DNA of 64,000 nt from Mycteria americana (lineage: Eukaryota; Chordata; Aves; Ciconiiformes; Ciconiidae). Shown one piece after another: positions 1 to 64,000 of the stretch. The stretch is taken from contig NC_134368.1 in NCBI RefSeq assembly GCF_035582795.1, positions 36,826,501 through 36,890,500 of the forward strand, read 5' to 3'. Within the stretch, counting starts at the first letter, position 1, and each line of letters starts with the position of its first letter. The translations under genes and the position numbers were made by a program. The notes beneath the pieces are model-generated. The model saw only the letters and a list, made by a program, of their open reading frames with translations, did no database searches and was not told where the DNA came from.

Positions 1-779
1 TTCATATTGAATCCTGAAATAGATTTAAGGCTTTTGCAACCATGATCTGTGTTGAGTTCTGCTTACCTATCTTTACAAGACAGAGTAACAATAAACTGTT
101 CTGATTTTAAAGCTAGGCTCAGTTCTTTAAACTATATGTAGTAAATTTACTATATAGTAAATTTATTCTTCTACAAATTTTTAATGTATTTCAAAATTAT
201 AAAGCCTTTAAGATGGCATGAGCTTGCTGAGTATTATATGTATTTTTTAATCTATTTCTAATCTTGATTCACTGTGAAAATGGAAACACAGCTATAATAC
301 TTGGTTCTAGGAAATAGAAACAATTTCTGAGAACAAGATATGCATATTAAGTACCTCTTCTATTTATAGAAGTAAATCTGACTTTTTAATATACATTATG
401 AATTAATATTAAGAAAAATACTATCATCTTAATTAACTGCAATAATAAAGAATGCTAATTAGTGTCTTAGAGAAGGTGTTTTATTTCTTTGGATCTGATA
501 GGAGGCATTTACTGCTGCAGGATCAAGTGTCTGTGAACAGACAGGAAGGGAGTAGCACCCTAACAAAACATGTGGAAGTGGTCCACAAGACTTGCCCTTT
601 ATATTCTTGTTACAGATGTACATTTGGAAATTCAGTTAATATATTTTCATAGCAGACTTCTTTCATCAGCGTAACATCAAAGAGATCACTTTCATTTCAA
701 GCAATGAAGTTATTTAAGTCTCTGTTTTAAATACCTTACAAAATTTTGCAGTGAGGTCAAGACATCAAGTTTATAATGT

Positions 780-806
780 TAAAAAAAAAAATATATATAT
801 ATATAC
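780..806. repeat. A-run followed by (AT)n microsatellite
   Basis: A run of about eleven A is followed directly by (TA)n of about seven units. This is a simple low-complexity repeat, probably length-polymorphic. Confidence 0.8.
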
Positions 807-1055
807 CCACTGCATCTAGTCTGCTTTTCACACAGTGAAAGCTGTACTTTCACTTTTATTCACTTAAACTACCAGATAATATTCAATACACTATTTAATC
901 TACTAGGTTGCCAATAACACTCAGTATCAAACTTCAGCAAGTGCTCCAATACTCTTGCAAAATACTACACTGCAGAAGCCTCTCCCTCCAATTCTGTAGC
1001 CATTAGTAACAAAAATAAGGATACGATTAAAATACTGCCAGTACTGTGTACCTAT

Positions 1056-1090
1056 CTCTTCCAAGGCTGCAAAGAGCAGCCTTGGAAGAG
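1056..1090. repeat. Perfect 14-bp inverted repeat with 7-base loop
   Basis: The left arm at 1056-1069 (CTCTTCCAAGGCTG) and the right arm at 1077-1090 are exact reverse complements, separated by seven bases. It sits directly beside the start of the tandem duplication at 1.1 kb. Confidence 0.85.
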
Positions 1091-1336
1091 CAAATGTGCA
1101 AAATGTGCAAATGTGCAAAGAGCACATTTCACACATTTTAAAGCACAAGTGCTCACTATGTGAATATGCTGAAATAAAGGTTGCACATTGCACACACAAA
1201 GGTTGCACACTGGTTGCACATATGCTGAATATGCTGAAACAAAGGTTGCACATTGCACACACCAATGTGCAAAGAGCACATTTCACACATTTTAAAGCAC
1301 AAGTGCTCACTATGTGAATATGCTGAAATAAAGGTG
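1091..1336. repeat. Complex tandem duplication
   Basis: A 72-base block at 1110-1181 recurs exactly at 1264-1335. Between the copies, a segment around 1228-1262 repeats the end of the first copy (offset about 65 bases) with one substitution. The leading edge carries short TGTGCAAA repeats. The exact 72-base identity suggests a recent local duplication. The Cys/His-rich open frames across it are by-products of the repeat and I do not call a gene. Confidence 0.85.
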
Positions 1337-3048
1337 TATCAGCCAGAGCAGGGATTACATGCGGGTGATGGACAGTGTTCAATTAGGTAATCTCCAGCTG
1401 CACATCTATGAGAAATCCCTCACGCACACAGCTGCTTTCTGATTATTACACTGTGCTAATCCTCTGTTCCTCGCTGGCTGCAGCCTGTGGGACACGATGC
1501 CACTACATCACCCAGCAGCTCACCAGCTTCCACCTCACGTCAGCACCTATGAACTGAACAAGCATGCACAGCAGCGCTCAAGCTGTGTGTCCATACACAG
1601 GCCAACAGACAAAGGTATTTCTTTTTAACATAGGGGAAAAAAAATTATATACACTTTAATTTCAGGTTATAGAAAGATAATAAAGAAACCAAAATTAAAT
1701 TCAACTGTTGAACAATGCATTAAAACCTCTGGTGACTGTTGAGAGAAGAAGATGGTTTTAGAGAGTAGATAGAAAGACAGTAACCAATCTATTCAGAAAA
1801 ATCTACACGGCCAAAAGAGGACATATTTTGAAGACTATTAGGCGTTCAACACACCTAGTCAGGAGTGGGAAGAGTAAGGATGTAAAAACGATCAGTCATT
1901 CAGAAAGTGTTGTGAAAGGCAATGAGCAGGAGGAAGAGGGGGAATAACATGAAAAGGAGATGAAAACAATGGAGAGAACGTGAAAGCCACTAGAAATAGG
2001 TTGCAAAATAGAAAGCAAGACAAAGGGTTTGGATTCTTCGTGTCATGTTTTAGTTCTCCTATATTATCTCTTGTAGCATAATAACCTGTAATAAACAATC
2101 CACAGGAATTTACATTTTGGTGAAGAAAATTAAAGTTCCCAGTATGCTCTTTGTAAAGAGTTGGAACACAGTCATGTCATCACATATATTAAAATAGTCA
2201 ATCAGTATGACTTTGGGCAATTGGTCACATTGAATATTTTTACTGGAATGTGTCCTCCTTGGTTACAAACCAGACATACTTTGTAAATATATGTTGAACT
2301 CTAAACATGTATTCTCTAAAACTGTACACATGCCTTGCTTGTACCCTGTCTCAGCAGCCATGCATTATTTAATGTTTTACTCCTGCACTGCTTAGGCAGC
2401 TGGGACACATTTTAGTGAGTGACAAGTACAGGTTATTGAGGTAGAACTTGTTCAACCTTGACATATGTAACCCATATTTCTAATCTACTAAAACTGTGAA
2501 ACACACATATATGTGCTTCTGTTTTATTTACCAATGGACAGTTATTTGCTGACCATACAACTGAATGCTGTGTTTCATTTTGCCTCACTATGAAGATTTC
2601 TGTCTGGATGAAAACACTGTAATGATACTCTCAGAGATTGTTAAACTGTCTCATTGCAAGATACTCATTGCACTGTTCAAAGCATACTATTTAGGATTTA
2701 TCCCTTACAGCTTATAGAATAAAAGCATTCTACACTCTCTGAACGGAGTATAAAGTTTGTATATATATATTTTTAGCAAAAATGCTAACAAGCTTTACAT
2801 GTTAATCCTAAAGCCTAGTTCCAGGGCTTTTAAGACCTATTTAGAATGTGCTTTTGTAAAAAATACAGGGGTAAGGAAAAAAAAAAAAGTTTTTAGCAAT
2901 TGCTTCCTGTATTGGTTACTTAAGACTTCCCCTTCAGAAGAAATTATCTGGTAAAAATAATTGTGTGCCAACTTGTGTACTTTATGCAGATGTGTTTTCA
3001 AGTGAAGGAGTCAAAACAGCATGAAGTCCCCACCCTATTATCCATATA

Positions 3049-3087
3049 ACATACACATACACACATGCACAAGTACACATACACACC
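3049..3087 (+). repeat. Degenerate (AC)n microsatellite
   Basis: An interrupted ACACAT/ACAC repeat. No gene is apparent around it. Confidence 0.7.
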
Positions 3088-4896
3088 AGTTAAAGAATTT
3101 TCCAACAAGATTCTGGCAACAGCTAGAAAAGACTGGTTCATTCAGTCCCAAGTTCAGTATTTTGTCAAGACAAGAAATCTCTAACTCCTTTAGAACTCGA
3201 TCAAGCTGACAGGAGTGATTTCACCACTGAAAAGACCATGAACTTCCAACAAACTACCATATGATCCAAGAATCTTCTAACTTGCCAGAAATATTGGGGG
3301 AAAAAAAAAATTGATCTTGTGCCACTATGGGCCAAGGAGAAACTAAAAAGTGTAACCCCACAAACAATTGCACACTGAACTCTACACTGACGAGCAATAA
3401 GAAAAAATTATAGACATTATAAAGTAGAATGCATTTCTAGCCCCCAACTCACAAGATTTTAGAGGAACTCACAGTCACAGTTAAGCGTAACAACATGGGC
3501 CCAGGGCCCTTCCTCTTCTCCTTTCCATGGCTAACGCTAGTGATCCTGCTCACCGAGCACTGGATCAGAAAGAAAATGCTTGGTTGTAAATGTACCACCT
3601 TAGTTTCCTATAAACAACACAGACCAATATTGCAGTAAGTTCTTAGCATCTGAAACCAATAAAAGCACTTTGAGGAAAATTGGGATTCTTTAGTTTTAGC
3701 TTTTTTTTTTTTTTACATTTATTCTCTAGCTGATTAGCTACTTGCTGGAAACTTCATGAGACTTTACCAAAAACCTTATGTTACCTTATAATATTATAAC
3801 ATGTTAGGAATTATTTTTAGTTCCATCCGTCTAGAGGAATATTGACTTACATAGTACCATGTAAAATTAAAATGTACCTCTAAGCTCTTTTACACTTATT
3901 TGCAATGCAAAAAATAGACCATGGCAAACCACCACATTACTACATTTACTCTTTTAGATCAGTACAACAATGGATACGAGCAGCTAAGTAACACTGCAAT
4001 GCTCTATCTAGGTTAGTATGCATTACAGCGTGAAAGAGATCTATTGCTTTTAGTGGTTAAAACAGGAGACAAGGAATCCGAGTTTCCATCCTCTTCTGCA
4101 GTTCATCAAGTTACTTACACCCACATTTTCAAAGTTAATAATTGTGAAGGCCAAAGCTTGAGCTACTGAGAAATAAAAGCTGGCAGTAGACAGTGACATT
4201 TTTACATCGCAGATAAAGATACCCTTCTCATACCATGTTCACAAACACATTTTCCATGTGTTAGAACTATCCTGAAAATGTGGAGCAGTGCAATTAATTT
4301 CTACGAAGTATTACCACTCCTAAACAACATAACTTAAGCCTTGCCCAATTTACCTTCAGATCAGCTACGGGCTGTTGTCTCCTCTAGTTATTGCAACATG
4401 TTAGGATGGCAATAATAATGTTTCTTAAAAAAGGAATCTATGTATCTTGGTGTCACCAGCACATTGTGGTTAGTGTAGCATAAAGCATCTTCTTATCCTT
4501 CCAAGGAATTTCATGATCTTATACAGCAGAATATATTTTTTCAAACAATAGTAATAAAAGTGGATTTTTTTTCCTCTATTTGAAGAAAAGGAGCTTTATT
4601 CATTACCGCTCCTTCAATTTGATTAGAAGGATACGAAATCACTATGTAAATAAACAGAAAATGTAAAATCCTACAAAGTACTGCTATAGTTTAGCCCTAC
4701 ACAGTATTAGGAGCAGTCGCTGGTAGTTGCGGAGCACAGAAAATTCAGAGTACCTGGGAAAGATAGGAAGAAATCAGTGCCAGATTTTCACTATTTTGCG
4801 CTCTCAGGGCATTTTGATTGCTATCAACTTGTCAGCACCTAAGAAAAAAATACTAAGACATAAAATGGATCCTTTAGTTTATTAAACAATTACTCC

Positions 4897-5556
4897 TAGT
4901 TAAATTGACATGAGCCAGCAGTGTGTGCTCGCAGCCCAGAAGGCCAACGGTATCCTGGGCTGCATCAAAAGAAGCGTGGCCAGCAGGTCGAGGGAGGTGA
5001 TTCTGCCCCTCTGCTCTGCTCTGGTGAGACCCCACCTGGAGTACTGCGTCCAGCTCTGGAGCCCTCAGCACAGGAAAGACATGGACCTGTTGGAGCGGGT
5101 CCAGAGGAGGGCCACGAAAATGATCAGAGGGCTGGAACACCTCTCCTACGAGGACAGGCTGAGAGAGTTGGGGTTGTTCAGCCTGGAGAAGAGAAGGCTC
5201 CAGGGATACCTTATTGTGGCCTTCCAGTACTTAAAGGGGGCCTATAGGAAAGACGGGGACAGACCTTTTAGCAAGGCCTGTTGTGACAGGACAAGGGGTA
5301 ACAGTTTTAAACTAAAAGAGGGTAGATTCAGACTAGATATAAGGAAGAAATCTTTTACCATGAGGGTGGTGAAACACTGGAACAGGTTGCCCAGAGAGGT
5401 GGTAGATGCCCCATCCCTGGAAACATTCAAGGTCAGGTTGGACGGGGCTCTGAGCAACCTGATATAGTTGAAGACGTCTCTGCTCATTGCAGGGGGGTTG
5501 GACCAGGTGGCCTTTAAAGGTCCCTTCCAACCCAAACTATTCTATGATTCTATGAA
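4897..5556 (+). mobile_element. CR1 non-LTR retrotransposon, 5'-truncated 3' end
   Basis: This is the 3' end of a chicken-repeat-1 LINE. An uninterrupted open frame at 4910-5467 (185 codons) encodes the C-terminal part of the ORF2 reverse-transcriptase polyprotein, with typical pieces such as [24 protein letters not shown] and [16 protein letters not shown] short 3' UTR follows, then the diagnostic tail at 5539-5556 (ATTCTATGATTCTATGAA). The 5' end is missing, as usual for CR1, and I see no target-site duplication. The intact frame and clean tail suggest a fairly young insertion. It cannot be autonomous because the endonuclease and most of the RT domain are absent. Confidence 0.93.
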
Positions 5557-6689
5557 ATTGCTATTAATGAAAGTACACCGGCCATTGACAATGTCTTCTA
5601 AAACATTTTAAACAGCAGTAAAACTTGTCACAGAGAAGCTTCGTTTGGGTAAGCAAAAGCTTCCTATGTGTAACTACCAACAATATAATATCGTATTCTG
5701 TAACTCACAAATTCAAATCTGAACTCTAGGCAAGGAATACTAAAGTTTTCAATATTTAATTAAGATGCTTCTTCTAAAAGCTTAAGTGGAACCATCTAAT
5801 TAAAAAATGCTAATGTGGAGGTATAGACTTTCCTTGTCAAAGTGATGTATCTTATTCCTTCTTCTACATCTTTCTGGTTTGGTTTTGTTTTTTTGAAGAC
5901 AGACAATACCTTATCAGAATAAGCTTGACTGCTATGAATAAAATATTTGAAATGCCACCATGCATACAAAAGTATAACAGTTAGGGGATAATTAGGGGAT
6001 ATCAGTTCGAAGTGTTTCAATAGCAAGCCGAAATAAGCATTTTACTGCACACAACCAGTTTTACTGTAATAGGGTTTACTCTTCATCCCAATAGAACCAA
6101 TTAGATTGTCTTAAAAGTGAATTTCATCCTTTTTTCCTTTAATGATAAAAGTCATCAGCCCTTCAACAGGAATACCGGCTCATACAGCATTATACTTGGC
6201 TTCATTTTTTGTATTAAAAAAGAAACAACTAGTGAGAAATTATAGGCAAACAACACTGATTTGGTTCTGGTATTGTTTATATAAAGCATCAAATACCTTC
6301 TAAACAGAACTCTGTCGATACACTTCAAACCAGATTAACCGCCCTATGCCAGAAAGGCTACTATTCTACACAAATGCAGAAAAAGTTTAAGCCTGAAAGA
6401 GCTTACAATTTATTCCGAAACAAAACCAAATGCCTTAGATGGGAGCAGGGGGAAATAAAAGAAGTACATCAGGGAGGGTTTGTGTTCCTACTTGTATTAT
6501 TTTCACAGTGTTACATAGCTTAGTTACCTGGCAATTATAATATTTCAATACATTTACTATTTGCTAAAATAAATTTATAAATATCTAGACAAAAGTGTGT
6601 ATTTACAAATATGTATTGTCAATGATTATCCAGGAAAAAGCCATCTAAAGCACCTTTACACGATGCTGACATTGGGACTTGCAGTTACA

Positions 6690-7036
6690 GTTCAGAAAGC
6701 AATCCTGGAATCATCATGGACTCAATATACAGTGACAACCAAAGCCACCAACAAAACACTGGTCCACATCCAGAAAGATACTGAGACAGAAATGGAAAGC
6801 ATCACTTTGCTGCTGTGTAAAACCTTATTGTGTCCACAAACAGAATACTATGTGCAGTTCCCATCCCTGCATCTCAAGAAAGACGTACTGGAGTAAGAGC
6901 AGAGCTACAAACATGATTAAGGGAATAGAGAGCCTCCTTCAGAAAGGAAGGCTAAAAAGGCTGGGACTCCTGGAGAAGGCTAAGAGATGATGTGCTCAAG
7001 GTTTACAAAATCATAGAAGAGGTAGATAAATTAGAA
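6690..7036 (+). mobile_element. Old CR1/L3-like LINE fragment, 5' part
   Basis: This is degraded LINE ORF2 C-terminal sequence on the plus strand. The stretches near 6850-6990 still resemble the CR1 layout: a 'YYVQFPS-LHLKKDVLE'-type block, then 'GTTCAG-AGAAGG' style text, then the GAGAAGGCT/AGGTTTACAAAATCAT block. Stops and indels break the frame. It is interrupted at about 7037 by a reverse-oriented CR1 and continues on the other side. The exact 5' limit is uncertain. Confidence 0.65.
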
Positions 7037-7159
7037 GATCACAGAATCACAGAATCACAGAATCATATAGGTTGGAAAAGACCTTTAAGATCATCGAGTC
7101 CAACCATAAACCTAACACTGCCAAAAACCACCACTACACCATGTCTCTAAGTACCTCAT
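7037..7159 (-). mobile_element. CR1 3'-end fragment inserted in an older CR1
   Basis: The plus strand shows the reverse complement of a CR1 tail: ATCACAGAATCACAGAATC repeats, then GGTTGGAAAAGACCTTTAAG and ATCATCGAGTCCAACC. This is the standard reverse-complemented 3' UTR of avian CR1. About 120 bases are present. Its insertion splits the older plus-strand LINE remnant, so it is the younger of the two. Confidence 0.9.
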
Positions 7160-7447
7160 ACCTCAGATGAATGAATGATTACTATACCTTGCAACACAAG
7201 AACTATAGACACTCCTGAAACCAGTAGATCAGTTTAAAACAGGCATAAAAGAAAAACGCTTCTTTTTTTGGTTTGGTTGGTTGGGTTTTTTTTCCCCCAG
7301 AACAGAGCAGGCAGTGACTTTGAAGACATTGTTGCTCCTAAAGCTTACAGAAGATTCTTTGTTTGGAGACATTCAAAAACACAGATTCAGCACATTCAAA
7401 GCACATTCAAAAACAGATCAGCCACATTCACAGACATCAGGCCCATA
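7160..7447 (+). mobile_element. Old CR1/L3-like LINE fragment, 3' part
   Basis: This continues the plus-strand element after the nested CR1. It contains remnants of the 'ACACAAGAACTA...CAGTTTAAAACA...AAAAACGCTTCTTTTT' block that follows the RT region in old CR1-like LINEs, and then sequence corresponding to the 'GACTTTGAAGACATTGTTGCT' part. It is heavily decayed. The 3' limit is approximate. Confidence 0.5.
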
Positions 7448-8199
7448 AACTGATTCCAAAAGGACTAAATAGGTGCCTACCTTCTAACACACCTACTTTA
7501 ATGACCGTGGACGCTGGGGAATAAGCACAACTTCTCTGCCAGGGAAGAGCTAGAGACTGATTCAGAAAGCCAGAGGACTACCATTTAAATATCATACTAC
7601 ACGGAAACCAAGCTAAAAGTAGAGGTTCTAAAACCCATCTGAAAGTTTAAGAGAGTACTAAAGAGATTTCAGTCCTAAGGAGTTAAAAACTTAACTTTCC
7701 AAAATATATTCATTCCTGTTGACATCTGAGAAAACACTGTTTTTCTGATTGTCAATAACATCAAAGACTAGCATAGTTTAGTACTACAGAGGCAGCAATT
7801 ATAGATGTTCATGTAATATATACAGTAGCCTTTGTTTTGTAAGAGTACAAAATACTCCACCAATACAGTGATACAACTATTTCTGACTTTAGGAAGCTCT
7901 TCTGCTTCACATATGCTAAGAAACCACTTTCTGCTTTACTATCCCTCTGCTTCAGCAAAATACCACCAACTGAATCCTACAGCACACATACTTAACAGGT
8001 GTCTTTATCTTCAGCAAAACCTAAACGTTTTCAAGGTCGAGCTTGAAGATTAAACACAGAGGCCTCCAAACAAAGTTTCATGCCCGTTACTGACGCTTAC
8101 AGGTTTTTACAAGGCAGTGACTGAAATGCGCGCTTTGACGCACAGCTGCGCCTTCGGGACAGGCTTTGATACACCTCATACACCTGCATGGGGTACCTT

Positions 8200-9170
8200 T
8201 GCGATCCCCGCTCGAGCTCAGCACCCGCTCCGCTCCCTCTGGACTTCGGCCGCCCTCCCCGCTCGGCCTCTCCGACGAGCCTGGGGCGTTGCTCCCCGCG
8301 GGGAAGGGGCAGTTTTCTCCCGCCCACGCGGGGCCGGGCTCTGACCTCCGTCCCCCCGGCATACAGCCGCCCGCCTTGCAAGCGGGACCCCGAGCACAGC
8401 CCAGCTCTTTGCTTCTTGCAGGCGCCGGAAACAGCCCTCGTGCAAGCCATGGCGTCTGCTCTTGCAGGTGCTCTTTGCCAGCCCCGGCGCACCCCTGGGG
8501 GAAGGGAACTCCAGCCTAGAGACGCGCAGCACCTCTCAGGACACGCACAGGCGGAAAGGGCGGGGGGGACGGACCCCACAGGAGAGAGGGGCGCGCACAC
8601 CCCACACCCCCCACACCCCCCCGGCTTCAGGGGGCGCGCACTCACGCGGGGCGCCGCGGGCTGCCGGCCGCCTCCTCGTCGCTCGCCGCCGCCGCCGCCG
8701 CCTCCTCCCCGATGTCGGGCAGGGCGATGAGCAGGGCCTTGGCGCCCGCCCGCCCGCCGGGCTCCTTGTCCGCCGCGGCGGCTGCCGGGCGCGGGGGGCG
8801 GCCGCCCGCTCCCCCCGGCGGCACCGCCCTGCCCGGGGCGCAGCCCCCGCCGCACGGGGGGCGCGGGCTGGGGGGCGGCGGGGCGCGGGGGCCGGGCGCG
8901 GCGGGGGCGCGGCGCAGCCTGGCGAGGCGGGCGCCCGGGTCCAGCGCCGCCGCCGTCGTGGCAGCGGGGCGGGAGCCCCTTCCCGCCCCCGCAGGCCCGG
9001 GCGGGCGCGGCCGGCGGCTCTCCCGGCCGGGGCTGCCCGGCCCGGCGGGCGTTGCTAGGCTAAACAAACGGCGCCGAGGCACGCACCGCCCTCGGCGGGG
9101 GGCACGGAGCCTGCGGGCCGCCGCCAGCCTACGCGCCTGGGAGGCACATGGAAGCGTAGGGCAGTAACCT
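8200..9170. promoter_or_regulatory. FAM149A: CpG island, probable FAM149A promoter and first exon
   Basis: This is a very GC-rich, CpG-dense block in otherwise AT-rich DNA, densest at about 8,640-9,130. It contains the minus-strand exon ending in a GTGAGT donor at 8645. It has no obvious TATA box, as is common for island promoters. The transcription start is not determined; it should lie at or right of 8,959. All the long plus-strand frames here are by-products of low stop-codon density in GC-rich sequence. Confidence 0.8.
8646..8959 (-). CDS. FAM149A: FAM149A coding exon 1 (start codon uncertain)
   Basis: FAM149A is a poorly characterised conserved vertebrate protein and the gene next to TLR3 in mammals. 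In this minus-strand exon the frame reads ALDPGARLARL at the left and LIALPDIGEE near the end. From memory, the mammalian protein begins with Met-Lys-Ala-Ala-Val-Leu-Asp-Leu-Gly and has an LPDIGEE motif just before the end of its N-terminal low-complexity region, so both ends align. The exon closes after a 2-base partial codon at 8646 with donor GTGAGT. The codon that aligns with the mammalian Met is ACG (8959-8957), preceded by GCC. The frame stays open upstream to an ATG at 9310, which would add 117 residues, so the start may be non-AUG, upstream, or in another exon. The gene name rests on motif and synteny, not on an alignment I could run. Confidence 0.6.
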
Positions 9171-10740
9171 GTTGCAGCCTGTGAGCGGAGGAAATAAAGC
9201 CTGGCATTTTCCCTCCGATTAAAATCCCACCTGACACGAAGGGGCAGAAACCAGCTCCATCCACCAGGGCCGCAGGGCCCCGCTTCGCACCCTTCCTCTG
9301 TGCGGTGCACGCATGTGTGCGCAGAAGGGGTTTAACAGAAACGAGGAGCGAGAGGGACCCACTCCCGTACACCTTTTTATAGCGCATCAGGCGACGGCAG
9401 AAGGGAGCCGTGAGAAGCAACAGCCCCCCTGCAAAGATGCTACCAACAATCCCAGGCAGCCTGGAGAGCAGCGGAGGGCGTCAGGATCAAAGATCTTTCT
9501 CTCTTTTGCTACAACTACCAGGCAGCTGGAGGCACACCAACCAGCTCTGTAACATCGGGTTGTCTGTCTGGATGGAGAGAAGAGGGGTCATGCCAGCAGC
9601 ACTTTGGGGACACTGTAATGGCGGGTATTACGGACAGGGCAAACATTGTGTCAACTCAGAACATGGCAGGTGGCATGGCCCTTGGCAGCATCTGAAAGAA
9701 CAGCACAGGCTGAAAGATAGTACAGTTCCTTTATACGTACGAGCCCAGGATCATACACCAAGCAACTAGTTGCGCTATCAACTTCAAGCTGGCAGCTGGT
9801 AGTAGATGACAACCAAGGACACAAAGTGGGGAATTTTATCCCTGCCTTGTCTTCCTAGCACATCAAGGAGTGCAATGAGCTGGTAGGGTGGGGCACACAG
9901 GACACCAAGTACAGGACTGAGATTTGAAATTGGGATATTCTTGGCCTTTTTTCTTACAAACTGAAATAAGTATGTTCTGACCAAACCTTATGGAATAGGC
10001 CCACATAAACCTAACAGCAGCACAATATGCATTTATTTCTCGTGATGCCAAAAACCCTTCATTGAGCCACAGTGGAAGTAGCACAACTGAGCACGTTGGT
10101 GTGTAGTATATTTATCTCAGCTGCAGCCCCAAAGCAACCCTCCATGAAGACCTGGAATAGAACCTGTTATGAACATCACTGTCTAACTTGTTCATTACTC
10201 CCTGTCATTCAAGAACCACAGAAAAAGTCAGGTTGCACCCCAAATCTACGGACTTGAGCATTCTGCCTCACCCAAGTCCTTTAGATATTCTGCTTTCAAT
10301 ACAGATGATTCCCCTTTAGTCCTAGGTAATATCTTTGACACTACAAGTTTGGAACTATTTTTCATTTATTTGGTATCCAACTCCTCAGCAAATCAGCATA
10401 ATATAGTCTGATGCTGCCCACTGCAAAGAAACTACCCAGCTCAGATATAGACTGTTAATGCTGAAAGCACTTACTACTCTTCACCATGGCAAGCCCATTT
10501 ATTTACTCTCAATAATAATGTCAAACGAACGTACAGGAGCAGAGCAGAAGCAGGTAACTTTCAGACAAACAGGGAACATTTAGATGAAAATTTTGTCAAG
10601 TATAATTGATGATTACCATTGGCCCTGCGCTTATTGCTTTTGTGCCTTTTTTTTTTAACATTAGTCTAATTCTCATTGTGAGCCTTTATAATGTCTTTCT
10701 GCTGTAAATTATTTTAAACTGAATGTAGGTACTAAAATAA

Positions 10741-10812
10741 CTGTTTAGAACACATCATATGTGTTCTATGAATACATATGAATACATATGTGTTCAATGA
10801 ACACATCATTTT
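10741..10812. repeat. Local direct and inverted ATACATATG/GAACACATC repeats
   Basis: GAACACATCAT occurs twice (start and end of the block), ATGTGTTC occurs twice, and GAATACATAT is tandemly duplicated in between. GAACACAT and ATGTGTTC are reverse complements, so the block can fold on itself. Confidence 0.7.
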
Positions 10813-10957
10813 CACTCATCAGCAAGTAGTTTTAGTTTGTATTCTTAGCTATTTTACAAAACTAAGCATCCATAACATTTTCTCAAGGTTCTGAGACTGA
10901 TTCTGGGGGCATTTGTAGTAACAAGAAAAATCTTTATAGAATTTAGACACATTTGTC

Positions 10958-11060
10958 AGGGTTTAAGGGCCAGAAAAGACCATTTGATCATCTAGTCTGA
11001 CCTCTTGTATCACATTTCACCTCGGCATTTCTCCATGTATTCTCCGCACCTCTATGTCAT
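10958..11060 (-). mobile_element. Ancient CR1/L3-related LINE 3' end
   Basis: The plus strand contains AGGGCCAGAAAAGACCATTT followed by GATCATCTAGTCTGACCTC. This is the reverse-complement 3' end of an old CR1-like family shared by birds, crocodilians and turtles. It is short and divergent. Assignment is from remembered consensus text; a RepeatMasker run would fix the family. Confidence 0.6.
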
Positions 11061-11790
11061 GTTTAATATACATGTGAACTGCTAACATTTTCTAAGCAAT
11101 TTATATTGATATGGAATGAGAAATTCTGCTACTATGTGTTATTACAGATTTAGGAAATATAGGAACCCTTTCACGTGTTAGTCTTTAAATAAGAGAAGAA
11201 CGATTGACATGGTGCATACCTGGCACCCCATCCTTACCGACTTGCCTCCTCAACTTTCATGGCCTAAGCACGAAGAAAGAATTTGTCACTTCGACTGAAA
11301 AGGTCAGAAAGATGAGATGAAAGCATCACAATGGGGATAATCCTATTACTGTAATTAGGGAATCATCACCTATCACTTCAACTGTAAACAAAGCCTTTTT
11401 TGTTTTCACTCAGGACTTCCTGAGCAAGTGAAGACAGTCTACACCCCCTTCACTCTTCTGGTGCATGCAAAATCTACTTCATTATTTTTCTCATTTAAGT
11501 TTTTTATCATCATGGGACATACAAACATATTAAAGACCAACGTTTTTCATCTATGCATATAATAAATGATGAGAAAAGCTGCTTAAAATGTTAAGTATTG
11601 AACTATCTGAAAGCTGCTTTCTAAAGTAGTAAAACAGCATTCTTCGGGTAATGGTGGTATTGACATTGATGAGGGAAATGCTAGGGGAAAAAAGCAATTT
11701 AAAAATATTCCTGAGCTATTGAAGGATCATACGCCTACTAAAAATTGACAATGTTTTATAAGGTCCTTGGAACAGCAATTAAATATTAAA

Positions 11791-11833
11791 AAGTGACTGT
11801 CTAGTGTCACTAGACAAGTGACTGTCTAGTGTC
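11791..11833. repeat. 18-bp direct repeat enclosing a palindrome
   Basis: AAGTGACTGTCTAGTGTC at 11791-11808 is repeated exactly at 11816-11833. The join contains GTCTAGTG-T-CACTAGAC, a perfect 8-bp inverted repeat around a single base. Confidence 0.85.
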
Positions 11834-12846
11834 TAATTTACAATAAATTGTGCTCAAACACTCCATAAAGTTGCAACCAGTCTCAAACATTATGAACATC
11901 CTTTCAGAGCACACTTTGCTGGTTCTCAGCTCTCTCCAGATCAAGCTACTAGCCCATTTGTTTGAAACTTAATGCTCTGGCAATTGCCAACTAGTCCGTG
12001 TTTCTGTAAAGTATGTTGCGGAAAAAACAAACTAGATTAATATATAAGAAATTAAACTACAGAGGTCTATCTGATTTCTTTACAATTTTGTTTTTAGCTA
12101 TCAAAGGCAAAACTACACACAGTTATAAAGAAAAAGGAAACAAAAGATTTGAAATTAATCTACTTTTGAAGTTTTTCTCCCACTCTACCTGTAACTGTAG
12201 TCACAGTAATTTTTCTGATATGGTTTAAAACTATTTCTTTTGGGGGGGTTATTTTTTGTTGTTGTTTCACCAGTAACAAAGATTCAGTAAGGAAATTACA
12301 GTAGCACCACCTCCCCCACAAAGTTGTCTTCTGGTTATGCTGCAGAAATACCTATGCCTTTACTCATTTTTATACAGGTGCACCAGCTGTGCCTTGGCCA
12401 CGCTTCACATTGATTTCAAGTTCTGTTTAATGGCCCACATATAGTTCTATGCGCATTCAAAGAATTAAGGTGACATGTCTGCGTATAAATGTCCTTCTGC
12501 CAGCTCTCTGAATTTCAGTAGCGAAGAGTAAAAAATGTTTTGGGGTTTTTTTTTTTTAATCAAACCACATTGATTAAATCAGTTGACTCATTAATCTGAA
12601 AATCTGTTTTTGAGAGTCACCAGTTTTTGAATCACCATCTGTTTTTGAGCCCCACCCAGAAGGCATAAGCAATCCTTCACTGTGTGTTCTGAACAGGCTG
12701 CTCACAGGGTCAAGTTTCTTTTTGTGGCTTTCTCTTAAAACAAAGGTTTTAAAACTCACTTCGAAACTCTCCTATGTTTCTTGGTTTCAACTACAGAAAC
12801 AGTTTTCCGCACTACTTACTGTACTTCACATGGAAAGCTTTCCAAT

Positions 12847-12852
12847 TTTAAT
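12847..12852 (-). terminator. TLR3: Candidate TLR3 poly(A) signal ATTAAA
   Basis: The minus strand reads ATTAAA about 450 bases past the TLR3 stop codon at 13304. It is the nearest canonical-variant poly(A) hexamer I noticed downstream of the stop. A 3' UTR of this length is plausible for TLR3, but no transcript evidence is available and a more distal site is possible. Confidence 0.25.
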
Positions 12853-13303
12853 TTCACTTAATCTCCCCCTGTGTTATGAAAGCAAGCAGTAGTGTCCACT
12901 CTACCTTCTACATAGAATTTGCTGTTTTGTCATTACTGCATCCCCTTTTACATACGCCTTTAAAGTAGAGAGTCTTTTCTGCACTACATCAGCTGGACGT
13001 TTTTCCTAGGACATCAGTCATTCTCACTGCTTTTCAGAATTTCTACCACATTTTTGATACACAGACTATCACACAGAAACGACTATCAATAATGATCCAT
13101 TTTAACATGTCACTTCAGTGCAGGTGAATTAAACTATCAGCAAGAACATGAATACACACAAGTAAATTTAAATTATAGTGACTCGTACGTATCTTTCCAG
13201 CATGACAAACTTTTTTCAGGTTTTCCTGAAGGCTTGATAGTTTTCCAGTGATAGAAAATATGCACTAAAACGACCCCATAATTCAAATCTCTACTTTCAA
13301 AAT

Positions 13304-13532
13304 TCAGTGCACTTTACTATTAGATTTAAGTGCCATCACTAATTGCTGGTGAAATGCACTGACTCGTTCTTTCTGGGCTGGCCAGTTCAAGATGCAGCGA
13401 GATTTGAACATTCCTCTTCTCAGGTGAAGTGCATGGTACAACTTGTAATCTTGGATATCATGAAGAAAGATCAATATGATGGAGTCCCGACTTTGTTCAA
13501 TAGCTTGCTGAAGAGCATGATACACCTTAAAA
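13304..13532 (-). CDS. TLR3: TLR3 coding exon 5 (C-terminal TIR)
   Basis: The acceptor TTTCAG at 13538-13533 precedes the third base of a split codon (AA|T, Asn820). The exon encodes the end of the TIR domain (FKVYHALQQAIEQ... to ...SNSKVH) and the stop at 13306-13304. It includes DYKL (Tyr849), whose human counterpart is a phosphorylated signalling tyrosine, and the FxW-type CILNWP motif of the TIR box 3 region. Confidence 0.95.
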
Positions 13533-16500
13533 CTGAAACAAAAATAAGACAAAAATTCATGTTTTCTTTCATGTGGAGAGGAAAAATGACAGTTATTTTA
13601 ATAGCTCACATAATAGCACATTGCAAACTCAAGGACTGGACCCAAACATGGGTCTTAATTCTATGATATAAAATTGTCATTACTTATGTTAAATTAGTTA
13701 CCTTCTAACTAAAGAAAAAAATCATCCTCTAAAAATATAACCTAAATCTACTGTCTTGATATAGCCTTGTTTAGCAAAGTTCCTTTCTTTTCAAGATCAC
13801 TACATAAGAAAGGTGAAAAGACTCATTTAAAGACAAAAGTCATCTTTGGATGCTAGTGATCTCACCCATTATTGCTCTTTTTCAAACATGTAATTTTAAG
13901 GAAAGCAATCTGCACAGGTAACAGCTTGACTTTTTGAAAAAAATATATTGACTGAGAGATTCAAATTTCCACTAGTGTACATGTGGAGCAGTTAACTTTA
14001 TTAACTTCGGAATAATTCCGAAGTTACGATATATTAAGTACATATATTAAAGTAGAATTTGCCTGGTATTTTTTATTAAATGGTATTTTTTATTAAATTA
14101 CACAGCAAAAAAGATTACCTTGTTAAAAAAACATCTGTTAAGAAATTTTCTCCCTTACATATAAAATTTTATATCCTACTCACTTTTTGCACCAGGGATC
14201 CTGTAAGAGGTGTTCAGTCACAACAAAAATAATCTTCCTGCTCATTTTTATACTGTTAATTGTGGCTTCAAATTCAGATATGCCCGCTTCAAAGTCCCGT
14301 TCTTCTAAACAAAACCTAATTTGAAAGTGGTCATTTTTTTCCAGAGACATGAAATTCTTAGACACCCAATTCTTGTCCCGTCTTGCATGAATAACATAAG
14401 CATCATAATCAAACTCTTCCTGTTGTCTGTCGAGTTCTTTAAAACCAAGTATTCGATTTACTGAAATATTCCAGTAGAAAGCTATTCTCCACCCTTCAAA
14501 ATGGATGATAAGAACAATAAAAATTACTAGCATCACAATAGTGGTAGTGATCACAAACAGAAGTTTAAATGGAGCACTGTCTTTGCAGGCTGAGCTATCA
14601 AAATGCAACACCAGACTACCGTGATATTTAGGTGGGGTGTTGCAAATGTACTGGGACCTCAATCCAGGTATATATGCTCGGGTCACATTAAGCCAATCGG
14701 CAAACCAAGCAATGCTTTCACAGGTGCAATCAAATGGATTGGAATCCATCTCTAGTATTCTCAGGCTCTTGAAAGCTGGGCCAAACACTTTTTCTTCAAC
14801 TGAGGTTATCAGATTTTTTTGAAGGTTCAATGAATTCAGAGAGGCTTGGTCATCAAACAGAGTTGCTGGAAGCAAATTCAAATTATTTGATCCTAAATCC
14901 AAGTTTTTTAATTGAAACAGACCCTTGAAAACCTGAACTGGAATCTCATCAAGCCCATTTGATTTTAAATTAAGAATACGCAAGTTGGGAAGATCTTTTA
15001 AAAAAAGAACAGGGCCACCTGGATTTGCATGTTTCCAAAGTCGGGCTAAATTATTGTGCTGCAAATCCAGAATGTCAAGTTTGTGAAGTCCATCAAACAA
15101 GTCTTCTTTTATGTTTGCTATGTTGTTATTACTGATGTCCAGGACAGTCAGATTTTGTAGAGGATGAAAAGGCGAAGGAAAAACTGCTAGATTACTGCAA
15201 CCTACCTTCCTCAGCATCAGTTTTCTAAGGCTAGGGACAAAAATGAATGATTCACTTCGCAAAGTCAAGTTTTTATTATAGGAAAGATAAATATCTTGTA
15301 TATTATTGAGACCTGTAAACTCATGACCTGTTAGCTCTTGACTAATTTCATTGAGACCAAGATCGAGAATTTTCAGGTGTCCCAAGGAGGAAAATGCCCC
15401 ACTTTCTATTGTAGAGATTCTTGTTTTTGTGAGGTTGAGAACCTGCAAACTGGAATTAGCAAGTGATGAAAATGTTTTATTAGTTATTCTTTGTAAGTTT
15501 ATGTTGCAGTTACAGAGACTCAGGTATTTCAGGTTGCTCAGACCTGTGAACATATTAGCAGTAATTCCTGGGAAATTGTTATTATCCATTATAAGGTACT
15601 CCAGGTGGTATAACCAACGAAAGGAAAAATCTTCAATTTTCCCATTAAGTGAATTTATTAGATTCAGATGTTTGAGGCTGGATAATCCATAAAATAAACG
15701 TGAAGATACATGAATGTTGTTATGCTTCAGGTTTAAGTATTGTAAACTTGAAAGCCACTGAAATGAGTCATCTTCTGTCACAGACAGAGAATTTTGGGAA
15801 AGGTTTAAAACTGTAAGATTTGTTCCTTGCAGTCCCTGGAAAGTTGATTTGCCAATGTATGAAAGCTTCACATGGCTCAGTGAGAGGTTCTGAATCGCTG
15901 TGTTTGATAATTCTGTACAAAGTTGCTTTGTGAGATTTTCACCAAGTTCAACATTGTTCAGTGTGAGGCCAAAGAGATTTCCAATTGCATGTAAACACCC
16001 TACGTGAAACTGAAAAGAAAAAGAAAAAAAAAAAAAAGAGAGTTTTGACCTAAACAAGGAGATTATGTAAGAAAATAGCCCCATAAAGCCAAAATTTGGA
16101 AAGGTTTTCAAATGGGATTTTCAAGCCGAATATAACTCCTACACTCAGATTTTTCCACAGCCGAGTTCAGACAAACACTTCTTGAAGTTTATACTTCTTG
16201 TGGTAACAGTTCTAAAATTTGTAACTTGATTATCATAATTCTGAGTAGTACTCTTTTAGAAGAAGATAGAAAGTTGCTTAGTGAGATGCAAGTTAAGTAC
16301 AATTTTGTATCCAACTAGTAAAACTCTTTCACTAGAAGTATCTTAGAAATTGAGATAATATCTTTTTTCAGCTTTCTTTTATTGGTATCTGGTAGGGATA
16401 CCAATACACTAGTGCAAAACCAGATATACTGTAAAAAAGTTATTTAGGCCTTCAGACAGCCAAGAAGAAACCCAGTTTCTCTCTGTGAGCAGAAGCTACA

Positions 16501-19500
16501 CTCATGAAATGTGATAGTACACACTTGCTTCCACAATACAAATCAAAAGCCTCCATCATAGTGCTGGTCCCTCACTTTGATTCAGATCAGCTGAATGATT
16601 AAATACTCAATTTTTCAGAATTATTCAAATGCATAAGGCTGCTTTTCAGACAGCAGTACTGTAAAGTCAGAGCAGGTAAAACTAACATAAAGTAGCACCG
16701 CCCAAGAAAGGAGCAGTCCCATCTACTTATCCACACCCTGTACCCTTGTGCTAATATGGCCATACATGCAGTCACATGGTGAACCAGATAGGGAACCAGC
16801 CTAACCAAGCCAAAAAAAATCTGTAGAGTTTCTCCAGTGACCCAGGGTATGTCCTCATTAAAGCTTGTACCAGAAAGAGGGAGGGATGAAGTGGCCAAGG
16901 GAAAGAGGACAGTGGGATTGCCTCTCAGCAGTGGTACAAGCTTATGCCACTTCAAAATACTCTTGTAATTTCAATATATATGTTCTTTCCAGATCAATCA
17001 ACTGGGGAAAAAACCCAAGTAAATTCAATGCAAATTCAGTATTCATATGCTGAGGGTCAACCACTTTAGAACTGCAACACTTACCATCACTCTTCAAAGA
17101 ATCATACTGCAACACTGAGAAGCGGGTCAGAGAACAGTGAGGTAGGCGGCAGAGAAAACACCCACTTGATTTTTTAAAAGAGTGAGTATACTTTTCTGCA
17201 ATGATTCTTTCTCTGGGGTACCCCACAGGCACAAATGAACATTCTCTTTGATTAACTAGGAAGTGACCTAGATTGTATAACCAGCCTTGCATAATATTGC
17301 ACTTTTTCCCCCACTTAGAAAGTATGTCAGCTGTTCACCTTCAGCACATACAAAAGAAAATCCTGCATAGAAAATACCTGGTAAGGGTTCACAGAGCTAC
17401 TTGATCTAGGTCTTGCTTGGGACCTCTGATCTACATGGAACCAGCCCTTGCTGATTTCAGTGGGAGAAAAATAATTGTGTGTATACTACTGGAGGTCAGG
17501 TGTAATGCTGTATACAATAGAATGGTTTTATCTTTGACCTCAGTGGATCAATAATGTAATGTAAATGCCATACAATCATAAAGGACAAATCAGGATAGTT
17601 CCATTTCATACTTACACCTGTTGAATTTCTGTTGAAATGCTCCCTACCTCTTTCAGTGGATTTGATGACAAATCAAGACTATTCAATGAGGTGTTGCTAA
17701 GAAAACTGAAGTCTTCCTTGTTTAACTCAGTGATTTGGTTGCTATCCAACATGAGCTCACGAAGGTTCTTCAACTGTTGCTTCAATCCTAAGTTTGCTGA
17801 CTTCAAAAAATTATGAGATAGGTCCAAAATATTCAAGTTCTGGGGAGAAGATGCAAACAGAAAAGTGTAAAATTCTTTCTTTTTATATATTCTGTTTTAT
17901 ATAATACAAAACCATTTTGAGTCTAATTGATTAGAAATTAGTTGCAATACTACAATTAAACTAAATTTGTAATAGAGAAATGGCCGCTTTCAAGCTCCTG
18001 AAGGAAGAAGCCTTCTGTATCTTCCCCACCTGTAATTTTCATTGCGTTCATGGTCTTAACCTGCTAAAATATCTACTGCAAACCAAAGAATTACTTTATC
18101 TAAAACTCCTTAACTCACTGAAAGCCCTCCTGCTCCAGATAAAGTGATAAAAGCAAAAGCCTGCAGCTGGCTGCAGTTACAACTACTGCAGTATTAAACC
18201 TTGCATTCCACCCTCTTCACTGTGGTCCACCCCCATTAATGGAAGCGAGGAAGGGGAGTGCAGTAGCAGCCTACAAAGATCAGTGCTGTACAGCTTGTAA
18301 GACTCCAGCTCATGCCCAGGTGCTCAGACTCCTCCTGCACCTGCAGGGGAGGAGATGCTACCCTAAAGGTGACTCCACAGAATGTGCCTTGAGGTGCCCC
18401 AAGCCTGGCCTCCATCAGTAACAGGGCAGCAGCAAAGCGAGAAAGGCCAGAACTGCAGTTCCGTTCCCAGCACCGAAGCTGGCTGTACTCATTTGTGCTT
18501 AGTGGAGAGTCAGCAGTCCTACGATGCAAGCAAGTACATTTTATGTAACTGAACTGGAATACTGAGTTTAGCAGAAAAGTTCAGACTCATTCAAAACAGC
18601 ATGCACACTCATTAGAACATTTTACAACAATTAGTACCCACACATTGTCTCCATTTTCTTTTGTCTTTAGGCCCTTCCTTTTGCATGATTCCCTGCTTGG
18701 TGCAAAGACAATGGAATAGTCTTTTCCTGCCTCCTGTGCTGGTACCCCAACCTCATAGATGCTACAGAGAAGAACATTTAACCACGTGTAAACTACAAGG
18801 AAAAACAAAGAGTAAAAACCTTTTTACTCTACCTTTCTCAATCCTCAAAGTCCTGGGAGACACTACATTCAGCCTAAGCACTGGCCTTCATGGTCTGACT
18901 ACTTGTAATTACTTGACCTTGATAATTTAGGCTAGCTACCATTTTTAGACCCCAGGCAACTCCGATTCCACACCATGCACTTCGCCCTATACGTTGTCTG
19001 CTGCTGCTATCTCTCAGCACAAATCCTCTATGGAGAGGTGCCTCAATGGGATGCAACAGGGAAAAGGGGATGGAGAGCATTGACTCATGAGGATGGCTGA
19101 GACTCCAGTGTGCTCTAACACAAGAAGCCACTAGGCCTTTTCTTTAGAAAAACAATGAAGGAAGATTATATGCTGGGTATTTGCAGATACAAACAGCCAG
19201 CCATTCTGTACACACATAGGAAAATACAGTAAATTCCCCATTTGTACTTTACTTACATGAAAAGGTGCATTTCTAAAGCTTACCTCCAAGGTTTTGAAAG
19301 GATCATTTTTTATATCTATTCTGTTGTATCCTAGATTGAGCTCAGTCAGGTTGGTGCAGGAAGCAAAGACTCTGTCAGGGAGCTTATACAATTCATTGTG
19401 TTCTAACTTCAGAACCTGCAACAGGGGCACATTTTGGCACAATTCTGGTTGCAGTTTAGAGATGCTGTTGTAGCCTGCGTTCAAGTAAACCAGCTGGCTG

Positions 19501-19724
19501 TACTTGGTCAAATTTGCAGGACCTAGCTGTCTTAGCTGATTATGAGAAATGTCCAAACCCGTTATATTGTTTGGGAGATCAGAAGGAATTTGAGTCAGCT
19601 TTAGGTGACTGCAGTCAGCCATTTCATTTCGGATCTGACATTGCTTTCCAACTGATGCACACAGCAAGCAGGCAGACACCAGTCTGACAAATAAGCTGCT
19701 CCACCAAAGAATAGCACTTCCCAT
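13304..19724 (-). CDS. TLR3: Toll-like receptor 3 (complete coding region, 4 coding exons)
   Basis: TLR3 is an endosomal receptor for double-stranded RNA that signals through TRIF (TICAM1) to IRF3 and NF-kB. Joining 19724-19284, 17839-17648, 16009-14184 and 13532-13304 gives 2,688 bases, or 895 residues plus stop, the usual TLR3 size. In order: signal peptide (about 1-24), N-terminal cap and a long leucine-rich-repeat solenoid (to about 630), C-terminal cap (FDCTCESIAWF), transmembrane segment (about 694-713) and TIR domain (about 744-885). The dsRNA-contact residues known from mammals are kept: His40 (in ADCSH), the His in SHNQL and EHNEL, and His529/Asn531/Arg534 in LQHNNLAR. The BB loop has Ala786 (DFEAG) where other TLRs have Pro, as is typical for TLR3. 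Tyr749 and Tyr849, equivalent to human 759 and 858, are present. No frameshift or stop was seen. The protein looks functional. Confidence 0.97.
14001..14097. repeat. 12-bp palindrome and 17-bp tandem duplication in TLR3 intron 4
   Basis: TAACTTCGGAAT at 14002-14013 and its exact reverse complement at 14015-14026 flank one base. About 40 bases on, TGGTATTTTTTATTAAA at 14064-14080 is repeated exactly at 14081-14097. Both lie in the roughly 650-base intron between TLR3 exons 4 and 5. Confidence 0.85.
14184..16009 (-). CDS. TLR3: TLR3 coding exon 4 (most LRRs, TM, start of TIR)
   Basis: The exon is 1,826 bases with acceptor TTTTCAG just right of 16009 and donor GTGAGT from 14183. It begins FHVGCLHAIGNLFG, which follows the exon 3 end LKE with the phase-0 junction expected for TLR3. 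It encodes residues 212 to the split codon 820: the bulk of the leucine-rich repeats, the cysteine cap, the transmembrane helix and about half of the TIR domain. One repeat loop (LNLINSLNGKIEDFSF) is shorter than the human one I remember by about nine residues. Confidence 0.96.
16010..17647 (-). other. TLR3: TLR3 intron 3
   Basis: The intron runs from donor GTAGGG (from 17647) to acceptor CTTTTCAG with a long pyrimidine tract at about 16,011-16,040. Nothing gene-like lies inside. A 10-bp inverted repeat (TATTGGTATC, 16380-16389 and 16397-16406) lies in it. A second donor-like GTAAGT occurs a few codons further on, but using it would read past the conserved exon end into a stop. Confidence 0.85.
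17648..17839 (-). CDS. TLR3: TLR3 coding exon 3
   Basis: The exon is 192 bases (64 codons), phase 0 at both ends. The acceptor CTCCCCAG precedes AACTTGAATATTTTG (NLNIL, opening an LDLSHN repeat). The exon ends ...SSNPLKE with donor GTAGGG. The length and both boundaries match the TLR3 family, and the exon covers about two and a half leucine-rich repeats. Confidence 0.94.
17840..19283 (-). other. TLR3: TLR3 intron 2
   Basis: The intron runs from donor GTAAGC (from 19283) to acceptor CTCCCCAG. It contains a mildly GC-rich patch at 18,236-18,530 with overlapping short frames on both strands. I recognise no exon or repeat family in it. Confidence 0.85.
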
Positions 19725-19732
19725 CGTTTTGT
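19284..19732 (-). CDS. TLR3: TLR3 exon 2 (start codon, signal peptide, N-terminal LRRs)
   Basis: The acceptor TTTGCAG at 19739-19733 is followed by eight untranslated bases and ATG at 19724-19722. I choose this ATG over the upstream in-frame ATG at 19880 because the latter lies in intron 1, and the acceptor sits eight bases before MGSAILWW. The 147 codons give the signal peptide, a cysteine N-cap (QCQIRNEMADC) and the first repeats, ending at FKTLE with donor GTAAGC. All three N-terminal dsRNA-contact histidines are here. Confidence 0.95.
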
Positions 19733-22281
19733 CTGCAAAGGCAAAATGAACACAGTACAAATTACAATCATTTTGACACAACTTATATCTTAAACTGAAG
19801 GCTAAGCAAGCCAGGCTCAAAAAATGTAGTTTTATACTGAGCAAACACTCAGTATTTTTCACCCATAAAGTACCATTCATTTCTGCAGAAAAGGTATGTG
19901 TAAATCTCTCTAAATTAAGATTTTTTTCTTTAAAAACAATAGTATTGTCTTATGTAAAAAGTTACATTCAAAAAGCTACCAACCCTTTATCTATCATCAA
20001 TGCAAGTTTTCAACCATTTTCCCTTTTCTGATTAATTTTGCATTGCTTTAACATGCATAAAATACAATAAATATGACAAATTATACACAGACCCCTCTGT
20101 TAATCACCGAGCTCAGACCTTTACCACACTGATCAATATTTATACACAGGCCCCTCAATGTTAATCACTATGCTCTGAGCTTAACTGCACTCAAAATATT
20201 TAGTTATATGCGGTAAGAATGCCTAATATACCACTTCTTTATTTTACACTTCTTGCCAGTTTTTGTTTTACAAGCCAGCCACACAAAATTCTAACCGCCT
20301 TTCCACCTCACAGCAGAAGAAGGAATACCAGGCTATAGAAAGGTTGTGAGAGAATGAAAGAGTTAACGTCTCAAACATCGCGGCAAGGCGAGCCGTGGCT
20401 TGCGTGGCGGCGGCAGGGGTGGGTTAGCACTGGACATGGAGAGCGTGTCGGAGGACGCGCAGTTCTGGGTTCTGCTGTACCTCACATAACACCTTGCCAT
20501 ATAGGGCCAGAGGTCACACAGAGGTTCTCTGAGGAAGGGACTTACGACCACCCCACCCACCCCTTTCACCCCTGAAGCTTTGAGCATCTCCACAATCTCC
20601 ATATACACGTATCTGTATGGCCTTCTGCCAACAAACTTGGAACCTACCTGCCACCCTCAATTTACCAATGAGTTAAGTCTCTGCATGACGGGCTCCCAGG
20701 TAGAGAAGACAATCTGTGCCCCACTACAGAACAGGCTATAGAAGGGAATTTAACCTTACTAGACTTAACAGGAATCTAGAAGAGCTTCTCAAAAGACTTA
20801 ACTCCCAGGAATATGAGCTTTCTTAGTTTTGCAGCTCACATTTTACTTTGCTTGGAACCTGTGTTTAATTAACGTGATCTAGCTTTGAGCGCATTAGATT
20901 ATCGCTCAATAGCAAACAATGAAACAAGAAATTAAACCAGCACATCTGTACAGAAAAAGAAAAAGCCTTCGGAACTGATGTTATTTAAAGAGAAGAGTTT
21001 TCACTACCATCACAAAACACTCTGAGGAACTGACACTGCAACCTGCAGCCAAACAGGAGTTTAGCAGGTCAGACCCCAGCAGAGTTTGGCTCCGTAGGTG
21101 ACCTGCCTTTTCAGAGGGCACGCATTAGGACTGCTCCAGTGACAAAAAGCCATGTTACAGTGGCCAGGGGGGAACCCTGTGAGTGCCTCTGTGAGAGCAA
21201 CCTGGCCATCTAGGGGAGAGACACAAGTAAAATCCAACGGGAGTGGAGATACAAGCAAGGGAAAGAGGGACCTAAAGCATTGCAAAGGTGTACACAAAGG
21301 ACTGCAAAAGGCGATTCAAAATAAACCTTAATGAAAAAACAGTTCCCTGCTGGGCACTGCATGTGGGCCTGACCCACCTCCTGCAGCTCACACAGTCTGG
21401 CTCTCCACTCACCTGCCGCTGGCAAACAGGGAAGGGGCAGAGACAGCAAAGAACTGAACCTGATAGTCCTGCAGACAGCCTGACCTGCTGCAGCTGCTGC
21501 TGCACACAGCACCCGCATCCTTGTAGCTGAGGAAAATAAAGGACCACTTGTCCTGCCTCATTCCTCTGCACCCCAGCTGCTGGAAGAGCTAAGAAAAACA
21601 GAGGGGGAGCTTGTCTGTTAAAAAAACTTTACCTCTGGCCTGCATCCTTCTCAGGGTTTGTTTTTGGGAGATCAGATAGCTGCCAGGCTCCTCGGTAGTT
21701 GTTGCCAGCTCATCTTTAAGTTTGAAAGGCACAAAAAATGTACTGCACAAACACAAACCAAGCTCTTTGGCTGACTTCCAGTGAGGCCTGAAGGGCTGCC
21801 TTTTTCTGCTTTTTTCATTGCAGGAAGTCTGGAGTCAGCTTTAGGTGGGTTATGCTTCGGTTGGGGAGCCGGTGAAGAAAGCACACACCCGTTATCAGAC
21901 TTAAGGGACAGTGTAACAGAATAATATTTAACAGACAAAAGAAAGAACTACAGTTTTAATATTATGAGCAAGAACTTTAGAAAACTGGAGAATTTAGCTG
22001 GGGAGCCTCCAGCATCTCCCAGGGAGGGGCATTCCCACTTCACCTACATTGCCTTTCCTTTTTTTAAAACACAAAAATACCTCCTGCCGGCTGGGGACAT
22101 CACATCCAGGCCCGAGCACCAAAGCACGCTCATGAAGCAAATGGCAGCGGCGCCGACTTGCCAACTTGCAAGTTAAGAGAAATCCAAGAGCACGGAACTC
22201 GCCCAAACTCCTGCGCAGTACTTTGGCTTTGTACCGCCGGTATCGGCATTTCTTACTAAGGGGAGAACGGCATCCACTTAC
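19733..22281 (-). other. TLR3: Probable TLR3 intron 1
   Basis: This lies between a GTAAGT donor in the CpG island (22281-22276) and the exon 2 acceptor. It holds a diverged tandem duplication at 20,081-20,200 and a GC-rich patch at 20,363-20,660 with unusual coding-like frames. The rest shows no recognised feature. The intron extent depends on the exon 1 call. Confidence 0.5.
20081..20200. repeat. Two diverged 60-bp tandem units
   Basis: TATACACAG-A/G-CCCCTC...GTTAATCAC...GCTC...AATATT occurs at 20,081-20,139 and again at 20,140-20,200, with substitutions and a small indel. It is an old local duplication inside TLR3 intron 1. Confidence 0.8.
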
Positions 22282-22650
22282 CGCTGCGGGCTTTACCTCC
22301 TTCGGTCTGGGGGCATCCCGGGACCGCGCAAGTTTCTCAGCACACGACAACCATGAGGAAACACGCTGCCCAGAGCCGGAAGAAGCGAAACCGCAAGCGG
22401 GGACGGGCGCGCCGTGCCCTGGGAAGCCGGGGCGAGCGGCGGAGCCGGCTCCCGCGGCGGGGAGGCGGCGGCTGCCCCGGCAGCCGGCGGGGCGAGCATC
22501 CCCCGAGCCGCGGCAGGCGCGGCTCTCCCTTCCGCACCGGATTTCCCTGAGCCGAAACGTCCCAGAGGTGCCGGGGGCGGAGGTCGCCCCCGAGCTCAGA
22601 GCCGGGCTGGCGCTTGCCGTTTGCCCAGGGAAAGCGGTTTAAGCACACGG
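22150..22650. promoter_or_regulatory. TLR3: CpG island, probable TLR3 promoter
   Basis: This is a second CpG-dense GC-rich block, 2.5-3 kb upstream of the TLR3 start codon. A perfect minus-strand donor (GTAAGT) at its left side gives a natural non-coding exon 1. No TATA box or clear interferon-response element was found inside it. Because it is an island, it may also fire to the right. Confidence 0.6.
22282..22420 (-). other. TLR3: Candidate non-coding exon 1 of TLR3
   Basis: The sequence GCAGCG|GTAAGT on the minus strand marks an exon end at 22282. In mammals TLR3 has a non-coding first exon, and exon 2 here has an intact acceptor eight bases before the ATG, so an upstream exon must exist. 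This is the best donor I see in the upstream CpG island. A weaker alternative donor, GAAGGAG|GTAAAG, lies just upstream of it. The right-hand limit (start site) is a guess. Confidence 0.4.
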
Positions 22651-22679
22651 CTGTGTCACAGATGAGCAGCCTCACAGGA

Positions 22680-25600
22680 CCCTGCTCGTAACTCAGTTAC
22701 AATTTGTTCCTAGCTAATTCCAGTGTCTCTGAAAATCCTTCAGGACATATCCCAAAAGCCGATACGCTGACAGATTGCTGCCACAGGAATATTACTCTTT
22801 TAATGTAGAAACAAAGCACCAAGAGGTTCCTACAGAGCCACATAAAGTCATCCCTTTTTAAAAGGGAATTTGGTTATGTGAGAGAGTAATACAGTACATT
22901 TTTAAGGGAGATAATAAAATATTTTCTATTTATTAAAAATAAGAAATTGCTTTCAAAAGTCCAAGTAAAAGTTTTAGGGACAGCTTTTAGATGTGTGTCC
23001 TTTTCATACTGTTTGTGAATTCCCATGGCCCCCCTGCTTTCCCAGGGACCTGACCATGGGTTTCCTGGAGGTGACAAACGGCCCTGCTGCTTCAGCTGCG
23101 TTGCCATTGGTGAATCCTCTGCAGGGCTCCTCCAGCCCTGCTTAGGACACAACCACAGCACTGCGTTCAGCTTAAACTTTTAGGTAGTAGTGCTGTCCCT
23201 ATTGCATAGAGAGTGGGTAGCTGCAGACTCACCCAGAATTCTTCATTCAAAGCTCTAATTCTTCATTCAAAGCGTTTGAAATTACAGCCTGCAGGAATGT
23301 GTTAACTGCCTGCCCACCAGGAGCTCTGGGGAGGGAGGGGAGACTGTGCTGGTTTCTACCCTATATTCTGTTAAATCTGGGACCACTGACAGATTTGCTG
23401 TGGAGCCCAGGGAGGTAGGCTGTCTACCAAAGAGGTTAGGGCCCTTACTTCCTATTCCCACTCTCTGAATTCTTTCAGCAACTGCCTAATATAAATTAAT
23501 ATTTATTCTTGGAGTTAGGACACTGAAAGTGAGACCAGAACCAAGCTCCTTTGGAGCTGAAAGGCTCTAAAAAGCCTGTTTCATTCCCATTTCACAGTTA
23601 AACCTTGATCCTCCCTTTCATCTTGCTATGGGAGGAACACATTTCTCTTCCCTGCTGCCCTGTGTGCTTCTGCACTGGATAAGGTCATTTGATCATAGGC
23701 ACAGCCACCTGAAGTCACATTAGGTTACTCTGAAGAAGATTTTCCCTTTGTGTTTTTTAACTCTGCTGCTTTGGAACAGAAGAGATCACACTGATGTTAA
23801 AGAAACATAATAATTAACAACCTTTGCAGATCAATATTCTAGCGTAGCAATACCATCAGGTATTTTGCCTCTCATCTCTCCCTACACCATACTCATACTA
23901 CAGATAAAATCTGCTCTTTAATCTCACCTCACAGTTTATTCCCTCTCAATCCTCTCTTCCCTGTACACGTAGGGGACTATTAGGAAGCTGGAGTTGTTTC
24001 AGGCACAATGGAGGAAAACCATCTGATGCTGATGAAGCTGCTAATTTTATCAATAATGCCTTTCCAACATATAGCCTTAGAATAATGCCAGTGGTTCAGG
24101 GAGACGACAGCACAAGGGTGCTCAAAACCTCCACTCTTTTGTGGAGCACTTGCACTGGGGGTAAGAACATTTATTTTATTACAGAAAGTGTCAAAGCAAC
24201 AAAGCTCTTGTAGACATTTTGCAGCATGATTTACAAGAACCAGAAGATATTACTGTGCAAGGTAGACTCTGGGGCACACACAACAAGTGCAGCTTCAGCA
24301 AGTATGGTATTTGAGGCAGAGGACAAAGTGGACACATCTGTGCTTATTTCAGTGGTGTGAAATCACATGAGGCTCTCAAGTTGCCGCAACTCCACTGTAG
24401 CTTACTTTAAACTGTACTTATGTTTTCAAGTGTTGGAAAGACATGGCAAACTCATAATGGAGGGGAAAGTCAAGCCCTTCACATGTATAGAGAATAATTT
24501 AGGAGAAAAGAAGCACAAAACTGGGCAATGCTCCCACATGGTGGTCAAAGAAAGCCGCTCGAGTCGGTTCTGAATGGTGACGAAAGGCAGTCAGGCAAAA
24601 TTCTGGAGATGTAGCCATTTCACATATATCTTTAACAGCAGAGAAACCCGTTGCTGCACAGACCTAGTAGTTTAAGCTTATCCAGGCTATTAGCACAGAA
24701 GGGTGGGGACAGAAGTGCAGTATCTCACGGAACACTCCCAGAGCAAACATGCCACCAAAACTTAGCCTAGAAAAAAGCAAAAAGGAAATCTACTGATCTT
24801 AACCTGATCTTCAAATACATACAAGTGTATTAACTTAGCACATGGCTAATTGAAATTCAGTCTTTTTATAAACTGCAAGTCAGACTGCAAGCATCAGAGG
24901 GAAGACCCAAAATGACAGAACACATGCAAATGCTTCCCATGATTATCAGTCACTCAAATGGTGGAAGCACCATACATTGTGGTTGGATTTAGACATCCCA
25001 TGCAGCAATGAATGGGTTCACAGAAACAGAATGTAAAGAGGTCTGAAAGTGAGCCAAGCTACCAGGAGAAAGAAAGCAGGAAAGAGCAGAGAGGTGAACA
25101 GTTAAGATCTGAGGCAAGTCTTGACAAGGGACATCCTGCAACATCAAGGCAACTAGAAGGGAGGACGGTGTGGCAGACTGAGTAAGCTTGTATCTACCTC
25201 CTGAGACAGGAGAATAGATGCTTTTCCCATGTTGTGCTTACATGAATTCAGCTAAGTTCAATCATGCTGTTGAAAAATCTAACAGGTCATGAGCCTTTTG
25301 GGTGCCTTTGGTTCCTTTAAGGCTGCTCACTCATCACTGCTAATATACAGGTTGTAAAAATTGCATTACAACATTAGCTTTTTGTGGACACAAAAGTGGA
25401 AAGGGACATCTGAGGACTGCCATGCAGATCAATGAGGTAAGGCAGATTATGTTCATTAGCATTCTCCCAAACTTCTGGGTGCTTGTCAAAGACAGGATAA
25501 TTTGTTTCTGTGCATTTCTTTTTCTTTTCTTTTTTTTTTTTTCCTAGCTGAAAACAGGGCCTGGGCAGGTAGCTGAGAACTCCAGCCAGTGTTTGGGATT

Positions 25601-28600
25601 TAAGCTATCTAGTAGCCAGCCATAAGCAGTAGCTCTGGCTAAACTGTCACTTGGATATAACATGCAAAATGCCACTGGACACGCACAGATAAACTCTACA
25701 GCATTTACTCACCAGCTTTGACACTGTGGATTACACTTTCCTGATGTGTTGCGCTGACTGTAAAGATCAACTGCAACAGCAGAACAAGTCACATTATCTG
25801 AAAAATTCTGGCTCAGTAAGAGCGTTCACAAAAGCTCATTTCGGTACAATTAGGTTGCTTTACTTAGCCTAGCCAGGAGGCAGTTCAGAGAACTAAGAAA
25901 CCAGCTCTAGGATGGATTCCTGTTCAAAACCAACTGTTCAACTGTCCCCTCCATACTGGGACAGTTACAAAGCCAGCCTTTGCAACCCTTTTCTCTGCAT
26001 CTTCCACTGCTCCAGCAAGAACACGGATGCATCACTATCAGTATGTGTGCTATGTTAATGCCTTTACTTTTCATCCAGGGAATTCTAATCCCAAAGAGAG
26101 AACCCTGGAGCTAGAGAAATGAGAAGTTAGTCACTTTTAAGTTAACCTTTTAGTCAGGGTTAGAGAAGGTCAAAATGCTTCACTTCATTATTTCAACTTT
26201 TTTTTTTAAAGAGGTATCACAATGTTTCATGTTTGCACCACTGGATTTATGTATATATATATTTTGCTATTACATGTTTTAGCTTTTTACATACTGAAGT
26301 AGTAAAGAGGCTGAAATTTAGGACTTGGGTATTCTCATGTTGTGGAATTATTTTTTTGGCAGTTTCTACTTCTAAGAACTCTCTCCAAAAGGTGACAGCC
26401 TTCTTAAAATCTTGTTCTTATTCAGCTTTCTCAATTAAGCATGCATATTAAACATTTTTGATTTACCATAGTTTCTCTTTCCCAGCATCTCCCCACAGTA
26501 TTTAATTGTCTGGTTTCAGAATCCCTTCCTTTTTTGCTGTTCCCCTTTTTTCTGGCACATTTTCATGTTTGTTTTCACAGTATATTTCCGACAGAAAATC
26601 TATATCCCAATGCAGACTTGCCCCCACACCAAGTGATTTCACTGTGAACACAGCCAACTTGAACGATAAAGTAGAAATGCCAGTATTTGATTTACACTCC
26701 TGCTCACACCACGGATAGCAAACACTAGTACAAGTCTACCACTCTTAGAAATACTTTCCCACTAAAGACTATGCCTTTGAAAGCAATGTAATCTCTAGCG
26801 TCTAAAGTTAAGTTGTGTTTAAAAGAGTCACAGCTGCATTTGATCTTTCCATTTACTAAAGTCTCTATGCAGTTATACCCAGTATCCTTTTGCATTGCAT
26901 CTTTTCCTCAGTAGTCACTGTGTCCTGAAAGCCCTGAATGCTCAGATTCACTTAGAGCTCACAGAAGGCAAGATGCACAGAAGTGAATAAACATGCAAAC
27001 ACACCTGCATATTTCACCCCTTTTTTCTTTGCCACCCCCAAGAAATATTTGACTGTGCTGACCACTGACTTCAAATTCAAAATGACTTCTTTACAATGGC
27101 CCCCGGTACATCTCTTGTCCACACCTGTTCTCTATTGTCTCTCATAAAACTATGGAAACAGTGGCACTAAGTTTTTCTTCAGGTTATTTTTTTCTCATCA
27201 AAATATTTTCAACCCTACCAAATTTCGGTGGTATGAAAGAAGACCCCATCAGCTGCCAGGTATTAAATGTTTCTAAGGTGTATCACAACAGCCATACGTA
27301 CAAGTCGGTGCATCTAACTTCACTTACAAATCATGAACATGCTTTTAAACGCAGTGAATATTCATTGTGAGCCTTCCAGAAATGTCACTGCTTACCTGGT
27401 GCCAGTGGACCTCAGACAAATGATCCTGCTTCTGTATATTCTGCCTAATCATGTGGGATTTCTGGCAATGCTTTGTTTCATTGTGAAGGATCCAAGGCTA
27501 GTTATGCATTGCTCCCAACAGGATTTTTTTTTTTAACTTGTCTTAGCTTAACTAAAATTGTATTATGTTGCTTTCAGTAGCTATAGCTTTTGGTTTGCTT
27601 AGCAGGATAGCTAAAGAAATTGTAATGATCTTTAGAAAAGCAGATGTTTTACAGGAACAACTACTTGGACAAAGCTTTTGAGTAAGAAATACCAAATCAT
27701 TTCAACGTTCTCATTTAATTTTGACATGCTAGAAAGTAGCTTATTTTAGTAATGGTAAACATGACTCATTTTAAATGTAACAAACATAACCCAAAAATGA
27801 TGAAGCTGAAAAAAAGTATAGGATGAAGTAACATGATTCAACATTGTTGAAACAAAACTTCTGCTCTACAGGTGTTTTGAATTTCAATTTTTCATTCGGA
27901 ATTGGAATGAACACAACAGCCATTTGAATCCAATCAATGTTTTTTTTAGGCCCATCAACAGTGCCGTTATGTAGCCCACACTCTCTACAAGTAAGAGGAA
28001 CAGTGAAAGTTAGGGAAACATTTAGAGAGAAGAAAACCAAGAAAGGTCAATCATAACTGGTATTAAAACTATTGGGCTTTAATTATAATCTTGTTAGATT
28101 AAAATCTGAGGACTAAATCCCAACACAGTGCATTAGATCGTTACTAAATTCACCTGCAGAGCTTAAAGAACATCTGTTGCTATTCAAAGATTAAGATTGT
28201 GAAAGCTTTTATCTATAAATAAAGTGTGGAACAATATCTTTCAATTCCTCCTCCTAGCCAGAACAAAGGCACCAAAAAATAGAGAAGTATGTCTTATTGT
28301 AACTAGATTAAAAAATACTAGGTTTAGCAGTTGATACACATTTCCATTTTCATTTAATTTGTAAGGCAAGTTTTTTGTACGTATTGGAAATATGACTTTC
28401 AGACAATTATATCTATGAAAAGCTGAAATCAAAGAAAACATTTTATAAACAAAATGTAAAGCACTGTGCCTGATTAAATGTATTGAAATTAGAGACTATT
28501 ACAATTTTTTCTATATTGCACAAAAAGCATTCCCTGGGGCCAGGTTTTTTGCCTACTGCTTAATGCTTTGAGCATACAAAATGCATTTGGAAACATTTGT

Positions 28601-31600
28601 TTGAAAATACAAATAGGCATTTGCACACAAATTATATGATCCCATGCTTGGTAATAGCTGTGCTGTTCTCCATTAGCCATACTGATAAGGTGATTTAATT
28701 ACCTTGTGCCCCAGAGACTTGGCTATAATTTTCACCCAGTGGGGAATTGAACAGAAAAACAGTATGACATGCAGACTGATTTGAACTAGGAAAAGTTAAA
28801 ACTGCAGAACAATATTAAGAAAGTATGGATCACCGCTCTGTTCAGCACAACTAAAACAGCATGCCTGTAACATTGAAAACTGGTTTTCAGTTGGGTTTCT
28901 ATGTTCTCAAGTATCAGGGGGCACTTGAGGATAATATAAACAGGCAGAGAAGACAAAAAAAATCTTCCAGTGTACAGTGTGTTGGGCATCTATGCAAACA
29001 ATGGAAAATGAGATGATACAGAAATTACACACTTAAAATATGGGTCCTTTCTGTGGTAATGAGACTTCACCTCAGGCAGACAAACCTAGGAAGCATAAGG
29101 ACCAGGGATCAGAAGGGAGCGTATGGACAAATCCCATCTAAGACTACCATCTTGCCCCACAGCAGGTTACATTGGCTGAATTCTAACCGAATTTACCAGC
29201 AGGAAGGTTTTATCATTCACTGAGAGTAACACAGGGAAGATGCAAGATGACTTGGCAATGAAGGGCACCACAGGGACTATTTAAATGTGTCTAATGAGTT
29301 GTTAATATCCATTTAAACTTTGTATTATGCAACCAATTGTTGACCACTTAATTTAAAAAGATACTGAGAGCTAGAAAGATTCTGCAAGAGATGATTTTAC
29401 ATCCTGCAGAGAATCCTGCCAAGCAATACAGCCAAATAAAACTGAAAGTGGCAGTCCATGTCATTGAGACCTGCTTCCTGCTTTTACAGACTGTTCAAAA
29501 GCAGTCTAGATCAGGAGGATCTGCAGAACGTCTGCACATGCCACTGTCACTGACCACAAAACGCCAAGTGCAAGGAACCTGGAGTACAAATTGAAAAACA
29601 GGCAGAATATTACAGAGGAAAAGTACAGGAGGGAGAACACTGCCAGTGATAGTTTCCTGCGATTAGAAAACTGGTTATGGGACTGTCTAGAACATCTCCA
29701 GGGCAAAGAAGGGCAAAAAAGCCAATCATCTTACTACATGGCTTCGCTCGGAGCACATGCATAGTATACCCCAGCCTGATACCTGAGAGCACTTTATATA
29801 ATGAAAGCAGTGCATCCTGGTCTGAACACCAGGAGTGACAAATCCACAAGGCTTCAAAAGAAAGGGAAAAGCCCTAACGTTCAGTTAAAACTCTTAACAT
29901 TCCTCTCTAAAGTGAAATGAGAAGACCCCATAGTTCAGCATACAAACGTTAAGACCCAGAAACTGAAGAAAGGAGGCCTCATATTCCCCAGCTCTCAGTG
30001 ATCGCTGAGCAGCTTGCTTTCACATTCCTTACACTGAACGTTAAAGCTCACTGGTAGAAACATTTGTAAGCAGAGAATTAAGTTTGGGTTTATTTTGTTT
30101 AAAGGTTCAGTTTCACGTCACCCGAATACCTGTGCTGGAAACTAGTGTGTGTGGTAGTGTGTTGTGCAATCTTTGCTCAAAGCAGCTCAAGTCTTGCATA
30201 CTAATGTTTTCAACTGTTCACAAATGTGTGATGCAGTCAGGATCATTAAATCATCCCGATTTACTACAAAACCAGTCTGTTTGCAAGTGTTTAAAGATAT
30301 GCTTGAAAATCATTCCATTTGTAAAAAGCTTCCACTCAGCTGTAGTACTGATTCCACACGTATATCTTATATTGAAAGTTATTTTGAACTACGTGAAAAT
30401 ATATTGGAAAATGCCACATGAAACAAGATACTGACTCCTGTATAGGATAGCCTCCTTAGGGTTTACAGATGTTACACCACACACTTACACACATCAGATG
30501 TCAAAACTGGATGAAATCTGAATTGCTGGGTTGCTTAACACAAAGATTAGTGTGTTACTTTTTAAAAAAATACCAATTCTGAGCTAAAAATAAAGTTGTT
30601 TGACAGAAGAATAACAGATTTTAGAAAGATATGTAAATATCTAACCACATATGCCTGTGCATATATTCATAGTTATTAGCTTTATACTGATGATGTCTGC
30701 ACATAGCAAGGGGGCAATCCAATTTGAAAATTGTTCTTTTGATGTGAAGTACTGCCACTTTGCTACATAAAAGAGAAACCCAGAAAGAGTTCTGAGTTTG
30801 AGTAAAAATTCACTGGGTAAAAATTTGGCCTCAAAGGACATAATTTCCGTCAACTCACTAAGAATTTCATTTCATTACAAGTCGATACTTGTATTGGTGT
30901 TTCTTCTTGATATCACACAGACCTCAGGCAGAGCTAAAATATGACTGTAGCCTTGAACAGGGGTAACCCATTTTAGAGTTGGATTTTTTTCTTTAAAACA
31001 TGTCAGTCTCTCCAAGTTCCTATAAAAAATTCAACATATACAGTCACACAGTCTTAGGTCAAACCCAAAACCCCTCTCCAAAAAAATTTAGGACTAAAAG
31101 GTCAGGCTGCATACCACAGGACAAAGTGATCATTTCTGTATCAAATATTTACCAGTAGCCTTCGCTAGTTTTCCATTCCCTTCAGATGCAGAAATCTTTC
31201 CATGGGTTCTCATTTTCTTCTCAACATCTTTTAACATGACTGAGACCAGAGATGTTAATGTTTTCTACATTTGCATAACCAACCCTGTACTACTATATCT
31301 CCAGAAAGGAAAATGTAAACATGTTAGCCTATTAGTTGTATTCATGTTATTCACATTATACTCAGTCTAAACGTGTCTTTTAGAGACAAGTTTATAGACT
31401 TCTTTAATTGGATCAATATAAAACAAGTAAAAATTAGCATTCTGATATTTTCCTGGATGTGAAGATAGCCTGAAAAAGAGCCTCAATCCACAGATTTAGG
31501 GTGGTTTGTGGGGTTTTTTTGTTTGTTTGTTTGTTAAGAATTCAATTCTGGTTTCTGGTTATTTGGTGATGAAAGCAGGGCCACTCATTTGGAAGTCCCT

Positions 31601-33390
31601 TAAGGAGAAAATGAAGATAAGGAGACAGACAGCAAGAGGAAATTATGAAAAAAGCTTTAAAAAGTTCTGGGGGAAATGGTCATATTAGTGTTTGCATTGC
31701 AGCCTATAGAAACAATACCACATTGGAAAAAGTGCAGGTTCACAAGCAATGCTTCCTGGACTGTCTAGAAGCCTCTGAAATAGCAGCTTCTACATGTGTC
31801 TTGCATGCGAAAAGATTTGATGACATGCTGGGTTTCACCAGCCTGCAGCTCATTGCTCTTCCATAAGACAACGTAAGTAATGAAGATAAGAAAAGTAACT
31901 CCAGAACAGGTGTTTAGCCAAAACACCGGACCTATGTTCTAGCTTCCTTGTGCCCCTCCCTTTGGAATACTGTCTTTTTCTTTACCTTCACTTTTGTGCA
32001 ATTTCTTTGCAGTGCTGGGCTCCCATGTTTGTACTGGTCCTGATCATGTACATATGTGAAAATGGGATTCTGAGACACTAATTGCATGCAAGATTATTGG
32101 CAGTCTAAATTTACAACATATGCTGAGCTTCTAAAGGTTTTATCTTAGGCAGTAGGAACATTTTATATCTTTGCTCTAATAGTGGCCAATCCAATAAGCA
32201 AAACAAGTCAGGAATTTCTTATTAATTGTCCAAAGATTGAATCCATAATTATATATCTGCCATTGTATGCATCTGTCTAGCTAATAGCTCCAACTATTTG
32301 GACATCCAGGAATTTGGATGAAAAATGAAACTTCAGTACATCTGAGTAACCTACTTAAGTTCAGCATGGATGGCTTATGTCGAGCATAAGGTATAATGCA
32401 TATTGGGAAAGTAAAGCACGCGTGTTGTGTTGCCTAAAGAATTGACCTCTCATTGACATTCCCTTTTAATTACACCATGCAAGTTAGATATTGTAAGATG
32501 TTCTTTGTGCCAGGTTGTTCCTGACCACACTGGGAAACCCTTTATAAAATGAGGGTCACCTATCTACATAAACATGACCACAAAAGTCAAATTCATTTCT
32601 CTTCAAGTGGAGTTCAGCACCTTTAATCTATCTGCCTAATGCCTGTACCTATAATGAAGACAGATGCATGTGTATACAGAATCAGCCAAAGTGTCTCAAA
32701 AGTTATTTGTATCCCCCAAACTATACAACTAAAGTATCTATTTTGGAAGTGATCTCCCTTACTATACTTTGTAAACAGGCAGCAGATACTATTCTTCTGA
32801 TAAGAATTCCTTGTATTAACACAATTGAAAAACCTTCAATTAAAAGCACTGAAACAAAAATGAAATTTTCATTGGCAGAAACTATAGGAGGCAACAAGGA
32901 GAGCAGATTCGATTATATATGGTACTACATGGCCAAATACAGGAATAAAATACTGAATAGGTTCATTGAAATTCCTTTACCTTTTGAGACCTATGACTAT
33001 TAGTCTCTGCTTTATTATGGCTAATAGTTGAAATAAAAATAACTTGATACAAAAATAATGTATTCAGAACATTTTAAAATGTTTTTGCACTACATTACTT
33101 AGCAATTGACCTAATAACAGAACTATGAGAGATACTGTATTTTAGGTACTTTATAAGAGTTAGGGGAAATGCATTGAATCACCAATTTATCTTTTCTACA
33201 TAAGACAGTAAAAGCATCTGAAAAGCTTAGAATTGTTATTGGTGCGTTTTTTCCCCACAATAAAGCAGTCTAACAGAAAACGTCACATTTTATCATATCT
33301 TGAAAAGGCGGCATCAAAGTACCAGGTTAGCAGCCACTTATTCACCAGGCCACCAAATTAGTCGGGTTTTTTTGTACCTGCAAAAAGCCA
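22680..33390. other. Intergenic DNA, no gene recognised
   Basis: AT-rich sequence with homopolymer tracts (for example T-runs near 25,525 and 26,195). All open frames are short and lack recognisable domains. I see no CR1 tail, LTR or structured RNA that I can support here. Confidence 0.6.
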
Positions 33391-33397
33391 GCACTAG

Positions 33398-33590
33398 ATG
33401 TCAGCATTAACCGTCCGCAGGATACAGCCCCGCCGTTGCGGTTCTGCCTGGGGATGCCGACCCCAGGGGAGCTCCGGAGTCCGAGGTCCCTTAACGGAAA
33501 CGTTTAACCCAGAGATTGAGCCTGCAACTGGCTCAGCATCAGGGCTAGGTGGCTGGCGCAGCTCAGTCCGTGGAACGAAATTTCGAATTA
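33398..33590. other. Isolated CpG-rich patch
   Basis: About 190 bases of GC-rich, CpG-containing sequence stand alone in a 20-kb AT-rich desert, with open frames on both strands (minus 33,606-33,394; plus 33,398-33,625). I cannot assign it to a repeat or gene. It could be a small promoter, an exon of a long transcript, or a fragment of an unrecognised element. Confidence 0.4.
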
Positions 33591-33625
33591 CAAAGAAATT
33601 CCACATTCATATTCTGAATAACTGA

Positions 33626-36600
33626 ACATTTAATACACGTAAGATGAATCATTTTATTCAGCTGCAGCTAGGAAAGCCGAGCCCACAGCCTTAAAGAATC
33701 TCGTATGTGTACTGCAATCACTACTTATAAGCCTGCTGCTGCTACTGAATTTACCAGAATTTTAGCTAAATAACATAAGGAGTAACATATGGACCTAATT
33801 GCATTTTAACAGCTATATTACAGAGTAATTCCTGCAAACTTGAGTTGCATTATTATGACAGTGGTGAGATACCTAACAAATGTGGCTTATTACTCCTAAG
33901 ACACAAGCCTTAACCTTCCCCAAGACTGCCCACAAGGTATTTATGATATGATTTTCTGGTGGCTGATTCATTAAAATTATGCAAAAAACAGAAAGCTGCA
34001 AGCACTTGAAGATTTTTTGGGCAACTGACAAAGTATTTGAGAATTGAATTTCTCTCCTGATTCAGTTAAGTGTCTCTTCTATCTGCTTATTTTGCTTACT
34101 GCCACAGGGATAAATGCCTTACTAAAATGCCTTTGACCTGTTTTTCTTTCTGAATTGTTGCACTTATTTGTAGAAGCAGGCAGGTCTGAACACAAAATAT
34201 AGAAGTCCCCAATGTAGGAACACTGGTATTGGAATCTAAACTTTTACACTGCTCCTCAAAGCAGTTTATGAAGTGATTTGCACATGGTAGTAAGTTGTTT
34301 TGAATTTGCAGTATAGTTAGCGGAACATTTGTTGGACTTGGATTTCAAGACAGATTTCTGTATTTAAGAGGACATGGATTGAAGGGAGCAGTAGTGAATA
34401 ATTCTGGGTTAATGCTTTCATCCCAAACAATGTCAGCAGGAGATCCTTGTTACTAGTTTGATTGCAGCTGAGGGTAACAGCAAAGGGTGTTGCAAATAGT
34501 CAGTATGCAAATCAGAAGGAATTCTACCCTTTGATGTTCCCCTACAGTGTAAGCATTGGCAGGCTATTATACTACCCTTTTATCACTTTCCCTGTCCTTT
34601 AGGGGGAGGTGAAACTTGTTTTTCATTTTCAGAGAAAACCTGGGCATCTGCAGATGAAATATACTGCATATTATCAGCTGCGTTTGAGCATGCAATCAGG
34701 AATCAACAGCCTAGAATCTCACTAGTTTTTCAGATTGGTTCTTCCTATGAGATTTTTTGCCACCTGTATTGAAAATGAACTGACCATGAAATTCATAGCC
34801 TTAACAGCTTCCCTAAGCAGATTACTATTGCTGTTTTCTCCATTCTCTCTTGTTCCATTGAAATGGCTGTTACAGGCAGTTAGGTATTGTGTGAAATAGG
34901 TTTTAAGTCCTTTAGCACAGACAGTATCTGAATTTATATAGCACCTGACAACCTTAAACTCTGGACATTACCATAGTGTTAGTGCTGGTTGAAAGATTCA
35001 AATTTGAAATTTAAAAAAAAATCTGCAAGAGATCCGAGGGCAAGTTCTATAGTCATTGAGTCCAAGAACACTTCAAGGTGTACAAAAGCACTGCTCTGGT
35101 TTACCTAAGTTAGAATAGTTGGCCATATCTAAGAACATAGCAAAACTGTCTGAAGCAAATGGTGCTTATTTGAGCTACACTGTTTAACCTCCAAATCATT
35201 TCTGCTACCAAGGCCATTACTGTAGATACTCAGGAAACAATAGGGAAAAGACAAATCTTTCAAATTGCAAATAAAATCACTTCTATCAAGAAGCAAGACA
35301 ATGCACAGTACAGTTCTGTTAACTTGTCTACCTTGTAGATCAAGTCAGAGGTGAATTGCAAAAAATAAACAATGAGAGGCAGAAACTATTTATAAACTTA
35401 AAAATAAAGGGGTTCAAATATTCTTTTAATTGTCTATTAAGTCACCTGGATGATTTTTTCTACAAATAGTTATCAGCAAAAAAAGGATAAATTTTACAGA
35501 ATCTAGGGATTTAAAACTAAAATGAATGTTATGCCTTTAAATAATGTCTTTTGAATAGATAATTTTCACTATAAATTAAACAAGTACAAAAAAGAAGCTG
35601 CTGCAGAGCAGCACGTTTCGCCAGTATTGCTGACTGCAACCATTACACACACATGATCTGGATTCCCAGAAAACCTGAACTTGGCTTTAAATTGACCTTA
35701 CATCAAGAGTAAAACTTTGGGGTAAGAAAACCTTATTACTTTCGCATGTTAGTTCAATTAAGTTGACAACTGGAAGCTCTTACATAAATATGACAGCTAA
35801 GGACCTTACCTCCAAACAAGCTGAGATTGTTTTTAAAAAAGAATGACTCTCGAAGCTATAGCCTTAAACACAAAATAATGAGACAAGTAAGAAAGCTGTG
35901 AATCAGGAACACCAAATATACAAAAAATTTTTGTATGTTTTTCCTATGTTTTAAAACTTCTCTATGTTTAAGTTCTCATGCCTGTTACAGAGATGCCTGT
36001 TTGTACATTCTCAGAGCAACTATTCAAAAGCAATTTCTCTCCATCTGAAGCCATGCTCCTCACAATATTGACAAGGTCAGTGAGGTCCACAGGAAGTCAT
36101 TTGCTGAGTAAGTGCTAGTCATGCAATTTACAGCTGCTTGGATGAGCAGTTTTAATTTACAGCACATTTTTTCGAGTTGCCATCCTGCTTTAAGGAAAAA
36201 CACCTGAATTATTCCCATCAATTTTGTCGTATCCTCTCCATAAGTGAGGATGTTACCCAGATTTTTAATGCCAGATACAAAGAGGATTGTGGTTTTATAT
36301 ATCGCATGAACTAAAATGGGAAGTAGTGCCCGCTTTATACAATTACAGCCACTTTTCATTCCCATCACATGTAATACGAGATGACGAAATAAGAGATATC
36401 AGAGCTCTGAAAGGAGTTCAGGGACATAACTGAAGGAGTGATTAATGCTGCTGCACAGAAAGGATCTCCTTAATCATTTGGATACAGATTAGATCATGGC
36501 TCTTTAAAAATACTTATAGTAGACATTAGAACACTGTTCTCTGCCAGTTACCCTGCCCTGTTTCACAGAAGTTTTACATCAACAACTTTAAAAGTTGAAA

Positions 36601-39600
36601 AGGGGAAAAAAGAAGGTCAAAGGATATCAAAAAAGTGATTTGTTCTCTTAAGCAAATAAAACATTGTGTGCACAAATACATTCCTGTACAGTGCCTGGAA
36701 ACACATCACAGACTGGTTCTCTAATAAAGTGATCATATTATTCATTAACATTTAAAAACTATTCCAGCATACTGCTCTGTGGTATGTTCTCAGCCTGCTT
36801 TGCTGCAGTTAAGAAAAAGGTCCAAGGTTCATAGGGGAGGGCTTGTAAGCAGCTCACAAACAATGTGCTTGAAATTCCTTCCTTTTGTAGCAGGAGTGCA
36901 AAACTACAGTTGAATAATTAAGCTATTGAACTAGGATTTATGCCGAAAAGACTAATTTGTAAGCTGTGCCCAAAGTGTCTGGGTTTGAAGTGATTTGCAT
37001 ATTTCTTCCTCTGGTATTCTAGGAATGCTATGGGAAACTTGCTACCCCAGGTCTCAGCAGTGGGTTTCTCATGCATACCTTTCCAAACTTGTCTTTGAAA
37101 GCATGAAAGCAGTGAGTGTGACACATCAGCGCTATATTCGTGTAGCTTATGAACACAGGTGTTAATGAAACAGGAAGTTAACCTGAAATTTCTTACAACG
37201 TACAATGAGATTCTGTTTATCTAGGTTACATTAAAAATTAATCCTAATGATTTATGCAAAAGCATAAGGGCTCTGATAAACATAAGTAATGAAAACCAGC
37301 CAAATGTTTATTTGCCAAGACAAAAAGCAGACTTTATATCTGTGAAATAGGAAATAGTGATAACACTGCAGAGAATGCAGGGCAGCCCTGGGCATTCCCC
37401 TGCACACACTTGTTATTCAGTGTTCTAGTACAAAGCCTGCTCTTGTAGCTGGAACTCAGCAAAAATAGATTTGACTGTGACCCTTCAGTATTCACATTAT
37501 ATTCCTTATTTCATTGCATAACAAATTCATTAATTGAATCATGGGAAGTCACTAAGCTATCAACTTAAATCACTCATCCATATGAAATTACTTTTAAATG
37601 CTAGTTTAAGGAATACACATAAATTATGGCAGAAGTGTTCACTTGAATCAAGTCAGATGATATTGAATGGGAAAGCTAATGCAATGCTGTGGCTTTTCAG
37701 GTTCAGCAAGAGAGACAAGCAAACGAGGTAGGCACTAAAGACATGGGTTGGGTATAACTCACTTTTTACTGCAATGTACACACCCAGGGTATCTTCTTCC
37801 AGGGTTTGACGTTTTATGGGGATTTTTTTGCTTTTGACATATTTTTTACTTCTTGTGTGAGCCATTATGTTTGTATCCCTTACACATACCAATGCAGAAT
37901 CCTTTGGAAGGAGAGTGGAAGACATGCGCCTTTGCTAAGGGGCAACTGAACATGCGTAAGGGAAAGAAGGTTCAGGACACTGCAGGGCGTACGGCTGGAT
38001 CAAAGAGGCCCTGCAGGCATTCAGTGCGGCCTCACTGCACTGGCCTGCCAAGCACCGGGAGCGGTGAACCTTTCTAGTACCCACAAGTGTGGTAAGGAAT
38101 GCATGCAGCCATCTCTGGCAAGCCCCTGAGACATGCTAAGAGAGACTCCTGCCATCACCTCTATTCACTATCAACCTTGTTGTGCTGTAACAAACCCTTC
38201 TGCAACCAGAGATCAAGAGGGATGGAACTACATATCCTTAACTTCAAAGCATAGCACCTTTAAGTTAGTCCGCTTTGGAAAATCATCATAGTAAGCCTCA
38301 TGCTGTAAATGAGTTTTATAACTGAAGTAAATATAGCTCATTAGCGTGTTAAAAATGTGAAAGTTTTTCCTCTGCATCTAAGACACTGCTTGAACATTTC
38401 AATTTTCTTGGTACCATTGGTATTTTTGACTTTAGAATGTCTAGAAAGATACTTTCACAAAGGTTGCGAGACCACATTTGCCTGCAGATGACAGAGCCAC
38501 ATAGCAGAATCAACTTCTTTGCAGCTTGTACAGTGTTCTATGGATTTTTGTTGGACTACAGTAAATGGGGCTGCATTTTTTTTTTAATCAATCAACAAGT
38601 TTTTCCACAGGAATAGCTACTTAATCAAACTTTTCATACTTTTTTCAATGGGTAGCCCATTGAAAAGAATTTAGGGCCCTAGATAAGAACAGCCATCTCA
38701 TTTCTTAATAGCAATGTGGCCATATTAAGTCTTCTCCATCTACTCAAAATTCCTGTGCAAATCTGCCATTGCAACAAATACATATGTGTCAAATGCAACC
38801 TGCTTAACTAGAAGGCTTTTAAACTCTTATCTTTAATTTTGATACTACAGATGCTCTTGCAATGAGATACAGCAAAGAATGCTTTCACTTATGACTATAA
38901 AGCAACTTCTGATTTTTTTGCTACTAGGCAATTGAAACACTACCCTGTACCAAGCATTAGTAAAGGGAAAAAAATAAACTCTACAGATGCACATACACAA
39001 GAAAAATTTTCGGCAGGCCTAAGTAAAAATGTGGCAAGCGAAGATAGGAGAACAGTGACATCCAACTAATAATTCAGAGTGGAAGCATAGCCTAACTTCA
39101 TGACCAACGTCTGCATAAAAATCCCCAGGCCGTTCCAGATGAAAAAGTCTAAATACAACATACATTACTCCACCAGCTTGGAAAGAAAACATGATTATAC
39201 AAAAATTTGAGGAACTTTTTTTTATAAAGTTACATAATTTTATATGCTATATAACACAGGAAACCAATCTCTGCAGTCAATCGTAACAAGAAAGAGTCTT
39301 TAGGGCATACCCAACCAGTGCATTCCTAGATGTTCAAAGCTTCGTCTGTTTAGAAGCAGACACCCTGCATGAGAAATTGATTTTAGGGGAGGGAAATGTA
39401 AAGGTGGCATTTGGATAAATATAACCTTTGCAGAAGCCAAAAGCCCATCATATGGGTTGGAAAGAAGTAGTCAAAGATCATTGCTTGAATGGATTTTGTC
39501 AGGATCAAGGCAAGAATCCAACAGTACATACCACCAATGCCATCCACTTACAGCACTGCACAAATAAGGCTTCAGAAAATAAAATCTGGAAGAGGCACTT

Positions 39601-39984
39601 AGTACAAAACTACCAGCCTTCACATGAAACCCACATTTTCTAGGAAGTAATAGGCAAATGTATGGCAAAGTTAGGACAAAGTGACTGCTTATAAGCCTGT
39701 ATAAACTCATTTTACATCTGTACTTACCCACAAGCTTTGATTTAAGGTTGCGGTATTCAGAGTTGGCAAGGCCACGATATATTTTTCCGATTTTCATAGC
39801 CTTGTCCAGATCCAGCACATTTTGTCAATGAAGCCTAATGTAAACTCAAAGAAAAACAGAAGTTTTCAGTAGAAGCACTTTTTAAGGCTAATCCTGACAA
39901 ACCAACATGGTGCAAGGGAAGTGCAAAAATACTGCACCTGAGGAGGAATAACCCTACGTACCTAAACACACAGGGGTCCGTTTG
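33626..39984. other. Intergenic DNA, no gene recognised
   Basis: AT-rich sequence with scattered short frames. A slightly GC-richer stretch lies at about 37,960-38,080. No domain, repeat tail or RNA gene could be supported. Confidence 0.6.
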
Positions 39985-40615
39985 AATGGAAGGTGGCATG
40001 GCAGGGGAAAACCTGGAGGTCCTAGTGGAAAACAAGTTGAACACAAGCCAGATGTGCACCTGTGCAGCAAAAAAGCCAACATCTTGGGCTGCATTAGCCA
40101 GCAGGCTGATGGAGGCAGTTTTTTCCCTACACTGTTGACACCACATCTGGACCACTGTGTACAGTTCTGGGCTCCCTGGGTACAAGACAGCTATAGACCA
40201 GTGAAAGCAATTAAGGGATTGGAGTGTTTTTCATACAAGAGGCTGAAAGCATTACAGTTGCTCAGCCTGGAGAAGAGAACAATCAGGGAGGATCTCTGTG
40301 TGTATAAGTATCTGATGGGAGGGTGTAAAGAGTCCGAGCCACACTCTTCTCAGTGATACCTAGTGAAAGGATGAGGCAATGGGCACAAACTAAAACACTA
40401 GGAATTGTTTAAACAAAAAATGTTTACTCTAAGGGTGGTGAAACACTGGAACAGGTTGCTCAGAGTTTGTAAGTCTCCATCCTTGGGGATTTTCAAAACC
40501 AAACTGGACATGGCCCATATCAACCTGCTCTAGGTGACCCTGCTTTGTGCAGGGGGTTGACTAAACAGTCTCCAGAGGTCCTTTCCTCAATCCTCAGCTA
40601 CTCTACGATTCTACA
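39985..40615 (+). mobile_element. CR1 LINE fragment, decayed
   Basis: This is a second CR1 copy in the plus orientation. It keeps recognisable ORF2 C-terminal pieces: the 'GGTCCTAGTGGAAAACAAG' start, 'DHCVQFWAPW', 'LSLEKRTIREDL' and the 'GGTGGTGAAACACTGGAACA' block. It ends in a degenerate tail (ACTCTACGATTCTAC). Indels and stops break the frame, so it is older than the copy at 4.9 kb. Confidence 0.9.
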
Positions 40616-43600
40616 AAGAATCAATGAGACTTCACATCATCCATTTCAAAGAGTTCAGGCCAATCTACCTTCTTTTTAATGGGTTTTCACTTGGTCACAT
40701 CTGAGTCTGATTAAAGGAAAGCATCAAATGTACCACTTTCAATGAAAGCCAATTTCAGGCTTCCCTTTACATTATATAGCATTGTATATGATACTGGAAA
40801 ACATTCACTGATAATCTTGTTGGAGAGCCATGAGCCTTAACTGCAGATCTTTACACAGTGCTAAAAGGAAGCTGAAACACCCTATGTCAACAAGCATGCA
40901 TTTAAGCAGAGTTAGTGTAGACTACGAAATACTGCAGCAGACTAAAAGGAATCAGTGCAGAGAGGTAGGCTATCTCCGTATATTCAAACTTCAGACTTCA
41001 AATGCAGTTGGTCGTATTCCAGCAGGAATAAGGTAGAATTGCTCCTTTGAAACCAAGGGTGATCATCTGCTCCAAAGGAGCCTGACATTTTCCTGTAGCC
41101 CATTTGTATTGTACTGTTCTGGTGGCCTAGAGTGGGAAAATAAATACTCCTTCCAGTGCCTGTCAGTAGGTAAGAATCAGAAGCATGACCTAGAGTATGG
41201 CATTCTCTGCTTCACAGAGCTCTCAATGGACCAGAAGAGGGAATAAGTTATAGTGCTGGAGTTTCATTAGCCAAAGATGTTTAAAGGTGCTGAAATGAGT
41301 TTCTGCTGTCTGTTCTGTTAGCAGTGCTGGAGCCAAGGTTACTTTGCCTAGAACAGCTTCTATTCAGTGGGCATTGCTGTGAGTACAAGTGCCTGAACTC
41401 ATTAACATTTTTTACCTTATACTATCCATCATGTTGAGGTCTTCAATCTCATCAATAAAGAAATTCCACGTATTTACATGTTTAAGAAATAAAAGTTAAT
41501 ATCACTAAAAGAAAATAACTGCTGTCATTTTCTTGCTTTAAATGCTTTTGTACTGGAAAGGTGAGGGGGCAGGAGGGTTTCCTCCACTGTAATTTTTCCT
41601 CATCATTTTAGCTTTCACCTGAAATACAGGGAAAATAATACTATATATAGCAAAACCAATAAAATTAGTATGTGTAAATCAACATTATAGAATTAGAAGA
41701 CTCTTGGATTTATTACTTTTATGTAGGTAAAAATAGAAAATTAGAAAATTCTTTGGTTGCAAATATATTCAAGTAAATTATGAGCAATACCTTTAATTTT
41801 GACACTCTTCTCCATATTCTCATTATATATCCTGAATGATACACATATGGGAAAAGTAGGATACGATCATGTGACTGAATAAAGTTCTCTATATTGGCAA
41901 AGCCAAAAAAATTAATGAACTTCAGACACCTGATTTTTCAATAGAAGTAATCATGTTTACTATAAACTTTTACTTACTTCCAAATGCTTTTATTCCTTCT
42001 GAAGAAAGTGATAAAGTAGCTCATTCACAGGCAACCATAATATGGTGCCTTCTTTGTCAACGGCAATTTTTTTTAACTCTGACCACACAGGACTAAGCAG
42101 CCAACATGAGCATAAGACATCTGACACTTGCTTTCTCTTCAGTCCTAGAGCTGGGACATGTCCTGTTCCATCTTTTCTGAGCTGATATTAGCTACTGACT
42201 CTGTACGCTGGACCTGGGAATAAAAATACAGGAAACAGAGCCTTCCTTGGGCCCTGGTGATTTAGAACTTCACAGATGCTCCAGCAAATGAAGAACCTCA
42301 TTTCAAATGACTGGCAGTATTGACCAGGTTGGCAATACTTACTGAGCAGAGGAAAATTAAAACGATGTAATTTATTCACCATCTAAAGCCTGTTGCAAGC
42401 AATGATATGATAGCTACTCAAGAGAAGATATTGCAAGAACCCTTTACAATAAAACCTGAAAATAGGGTGGTAACAGCTCCCTACCCAATATCTTACCATA
42501 TTGTAAAGGCTCAGCACAGCCCTATTGAAATCAGTGGAGGTTATGCCTGTTTGCATAAGCAAAGGATCTGGCTGCAACTATTTAGTGATCAACAGCAGAT
42601 CAAGTATGTTCTGAAGAACCTGTTTTGCATTCTCCCGACTTTGAAAACTGTTCAGTTCATGTATAAAAACTTGCACTGTTCTGGAACACAGATCTACTTG
42701 CAAGAGGTGACTCATTCTTTTGCTGGGAACAGCATTAAAAGTAAAGCAAACTCAACTTAAGGTAGAAAGGAAATAACAAAGGCACTGGCAGACAGGCCTA
42801 AAAGGCTCACTGGTGTCACACTGTTAAGTCCTAGAAAATTACTCTATCATTCTGCTGCCTGAGCATAAGATTCTTTTCTTTCTTCTTAATCTCACTTTCT
42901 GGCCATTATCCAGCTTACTTGATTCACCTCTCAACTTGTAGCCTCTGTCAATCTTTAGAAATACAAGCCCTTTGGATTTTTTTTCCTTTCTTCTTGTTGC
43001 CAAGAATTCTGTTTAAAAAGCATGCTTGCTTGACTTTCAGGAATTTGCACCAATATAGAATAGCGATGAGTTACAGCATGTTCAAGAAATGCGCACACTT
43101 CCAAGCACAGAGAGAACTGATGACCAATAACGCAGCAATGGTATTATGGTGCACATATAACACCGTTCACTTTTCATTTGCAAGAAGGTTTATAAATAGT
43201 TAGCTGTATTGGTTTGAAACCAACCAAGACCCTAATAAGCCTGACAAATGTTTCGGTATGTGTTATCAAGTACAATATTACAAGCCAGGTGGATATGAAA
43301 AGTATGTCTGGAAAATTGACAAATTTTTGCTTAAAAATAGTACCGCAGAGGATTTCAGTAGAAGTAATTTTTCATGCTAATCCTCACAGTAACTGGGGAT
43401 GCTGTCAAACATTAACCCTCAAGGTCATGTCTATGTATTTCATATTCCAAAACTTCTCATTAAGCACAAGCATAAGTCAGACTTTCAGTCTTTTGGGGAA
43501 AGGGGGTTTAAACCAGAAGAAATGGAGAGAGAAGCAGCCTTCCTTCAATTTTTGCATCACCCAGGACAGCAACCTGTGCCTTCCACAAAGTAGGATGATC

Positions 43601-45900
43601 CCATGCATCACACTTGGCTAGGGTTTCTTCCCACATCTTCTCCTGGAACTATTCTGTGCAAAACATTCCACCCACTCCATATTTTGAATATGGTCTTCCA
43701 TGCCATGAGGAAAAGTGCTGTTGCAAGGTACCAGATGAAGTTTCTTTTTCAATGCACTATTTCTCCAGTCACTCCAATATGTGAACAATGTCACCAAGGC
43801 TAAATTTCACTACCATCTCTGTGACTTAGTGCTCCCTGCTCTCTGGCTTTCAGTCTCTAGATATGTCCAATAGAACATGCTAGGCTCATGGATTCAGGTG
43901 AAAGGCAGTGGCAGCTTCCTTGGCCTTAAAGCTTCTTCTCATCTTCATTAGTGTAACAGTCCTTTCACTGGCATCTATCTTTTTGTAATCCTGATTAAGA
44001 AAAATGCTTCTAGTTTATGGTGCAATTCAGACGCTGATACTCAAAAGGTTTTGTATTGGGTTAGAAGCAGATTAAAAATATAGTTCAGAATAACACACTA
44101 GTCTAAGCAGGAAATTTTTAATGTTAGTTATTTCACTCTCAGGTCTGTATAAGCTCCCCACCCCAAGAGGACTGTGTAGGTACATTCCCTTATTGTGAAC
44201 ACACTTTCAATGTGATAAGAGTTCCATCAGAGCATCCACCTTCCTGCTAAGTTTGCCATTTACGGAGATCAGTCATATACCTCAGTTTGTCTCCCATCAT
44301 GGCATAAACTGAGGTAGGTACAGTAGACATAATACTTTTCAGAAGCAATGCACTTACTGGACATATCACAAAACTCTCAGCAATTTCCTTTTACTCTTGG
44401 GCAGGGAGAGAAGACAGACACTCTTTCAAAATGGTAGTTGAAAATAAGCAGCTACCATCAGAATATTCATCTGGCCTGTGGCTCATTCCTTTGCCAGGAC
44501 AAGAAATTCTTGGATGGTCAAAAGCAGGGTGCAGGCCAGGTGAATTGCCTTGGCAGCCTGAGGTATGGCCCACAGACTATTACGTCACTATACTTGTGCA
44601 AGTGTAATGTTATGCAGGGAGTGCAAGCAAACATCTGTGCATAGATAAAGCCTGGTAAAGGCTAACAAGATCTTTCACTTTTTGCTGTACTCAGAGCTTT
44701 CGTATTTTTCCATTACCCAAACTATTTACAATACTCCAGACTTCAGTACTAAAGCTTATGAAAAGGCTTTTGCTGTCCATTACTCTTAAGGCATTTCAAT
44801 TTTTCCTTCTAAAGTAGCATCTACCAAACTATAAGTGGTGTGCAAAAAAGACCAAAAAATACTTTCCTATACAAAACATATGAACATAAAGTTACTGAAT
44901 TGTCATATTCCACCTGCTACTTCTATCTTTGAAGATGATTACATTTCATTCAGAATTTCATTCAGAGTGCTTGCCGTCAGGTCAAATCTTGCCCAAGAAG
45001 AGTTTCATGCAAACAGATTGCTCATGCATAAGGATATACATTACAGGGTATCTCACCCATCCAGAACTTTACATACTTGCTCTAAGTCTCAGGATATTCA
45101 ACTGCATCCAGAAGCAAGTCTTAATAACTGTTTTATTTACTGAAATTAATCTCAGTTCTCATTGGGTAGATGACTTGACTTTAAAAATAAGACAAAGCAC
45201 TGAAAAAGCCAAAACAGCTTTGAAGCAACAGATTGTGAACAACACTTAATCTGGTTTTGTTCTATGCCAACAATTATTCTGGAAAATATTTTGAGGATAA
45301 TATGCCCAGCTGTGTGTTAGATAATAATTTAAGATACTGTTCTCAAATGATATTGTGAGTCATGCCTAAGGGCATACTTCATAGAATTGAAGGAGTCAAA
45401 TATGGAAGCCCCACTAGGTTTTCTAAGGAAAGCAAATGAAGCTGCTAAATTGAGTCAATATGGACAAAAGGTAAAATTATAGTGTAATTTATCACATAAA
45501 AGAACTAAAAGTGTCCTGTTATTCTCTAGTGGGACATTTGTGAGCCACCACTCAAGATTAATCCATCATCAACAGAAAGGTTTTATTGAGACAAGCGCTT
45601 CTAGCGACGTCACCTTTATCTTTCATGGTGAGAAAGTCAATTGTCTTCAAATACATCACCACCAGTCACTCATGTTATTAGTCTAAAAATCCCTGCACCT
45701 TGTTGCCAAGTACCACATTTTTAGATACACCTCAGCAAAACACAGCACTCCAACTGTTAAGCAAACATTACGTCTGTTTTAGAGTTTAGCCTCTCTTTGA
45801 AAGGCAACATACAACTAAAGGAGTCCTGGTAAAGAAAAAGGATAGCAACACAAAGGTTAAATCAGTGTGTGCTTTACTCAGCTTTTTCCCCTTGTCTACC
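40616..45900. other. Intergenic DNA, no gene recognised
   Basis: AT-rich. It includes a 43.2-43.8 kb stretch with unusually few stops in two frames (discussed under findings). Otherwise there are no recognisable genes, RNA genes or repeat tails. Confidence 0.6.
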
Positions 45901-46476
45901 TGTCATGGTTTAACCCCAGCCAGCAACTGAGCCCCACGCAGCCGCTCGCTCACTCCCCGCTGGTGGGATGGGGGAGAGAATCAGAAGGGTAAAAGTGAGA
46001 AAACTCATGGGCTGAGATAAAGACAGTTTAATAGGGAAAGCAAAAGCCCTGCGCGCAAGTAAAGCAAAGCAAGGAATTCATTCACTCCTTCCCATGGGCA
46101 GGCAGGTGTTCAGCCATCTCCAGGAAAGCAGGGCTCCATCACACGTAATGGTTACTTGGGAAGACAAACGCCGTCACTCTGAATGTCCCCCCCTTCCTTC
46201 TTCTTCTCCAGCTGTATATACTGAGCATGATGTCATATGGTATGGAATAGCCCTGGGGTCAGTTGGGCTCAGCTGTCCTGGCTGTGCCCCCTCCCAGCTT
46301 CTTGTGCACCTGGCAGAGCATGGGAAGCTGAAAAGTCCTTGACCAGTGTAAACATTACTTAGCAACAGCTAAACCATCTCTGCATTATCAACACTGTTTT
46401 CAGCACAAATCCAAAACTTAGCCCCATACCAGCCACTATAAAGAAAATTAACTCTATCCCAGCCAAAACCAGCACA
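45901..46476 (-). mobile_element. Solo LTR of an endogenous retrovirus
   Basis: The element starts TGTCATGGTTTAACCCC and ends CCAGCACA, so it has the TG...CA ends of an LTR and is 576 bases long. Read on the minus strand it has the expected order: a TATA-like CAGTATATAC (around 46,213-46,222), then downstream a poly(A)-type CTATTAAACTGTC (around 46,023-46,035), then the CCCATCCCACC/CGGCTGGGGTTAAACC end. I know this text from a family of LTRs common in neoavian birds. No internal retroviral genes flank it, so it is a solo LTR from recombination. The flanks share only TACC (CTACC left, GTACC right), compatible with a short mutated target duplication. Family name not assigned. Confidence 0.88.
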
Positions 46477-49284
46477 GTACCTTTTGTATCTCTCCTATTA
46501 CTGCTCACACTAGGTAGCAGTTACTAGCAAAGGCAAGAAAAGTAATCTGGAAGTCTAGGCAAACAGTCCATTGCTTTCTAAATGTGTAAGTAAATACAGT
46601 CTACAGATTTTATCTGTAATTATAACACATCACTGCATCCTTCCTTTCTGTTATGAAACTTACACAGAATATTATTTAATTGCAATGTAAAGATTTTTAA
46701 TCAAGCACAAACACTTTTAAGTATGAACACCAAATTTAGTCTCTCACTTGTTGATTCTATTGGCTCCTGAAATCCTGTGGGTATAAGGCCTTTCAGAGGG
46801 TACAGTGCCATGCTAGCAAAAAAACTTTGTCACAGTGCAATACAATCAGTCATTGCTCTTTAGGTGAGTCACTAATTGTGGTATGACAAGGTCAAGCTGA
46901 AAGTAAGACATGATATATTTGAGGGCAATCATCCTTTTCGTCCAAATGCTGCTAAAAGATCAAGCAGGACAGAACACAAGAGACTTGTCAGTTAAAATAG
47001 AAGATGCCCAAATGCAGCTTTCTATGGAAGCTATATGACTGCAAATGTAAAGAATCTCAAAGTCTACATTACCCAATTCAGAAAGGATTCTTTTAATCTT
47101 ATTTGGTATCAACAAAACCAAAAAAGCTTCAGAGAAAGACAAAACAGAGCCTACTTTCATACAAAGCAAATGGTACCACAAGAAAAATAAGAAAATGCGC
47201 TGCTTTGAGAAGGAAAGACACCTTTAAAAGATGGCATAGATTTCTAAGTTGCCTCAAAGCAGTTTAAAAGCTGCCCTCTGCACCTTAGGCTTCATCCTAG
47301 CCACAGTAAAAAGGTAAAAGCTTCTGCATTTTTGTGCTGGGGCAGGAAGAAGGGGTATTTGTTGCAAGTCATTGATTGTTATTTAGGAACAGATTAAGGC
47401 AGCATTTGGGCATCTCCAGCACTGCACATTTACCTCACTTCTGAACTGTTCACTGAGACAGGACTGCTGGTGGCAGCAATATCTCCTTTTCATGAGCTCC
47501 TCTTTGCTGTGGTTCCAATTGAGTCATTCGCAGACTGCTATCTTCCTAACAGGCAAGGGTAGACCCTCAACAGCTGGCTCACAGCTTTCTACCTGACTCA
47601 GTGAAACCCGTAAGTCTATAAGGAAGGCAACAGATTGTTCACTCTCCTCCTTATCAGATATAAAACTCTGGATGAGGAAAGCAATCTGTTCCCATAAGAA
47701 AATTTCTCAGTTAAACAAAACCATTGCATATCTTCCTACTGATTGCTGTATCATGAACTGTATCTGCAGCCACTAAAGTTGCCTGAGTAGATATGAGTGT
47801 AGGTGTACTCACAGGCCTACTGCATGAGCAAAATTACCATAGCAATTACAGCTCCCAGAAGTACTACCGTAAGGCATTTAAAGATAAACCTGGTTTTGGT
47901 GGAACAGAAATTTAGCAGTGCATGCCAATATCACAGCAGTCCAGAGTGTACAACACCAGGCAGAATCAAGCTTAGCACCTCACAGGACACTGGAATCCTT
48001 CAATAAACTGGGTCAGTACCTGCAATTCAGAATCTAGATCTACAAACCCAGCATAGCTGAGAGAAGTCTTCAAAATAGTACTGTTAAGACAAGAACACTG
48101 AAACTTATTTCTTAAAAATCAGTGATTGTGACAGTAGACAGATCACATCTTTACCTGTTGCTGCAGCATACTTTTGTAATTATGTCTAAAGGAATTCTAA
48201 ATAGCCATGAAAAATAACCTAATGTAAAACAATATTATCTTTTAAGGTAACTGTTATAACAGCATACGCAGTATCTTTCAAAACTAATAAATTCATACAA
48301 TTATGAATTGCAGCTTTCAGCATAAAGATACTTTGTGTAAAGAGGATTTAGGTGTTAAAGTACCACACTTACTTGTCAGAAGTCCCCTTCTCTTCATTTC
48401 AACTTTTGCCCACCACCTCTTTCCTCTACAGCAAACAAATTTGGACGTTAATCAGTCACCTTTGCCCTGATTGTGAATATCCCAAGTATAACAGTATGCT
48501 TGGCACAATGGGCAATATTTGGAATGAAAGTAGCTTCATACCAATCAAGTTAAATTATAACCCAGACTAACCTCAATCCAAATTCTAAAAAGACCACCAG
48601 CATTAGACAGAACAAAGTCAGGGATTCCTAAACTGGGAATTACAGCCAGCCATAGTACACCAGTAGAGCATTCCAGGCACCACAAGGACTTGCAGCTTCA
48701 GAGAATCAGCTTGCAAAAGCCTAACTGCTCAAGTTCATCCTCCTGGTTCCATCTGGATATGGCATAAAGGCAACAGCAAACAGAAATCCCTGCTGAGTTG
48801 AAGAGACTGGAAACAGGTAGGTGCTGAGAGGGGATGCAAGATGGCTGGGCAATGTAGAGCTTCTGCCTCTGCTGGGCAGTAATAGAGAAAGACGGAAAGA
48901 TGGGAAGATAAATGACAAATCAAAGTGTAGTAGTCCTAAAACCAGCCATTCTAAAGCAGGGAGTCAGAAGAGAATAGTCAGAGTAGAAGCTAAAGCCTGA
49001 GGTGGGCTACAGTAGTTTGCTGTGAACTTGTTTTAAAGAGGGGCTCAAGTGGGTGGAAGGCTCCAGGAAAAGCTGCCTCGGTCTAAGAGGCAGCTAAGAA
49101 AAGCAGCACTGAAAAAGCCCATAGAGGATAAGACAACATGGGATGTTAACTGTTGCTAAGGTTGTTGCTTACTTTACTTCTCCCTGTAAATAAACCTAAA
49201 ATGTGTGAAAGGTAGGTGGGAAGTTAACTACCCCTTAGTAAGAAGGTCAAGCACAGAAGTTCAAGTCATCCCTCCTGCAGCTTA
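46477..49284. other. Intergenic DNA, no gene recognised
   Basis: AT-rich, becoming somewhat more balanced toward 49 kb. Only short frames without recognisable features. Confidence 0.6.
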
Positions 49285-52200
49285 TGCCACCATTGCAGGC
49301 ATCCACCACTCACAGGCAAGGGTCTATCTGCCACCCATCCCCACTTGCTGGAATGGCCTTTTTTCAAGATGACCCCCTCAAACATAAAGTACTACACTCA
49401 TCACACTCCTGCTGCCTACAGGCCCCCACAGCAAATGGAAGTTGGCCGAAGCCAGTGGTTGCTCCAGGACAAGGCTTTCTCCTTACCCCACAGAGCATGC
49501 CTTTTTGCATAGCTACAAGCCTGCCCAAACAGGCTTCACTTTGCTCATGATGCCATCACCACAGCAAGCTCTTGCCCCCATATCTCACCTCACAATCCCC
49601 TGCCACCCCTAGACAAGGCTCCTCCCAACACATCCCCAGCCCTTCCTTGAGGAGGCTACCCCCACCTGAGGGCTCCTTTTCATAGGACTACAAGCCTGCT
49701 CAAACAGAAAGCATTCAAGCTTGTGAACACTGTTGCTACCACACCATGGCCACAGCAAGTGGAAGCTATGCACAGGCATTCACACCTGGACAAGGACCTC
49801 CCCCAGTGGTTCCCTTCTCAGAAAAAACTTCAAACACAATTGGACATGAAGCACTTTGCTTGTGAACACCCCTGCCAGTGCATGCTCTGGATTCCCTCCT
49901 CTCCCTCAGATCTACTGTTCCTGGGGGAAGATTTGGCCCTTGACAGAGGGTCCCCTGTTGAGAGTATGAGCTCCCACAAACACCACTCCCTTTGCTCCTC
50001 AGTGCCAGCGCTGCCACACATTTCTGCCACTTATGTCACCTTCACAGAACACGGAAGCTACAAACAGGCTTCTGCCCCACCTAGGGTTGGCTACCCCCCA
50101 CCAAAGGACCACTTTTCACAAGATTACAAGCCTGCTCAAACATGAGTCACTTAGCTCATGGGTACGGACTCCCCACATAACAGGTCCTGTCTTGGACCCA
50201 GACATGAAGCACTCAGCTCATGAATATCATCACTGCACTCTCCTGCCACCCCCACCACCCTCACACCATATGGAAGCTATGCACATGCGTGTGTGAGTCC
50301 TACAGAAGGCTGCCGTCCCCCCAGCAAATCCCTTCGCACAAGACTGCAAGCCTGCCTGAATATCTCAGCCCGTGAACCCGTGCTGCCACAGCACAATTCA
50401 CCATGCCACCCTCAAAGGCATCTGCTCTTTCTGCACAAATCTCCATCCCCCCAATCCTTTTTCTGTGACTGCAAGCCCACCCAAATGCCTCTCACACAAG
50501 GCGCTTTGCTAGCAAACACCATCCCCACTGCACATTCCTGCCAGCTCTGCTGCCCTCACAGACCATGTAAACATCACACAGGCACCTGCCCCTCCTTGGG
50601 GAGGCTAATCTTTTCTGCAGCGGACACTTGCACAGTACAAGCCCATACAAACAGTGTTTAGTTCACAAACATGATTGCAGCCAAACTCCTGCTACTTCCA
50701 CAAATGGCAGCAGCACACAGGCTTCTGCCCCCGCCCCAGCTAAGGCTCCAACCCCTGCGACAGGTCCCTTCTGCTCATGTGCGGCCACCCAAACATGAGA
50801 CGTTCAGCCTGCAAATGCAACTGCATGCTCCTGCCGATCCCATCACCCTCACAGCACGTGGAAGCCACACAGGCATCTGCCATTCCTGGGCAAGGCTTTC
50901 CCCATCCCCTAAGCAGTTCCCGTCTTGGGAGACTAAGCCCTTCCAAACACCTCTCAAACTTGAGAAACTTCATTTGGAAACACCGTCATACCCTCTGCTC
51001 CCCCCCCCCCCCAATGGAAGGCATATAACAGTGTGCACCCTTCCTGTGCAAGCTTCCCCATCGTCCTCCAGTGGGTACTTTCTCCACAATCCCACAAGTC
51101 TGCTTCAAACAGGAGACACTCAGCCGCTGAACACTACTGCAGCCACACTCCTACTTTCCACAGCAACTGGAAACCGCTCCCAAGCACGTGCCACTCTTGG
51201 GCAAGGCTGCACTCCTCACTAGCACCTCACCTCACTTCTCACAAGAGTGCAAGCCTGCCCGAAAACTAGTGCCTTACCTTAAGAATACCACCACACACTC
51301 TTTCCACCTGTGACGCCCACACAAGCATCTGCCAGTCCTTACAAAGGATTCTCCCCCACTGCACGTCACTTTTCCCTAGACTGTAAGCTCCCCTCAAAGA
51401 CAAGGCATTTAAGCTCATAAAGGTCATTGCCACCACACTCTCCTCCTGTTCATGTCATCTTCACGGTATACAAAAGCTGCACACAGGCACTGTCACTCTC
51501 TGGGGAGGCTACGCCCTACCCAGGAGGGTTCCTTTTAGAAAGGCCATGAGCCCTTTAGCACAAAAGGGATTTAGACACTCCTGTCACCTCTACAGCAAAT
51601 GAACTGCATATTAGGCATCTGTTTCTGCCCAGCAAGGCACTGCTCCCCAACAAGTTCCTTTTCACTGGACTATACGCCCCACCAGACTTGAAGCACTTAA
51701 TTTAGAATGCCATTGCATAACCCTTCCACAGCACATGGAAGCTGTGCACAGGTGTGTGCCGCTGCTTGCAGAGATTTCCCCCACCTTCCCTTCTACAACC
51801 CCAACACTCTACAAGCTGCTGTCACTGCTGCACACTCCTGCCTCTTGTATCACCCTCACATACCCACCACTCCTCAGCAAGGCTCCGTTTCTCCATTCTC
51901 TTTTCATATTCCTATAACTCCACAGTTTACTTTAATTGTGAACACCATCACACTCTCCTGCCACCCCCACAACAAACTCAAGTCACACACAGCTCTCCAC
52001 CCCAGGTAACACCTTCCACCCTTAGGGTTCCCTTCTCCCATAACACATGCCCACACCAATGCCTCCCAACAGGAGGACCTTAGCTCAAGAACACAGGCCC
52101 TGCATCACACTGTTTCTGCCAGCACCACTCTCAAAGTTGATGATGACTCCTGGGAAAGGCTCCCGCTACCATAGGACCCTTTTTGCAAGGATCCTAGCTG

Positions 52201-53040
52201 CCAAGACACCTCCTAAACACAAGGCATGCTGTTTGTGAACACCACTCCCACTATCCCACCACCTTCACAGAACACAGGAGATGCCCACATGCATCTGACC
52301 CTCCGTAAGGAGGGCCTTCCCTCATACCACCCCTCACCTGGTCCGTTTCCAGAAGCCCAACTGCAGGCTTCACAAGCAGTCCTGCACCCTCCTGTCAGGG
52401 CTATAAACTCACACAAATGCAACTCCTCCGCTTCCCCAGCAAACAGAGGCAGAGCTCTAAGCACCCACCAAGCCTGGGCATAGCTCCCCTCCACAATATG
52501 TTCCCTTTTTGCATTATTACTAGACCTTCTGAAAGTACTTCATTCAGCCAGGCAAGACCCTCACACTCTCCCACCAACCAAGCAGGATCAGGCACAGGTG
52601 CCCACCCCACCCACCACTACCAAGGATAGCTTCTCATGCAGCCACAAGCCCACACCCATGTCTCCCAAGACAAGGGCCTTTACTTACACACACCACCCCT
52701 AAAACACACTCCTTCTGCCAGCACCACTGGCACCAGACTTAAAGTCACCTACCGCTTCTGTGAAGGCTCCTCATGCCTTGAGGCACTTTGCAGAAGGCCC
52801 TGTGCCACCCGGGCAGTGGCCATACACAAGGCACTTAGCTTACAAACAACATCATATGCTTCCAGCTCCATCTCACACCCTCACCCCCTCAACAAGCCTC
52901 CCTCCTAACAGAGTGCAACCCTCAGCAAAGCCATTGACAACAGTACTATGCTCAGCCCCAAACAGCAGTTCCACCACCTGCTCCCAGCTCCTTGCTTGTA
53001 ACAAGCACCTCTGTATCAGGCTTACCTCTCCCCCCTAAAT
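49285..53040. repeat. Degenerate C-rich tandem array, period about 150 bp
   Basis: About 3.75 kb of strongly C-rich, G-poor plus strand is built from roughly 25 diverged units of about 110-180 bases. A recurring order of words can be followed through the block: CTTAGCTCATGAACACC, then CACTCCTGCCACC, then ACAGCACATGGAAGCTAC, then ACACAGGCATCTGCC, then CTGGGCAAGGCT, then CTTTTCACAAGACTACAAGC and CTGCCCAAAC. Well-kept examples lie near 49,400-49,560, 49,690-49,800, 50,040-50,160, 50,800-50,920 and 51,700-51,790. A run of 13 C interrupts it at 51,000-51,012. The many long plus-strand frames here follow from base composition and are not called as genes. I do not recognise the family. Confidence 0.85.
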
Positions 53041-53250
53041 TTCTGAGGACCACAATACACAGACCCACGACTACCACCCTCGCAGGAGTAGGTATGCAAA
53101 CTACTGCTGCCTGCTCCACCATTATGTCAAAGGCTGCCCGCCCGGCCACTGGTGGGCTTCCTCATGGCCGCCTGACTCTCGAGGAGCTTTTGCTGCTATG
53201 TGATGTGGTTTTCATTGTGCAGGGCGTTTTATGTTTAGTATAGTATGGCA
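53041..53250 (+). other. GC-richer boundary segment with a short open frame
   Basis: Directly after the C-rich array, this segment contains several CpGs and a plus-strand frame that, from an ATG at 53,131, reads MSKAARPATGG then LTLEELLLLCDVVF. I cannot identify it. It sits where base composition changes from C-rich to T/G-rich, so a transcription start or first exon is possible, but nothing proves one. Confidence 0.25.
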
Positions 53251-53531
53251 GTAAAAGGCACGGGAGTCCGTGGTGTTTTTACTTAAAAATAGTTTGGGGT
53301 TTTTTGAGGGTTTTTTCTCTCCCTTCTTTTTTTTTGCATATGAAAAGGGAGACCAACTATTTTTGGTAAAAAATGTTTATGGTTGTTGGAGAGATGCTTC
53401 CTATAGCTACCTTAATGTTACAGCCCTATGACTGTAGCTCTGATCTAATTTAAAATAATAATTAAAAAACTGAACTGTTGACTTAAATGGACGGCTATTT
53501 TTCATGATTTTTTTTCACGTTTGGTCCCCAG

Positions 53532-53592
53532 ACTTAATGCCCAAATTGTTGAAGATATCGAGGAGCTGCTTGAACGCAAAATAGTTGTGTAG
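53532..53592 (+). other. Coding-like short frame after a splice acceptor
   Basis: The acceptor-like GGTCCCCAG at 53523-53531, preceded by a T-rich tract, is followed by an open stretch reading LNAQIVEDIEELLERKI and stopping at TAG (53,590-53,592). The peptide is amphipathic and charged in a helix-like pattern. It could be a terminal exon or chance. Not recognised. Confidence 0.2.
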
Positions 53593-56580
53593 GGCTTTTT
53601 TGTTGTTTCTTTCTATGTGTGCAGTTGCAAAATAATTGTAGCTACAAAAAGCACAAGAAGTGATGCAACTGTTTATTCTCAGCTTTTCTTGGGGTGCTAA
53701 TGATTAATTCTTAAAGTGTCATACCTCCCCCTTAAAAACATTTAATATAGGCTTGAGAACTTCAGAGTGGAATGAGTAGCTCCTTGATGACTGTTACTAA
53801 ACTGTTGTTTTACTAGGTATGATAATAGCTATAAGGAGCAGTCAGGAGAGACAGTAAGGGCTTGTTTTGGAGAGTACTTTATCTTACTTCATAGAAAGGT
53901 TCCAACACTGCTTTGCTTTACAGCTTGTTTCTTCTTGTCAACTTTTTGACTGTTTCTTTAGCACTCATGTGCCGAGGCTAAAACATTGGTTTCTGTTAGA
54001 AACCATTACTTTTCTAACCTTTTATCCTTTTCTTAAAAGTTTGAATCTAGTAGTGGTATGAGGGGCTAAGATTATGAGAAACTTAAATATGGAGAAAGGT
54101 AGCATACGGCTGTTGCTTGAGATAAAAGGGCTAAACCAATTTCTATACTCTAACTGTATCCTCTACTTCCTGCAAAATGAGGGAAGTGAATTTGTGGTAT
54201 CTTTAAGGAAAGGTAAACATTTTACATTAACTTTAAACTTAAAACATTTTAACTTTAAACATTTTAACCCCTAGCAAAATCGGATTTCTCAGTGAGAACT
54301 TAGTGGGTGTCGCTTCAGTGTTACAATAGAGAACCTGTTCTAGTCTACCATAAAGCAGAGCATTTAATGTGTTGATATTTGTTTCTTGTGGAAATGAGTT
54401 CAACTGTTTGCTGTAATATCCACCCAATAGTGCACGAGTTCCAGAGCACTAATAGCTATGAAAGCTGGCTTTCAAACCATAAAAACTCTGGACCTTGTGA
54501 CTGAATGGTGGGTGTGATTAAAAATGTAACTTTTGCTGTTGCTAAAAGTGAATTCTGTGGTGCGAATGAGGCAAGCTTGTTTCTGCCCAGTTTCCTCCTA
54601 TTTCCTGATTTTTAAAGTTATGCAGCTGTGTGATTTTACCTTGGTTTTTTTACCACACCTTCCTAATTATGTTGCTGATGAGCTTGAATAGAGTCTTGTT
54701 TTTCCTCAGAAGGAGAAAACCCTTTACAAATCAGAAGTTAAATGTATACCATATTAAGTTTTTAATTTTCTTGCCCTGGTAATTTGTCACCTACTTAACT
54801 TTCAAGTGCTTTATTGAAGTCAATCATTGAGAAATTTATTTCTGTGAGTTTTCATTTCAGTGCTGAATTGAATTAGTGATACAAGCTTTGAGCTGAGTTG
54901 AGAACATAGTCAAGATGTCTTTTTTTAAAAAAAGTGTGTCTTGTATGCTTGCTATTGAGGACAAGAACCGTGTCAGTATCTCTTCTAGACTTTTTCCAAG
55001 CCTTTTATTGCTGTCATAATATTGGGTTAAAGACAGCAGAGTCAAATAAAATACCACTAATTGGATGCTTACCAAAATACAGTAATCTAAATACTGAAGA
55101 AAAAACTATTGCACAGAAGAAGACTAGGCTTCACGCTAATAAGAATTTAGTACAGATAAAATCACTGTAATCTGTCAAGAAATAGTCAAAGTCGTAGTAG
55201 GAACTACAGTTGACTTGACCCTGGATAAAGCATCTGTAGACAGAGTTTAGTTTTGCTGCTATGAACTAGCTGTATATTCTGTGGCAAATGTGTTTTAAAA
55301 ACTATCTGATTATTGCTAGTAAAGTGCTCTTAGTGCCTGTGGCTATTGAGTAGTTGAGAGAATGTTTTATGCATTTGTGATGCTTACAACAAAAGTGAGG
55401 GAAAACTAGCAGAGCACTAACTCTTTTACCGTGGCAAGTTAGTGAAAATGTGAGCTATGCTTGGCTCATGAATTAAGGCAGAAGTTAGCTGTCCGGATTG
55501 ATCTCACCATAACTCCTCTGCCTAGGGCTGCTGAGCAAGGCACAAGAGTTGGGGTGGAGCCCATTTGTTATGAAGTAGCTAAATCCTAGTGGAGTGGAGA
55601 AGGAGCTGGAGTTATTTGCACAATCTTATGGGCACAAGGCTAGAGAGGAGTTTGCTTTTCATGGAAACTGTATCAGCTTTGGCAGAGGTACAGAACTGTT
55701 CTTGAATTTCTGGAGAAAGTCTTACACCTTTAATATTTTCAGTTTTGAGGAAACAGTGAACTGTTCCAGTGCAGATTTTGAAGTGTAGTGTGTGTAAAAA
55801 TATCAAGCCAATCAAATACCAACTAGATGCCAAGCTAAACTATAGTTACAACAGCATCTACTGCAAGAAATGTAAAAGTGACCTTTCAAAAACCAACTGA
55901 CAAGTGAAAAGCCTCTGTAGTAGCACTTAGAGTAGGTATTTTTAGACATTTCTAGGTGCATGTGGCTTAACTAAAGATTGTCTAACTCTTTGCTGGGAAT
56001 ACTGATTCAGTCATACTGCTGTAACAAAGTGAGTTAGCTGCCTGCTTTGCACTTCTTGGGGGTACAGTCTCGGAGTTACAATTGTCTTGGTACAATTCAC
56101 AGTGAGGACTGGAGACAGCAAGGATTAAAACTACACTGCTAAAATTCCAAATTAGATGTGATAGGATAAACAGTTACTGTTAAGTCTTGGAATCTGCCAT
56201 AGCATCTGCTGACAGGTAAAGATGGAGAAAAAAGCATACTTTGTAGTCCTGGTAGCCTCGGGTAGTCCATGTCGGTTTAATAATGTAACTAAATGTTACA
56301 AATAATTCTTTCTAATATGCAGCTTTCATTAATCCCTTGAACATCCCTTGTCTCCTAGGAACTTCCCATTTAAGACATTGTTGGGGAGCGAAGAAATGGA
56401 ACAATGTTCCTGCTCTTAAGTCAGGAAATACAGTTCTGGGCAAAAGAAATGCCAAGTGTCTTTTGTAGTAGAAAATGGTATTTCAACGCAACTGGCCACA
56501 AACCTCAGCTGACTTACTACCAAGGTGTTCTTAACTGGGATGAAGTGCTACAAGTAGTCTTATCTCCTGTTCCTGTAGTT

Positions 56581-56781
56581 AATCACTATGCAGTTACATT
56601 CCTTGTTAACTCCGGGGCATTTTTATCTAGAGTGACCCCAAAGCTTCTTAGTGATAAGGGAAAAACGGATGTAGCAGAAGCAAAGCTGGGAGGAGAGCAA
56701 GTGTCAGGTCTGGTGCTTCCGCCAGGTGAATTGAGAGGTAAAGATGTTTCTGAGGCAGGACACAGTTTTATTCTTGTGTAA
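56581..56781 (+). pseudogene. Retroviral-protease-like remnant (ERV pol fragment)
   Basis: Within a 125-codon frame starting at 56,404, residues 60-125 contain VTFLVNSGA, followed by LLSDKG and, about 40 residues later, GHSFI. This order resembles the aspartic protease of gammaretrovirus-like (ERV1) elements, where the core is V-T-F-L-V-D-[ST]-G-A. Here the catalytic Asp is Asn (codon AAC at 56,608-56,610), and the frame stops at 56,781 where a protease would run on. No reverse transcriptase, gag or LTR was recognised nearby. If real, it is an inactive relic; the match is short and could be chance. Confidence 0.35.
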
Positions 56782-58438
56782 CTTTCTCTTCCAGACTTTT
56801 TTTTCCTTTTCTGCTCAGAGACAACAACAGCTTGCAAGTCCTTCCAAGGCTCTGTCAAATTTGAAGTAGGCAGTGAAGATATTGGTGCTTTTTCAGCCCT
56901 AGGCAGCTGCTTGCCTTGTGCCTCACAGTACTGAGCTGTGTCTAATAGTAAGTGGTGGGACATCATGAACAACTGGAAGCTTGCACAATAATGTTATTCA
57001 AACCAGTGTGTTATTGCCAATATAAACTCAAATATATTTAATGCTATCGTAATTCCCTAGCAGCCTTCCAGATTGGCTGGTAGACTCTGAAAGCCCTCTT
57101 TATCGTGACTTTGTAAAACCCTGGCATATTAGATTAAATAAGCGGATGTTGTGCTCTTAAGCTTTTTTAATGGAGATTAAAATCTTTGCCAACTTTGCTT
57201 TCTACAGCGTAGCCTTGCATAGGCCCACATGTTGTACTTGAATGTGCTAATGAGAGTCTCTCAGATTGGAGAAAATGGCAGCCCCCTGAGGGTGTGAGCA
57301 CCTCTTAGGTTTTTTCCTTAATCTCAAACTTGCCCTTTTGCTTCATTCATTGAAGTAGGTGCTGTTTCTTCTGATATTTCACTTTTGCATGTAGGATACT
57401 AGCACACACCTCTGCTCAAGGTTTGCATTCCAGCAGTGTTGAAATCTGGCTGCTATGTATATTGCGTACTTTGAGGCTGGGTCCTATGGATAATGTACAG
57501 AAACACTCTATTTAGTAGTAGGGTGCTAGTTCCAGTAGCTATTTAATTTTTTGAATGGTAGGTGCTATGAAAATAAGTGAGAATTGTTTAGAAGAGCTTG
57601 CCATTTAAGAACTACACAACTCAGTATTCAGCAGCCTAAGAGTATGGGAGAAAAACTTGTTTGTGGGACTGAGCTTGCAAGAGAAGACTACAGCAGAGAA
57701 AGGAGGGAACTAATTCTCCCCTACAAATGCAGCACAGATAAATATATCTATGCTTTCTTGAAGCCCAACTCTCTCTTTCCCCCCTAGCTCTGGTAGTGCT
57801 CCAGGTCTGCAAAGGGGGCTAGTACCTATGCAGAATTGAGGCTGCCGTAGGACTGATGCTTCAGATACCAGCAGCACATGGGTGCCACTAGCTTTTAGCC
57901 TGTTAACACACTAGCTGGTATTGTTCAAGTGCCCTTCAAGTAGCATTTAACATTTTTAATGGAAAAAAGAGTAGAGTCCACAAAAATAGTGGAATGGGGA
58001 AAATGACCTCATTTTTAGTCCGTTAAATATTTGTAACATTTACTTGATCGATGCTTGTTTCAACTCAGCAATCTGCTAATTTATGATAAATCTTGCTTTA
58101 GCTGGAAGCAATTATTTTTTTAACAGCCAAAGCTGCTAGAATCATGAGATACTTGACACTTTTTGGTTTCTATCTCAAAAAGGAGTTTCTAGTTTTATGG
58201 ATACACTGAAAACATGAACCAAAGTGCACAGTAAAGGTGGTGTAAAGACTTGCTGGGTTATTGCACCCCAGTTGACCTATTAACTTGACCTATTTGGCAA
58301 AGAGAAATAGCTGATCTTTGGTTTTAATGTTGAGATTTTGATTTAATAATCCAAGAAAATTGAATTGCAGCACCTGGTCTTCCTTGTTTCTGCTATACAT
58401 TTGTTGTGACTTGAGAGATGTTTCCTGTGTGCTTCCAG

Positions 58439-58650
58439 AATCTCTTATGACTACAGGCTCCTCTTCACTTCGTGCTGTTCTCCAAGCTATTGCTCCAAAA
58501 AAAATAGCTTTCTGTGGAACTTTTTATATTCCTTTTGTACAAGGCAGGTTTAAGGAAAGATACTGTTCTTGTTTAAGGGAACTTCATGAGGAAGACTGGC
58601 ATAGCTTGTCAGAAGTCACTTATCAGTCAGCTTACGATATTTGCAAACAA
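58439..58650 (+). other. Candidate unrecognised coding exon
   Basis: The acceptor TTCCTGTGTGCTTCCAG ends at 58438 and a donor-like GTATAA begins at 58651. The 212 bases between are open in one frame, including SLRAVLQAIAPKKIAFCGTF and RELHEEDWHSLSEVTYQSAY. The composition resembles a folded protein more than the surrounding frames do. I cannot name a family. The host transcript, if any, would run rightward. Confidence 0.25.
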
Positions 58651-61600
58651 GTATAAACTGTCACGCCTAGAGAATACCTGTGCCAAAACTTCTAGCATAT
58701 GTGAAACTGCTTGAAAAACACCTTTAACTAGAATAATGGAAAGTAGCAATGCACTGAGATTAATGTACTAGCTCCTCTATGTTAAAGCTTATGGTGGGGT
58801 TTTTATAGGTAAAGGTCCTTTGTCTTGGTGTTTGATCTCTCTAATGAACCTGTGAGTAACGTTTTCTTCTGATTCTATAGATGTTGACGTTATCTGAGCT
58901 ATGCATTTTAATTTCACTTAATGTACTTGCTTTGGCATTGTGTTTTATCACTGGTGAAGGTTCCACTTCATATTCTGCACTGCAACTTTCTCTACTGAAC
59001 AGGAAAGAAAGTGTATAGGTAATCTACCAAACACAGATTTAGAATGCTAATTCTAATCCCCCTTCCCTCTGAGTGCTGATTGAATTTAGTTTTAGTGAAT
59101 TGTACTGCTGTTGGGTTTCAGATCGGTTACTTTTAATCCTGCTGGATGGTTAGAATGTGCCCAGCTATTGTCAGTGCCTTGCACTTGGGCAAATGTAGCC
59201 AAAGTTTTAAAGTGATGATGGTTGACCTAACACAGCTTTGTTATACAGAAATGCACAATGAAAACTTCAATTTTGTAAATGGCTGAATGTAACCTGTAGT
59301 TGAGTAAAATGCTTTGTTTAATCTTAAAAAGGCAAGGAAGTAAACAAATTGATCCCTGGTCATTTTGCATTTTCCAGTATAGCAAATGTAGTAAAGATGT
59401 CAAAGTTACTTATAAATTGTACGTTAAAGATAGGTGTTGGGTCATTTACTTTCAAAAATGGAGATGTTGGAAAATTTTGAAGAGCCTCAGTCTCACTTCA
59501 AAGCTGATGTTTACAAGCACAGAACTTTAGGTGTTACTGCTCCCACTGGATTAAGTTGTCCATGTAACTTTCACCTTGATGTTGGGAATCCTTGAAAGTA
59601 ATTTCCTAAAGCTGGCTGCAAAACAGGATTTATTTGAGTATAGGCATCTAAAATCAGAAAAGTGATTCTGGGAGCTAGAGCTCAGTTGTTACTTGATCTT
59701 CCATTAACCTTGGGAACTGGGATTTGTTAGTCTGGGGATTATAAAGTGGAGGGGGGAAGGGTTAAAAAAGGTTATCATATGGCTTTTATACATACTGAGA
59801 AAGCACTGTAGCTTTGGCAAGGCTCAGCAGTTTAGAGCCAAGTCACACCAAAACCCAAACAGGATTCATAATTGTTTCTCTGCCTGGAAGCTGGTTCTGG
59901 CATCTCTGCTCTGAAAGCATGTTTAACAGTGCTACCTGGTTGTGTTTCTAAACATCCAGCTGTCTTCCATAGGGAAAGGCGAATAAAGGTGCCTTTGCAA
60001 GACAGCCTGGTGCTAAGCGTTTACCTAGTGTGTGTGGGTGGAGGTTTTTCTCCCTCTAATGTGAGGAGGCTCTTAACCATGTTTCCCACTTCATTCGTGA
60101 TTCCATGCTCTAGCAGGCTACAAGCTGTTTTGGCTGCTTGTTGAGAACTCTTTACTGAGCTGAAAAATAGTTCACAAGCAGGAAACTGTATCAGTACAGG
60201 AGTGGAGACTTGAGTCCTGGTTCCTACTCGGCTTGTTGTGTACCTCAGCTAATGGCTGCCATAGATGTTTTTATCATAGTTACTGTGGCAAGGGTGAGCC
60301 CTTAAAAGGTGTGCTAATGATTGTTGCATGTATGAAGATGAGATTATTAACTTAAATTTGGATTACGTTCCACAGGTGCCCAATATCAATGTGTTGCAAG
60401 CTTTGAAGAGCTTGGGGTTTTTTGAGTTTGGTTTAAAGGAACCTCTGAGAAGTCTACACCAGAATACTTAAGGTTTTTCGTGGCAGAATTCTCATTCTCT
60501 CTAAATAGATACAATATGCTGATATATAGTGCTTATTGGTGAGTATTCACTATGCACTGCAACATCAGGAGAATTATCATCTTTATTGTTAAAAGAGCTG
60601 TACGAATGCCTGTTAACATCAGGAAACACATTCTGGTTGTTTCTCTCTCAAACTGAGACTAGTAGATACATGTTATGTGCATTCCATTAGTTACATTGTG
60701 TTGGTAATTTTATTTAGTCTTGTAAAATCTAAAATAGATGCAAGAATGCTATTCTTGTTTAAGTGATGCAATTCATAATACCCTTCTAAGATGGATTAGG
60801 TAACCTTATTTAACTCTATCCTCTAGAGGTCTTTAATAACCTTAACATATCTGTCATTCCCATCTGTTTTAATTTAAGGCTGATTATGGTAATATGTGTT
60901 AAAACTGGAAACCACCTGACCATTCAATATTGTTTTAAGCAGATACAGCTTATAGTATTTTCAGAATATAAACACAAAGCTTGCTATTGTGAAGCTAATT
61001 CATTTTACTAGGCTTGTGCTTGTTTTGTCTACATGTAAGCTTGGAAAGCTCTTAACCTTTTTTTGAGAGGCTTTTCTTGGTTTGGAATTTCCCCTCCCCC
61101 AGACCAGCTCTTGCTAACCTGCTACTGTTCTTGTAACTGTCAGCTTTCTGAATGTGTCCCCTGGGAAATAACTGAGCCCAGCTGAAGAGTAAGGTGGGAG
61201 CAGTGAGCTCAGCAGCCATCCAGTCAGACTTGCAAGGAGGTAAAGGTTTGATGCTTCCCAAGAAGTAACAGATTTGATGATGCTTCTTCATTGTGCATGA
61301 ATGCAACACGCATGTGGTAAATGCCTTATGTGGTAGTAAAGGCCTCCATGCAGATCAGAGGAGAAAGGGCAACACTGGAGGGGTGCAAGAATATGCTGTA
61401 TTATAGCCCTATACAGTATCTGGCAAGCAGACTGCAACATTTCTGTGCTGGAGTGTTCTCATTTCAAGGTATTGATATTTTCATCACAATTGAATGCTTC
61501 ATTGAAAATAGAAGAATTACAGGGATTGCCATAGTGCTGATGCATTAGGTTAAGTGATGTATTTCAAGGAAGCACTTCTATTATGTAAACGATCGGTTTT

Positions 61601-62057
61601 TTAAATGGCTAAATTACATATATTGCTAACTGTTCTCCATTGAATATTTTATCTCTTGATTTAAAATAAAGCTGGAAGAGCTGGCTAATCACAGAAGTTT
61701 CTTGTTTCTGCTGCTTCTGTAACTTGGTTTTGTGTATTGCTGTGAGACAAGTGGCACTTCAATGCGTAAGCAGAATCAAAAAGAAACTTCTGCCGGGTGC
61801 GAAAAGGCGTATCTTACTGCTAATCTAGGTGCGTGTATTTAAGGAATGGTGAAAGGGGGACTGTAAACTGCGGACTGATGGCTGAGTTGAAGCATCACGA
61901 TTATGCAGTGGATTGCAATAATGCAAATGGAAGTTCTGTGGAAGCGGACTGCTTTAAATATGCACAATGGTAACATTGAGTAGGGGCACGAGGACTGTCA
62001 TAGTATTGTTGCTCAGTTATAATGAGCAAGCATGTTGAATAGTTTTGTTAATTCCAG

Positions 62058-62131
62058 GACAATTTAAAAGACAATTCAATGAGCTGAAGCTAAAGATCCA
62101 CAGAAATTTGTTTGACCAGGAGCGCTACAGG
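62058..62131 (+). other. Candidate unrecognised short coding exon
   Basis: The acceptor TTTTGTTAATTCCAG is followed by a frame reading QFKRQFNELKLKIHRNLFDQ then ERYR, and a weak donor GTGTTT starts at 62,132. The peptide is strongly helical and charged, unlike random AT-rich translation. Not recognised; could be chance. Confidence 0.22.
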
Positions 62132-64000
62132 GTGTTTTTTCTCTGTGAATATCATCTTTTGTCTTCTGTCTGTAGCATCCATCTATCAGCACAGATAAGT
62201 GTAGTGCATTTGAATAAATACAGTACTTTTAAACTGGGGCTGGTATTTCTTATTCTGATAGTTTTCTTGTTGCAGTACTGGAAAGCAATAACAATTAGTT
62301 TAATGTAAGTGTTCATAAATAAAATGTAGTATATGTTTAATTATGTTGAGTCAGCGCACGTGTGCCACAGCATGGGGTTGTGGGTAGCAAACATAGGTAT
62401 AATACAGAAACTGATGGCATGTTCTGAAACGATAGGGACAAATCAGAGTTCTGATCTTCGCTAACTTGCTATGATTGCATCTTCTAAGCTCATCTAGGTT
62501 TGTATCCTCCAGTTCCCTCAGTAGAGGCTCTGATTAGTGAATGATTTATAGAACTGCTTAGCAAAGATGAGGAAATGAAGTATTCTTTGTATAAACAGCA
62601 AAACTTGCAGTATTGAGGCTGTAGAACCAAGATGTAGAACAATCTAATAAGCCTACTATTAATCTAGTCTGTTTTATGGATATATGACATGCAAGAATAA
62701 ATTGCTTAACTGCTTGCGTCCATAATTCTCTAAACTACTCCGTATTCTTGCCACAGGGCTGGCATCTCTGAAGTTCAATGGATGCAGGTTACACCTTGTG
62801 TTATTGGTCGAAACACCTCTTATGTCAGAAGCTCACCAATCACTACAATAGATTTCCAGTTTCAAATGCCAATTTTTCTTTTAAAGGCTTCCAAAAAAGC
62901 TAAAGTATTCTCCCTAAAATATAGCCATGCAGTCTACAAATAATGTGTTCTCAGCTGAACTGTTAAACACAGACAATTCCATTTATTTCCTGGCCAATGC
63001 TCTGATCACACCTTTATGTTACCTTGCTTTGCTTTTGCTACCTATCCATTTCCTCATGTTCAAATACTTTGTGCTTTGTATATATTTTGATTTGTGGATT
63101 CTCTACAGAAAAAAAAAAATGAACTTCTCATGATGACAGTAAAGGTAGGAAGAGTTAGAGATAGACAGGATATCTAAGAACTAGGTTATCAAACTGAGTT
63201 GGTGAAACCTAAATGTTCAATTACTTGACTTCAGACATCTTTAATTGTAAAAAAAAAAAAAAGGAGTCTCAATGTTTTTCCAGCTGTTCTGTAGCACTTT
63301 TGAGTATTTCAGTTTCCCCAGTATATGAAAATATATATATTGGAGACATTCAGGTAACAAAAAGACTGGGCAAGTACCTTAGCTTTTCTATTTTTTTTGT
63401 ACCAAATTAAGAAAAGTTATCAATAATTTACAGTTCAGAAAAGCAGTGCTTGAAGGGGATTTCTTGAGGTTAAGTAACTTTGAACTGCATATTTATGTGA
63501 AAGAAGAGCATTTTCTTTAAATAAATCCTGATACTTTTCTTCTTAGAGGAACGTTCAGCTTTTTCTAAGGACCAAGTGCCTTTGGCACTGTGCAAAATGG
63601 AGAACCTGATCTTAAATAAACACTGAGCAAAACTACGCATGAGCCCGAAAACTGATTCCCCAGGGTGGATGCAGTGAGGGTGAAGATGAATTATTTAGAG
63701 GAACAAAGGGGAGAAAATAAACAAAAGTACCAATACTGTGTAAAAAAGTTAATGCACTTAATTTTGTAATTGTATTTCTCTTCAAATGTTTTTCTTGGCA
63801 AGGGGACAAGGTTCATGGGAAGCTACTTCTGGGAAGGTTCAGAAGCCTGACAGGTTGTAGGTGAGCTTAGGCAAGGAGCTTGACATACCTCTCCTTGTTA
63901 ATGAAGGAGACTCCATAAAACTAGTAAGGGATTGTTTCATAGTCCTCCTATGGATGTGTGTTTCTAGGTACAGCTTCTTCAGTTCATAGGTTGTTCCTGT

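Follow-up and report, generated by a model that had tools for sequence, protein, structure and literature searches.

A degenerate tandem array of 155-bp units on the 5′ side of TLR3 in Mycteria americana, probably a dead satellite

The TLR3 locus and its tandem array

The window analysed here is a 64-kb stretch of the Mycteria americana genome, and all positions are those of the window. The gene recognized in it is TLR3, whose exons lie on the minus strand between 14,180 and 19,949 and were identified as two ORFs (14,180-16,120 and 19,131-19,949) from Pfam families and matches to bird TLR3. The first ORF carries the Tlr3_TMD, TIR and LRR families, and its best match is a bird TLR3 (94% identity over 94% of the query, in a 225-member cluster named for Grus americana), in keeping with the avian host proposed in a preliminary description made from the sequence. 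The second ORF encodes the amino terminus of TLR3, and the tandem array that is the subject of this study lies about 29 kb from it, on the 5′ side of the gene. In vertebrates, SORBS2 and FAM149A adjoin TLR3. At 8,001-9,500 a GC-rich segment (0.73-0.74) contains long open frames, and those of them that were run against Pfam had no match; it resembles a CpG island and may be the promoter of the next gene downstream of TLR3, which by synteny would be FAM149A. Near 53 kb the GC skew, largely negative ahead of the array, becomes largely positive beyond it, and CpG observed/expected climbs to 0.41-0.65 at 53,001-53,600; together these changes could signal a plus-strand transcription unit that begins beside the end of the array.

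The array comprises 25 head-to-tail units of a C-rich monomer of about 155 bp, at 49,379-52,976 on the plus strand (that of the consensus as given here). The preliminary description had placed about 25 diverged units of some 150 bp at 49,285-53,040; the tandem organization is confirmed, and the boundaries prove right to within about 100 bp. Unit length varies from 62 to 175 bp (mean 144), and the mean identity is 0.70 to the consensus (0.69 when each unit is left out in turn) and 0.55 between pairs of units, which supports the proposal that this is an old, degenerate satellite. The unit nearest the consensus (0.79) is at 50,199-50,356 on the plus strand, and the four most diverged units (0.58-0.63) form the right edge of the array at 52,373-52,976, on the same strand. 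The left-most full unit is 0.72 identical to the consensus, so clear extra divergence is confined to the right edge. In the profile alignment partial pieces flank the 25 units at both ends; the left one (49,272-49,378, plus strand) combines a weak nhmmer match at 49,272-49,325 (E 0.18) with a partial unit aligned from 49,300.

Tandem Repeats Finder and a self dot-plot were among the checks proposed with the preliminary description. Tandem Repeats Finder listed nothing in the array region with default settings, and no array longer than 250 bp there with two relaxed settings. Comparison of the array with itself by blastn returned long same-strand matches (best E 1.6e-20, about 60% identity, up to 767 alignment columns). 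Since Tandem Repeats Finder gave nothing, units were delimited with a custom wraparound (circular) profile aligner with iterative re-estimation by EM. The autocorrelation of 7-mers has maxima at lags of 140-150, then near 290, 440-460 and 590-610. Profile scores for the region were 1020-1459 from eight 146-bp seeds, 1395-1799 from four seeds of 150-158 bp and 1787-1824 from five refined seeds, the top-scoring monomer being 155 bp long. Controls seeded at 150 bp were lower: the range was 540-627 for six dinucleotide shuffles, and a pair of 3.75-kb stretches from elsewhere in the window gave 498 and 516. The score of the real region is thus about two to three times that of any of the six shuffles. 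Sub-repeats within the monomer were not significant, with 15 of 100 shuffles reaching the observed score.

Searched with the profile (nhmmer), the whole window yielded 28 matches at E<=1, none of them on the minus strand. Of these, 25 had E<=2e-5 and lay inside 49,379-52,960; the others were an array-internal fragment (E 0.013) and the weak matches at 49,272 and 53,095 (E 0.22). As the units match the profile by construction, the informative point is that no strong match was found outside the array in the 64-kb window. The six ordered words by which the preliminary description had characterized each unit are idealized: as exact words they occur 0, 1, 1, 1, 2 and 0 times. With up to two mismatches they occur 3, 39, 6, 8, 21 and 5 times in the array, as against 3, 56, 4, 0, 67 and 0 times in positions 1-48,000, a stretch 13 times longer.

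Searches for genes and structured RNAs gave no sign that the block is a gene or transposon, at the level of Pfam and of Rfam gathering thresholds. Pfam was run on 76 of the 275 listed ORFs (10 and then 66, four of the 66 being from the array); the only convincing families were of the TLR3 type, and none fell in the array ORFs tested. Weak matches among the 66 to RNR_N (E 2.7e-4), Zn_ribbon_10 (E 0.0023) and Zn_Ribbon_Prim (E 0.0064) were not convincing. Rfam gave no match at gathering thresholds, and one match below threshold, at 53,249-53,359 (E 0.059), falls outside the array and was put down to chance. A literature search found no report of this locus among the papers it listed, a result that falls short of proving absence.

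Open reading frames from other sources that match the array

Large protein databases contain chance ORFs of degenerate satellites, derived from read assemblies, and such ORFs were used here in place of a DNA-level search. The probe was the 186-aa open frame at 50,662-51,219, which had two matches among 1971 candidates; a profile made from these two and the piece from the window had seven among 5956, the first two included. The seven relatives are anonymous ORFs (P0123-P0129, from Logan, JGI and ENA). Searches of viral contigs with P0123 and of prokaryote genome contigs with P0125 yielded no confirmed relative.

All seven ORFs match best, collinearly and over about 0.6 kb each, within 50,704-51,464, which is the place the probe came from, so that the matching of a single place is biased. 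P0123 aligns over its full length to 50,779-51,339 on the plus strand, with frameshifts. In frameshift-tolerant alignments the maximum nucleotide identity, an upper bound because the codon choice of the source DNA is unseen, is 0.944 for P0123 (5 frameshifts), 0.892 for P0124 (4), 0.921 for P0125 (7), 0.949 for P0126 (6), 0.916 for P0127 (5), 0.826 for P0128 (14) and 0.927 for P0129 (8). Scores at the best place were 323-589. At the next-best place in the array the seven reached identities of 0.743-0.784 and scores of 99-163, somewhat above eight residue-shuffled versions of P0123 and P0128 (0.721-0.771; 89-105), which fits the other units being distant copies.

Having a single best place and needing 4-14 frameshifts, the ORFs would most simply be chance open frames in a non-coding array that is common, unit by unit, to other genomes. 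The opposite idea, that the block descends from a repeat that coded for protein, draws on the plus-strand open frames of 145-186 aa and on the ORFs from other sources that match one of them. It is extremely improbable, given that a 155-bp unit shifts the frame at every repeat, that frameshifts are needed by seven of seven relatives, that two in-frame stops in the window lie opposite P0123, and that the array ORFs tested contain no convincing Pfam domain. The sources of the seven ORFs are most likely other birds, which would presumably carry the array beside TLR3, and the order of the units would have been fixed before these sources diverged from one another.

One relative departs from the common layout. 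Residues 1-165 of P0128 align to 50,777-51,270 and residues 160-228 to 52,163-52,353, the second part scoring 113 as against 40 at its next-best place. The split alignment points to an array part, 51,271-52,162 on the plus strand, that is apparently missing in the source of P0128. Unless there is an assembly error, that source seems to be without about 0.9 kb of the array, possibly through a lineage-specific deletion. Judging by the unit table, the break points fall at different positions of the monomer.

The relatives also bear on whether the array has sister loci in the genome, as a member of a dispersed satellite or of a transposon-borne repeat family. Transposons often carry short arrays in euchromatin (PMC12692304), and our view of the locus is that of the 64-kb window. 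We nevertheless regard a dispersed family as unlikely, in view of the lack of any strong match elsewhere in the 64-kb window and of the seven relatives that match one place and one unit order, even if this second point is weakened by the origin of the probe. On the evidence of the window, the array would be a single-locus repeat.

Base composition, CpG decay and function

The array had been described as C-rich and G-poor. The enrichment in C is clear (0.362, as against 0.189 in the flanks at 28-48 kb and 54-64 kb) and a strong depletion of G is not found (0.168 as against 0.196), so the strand asymmetry is mainly an excess of C. Frequencies of A and T are 0.255 and 0.215 in the array, and 0.313 and 0.303 in the flanks; the consensus has C 0.406, G 0.168, A 0.265 and T 0.161. 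GC skew stays between -0.345 and -0.403 in 1-kb windows from 49,501 to 53,000.

It had also been suggested that this composition bias has been kept, and the data do not support this. In resolved columns C was lost 340 times and gained 186 times, and T was gained 284 times and lost 134 times; gains and losses were balanced for G (171 and 163) and numbered 202 and 206 for A, all of these counts being indicative, as the consensus was estimated from the units themselves. The net loss of C, together with an array C content between those of the consensus and the flanks, indicates that the bias was inherited from the monomer and is now eroding. The strand asymmetry is thus the base composition of the monomer repeated in 25 units, rather than a maintained feature, a warning that old repeats can owe a strand-asymmetric composition to inheritance and not to maintenance.

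Where a column mixing C and T is followed by one mixing G and A, TG (118, 72.8 expected) and CA (190, 144.8 expected) are in excess, and CG (17, 62.2 expected) and TA (44, 89.2 expected) are in deficit. At each such site one of the two, the C or the G, has thus tended to disappear, a pattern that is the mark of decayed methylated CpG. Substitution rates in resolved columns (0.157 for C>T and 0.193 for G>A; Fisher p 0.076) give no clear sign of strand-biased damage. The conservation of columns is uneven (over-dispersion index 2.1), which is explainable by CpG columns and alignment error; constraint could also cause it.

The G-rich minus strand had been thought to favour quadruplexes if it is the non-template strand, and the near-nucleosomal period of the array had been remarked on. 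Neither idea was upheld. With loops of 1-12 nt the minus strand of the array has two quadruplex motifs; the mean over 200 shuffles is 2.48, and 144 of the shuffles contain at least two. With loops of 1-7 nt that strand has one motif (shuffle mean 0.79), and runs of three or more G number 108, compared with 103 in shuffles (SD 5.7). By these counts the G-rich strand is no richer in G4 motifs than shuffles. No 10-bp WW periodicity was detected in the array, 94 of 100 shuffles being at least as strong, and the nucleosome repeat of birds, about 200 bp, is longer than the monomer.

These results weigh on the possibility that the array has been kept for a function, for example as a non-coding RNA that carries the repeats, or as a block next to TLR3 with a regulatory or insulating role, its strand bias favouring R-loops. 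A stretch common to other genomes at maximum identities of up to 0.95 would agree with such a role, as would the over-dispersed conservation of columns. Against it are the net loss of C, the unremarkable quadruplex count, the missing 10-bp signal, the many indels and the probable 0.9-kb deletion in one relative, and the lack of an Rfam match at gathering level, and we consider a functional array very unlikely. There is likewise only a slight probability that the array has been kept since before modern birds diversified with C-rich units that act as a non-coding RNA or regulatory block, as opposed to having survived by chance. Constraint in a multi-bird alignment, if true, would give the locus greater importance, as an unannotated element beside an innate-immunity gene. 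We have no evidence of function for the array, and nothing found here calls for one.

Origin, age and comparison with known repeats

Our data make it highly likely that the array is a dead, once-methylated, single-locus satellite 5′ of TLR3 that is decaying neutrally as non-coding DNA. In the proposed sequence of events, a C-rich, CpG-containing 155-bp unit would have been amplified in tandem, presumably by unequal exchange, and homogenized for a time. Exchange between units would then have stopped. Pairwise identity is flat at lags of one to six units (0.55, 0.558, 0.546, 0.572, 0.576 and 0.572), which argues against recent local homogenization, and it drops to 0.46-0.50 at lags of 20-24, where the diverged right-edge units contribute. 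Neighbours are thus no more alike than other units, and the order of the units is common to the sources of seven other sequences. Since then the array may have decayed as DNA methylated in the germline, through point mutations, loss of CpG and deletions both small and large, a course consistent with the CpG-decay marks, the net loss of C and the frameshifts.

The neutral rate in birds is about 2e-9 per site per year. At this rate the mean K2P distance of 0.39 between units and consensus corresponds to about 200 million years on the assumption of a star-like start, and units that already differed at the start would make the array younger. On age we claim only that the array was amplified before the sampled sources split from one another. 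A frozen unit order common to several lineages makes the decay of a dead satellite directly measurable, in CpG loss, indel rate and edge divergence, and the array also bears on the age at which tandem structure escapes standard tools, as Tandem Repeats Finder misses it.

The best reading is that the array is an ordinary fossil repeat, an unnamed satellite of an already known kind. GC-rich minisatellites have a strand-asymmetric G/C content, and with euchromatic minisatellites and VNTRs the array shares this asymmetry and a local tandem organization outside heterochromatin. It differs from them in its unit of 155 bp, rather than 11-60 bp, and in showing no trace, among its units, of recent turnover in copy number. 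The resemblance to G-rich repeats that form R-loops or quadruplexes is limited to the strand-asymmetric G/C content over 3.6 kb, as G-run density and quadruplex motifs are at the level of shuffles; the G4 excess of a quadruplex-forming repeat and the WW periodicity of about 10 bp of a nucleosome-phasing satellite are both absent.

Satellite DNA has units longer than 60 bp, as defined in PMC12692304. The array consists of head-to-tail, same-strand units of one monomer, and is non-coding, 155 not being a multiple of three, with frameshifts against all seven relatives and in-frame stops. Concerted evolution is not seen: units are 0.55 alike within the array, as against at most 0.83-0.95 between sources (upper bounds). 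A likeness greater between sources than within the array indicates that homogenization has ceased, and with it that the satellite is dead, not active.

The closest comparison is with short euchromatic satellite arrays of the kind described in PMC5615363 and PMC12692304, whether 'seeds' of a satellite library or its low-copy remnants. Like them, the array is short and has non-coding units of more than 60 bp that are arranged in tandem and differ among themselves, and one of its edges is the more diverged. According to these sources (PMC5615363; also PMC12692304), the centres of arrays are homogenized better than their ends, and short arrays are homogenized poorly; the right-edge divergence seen here partly fits the first pattern, and the short length of the array fits the second. 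Compared with the arrays described there, no long homogeneous sister array is known here, as judged from the 64-kb window, the units are far more diverged (55% pairwise identity), and their order is common to other genomes.
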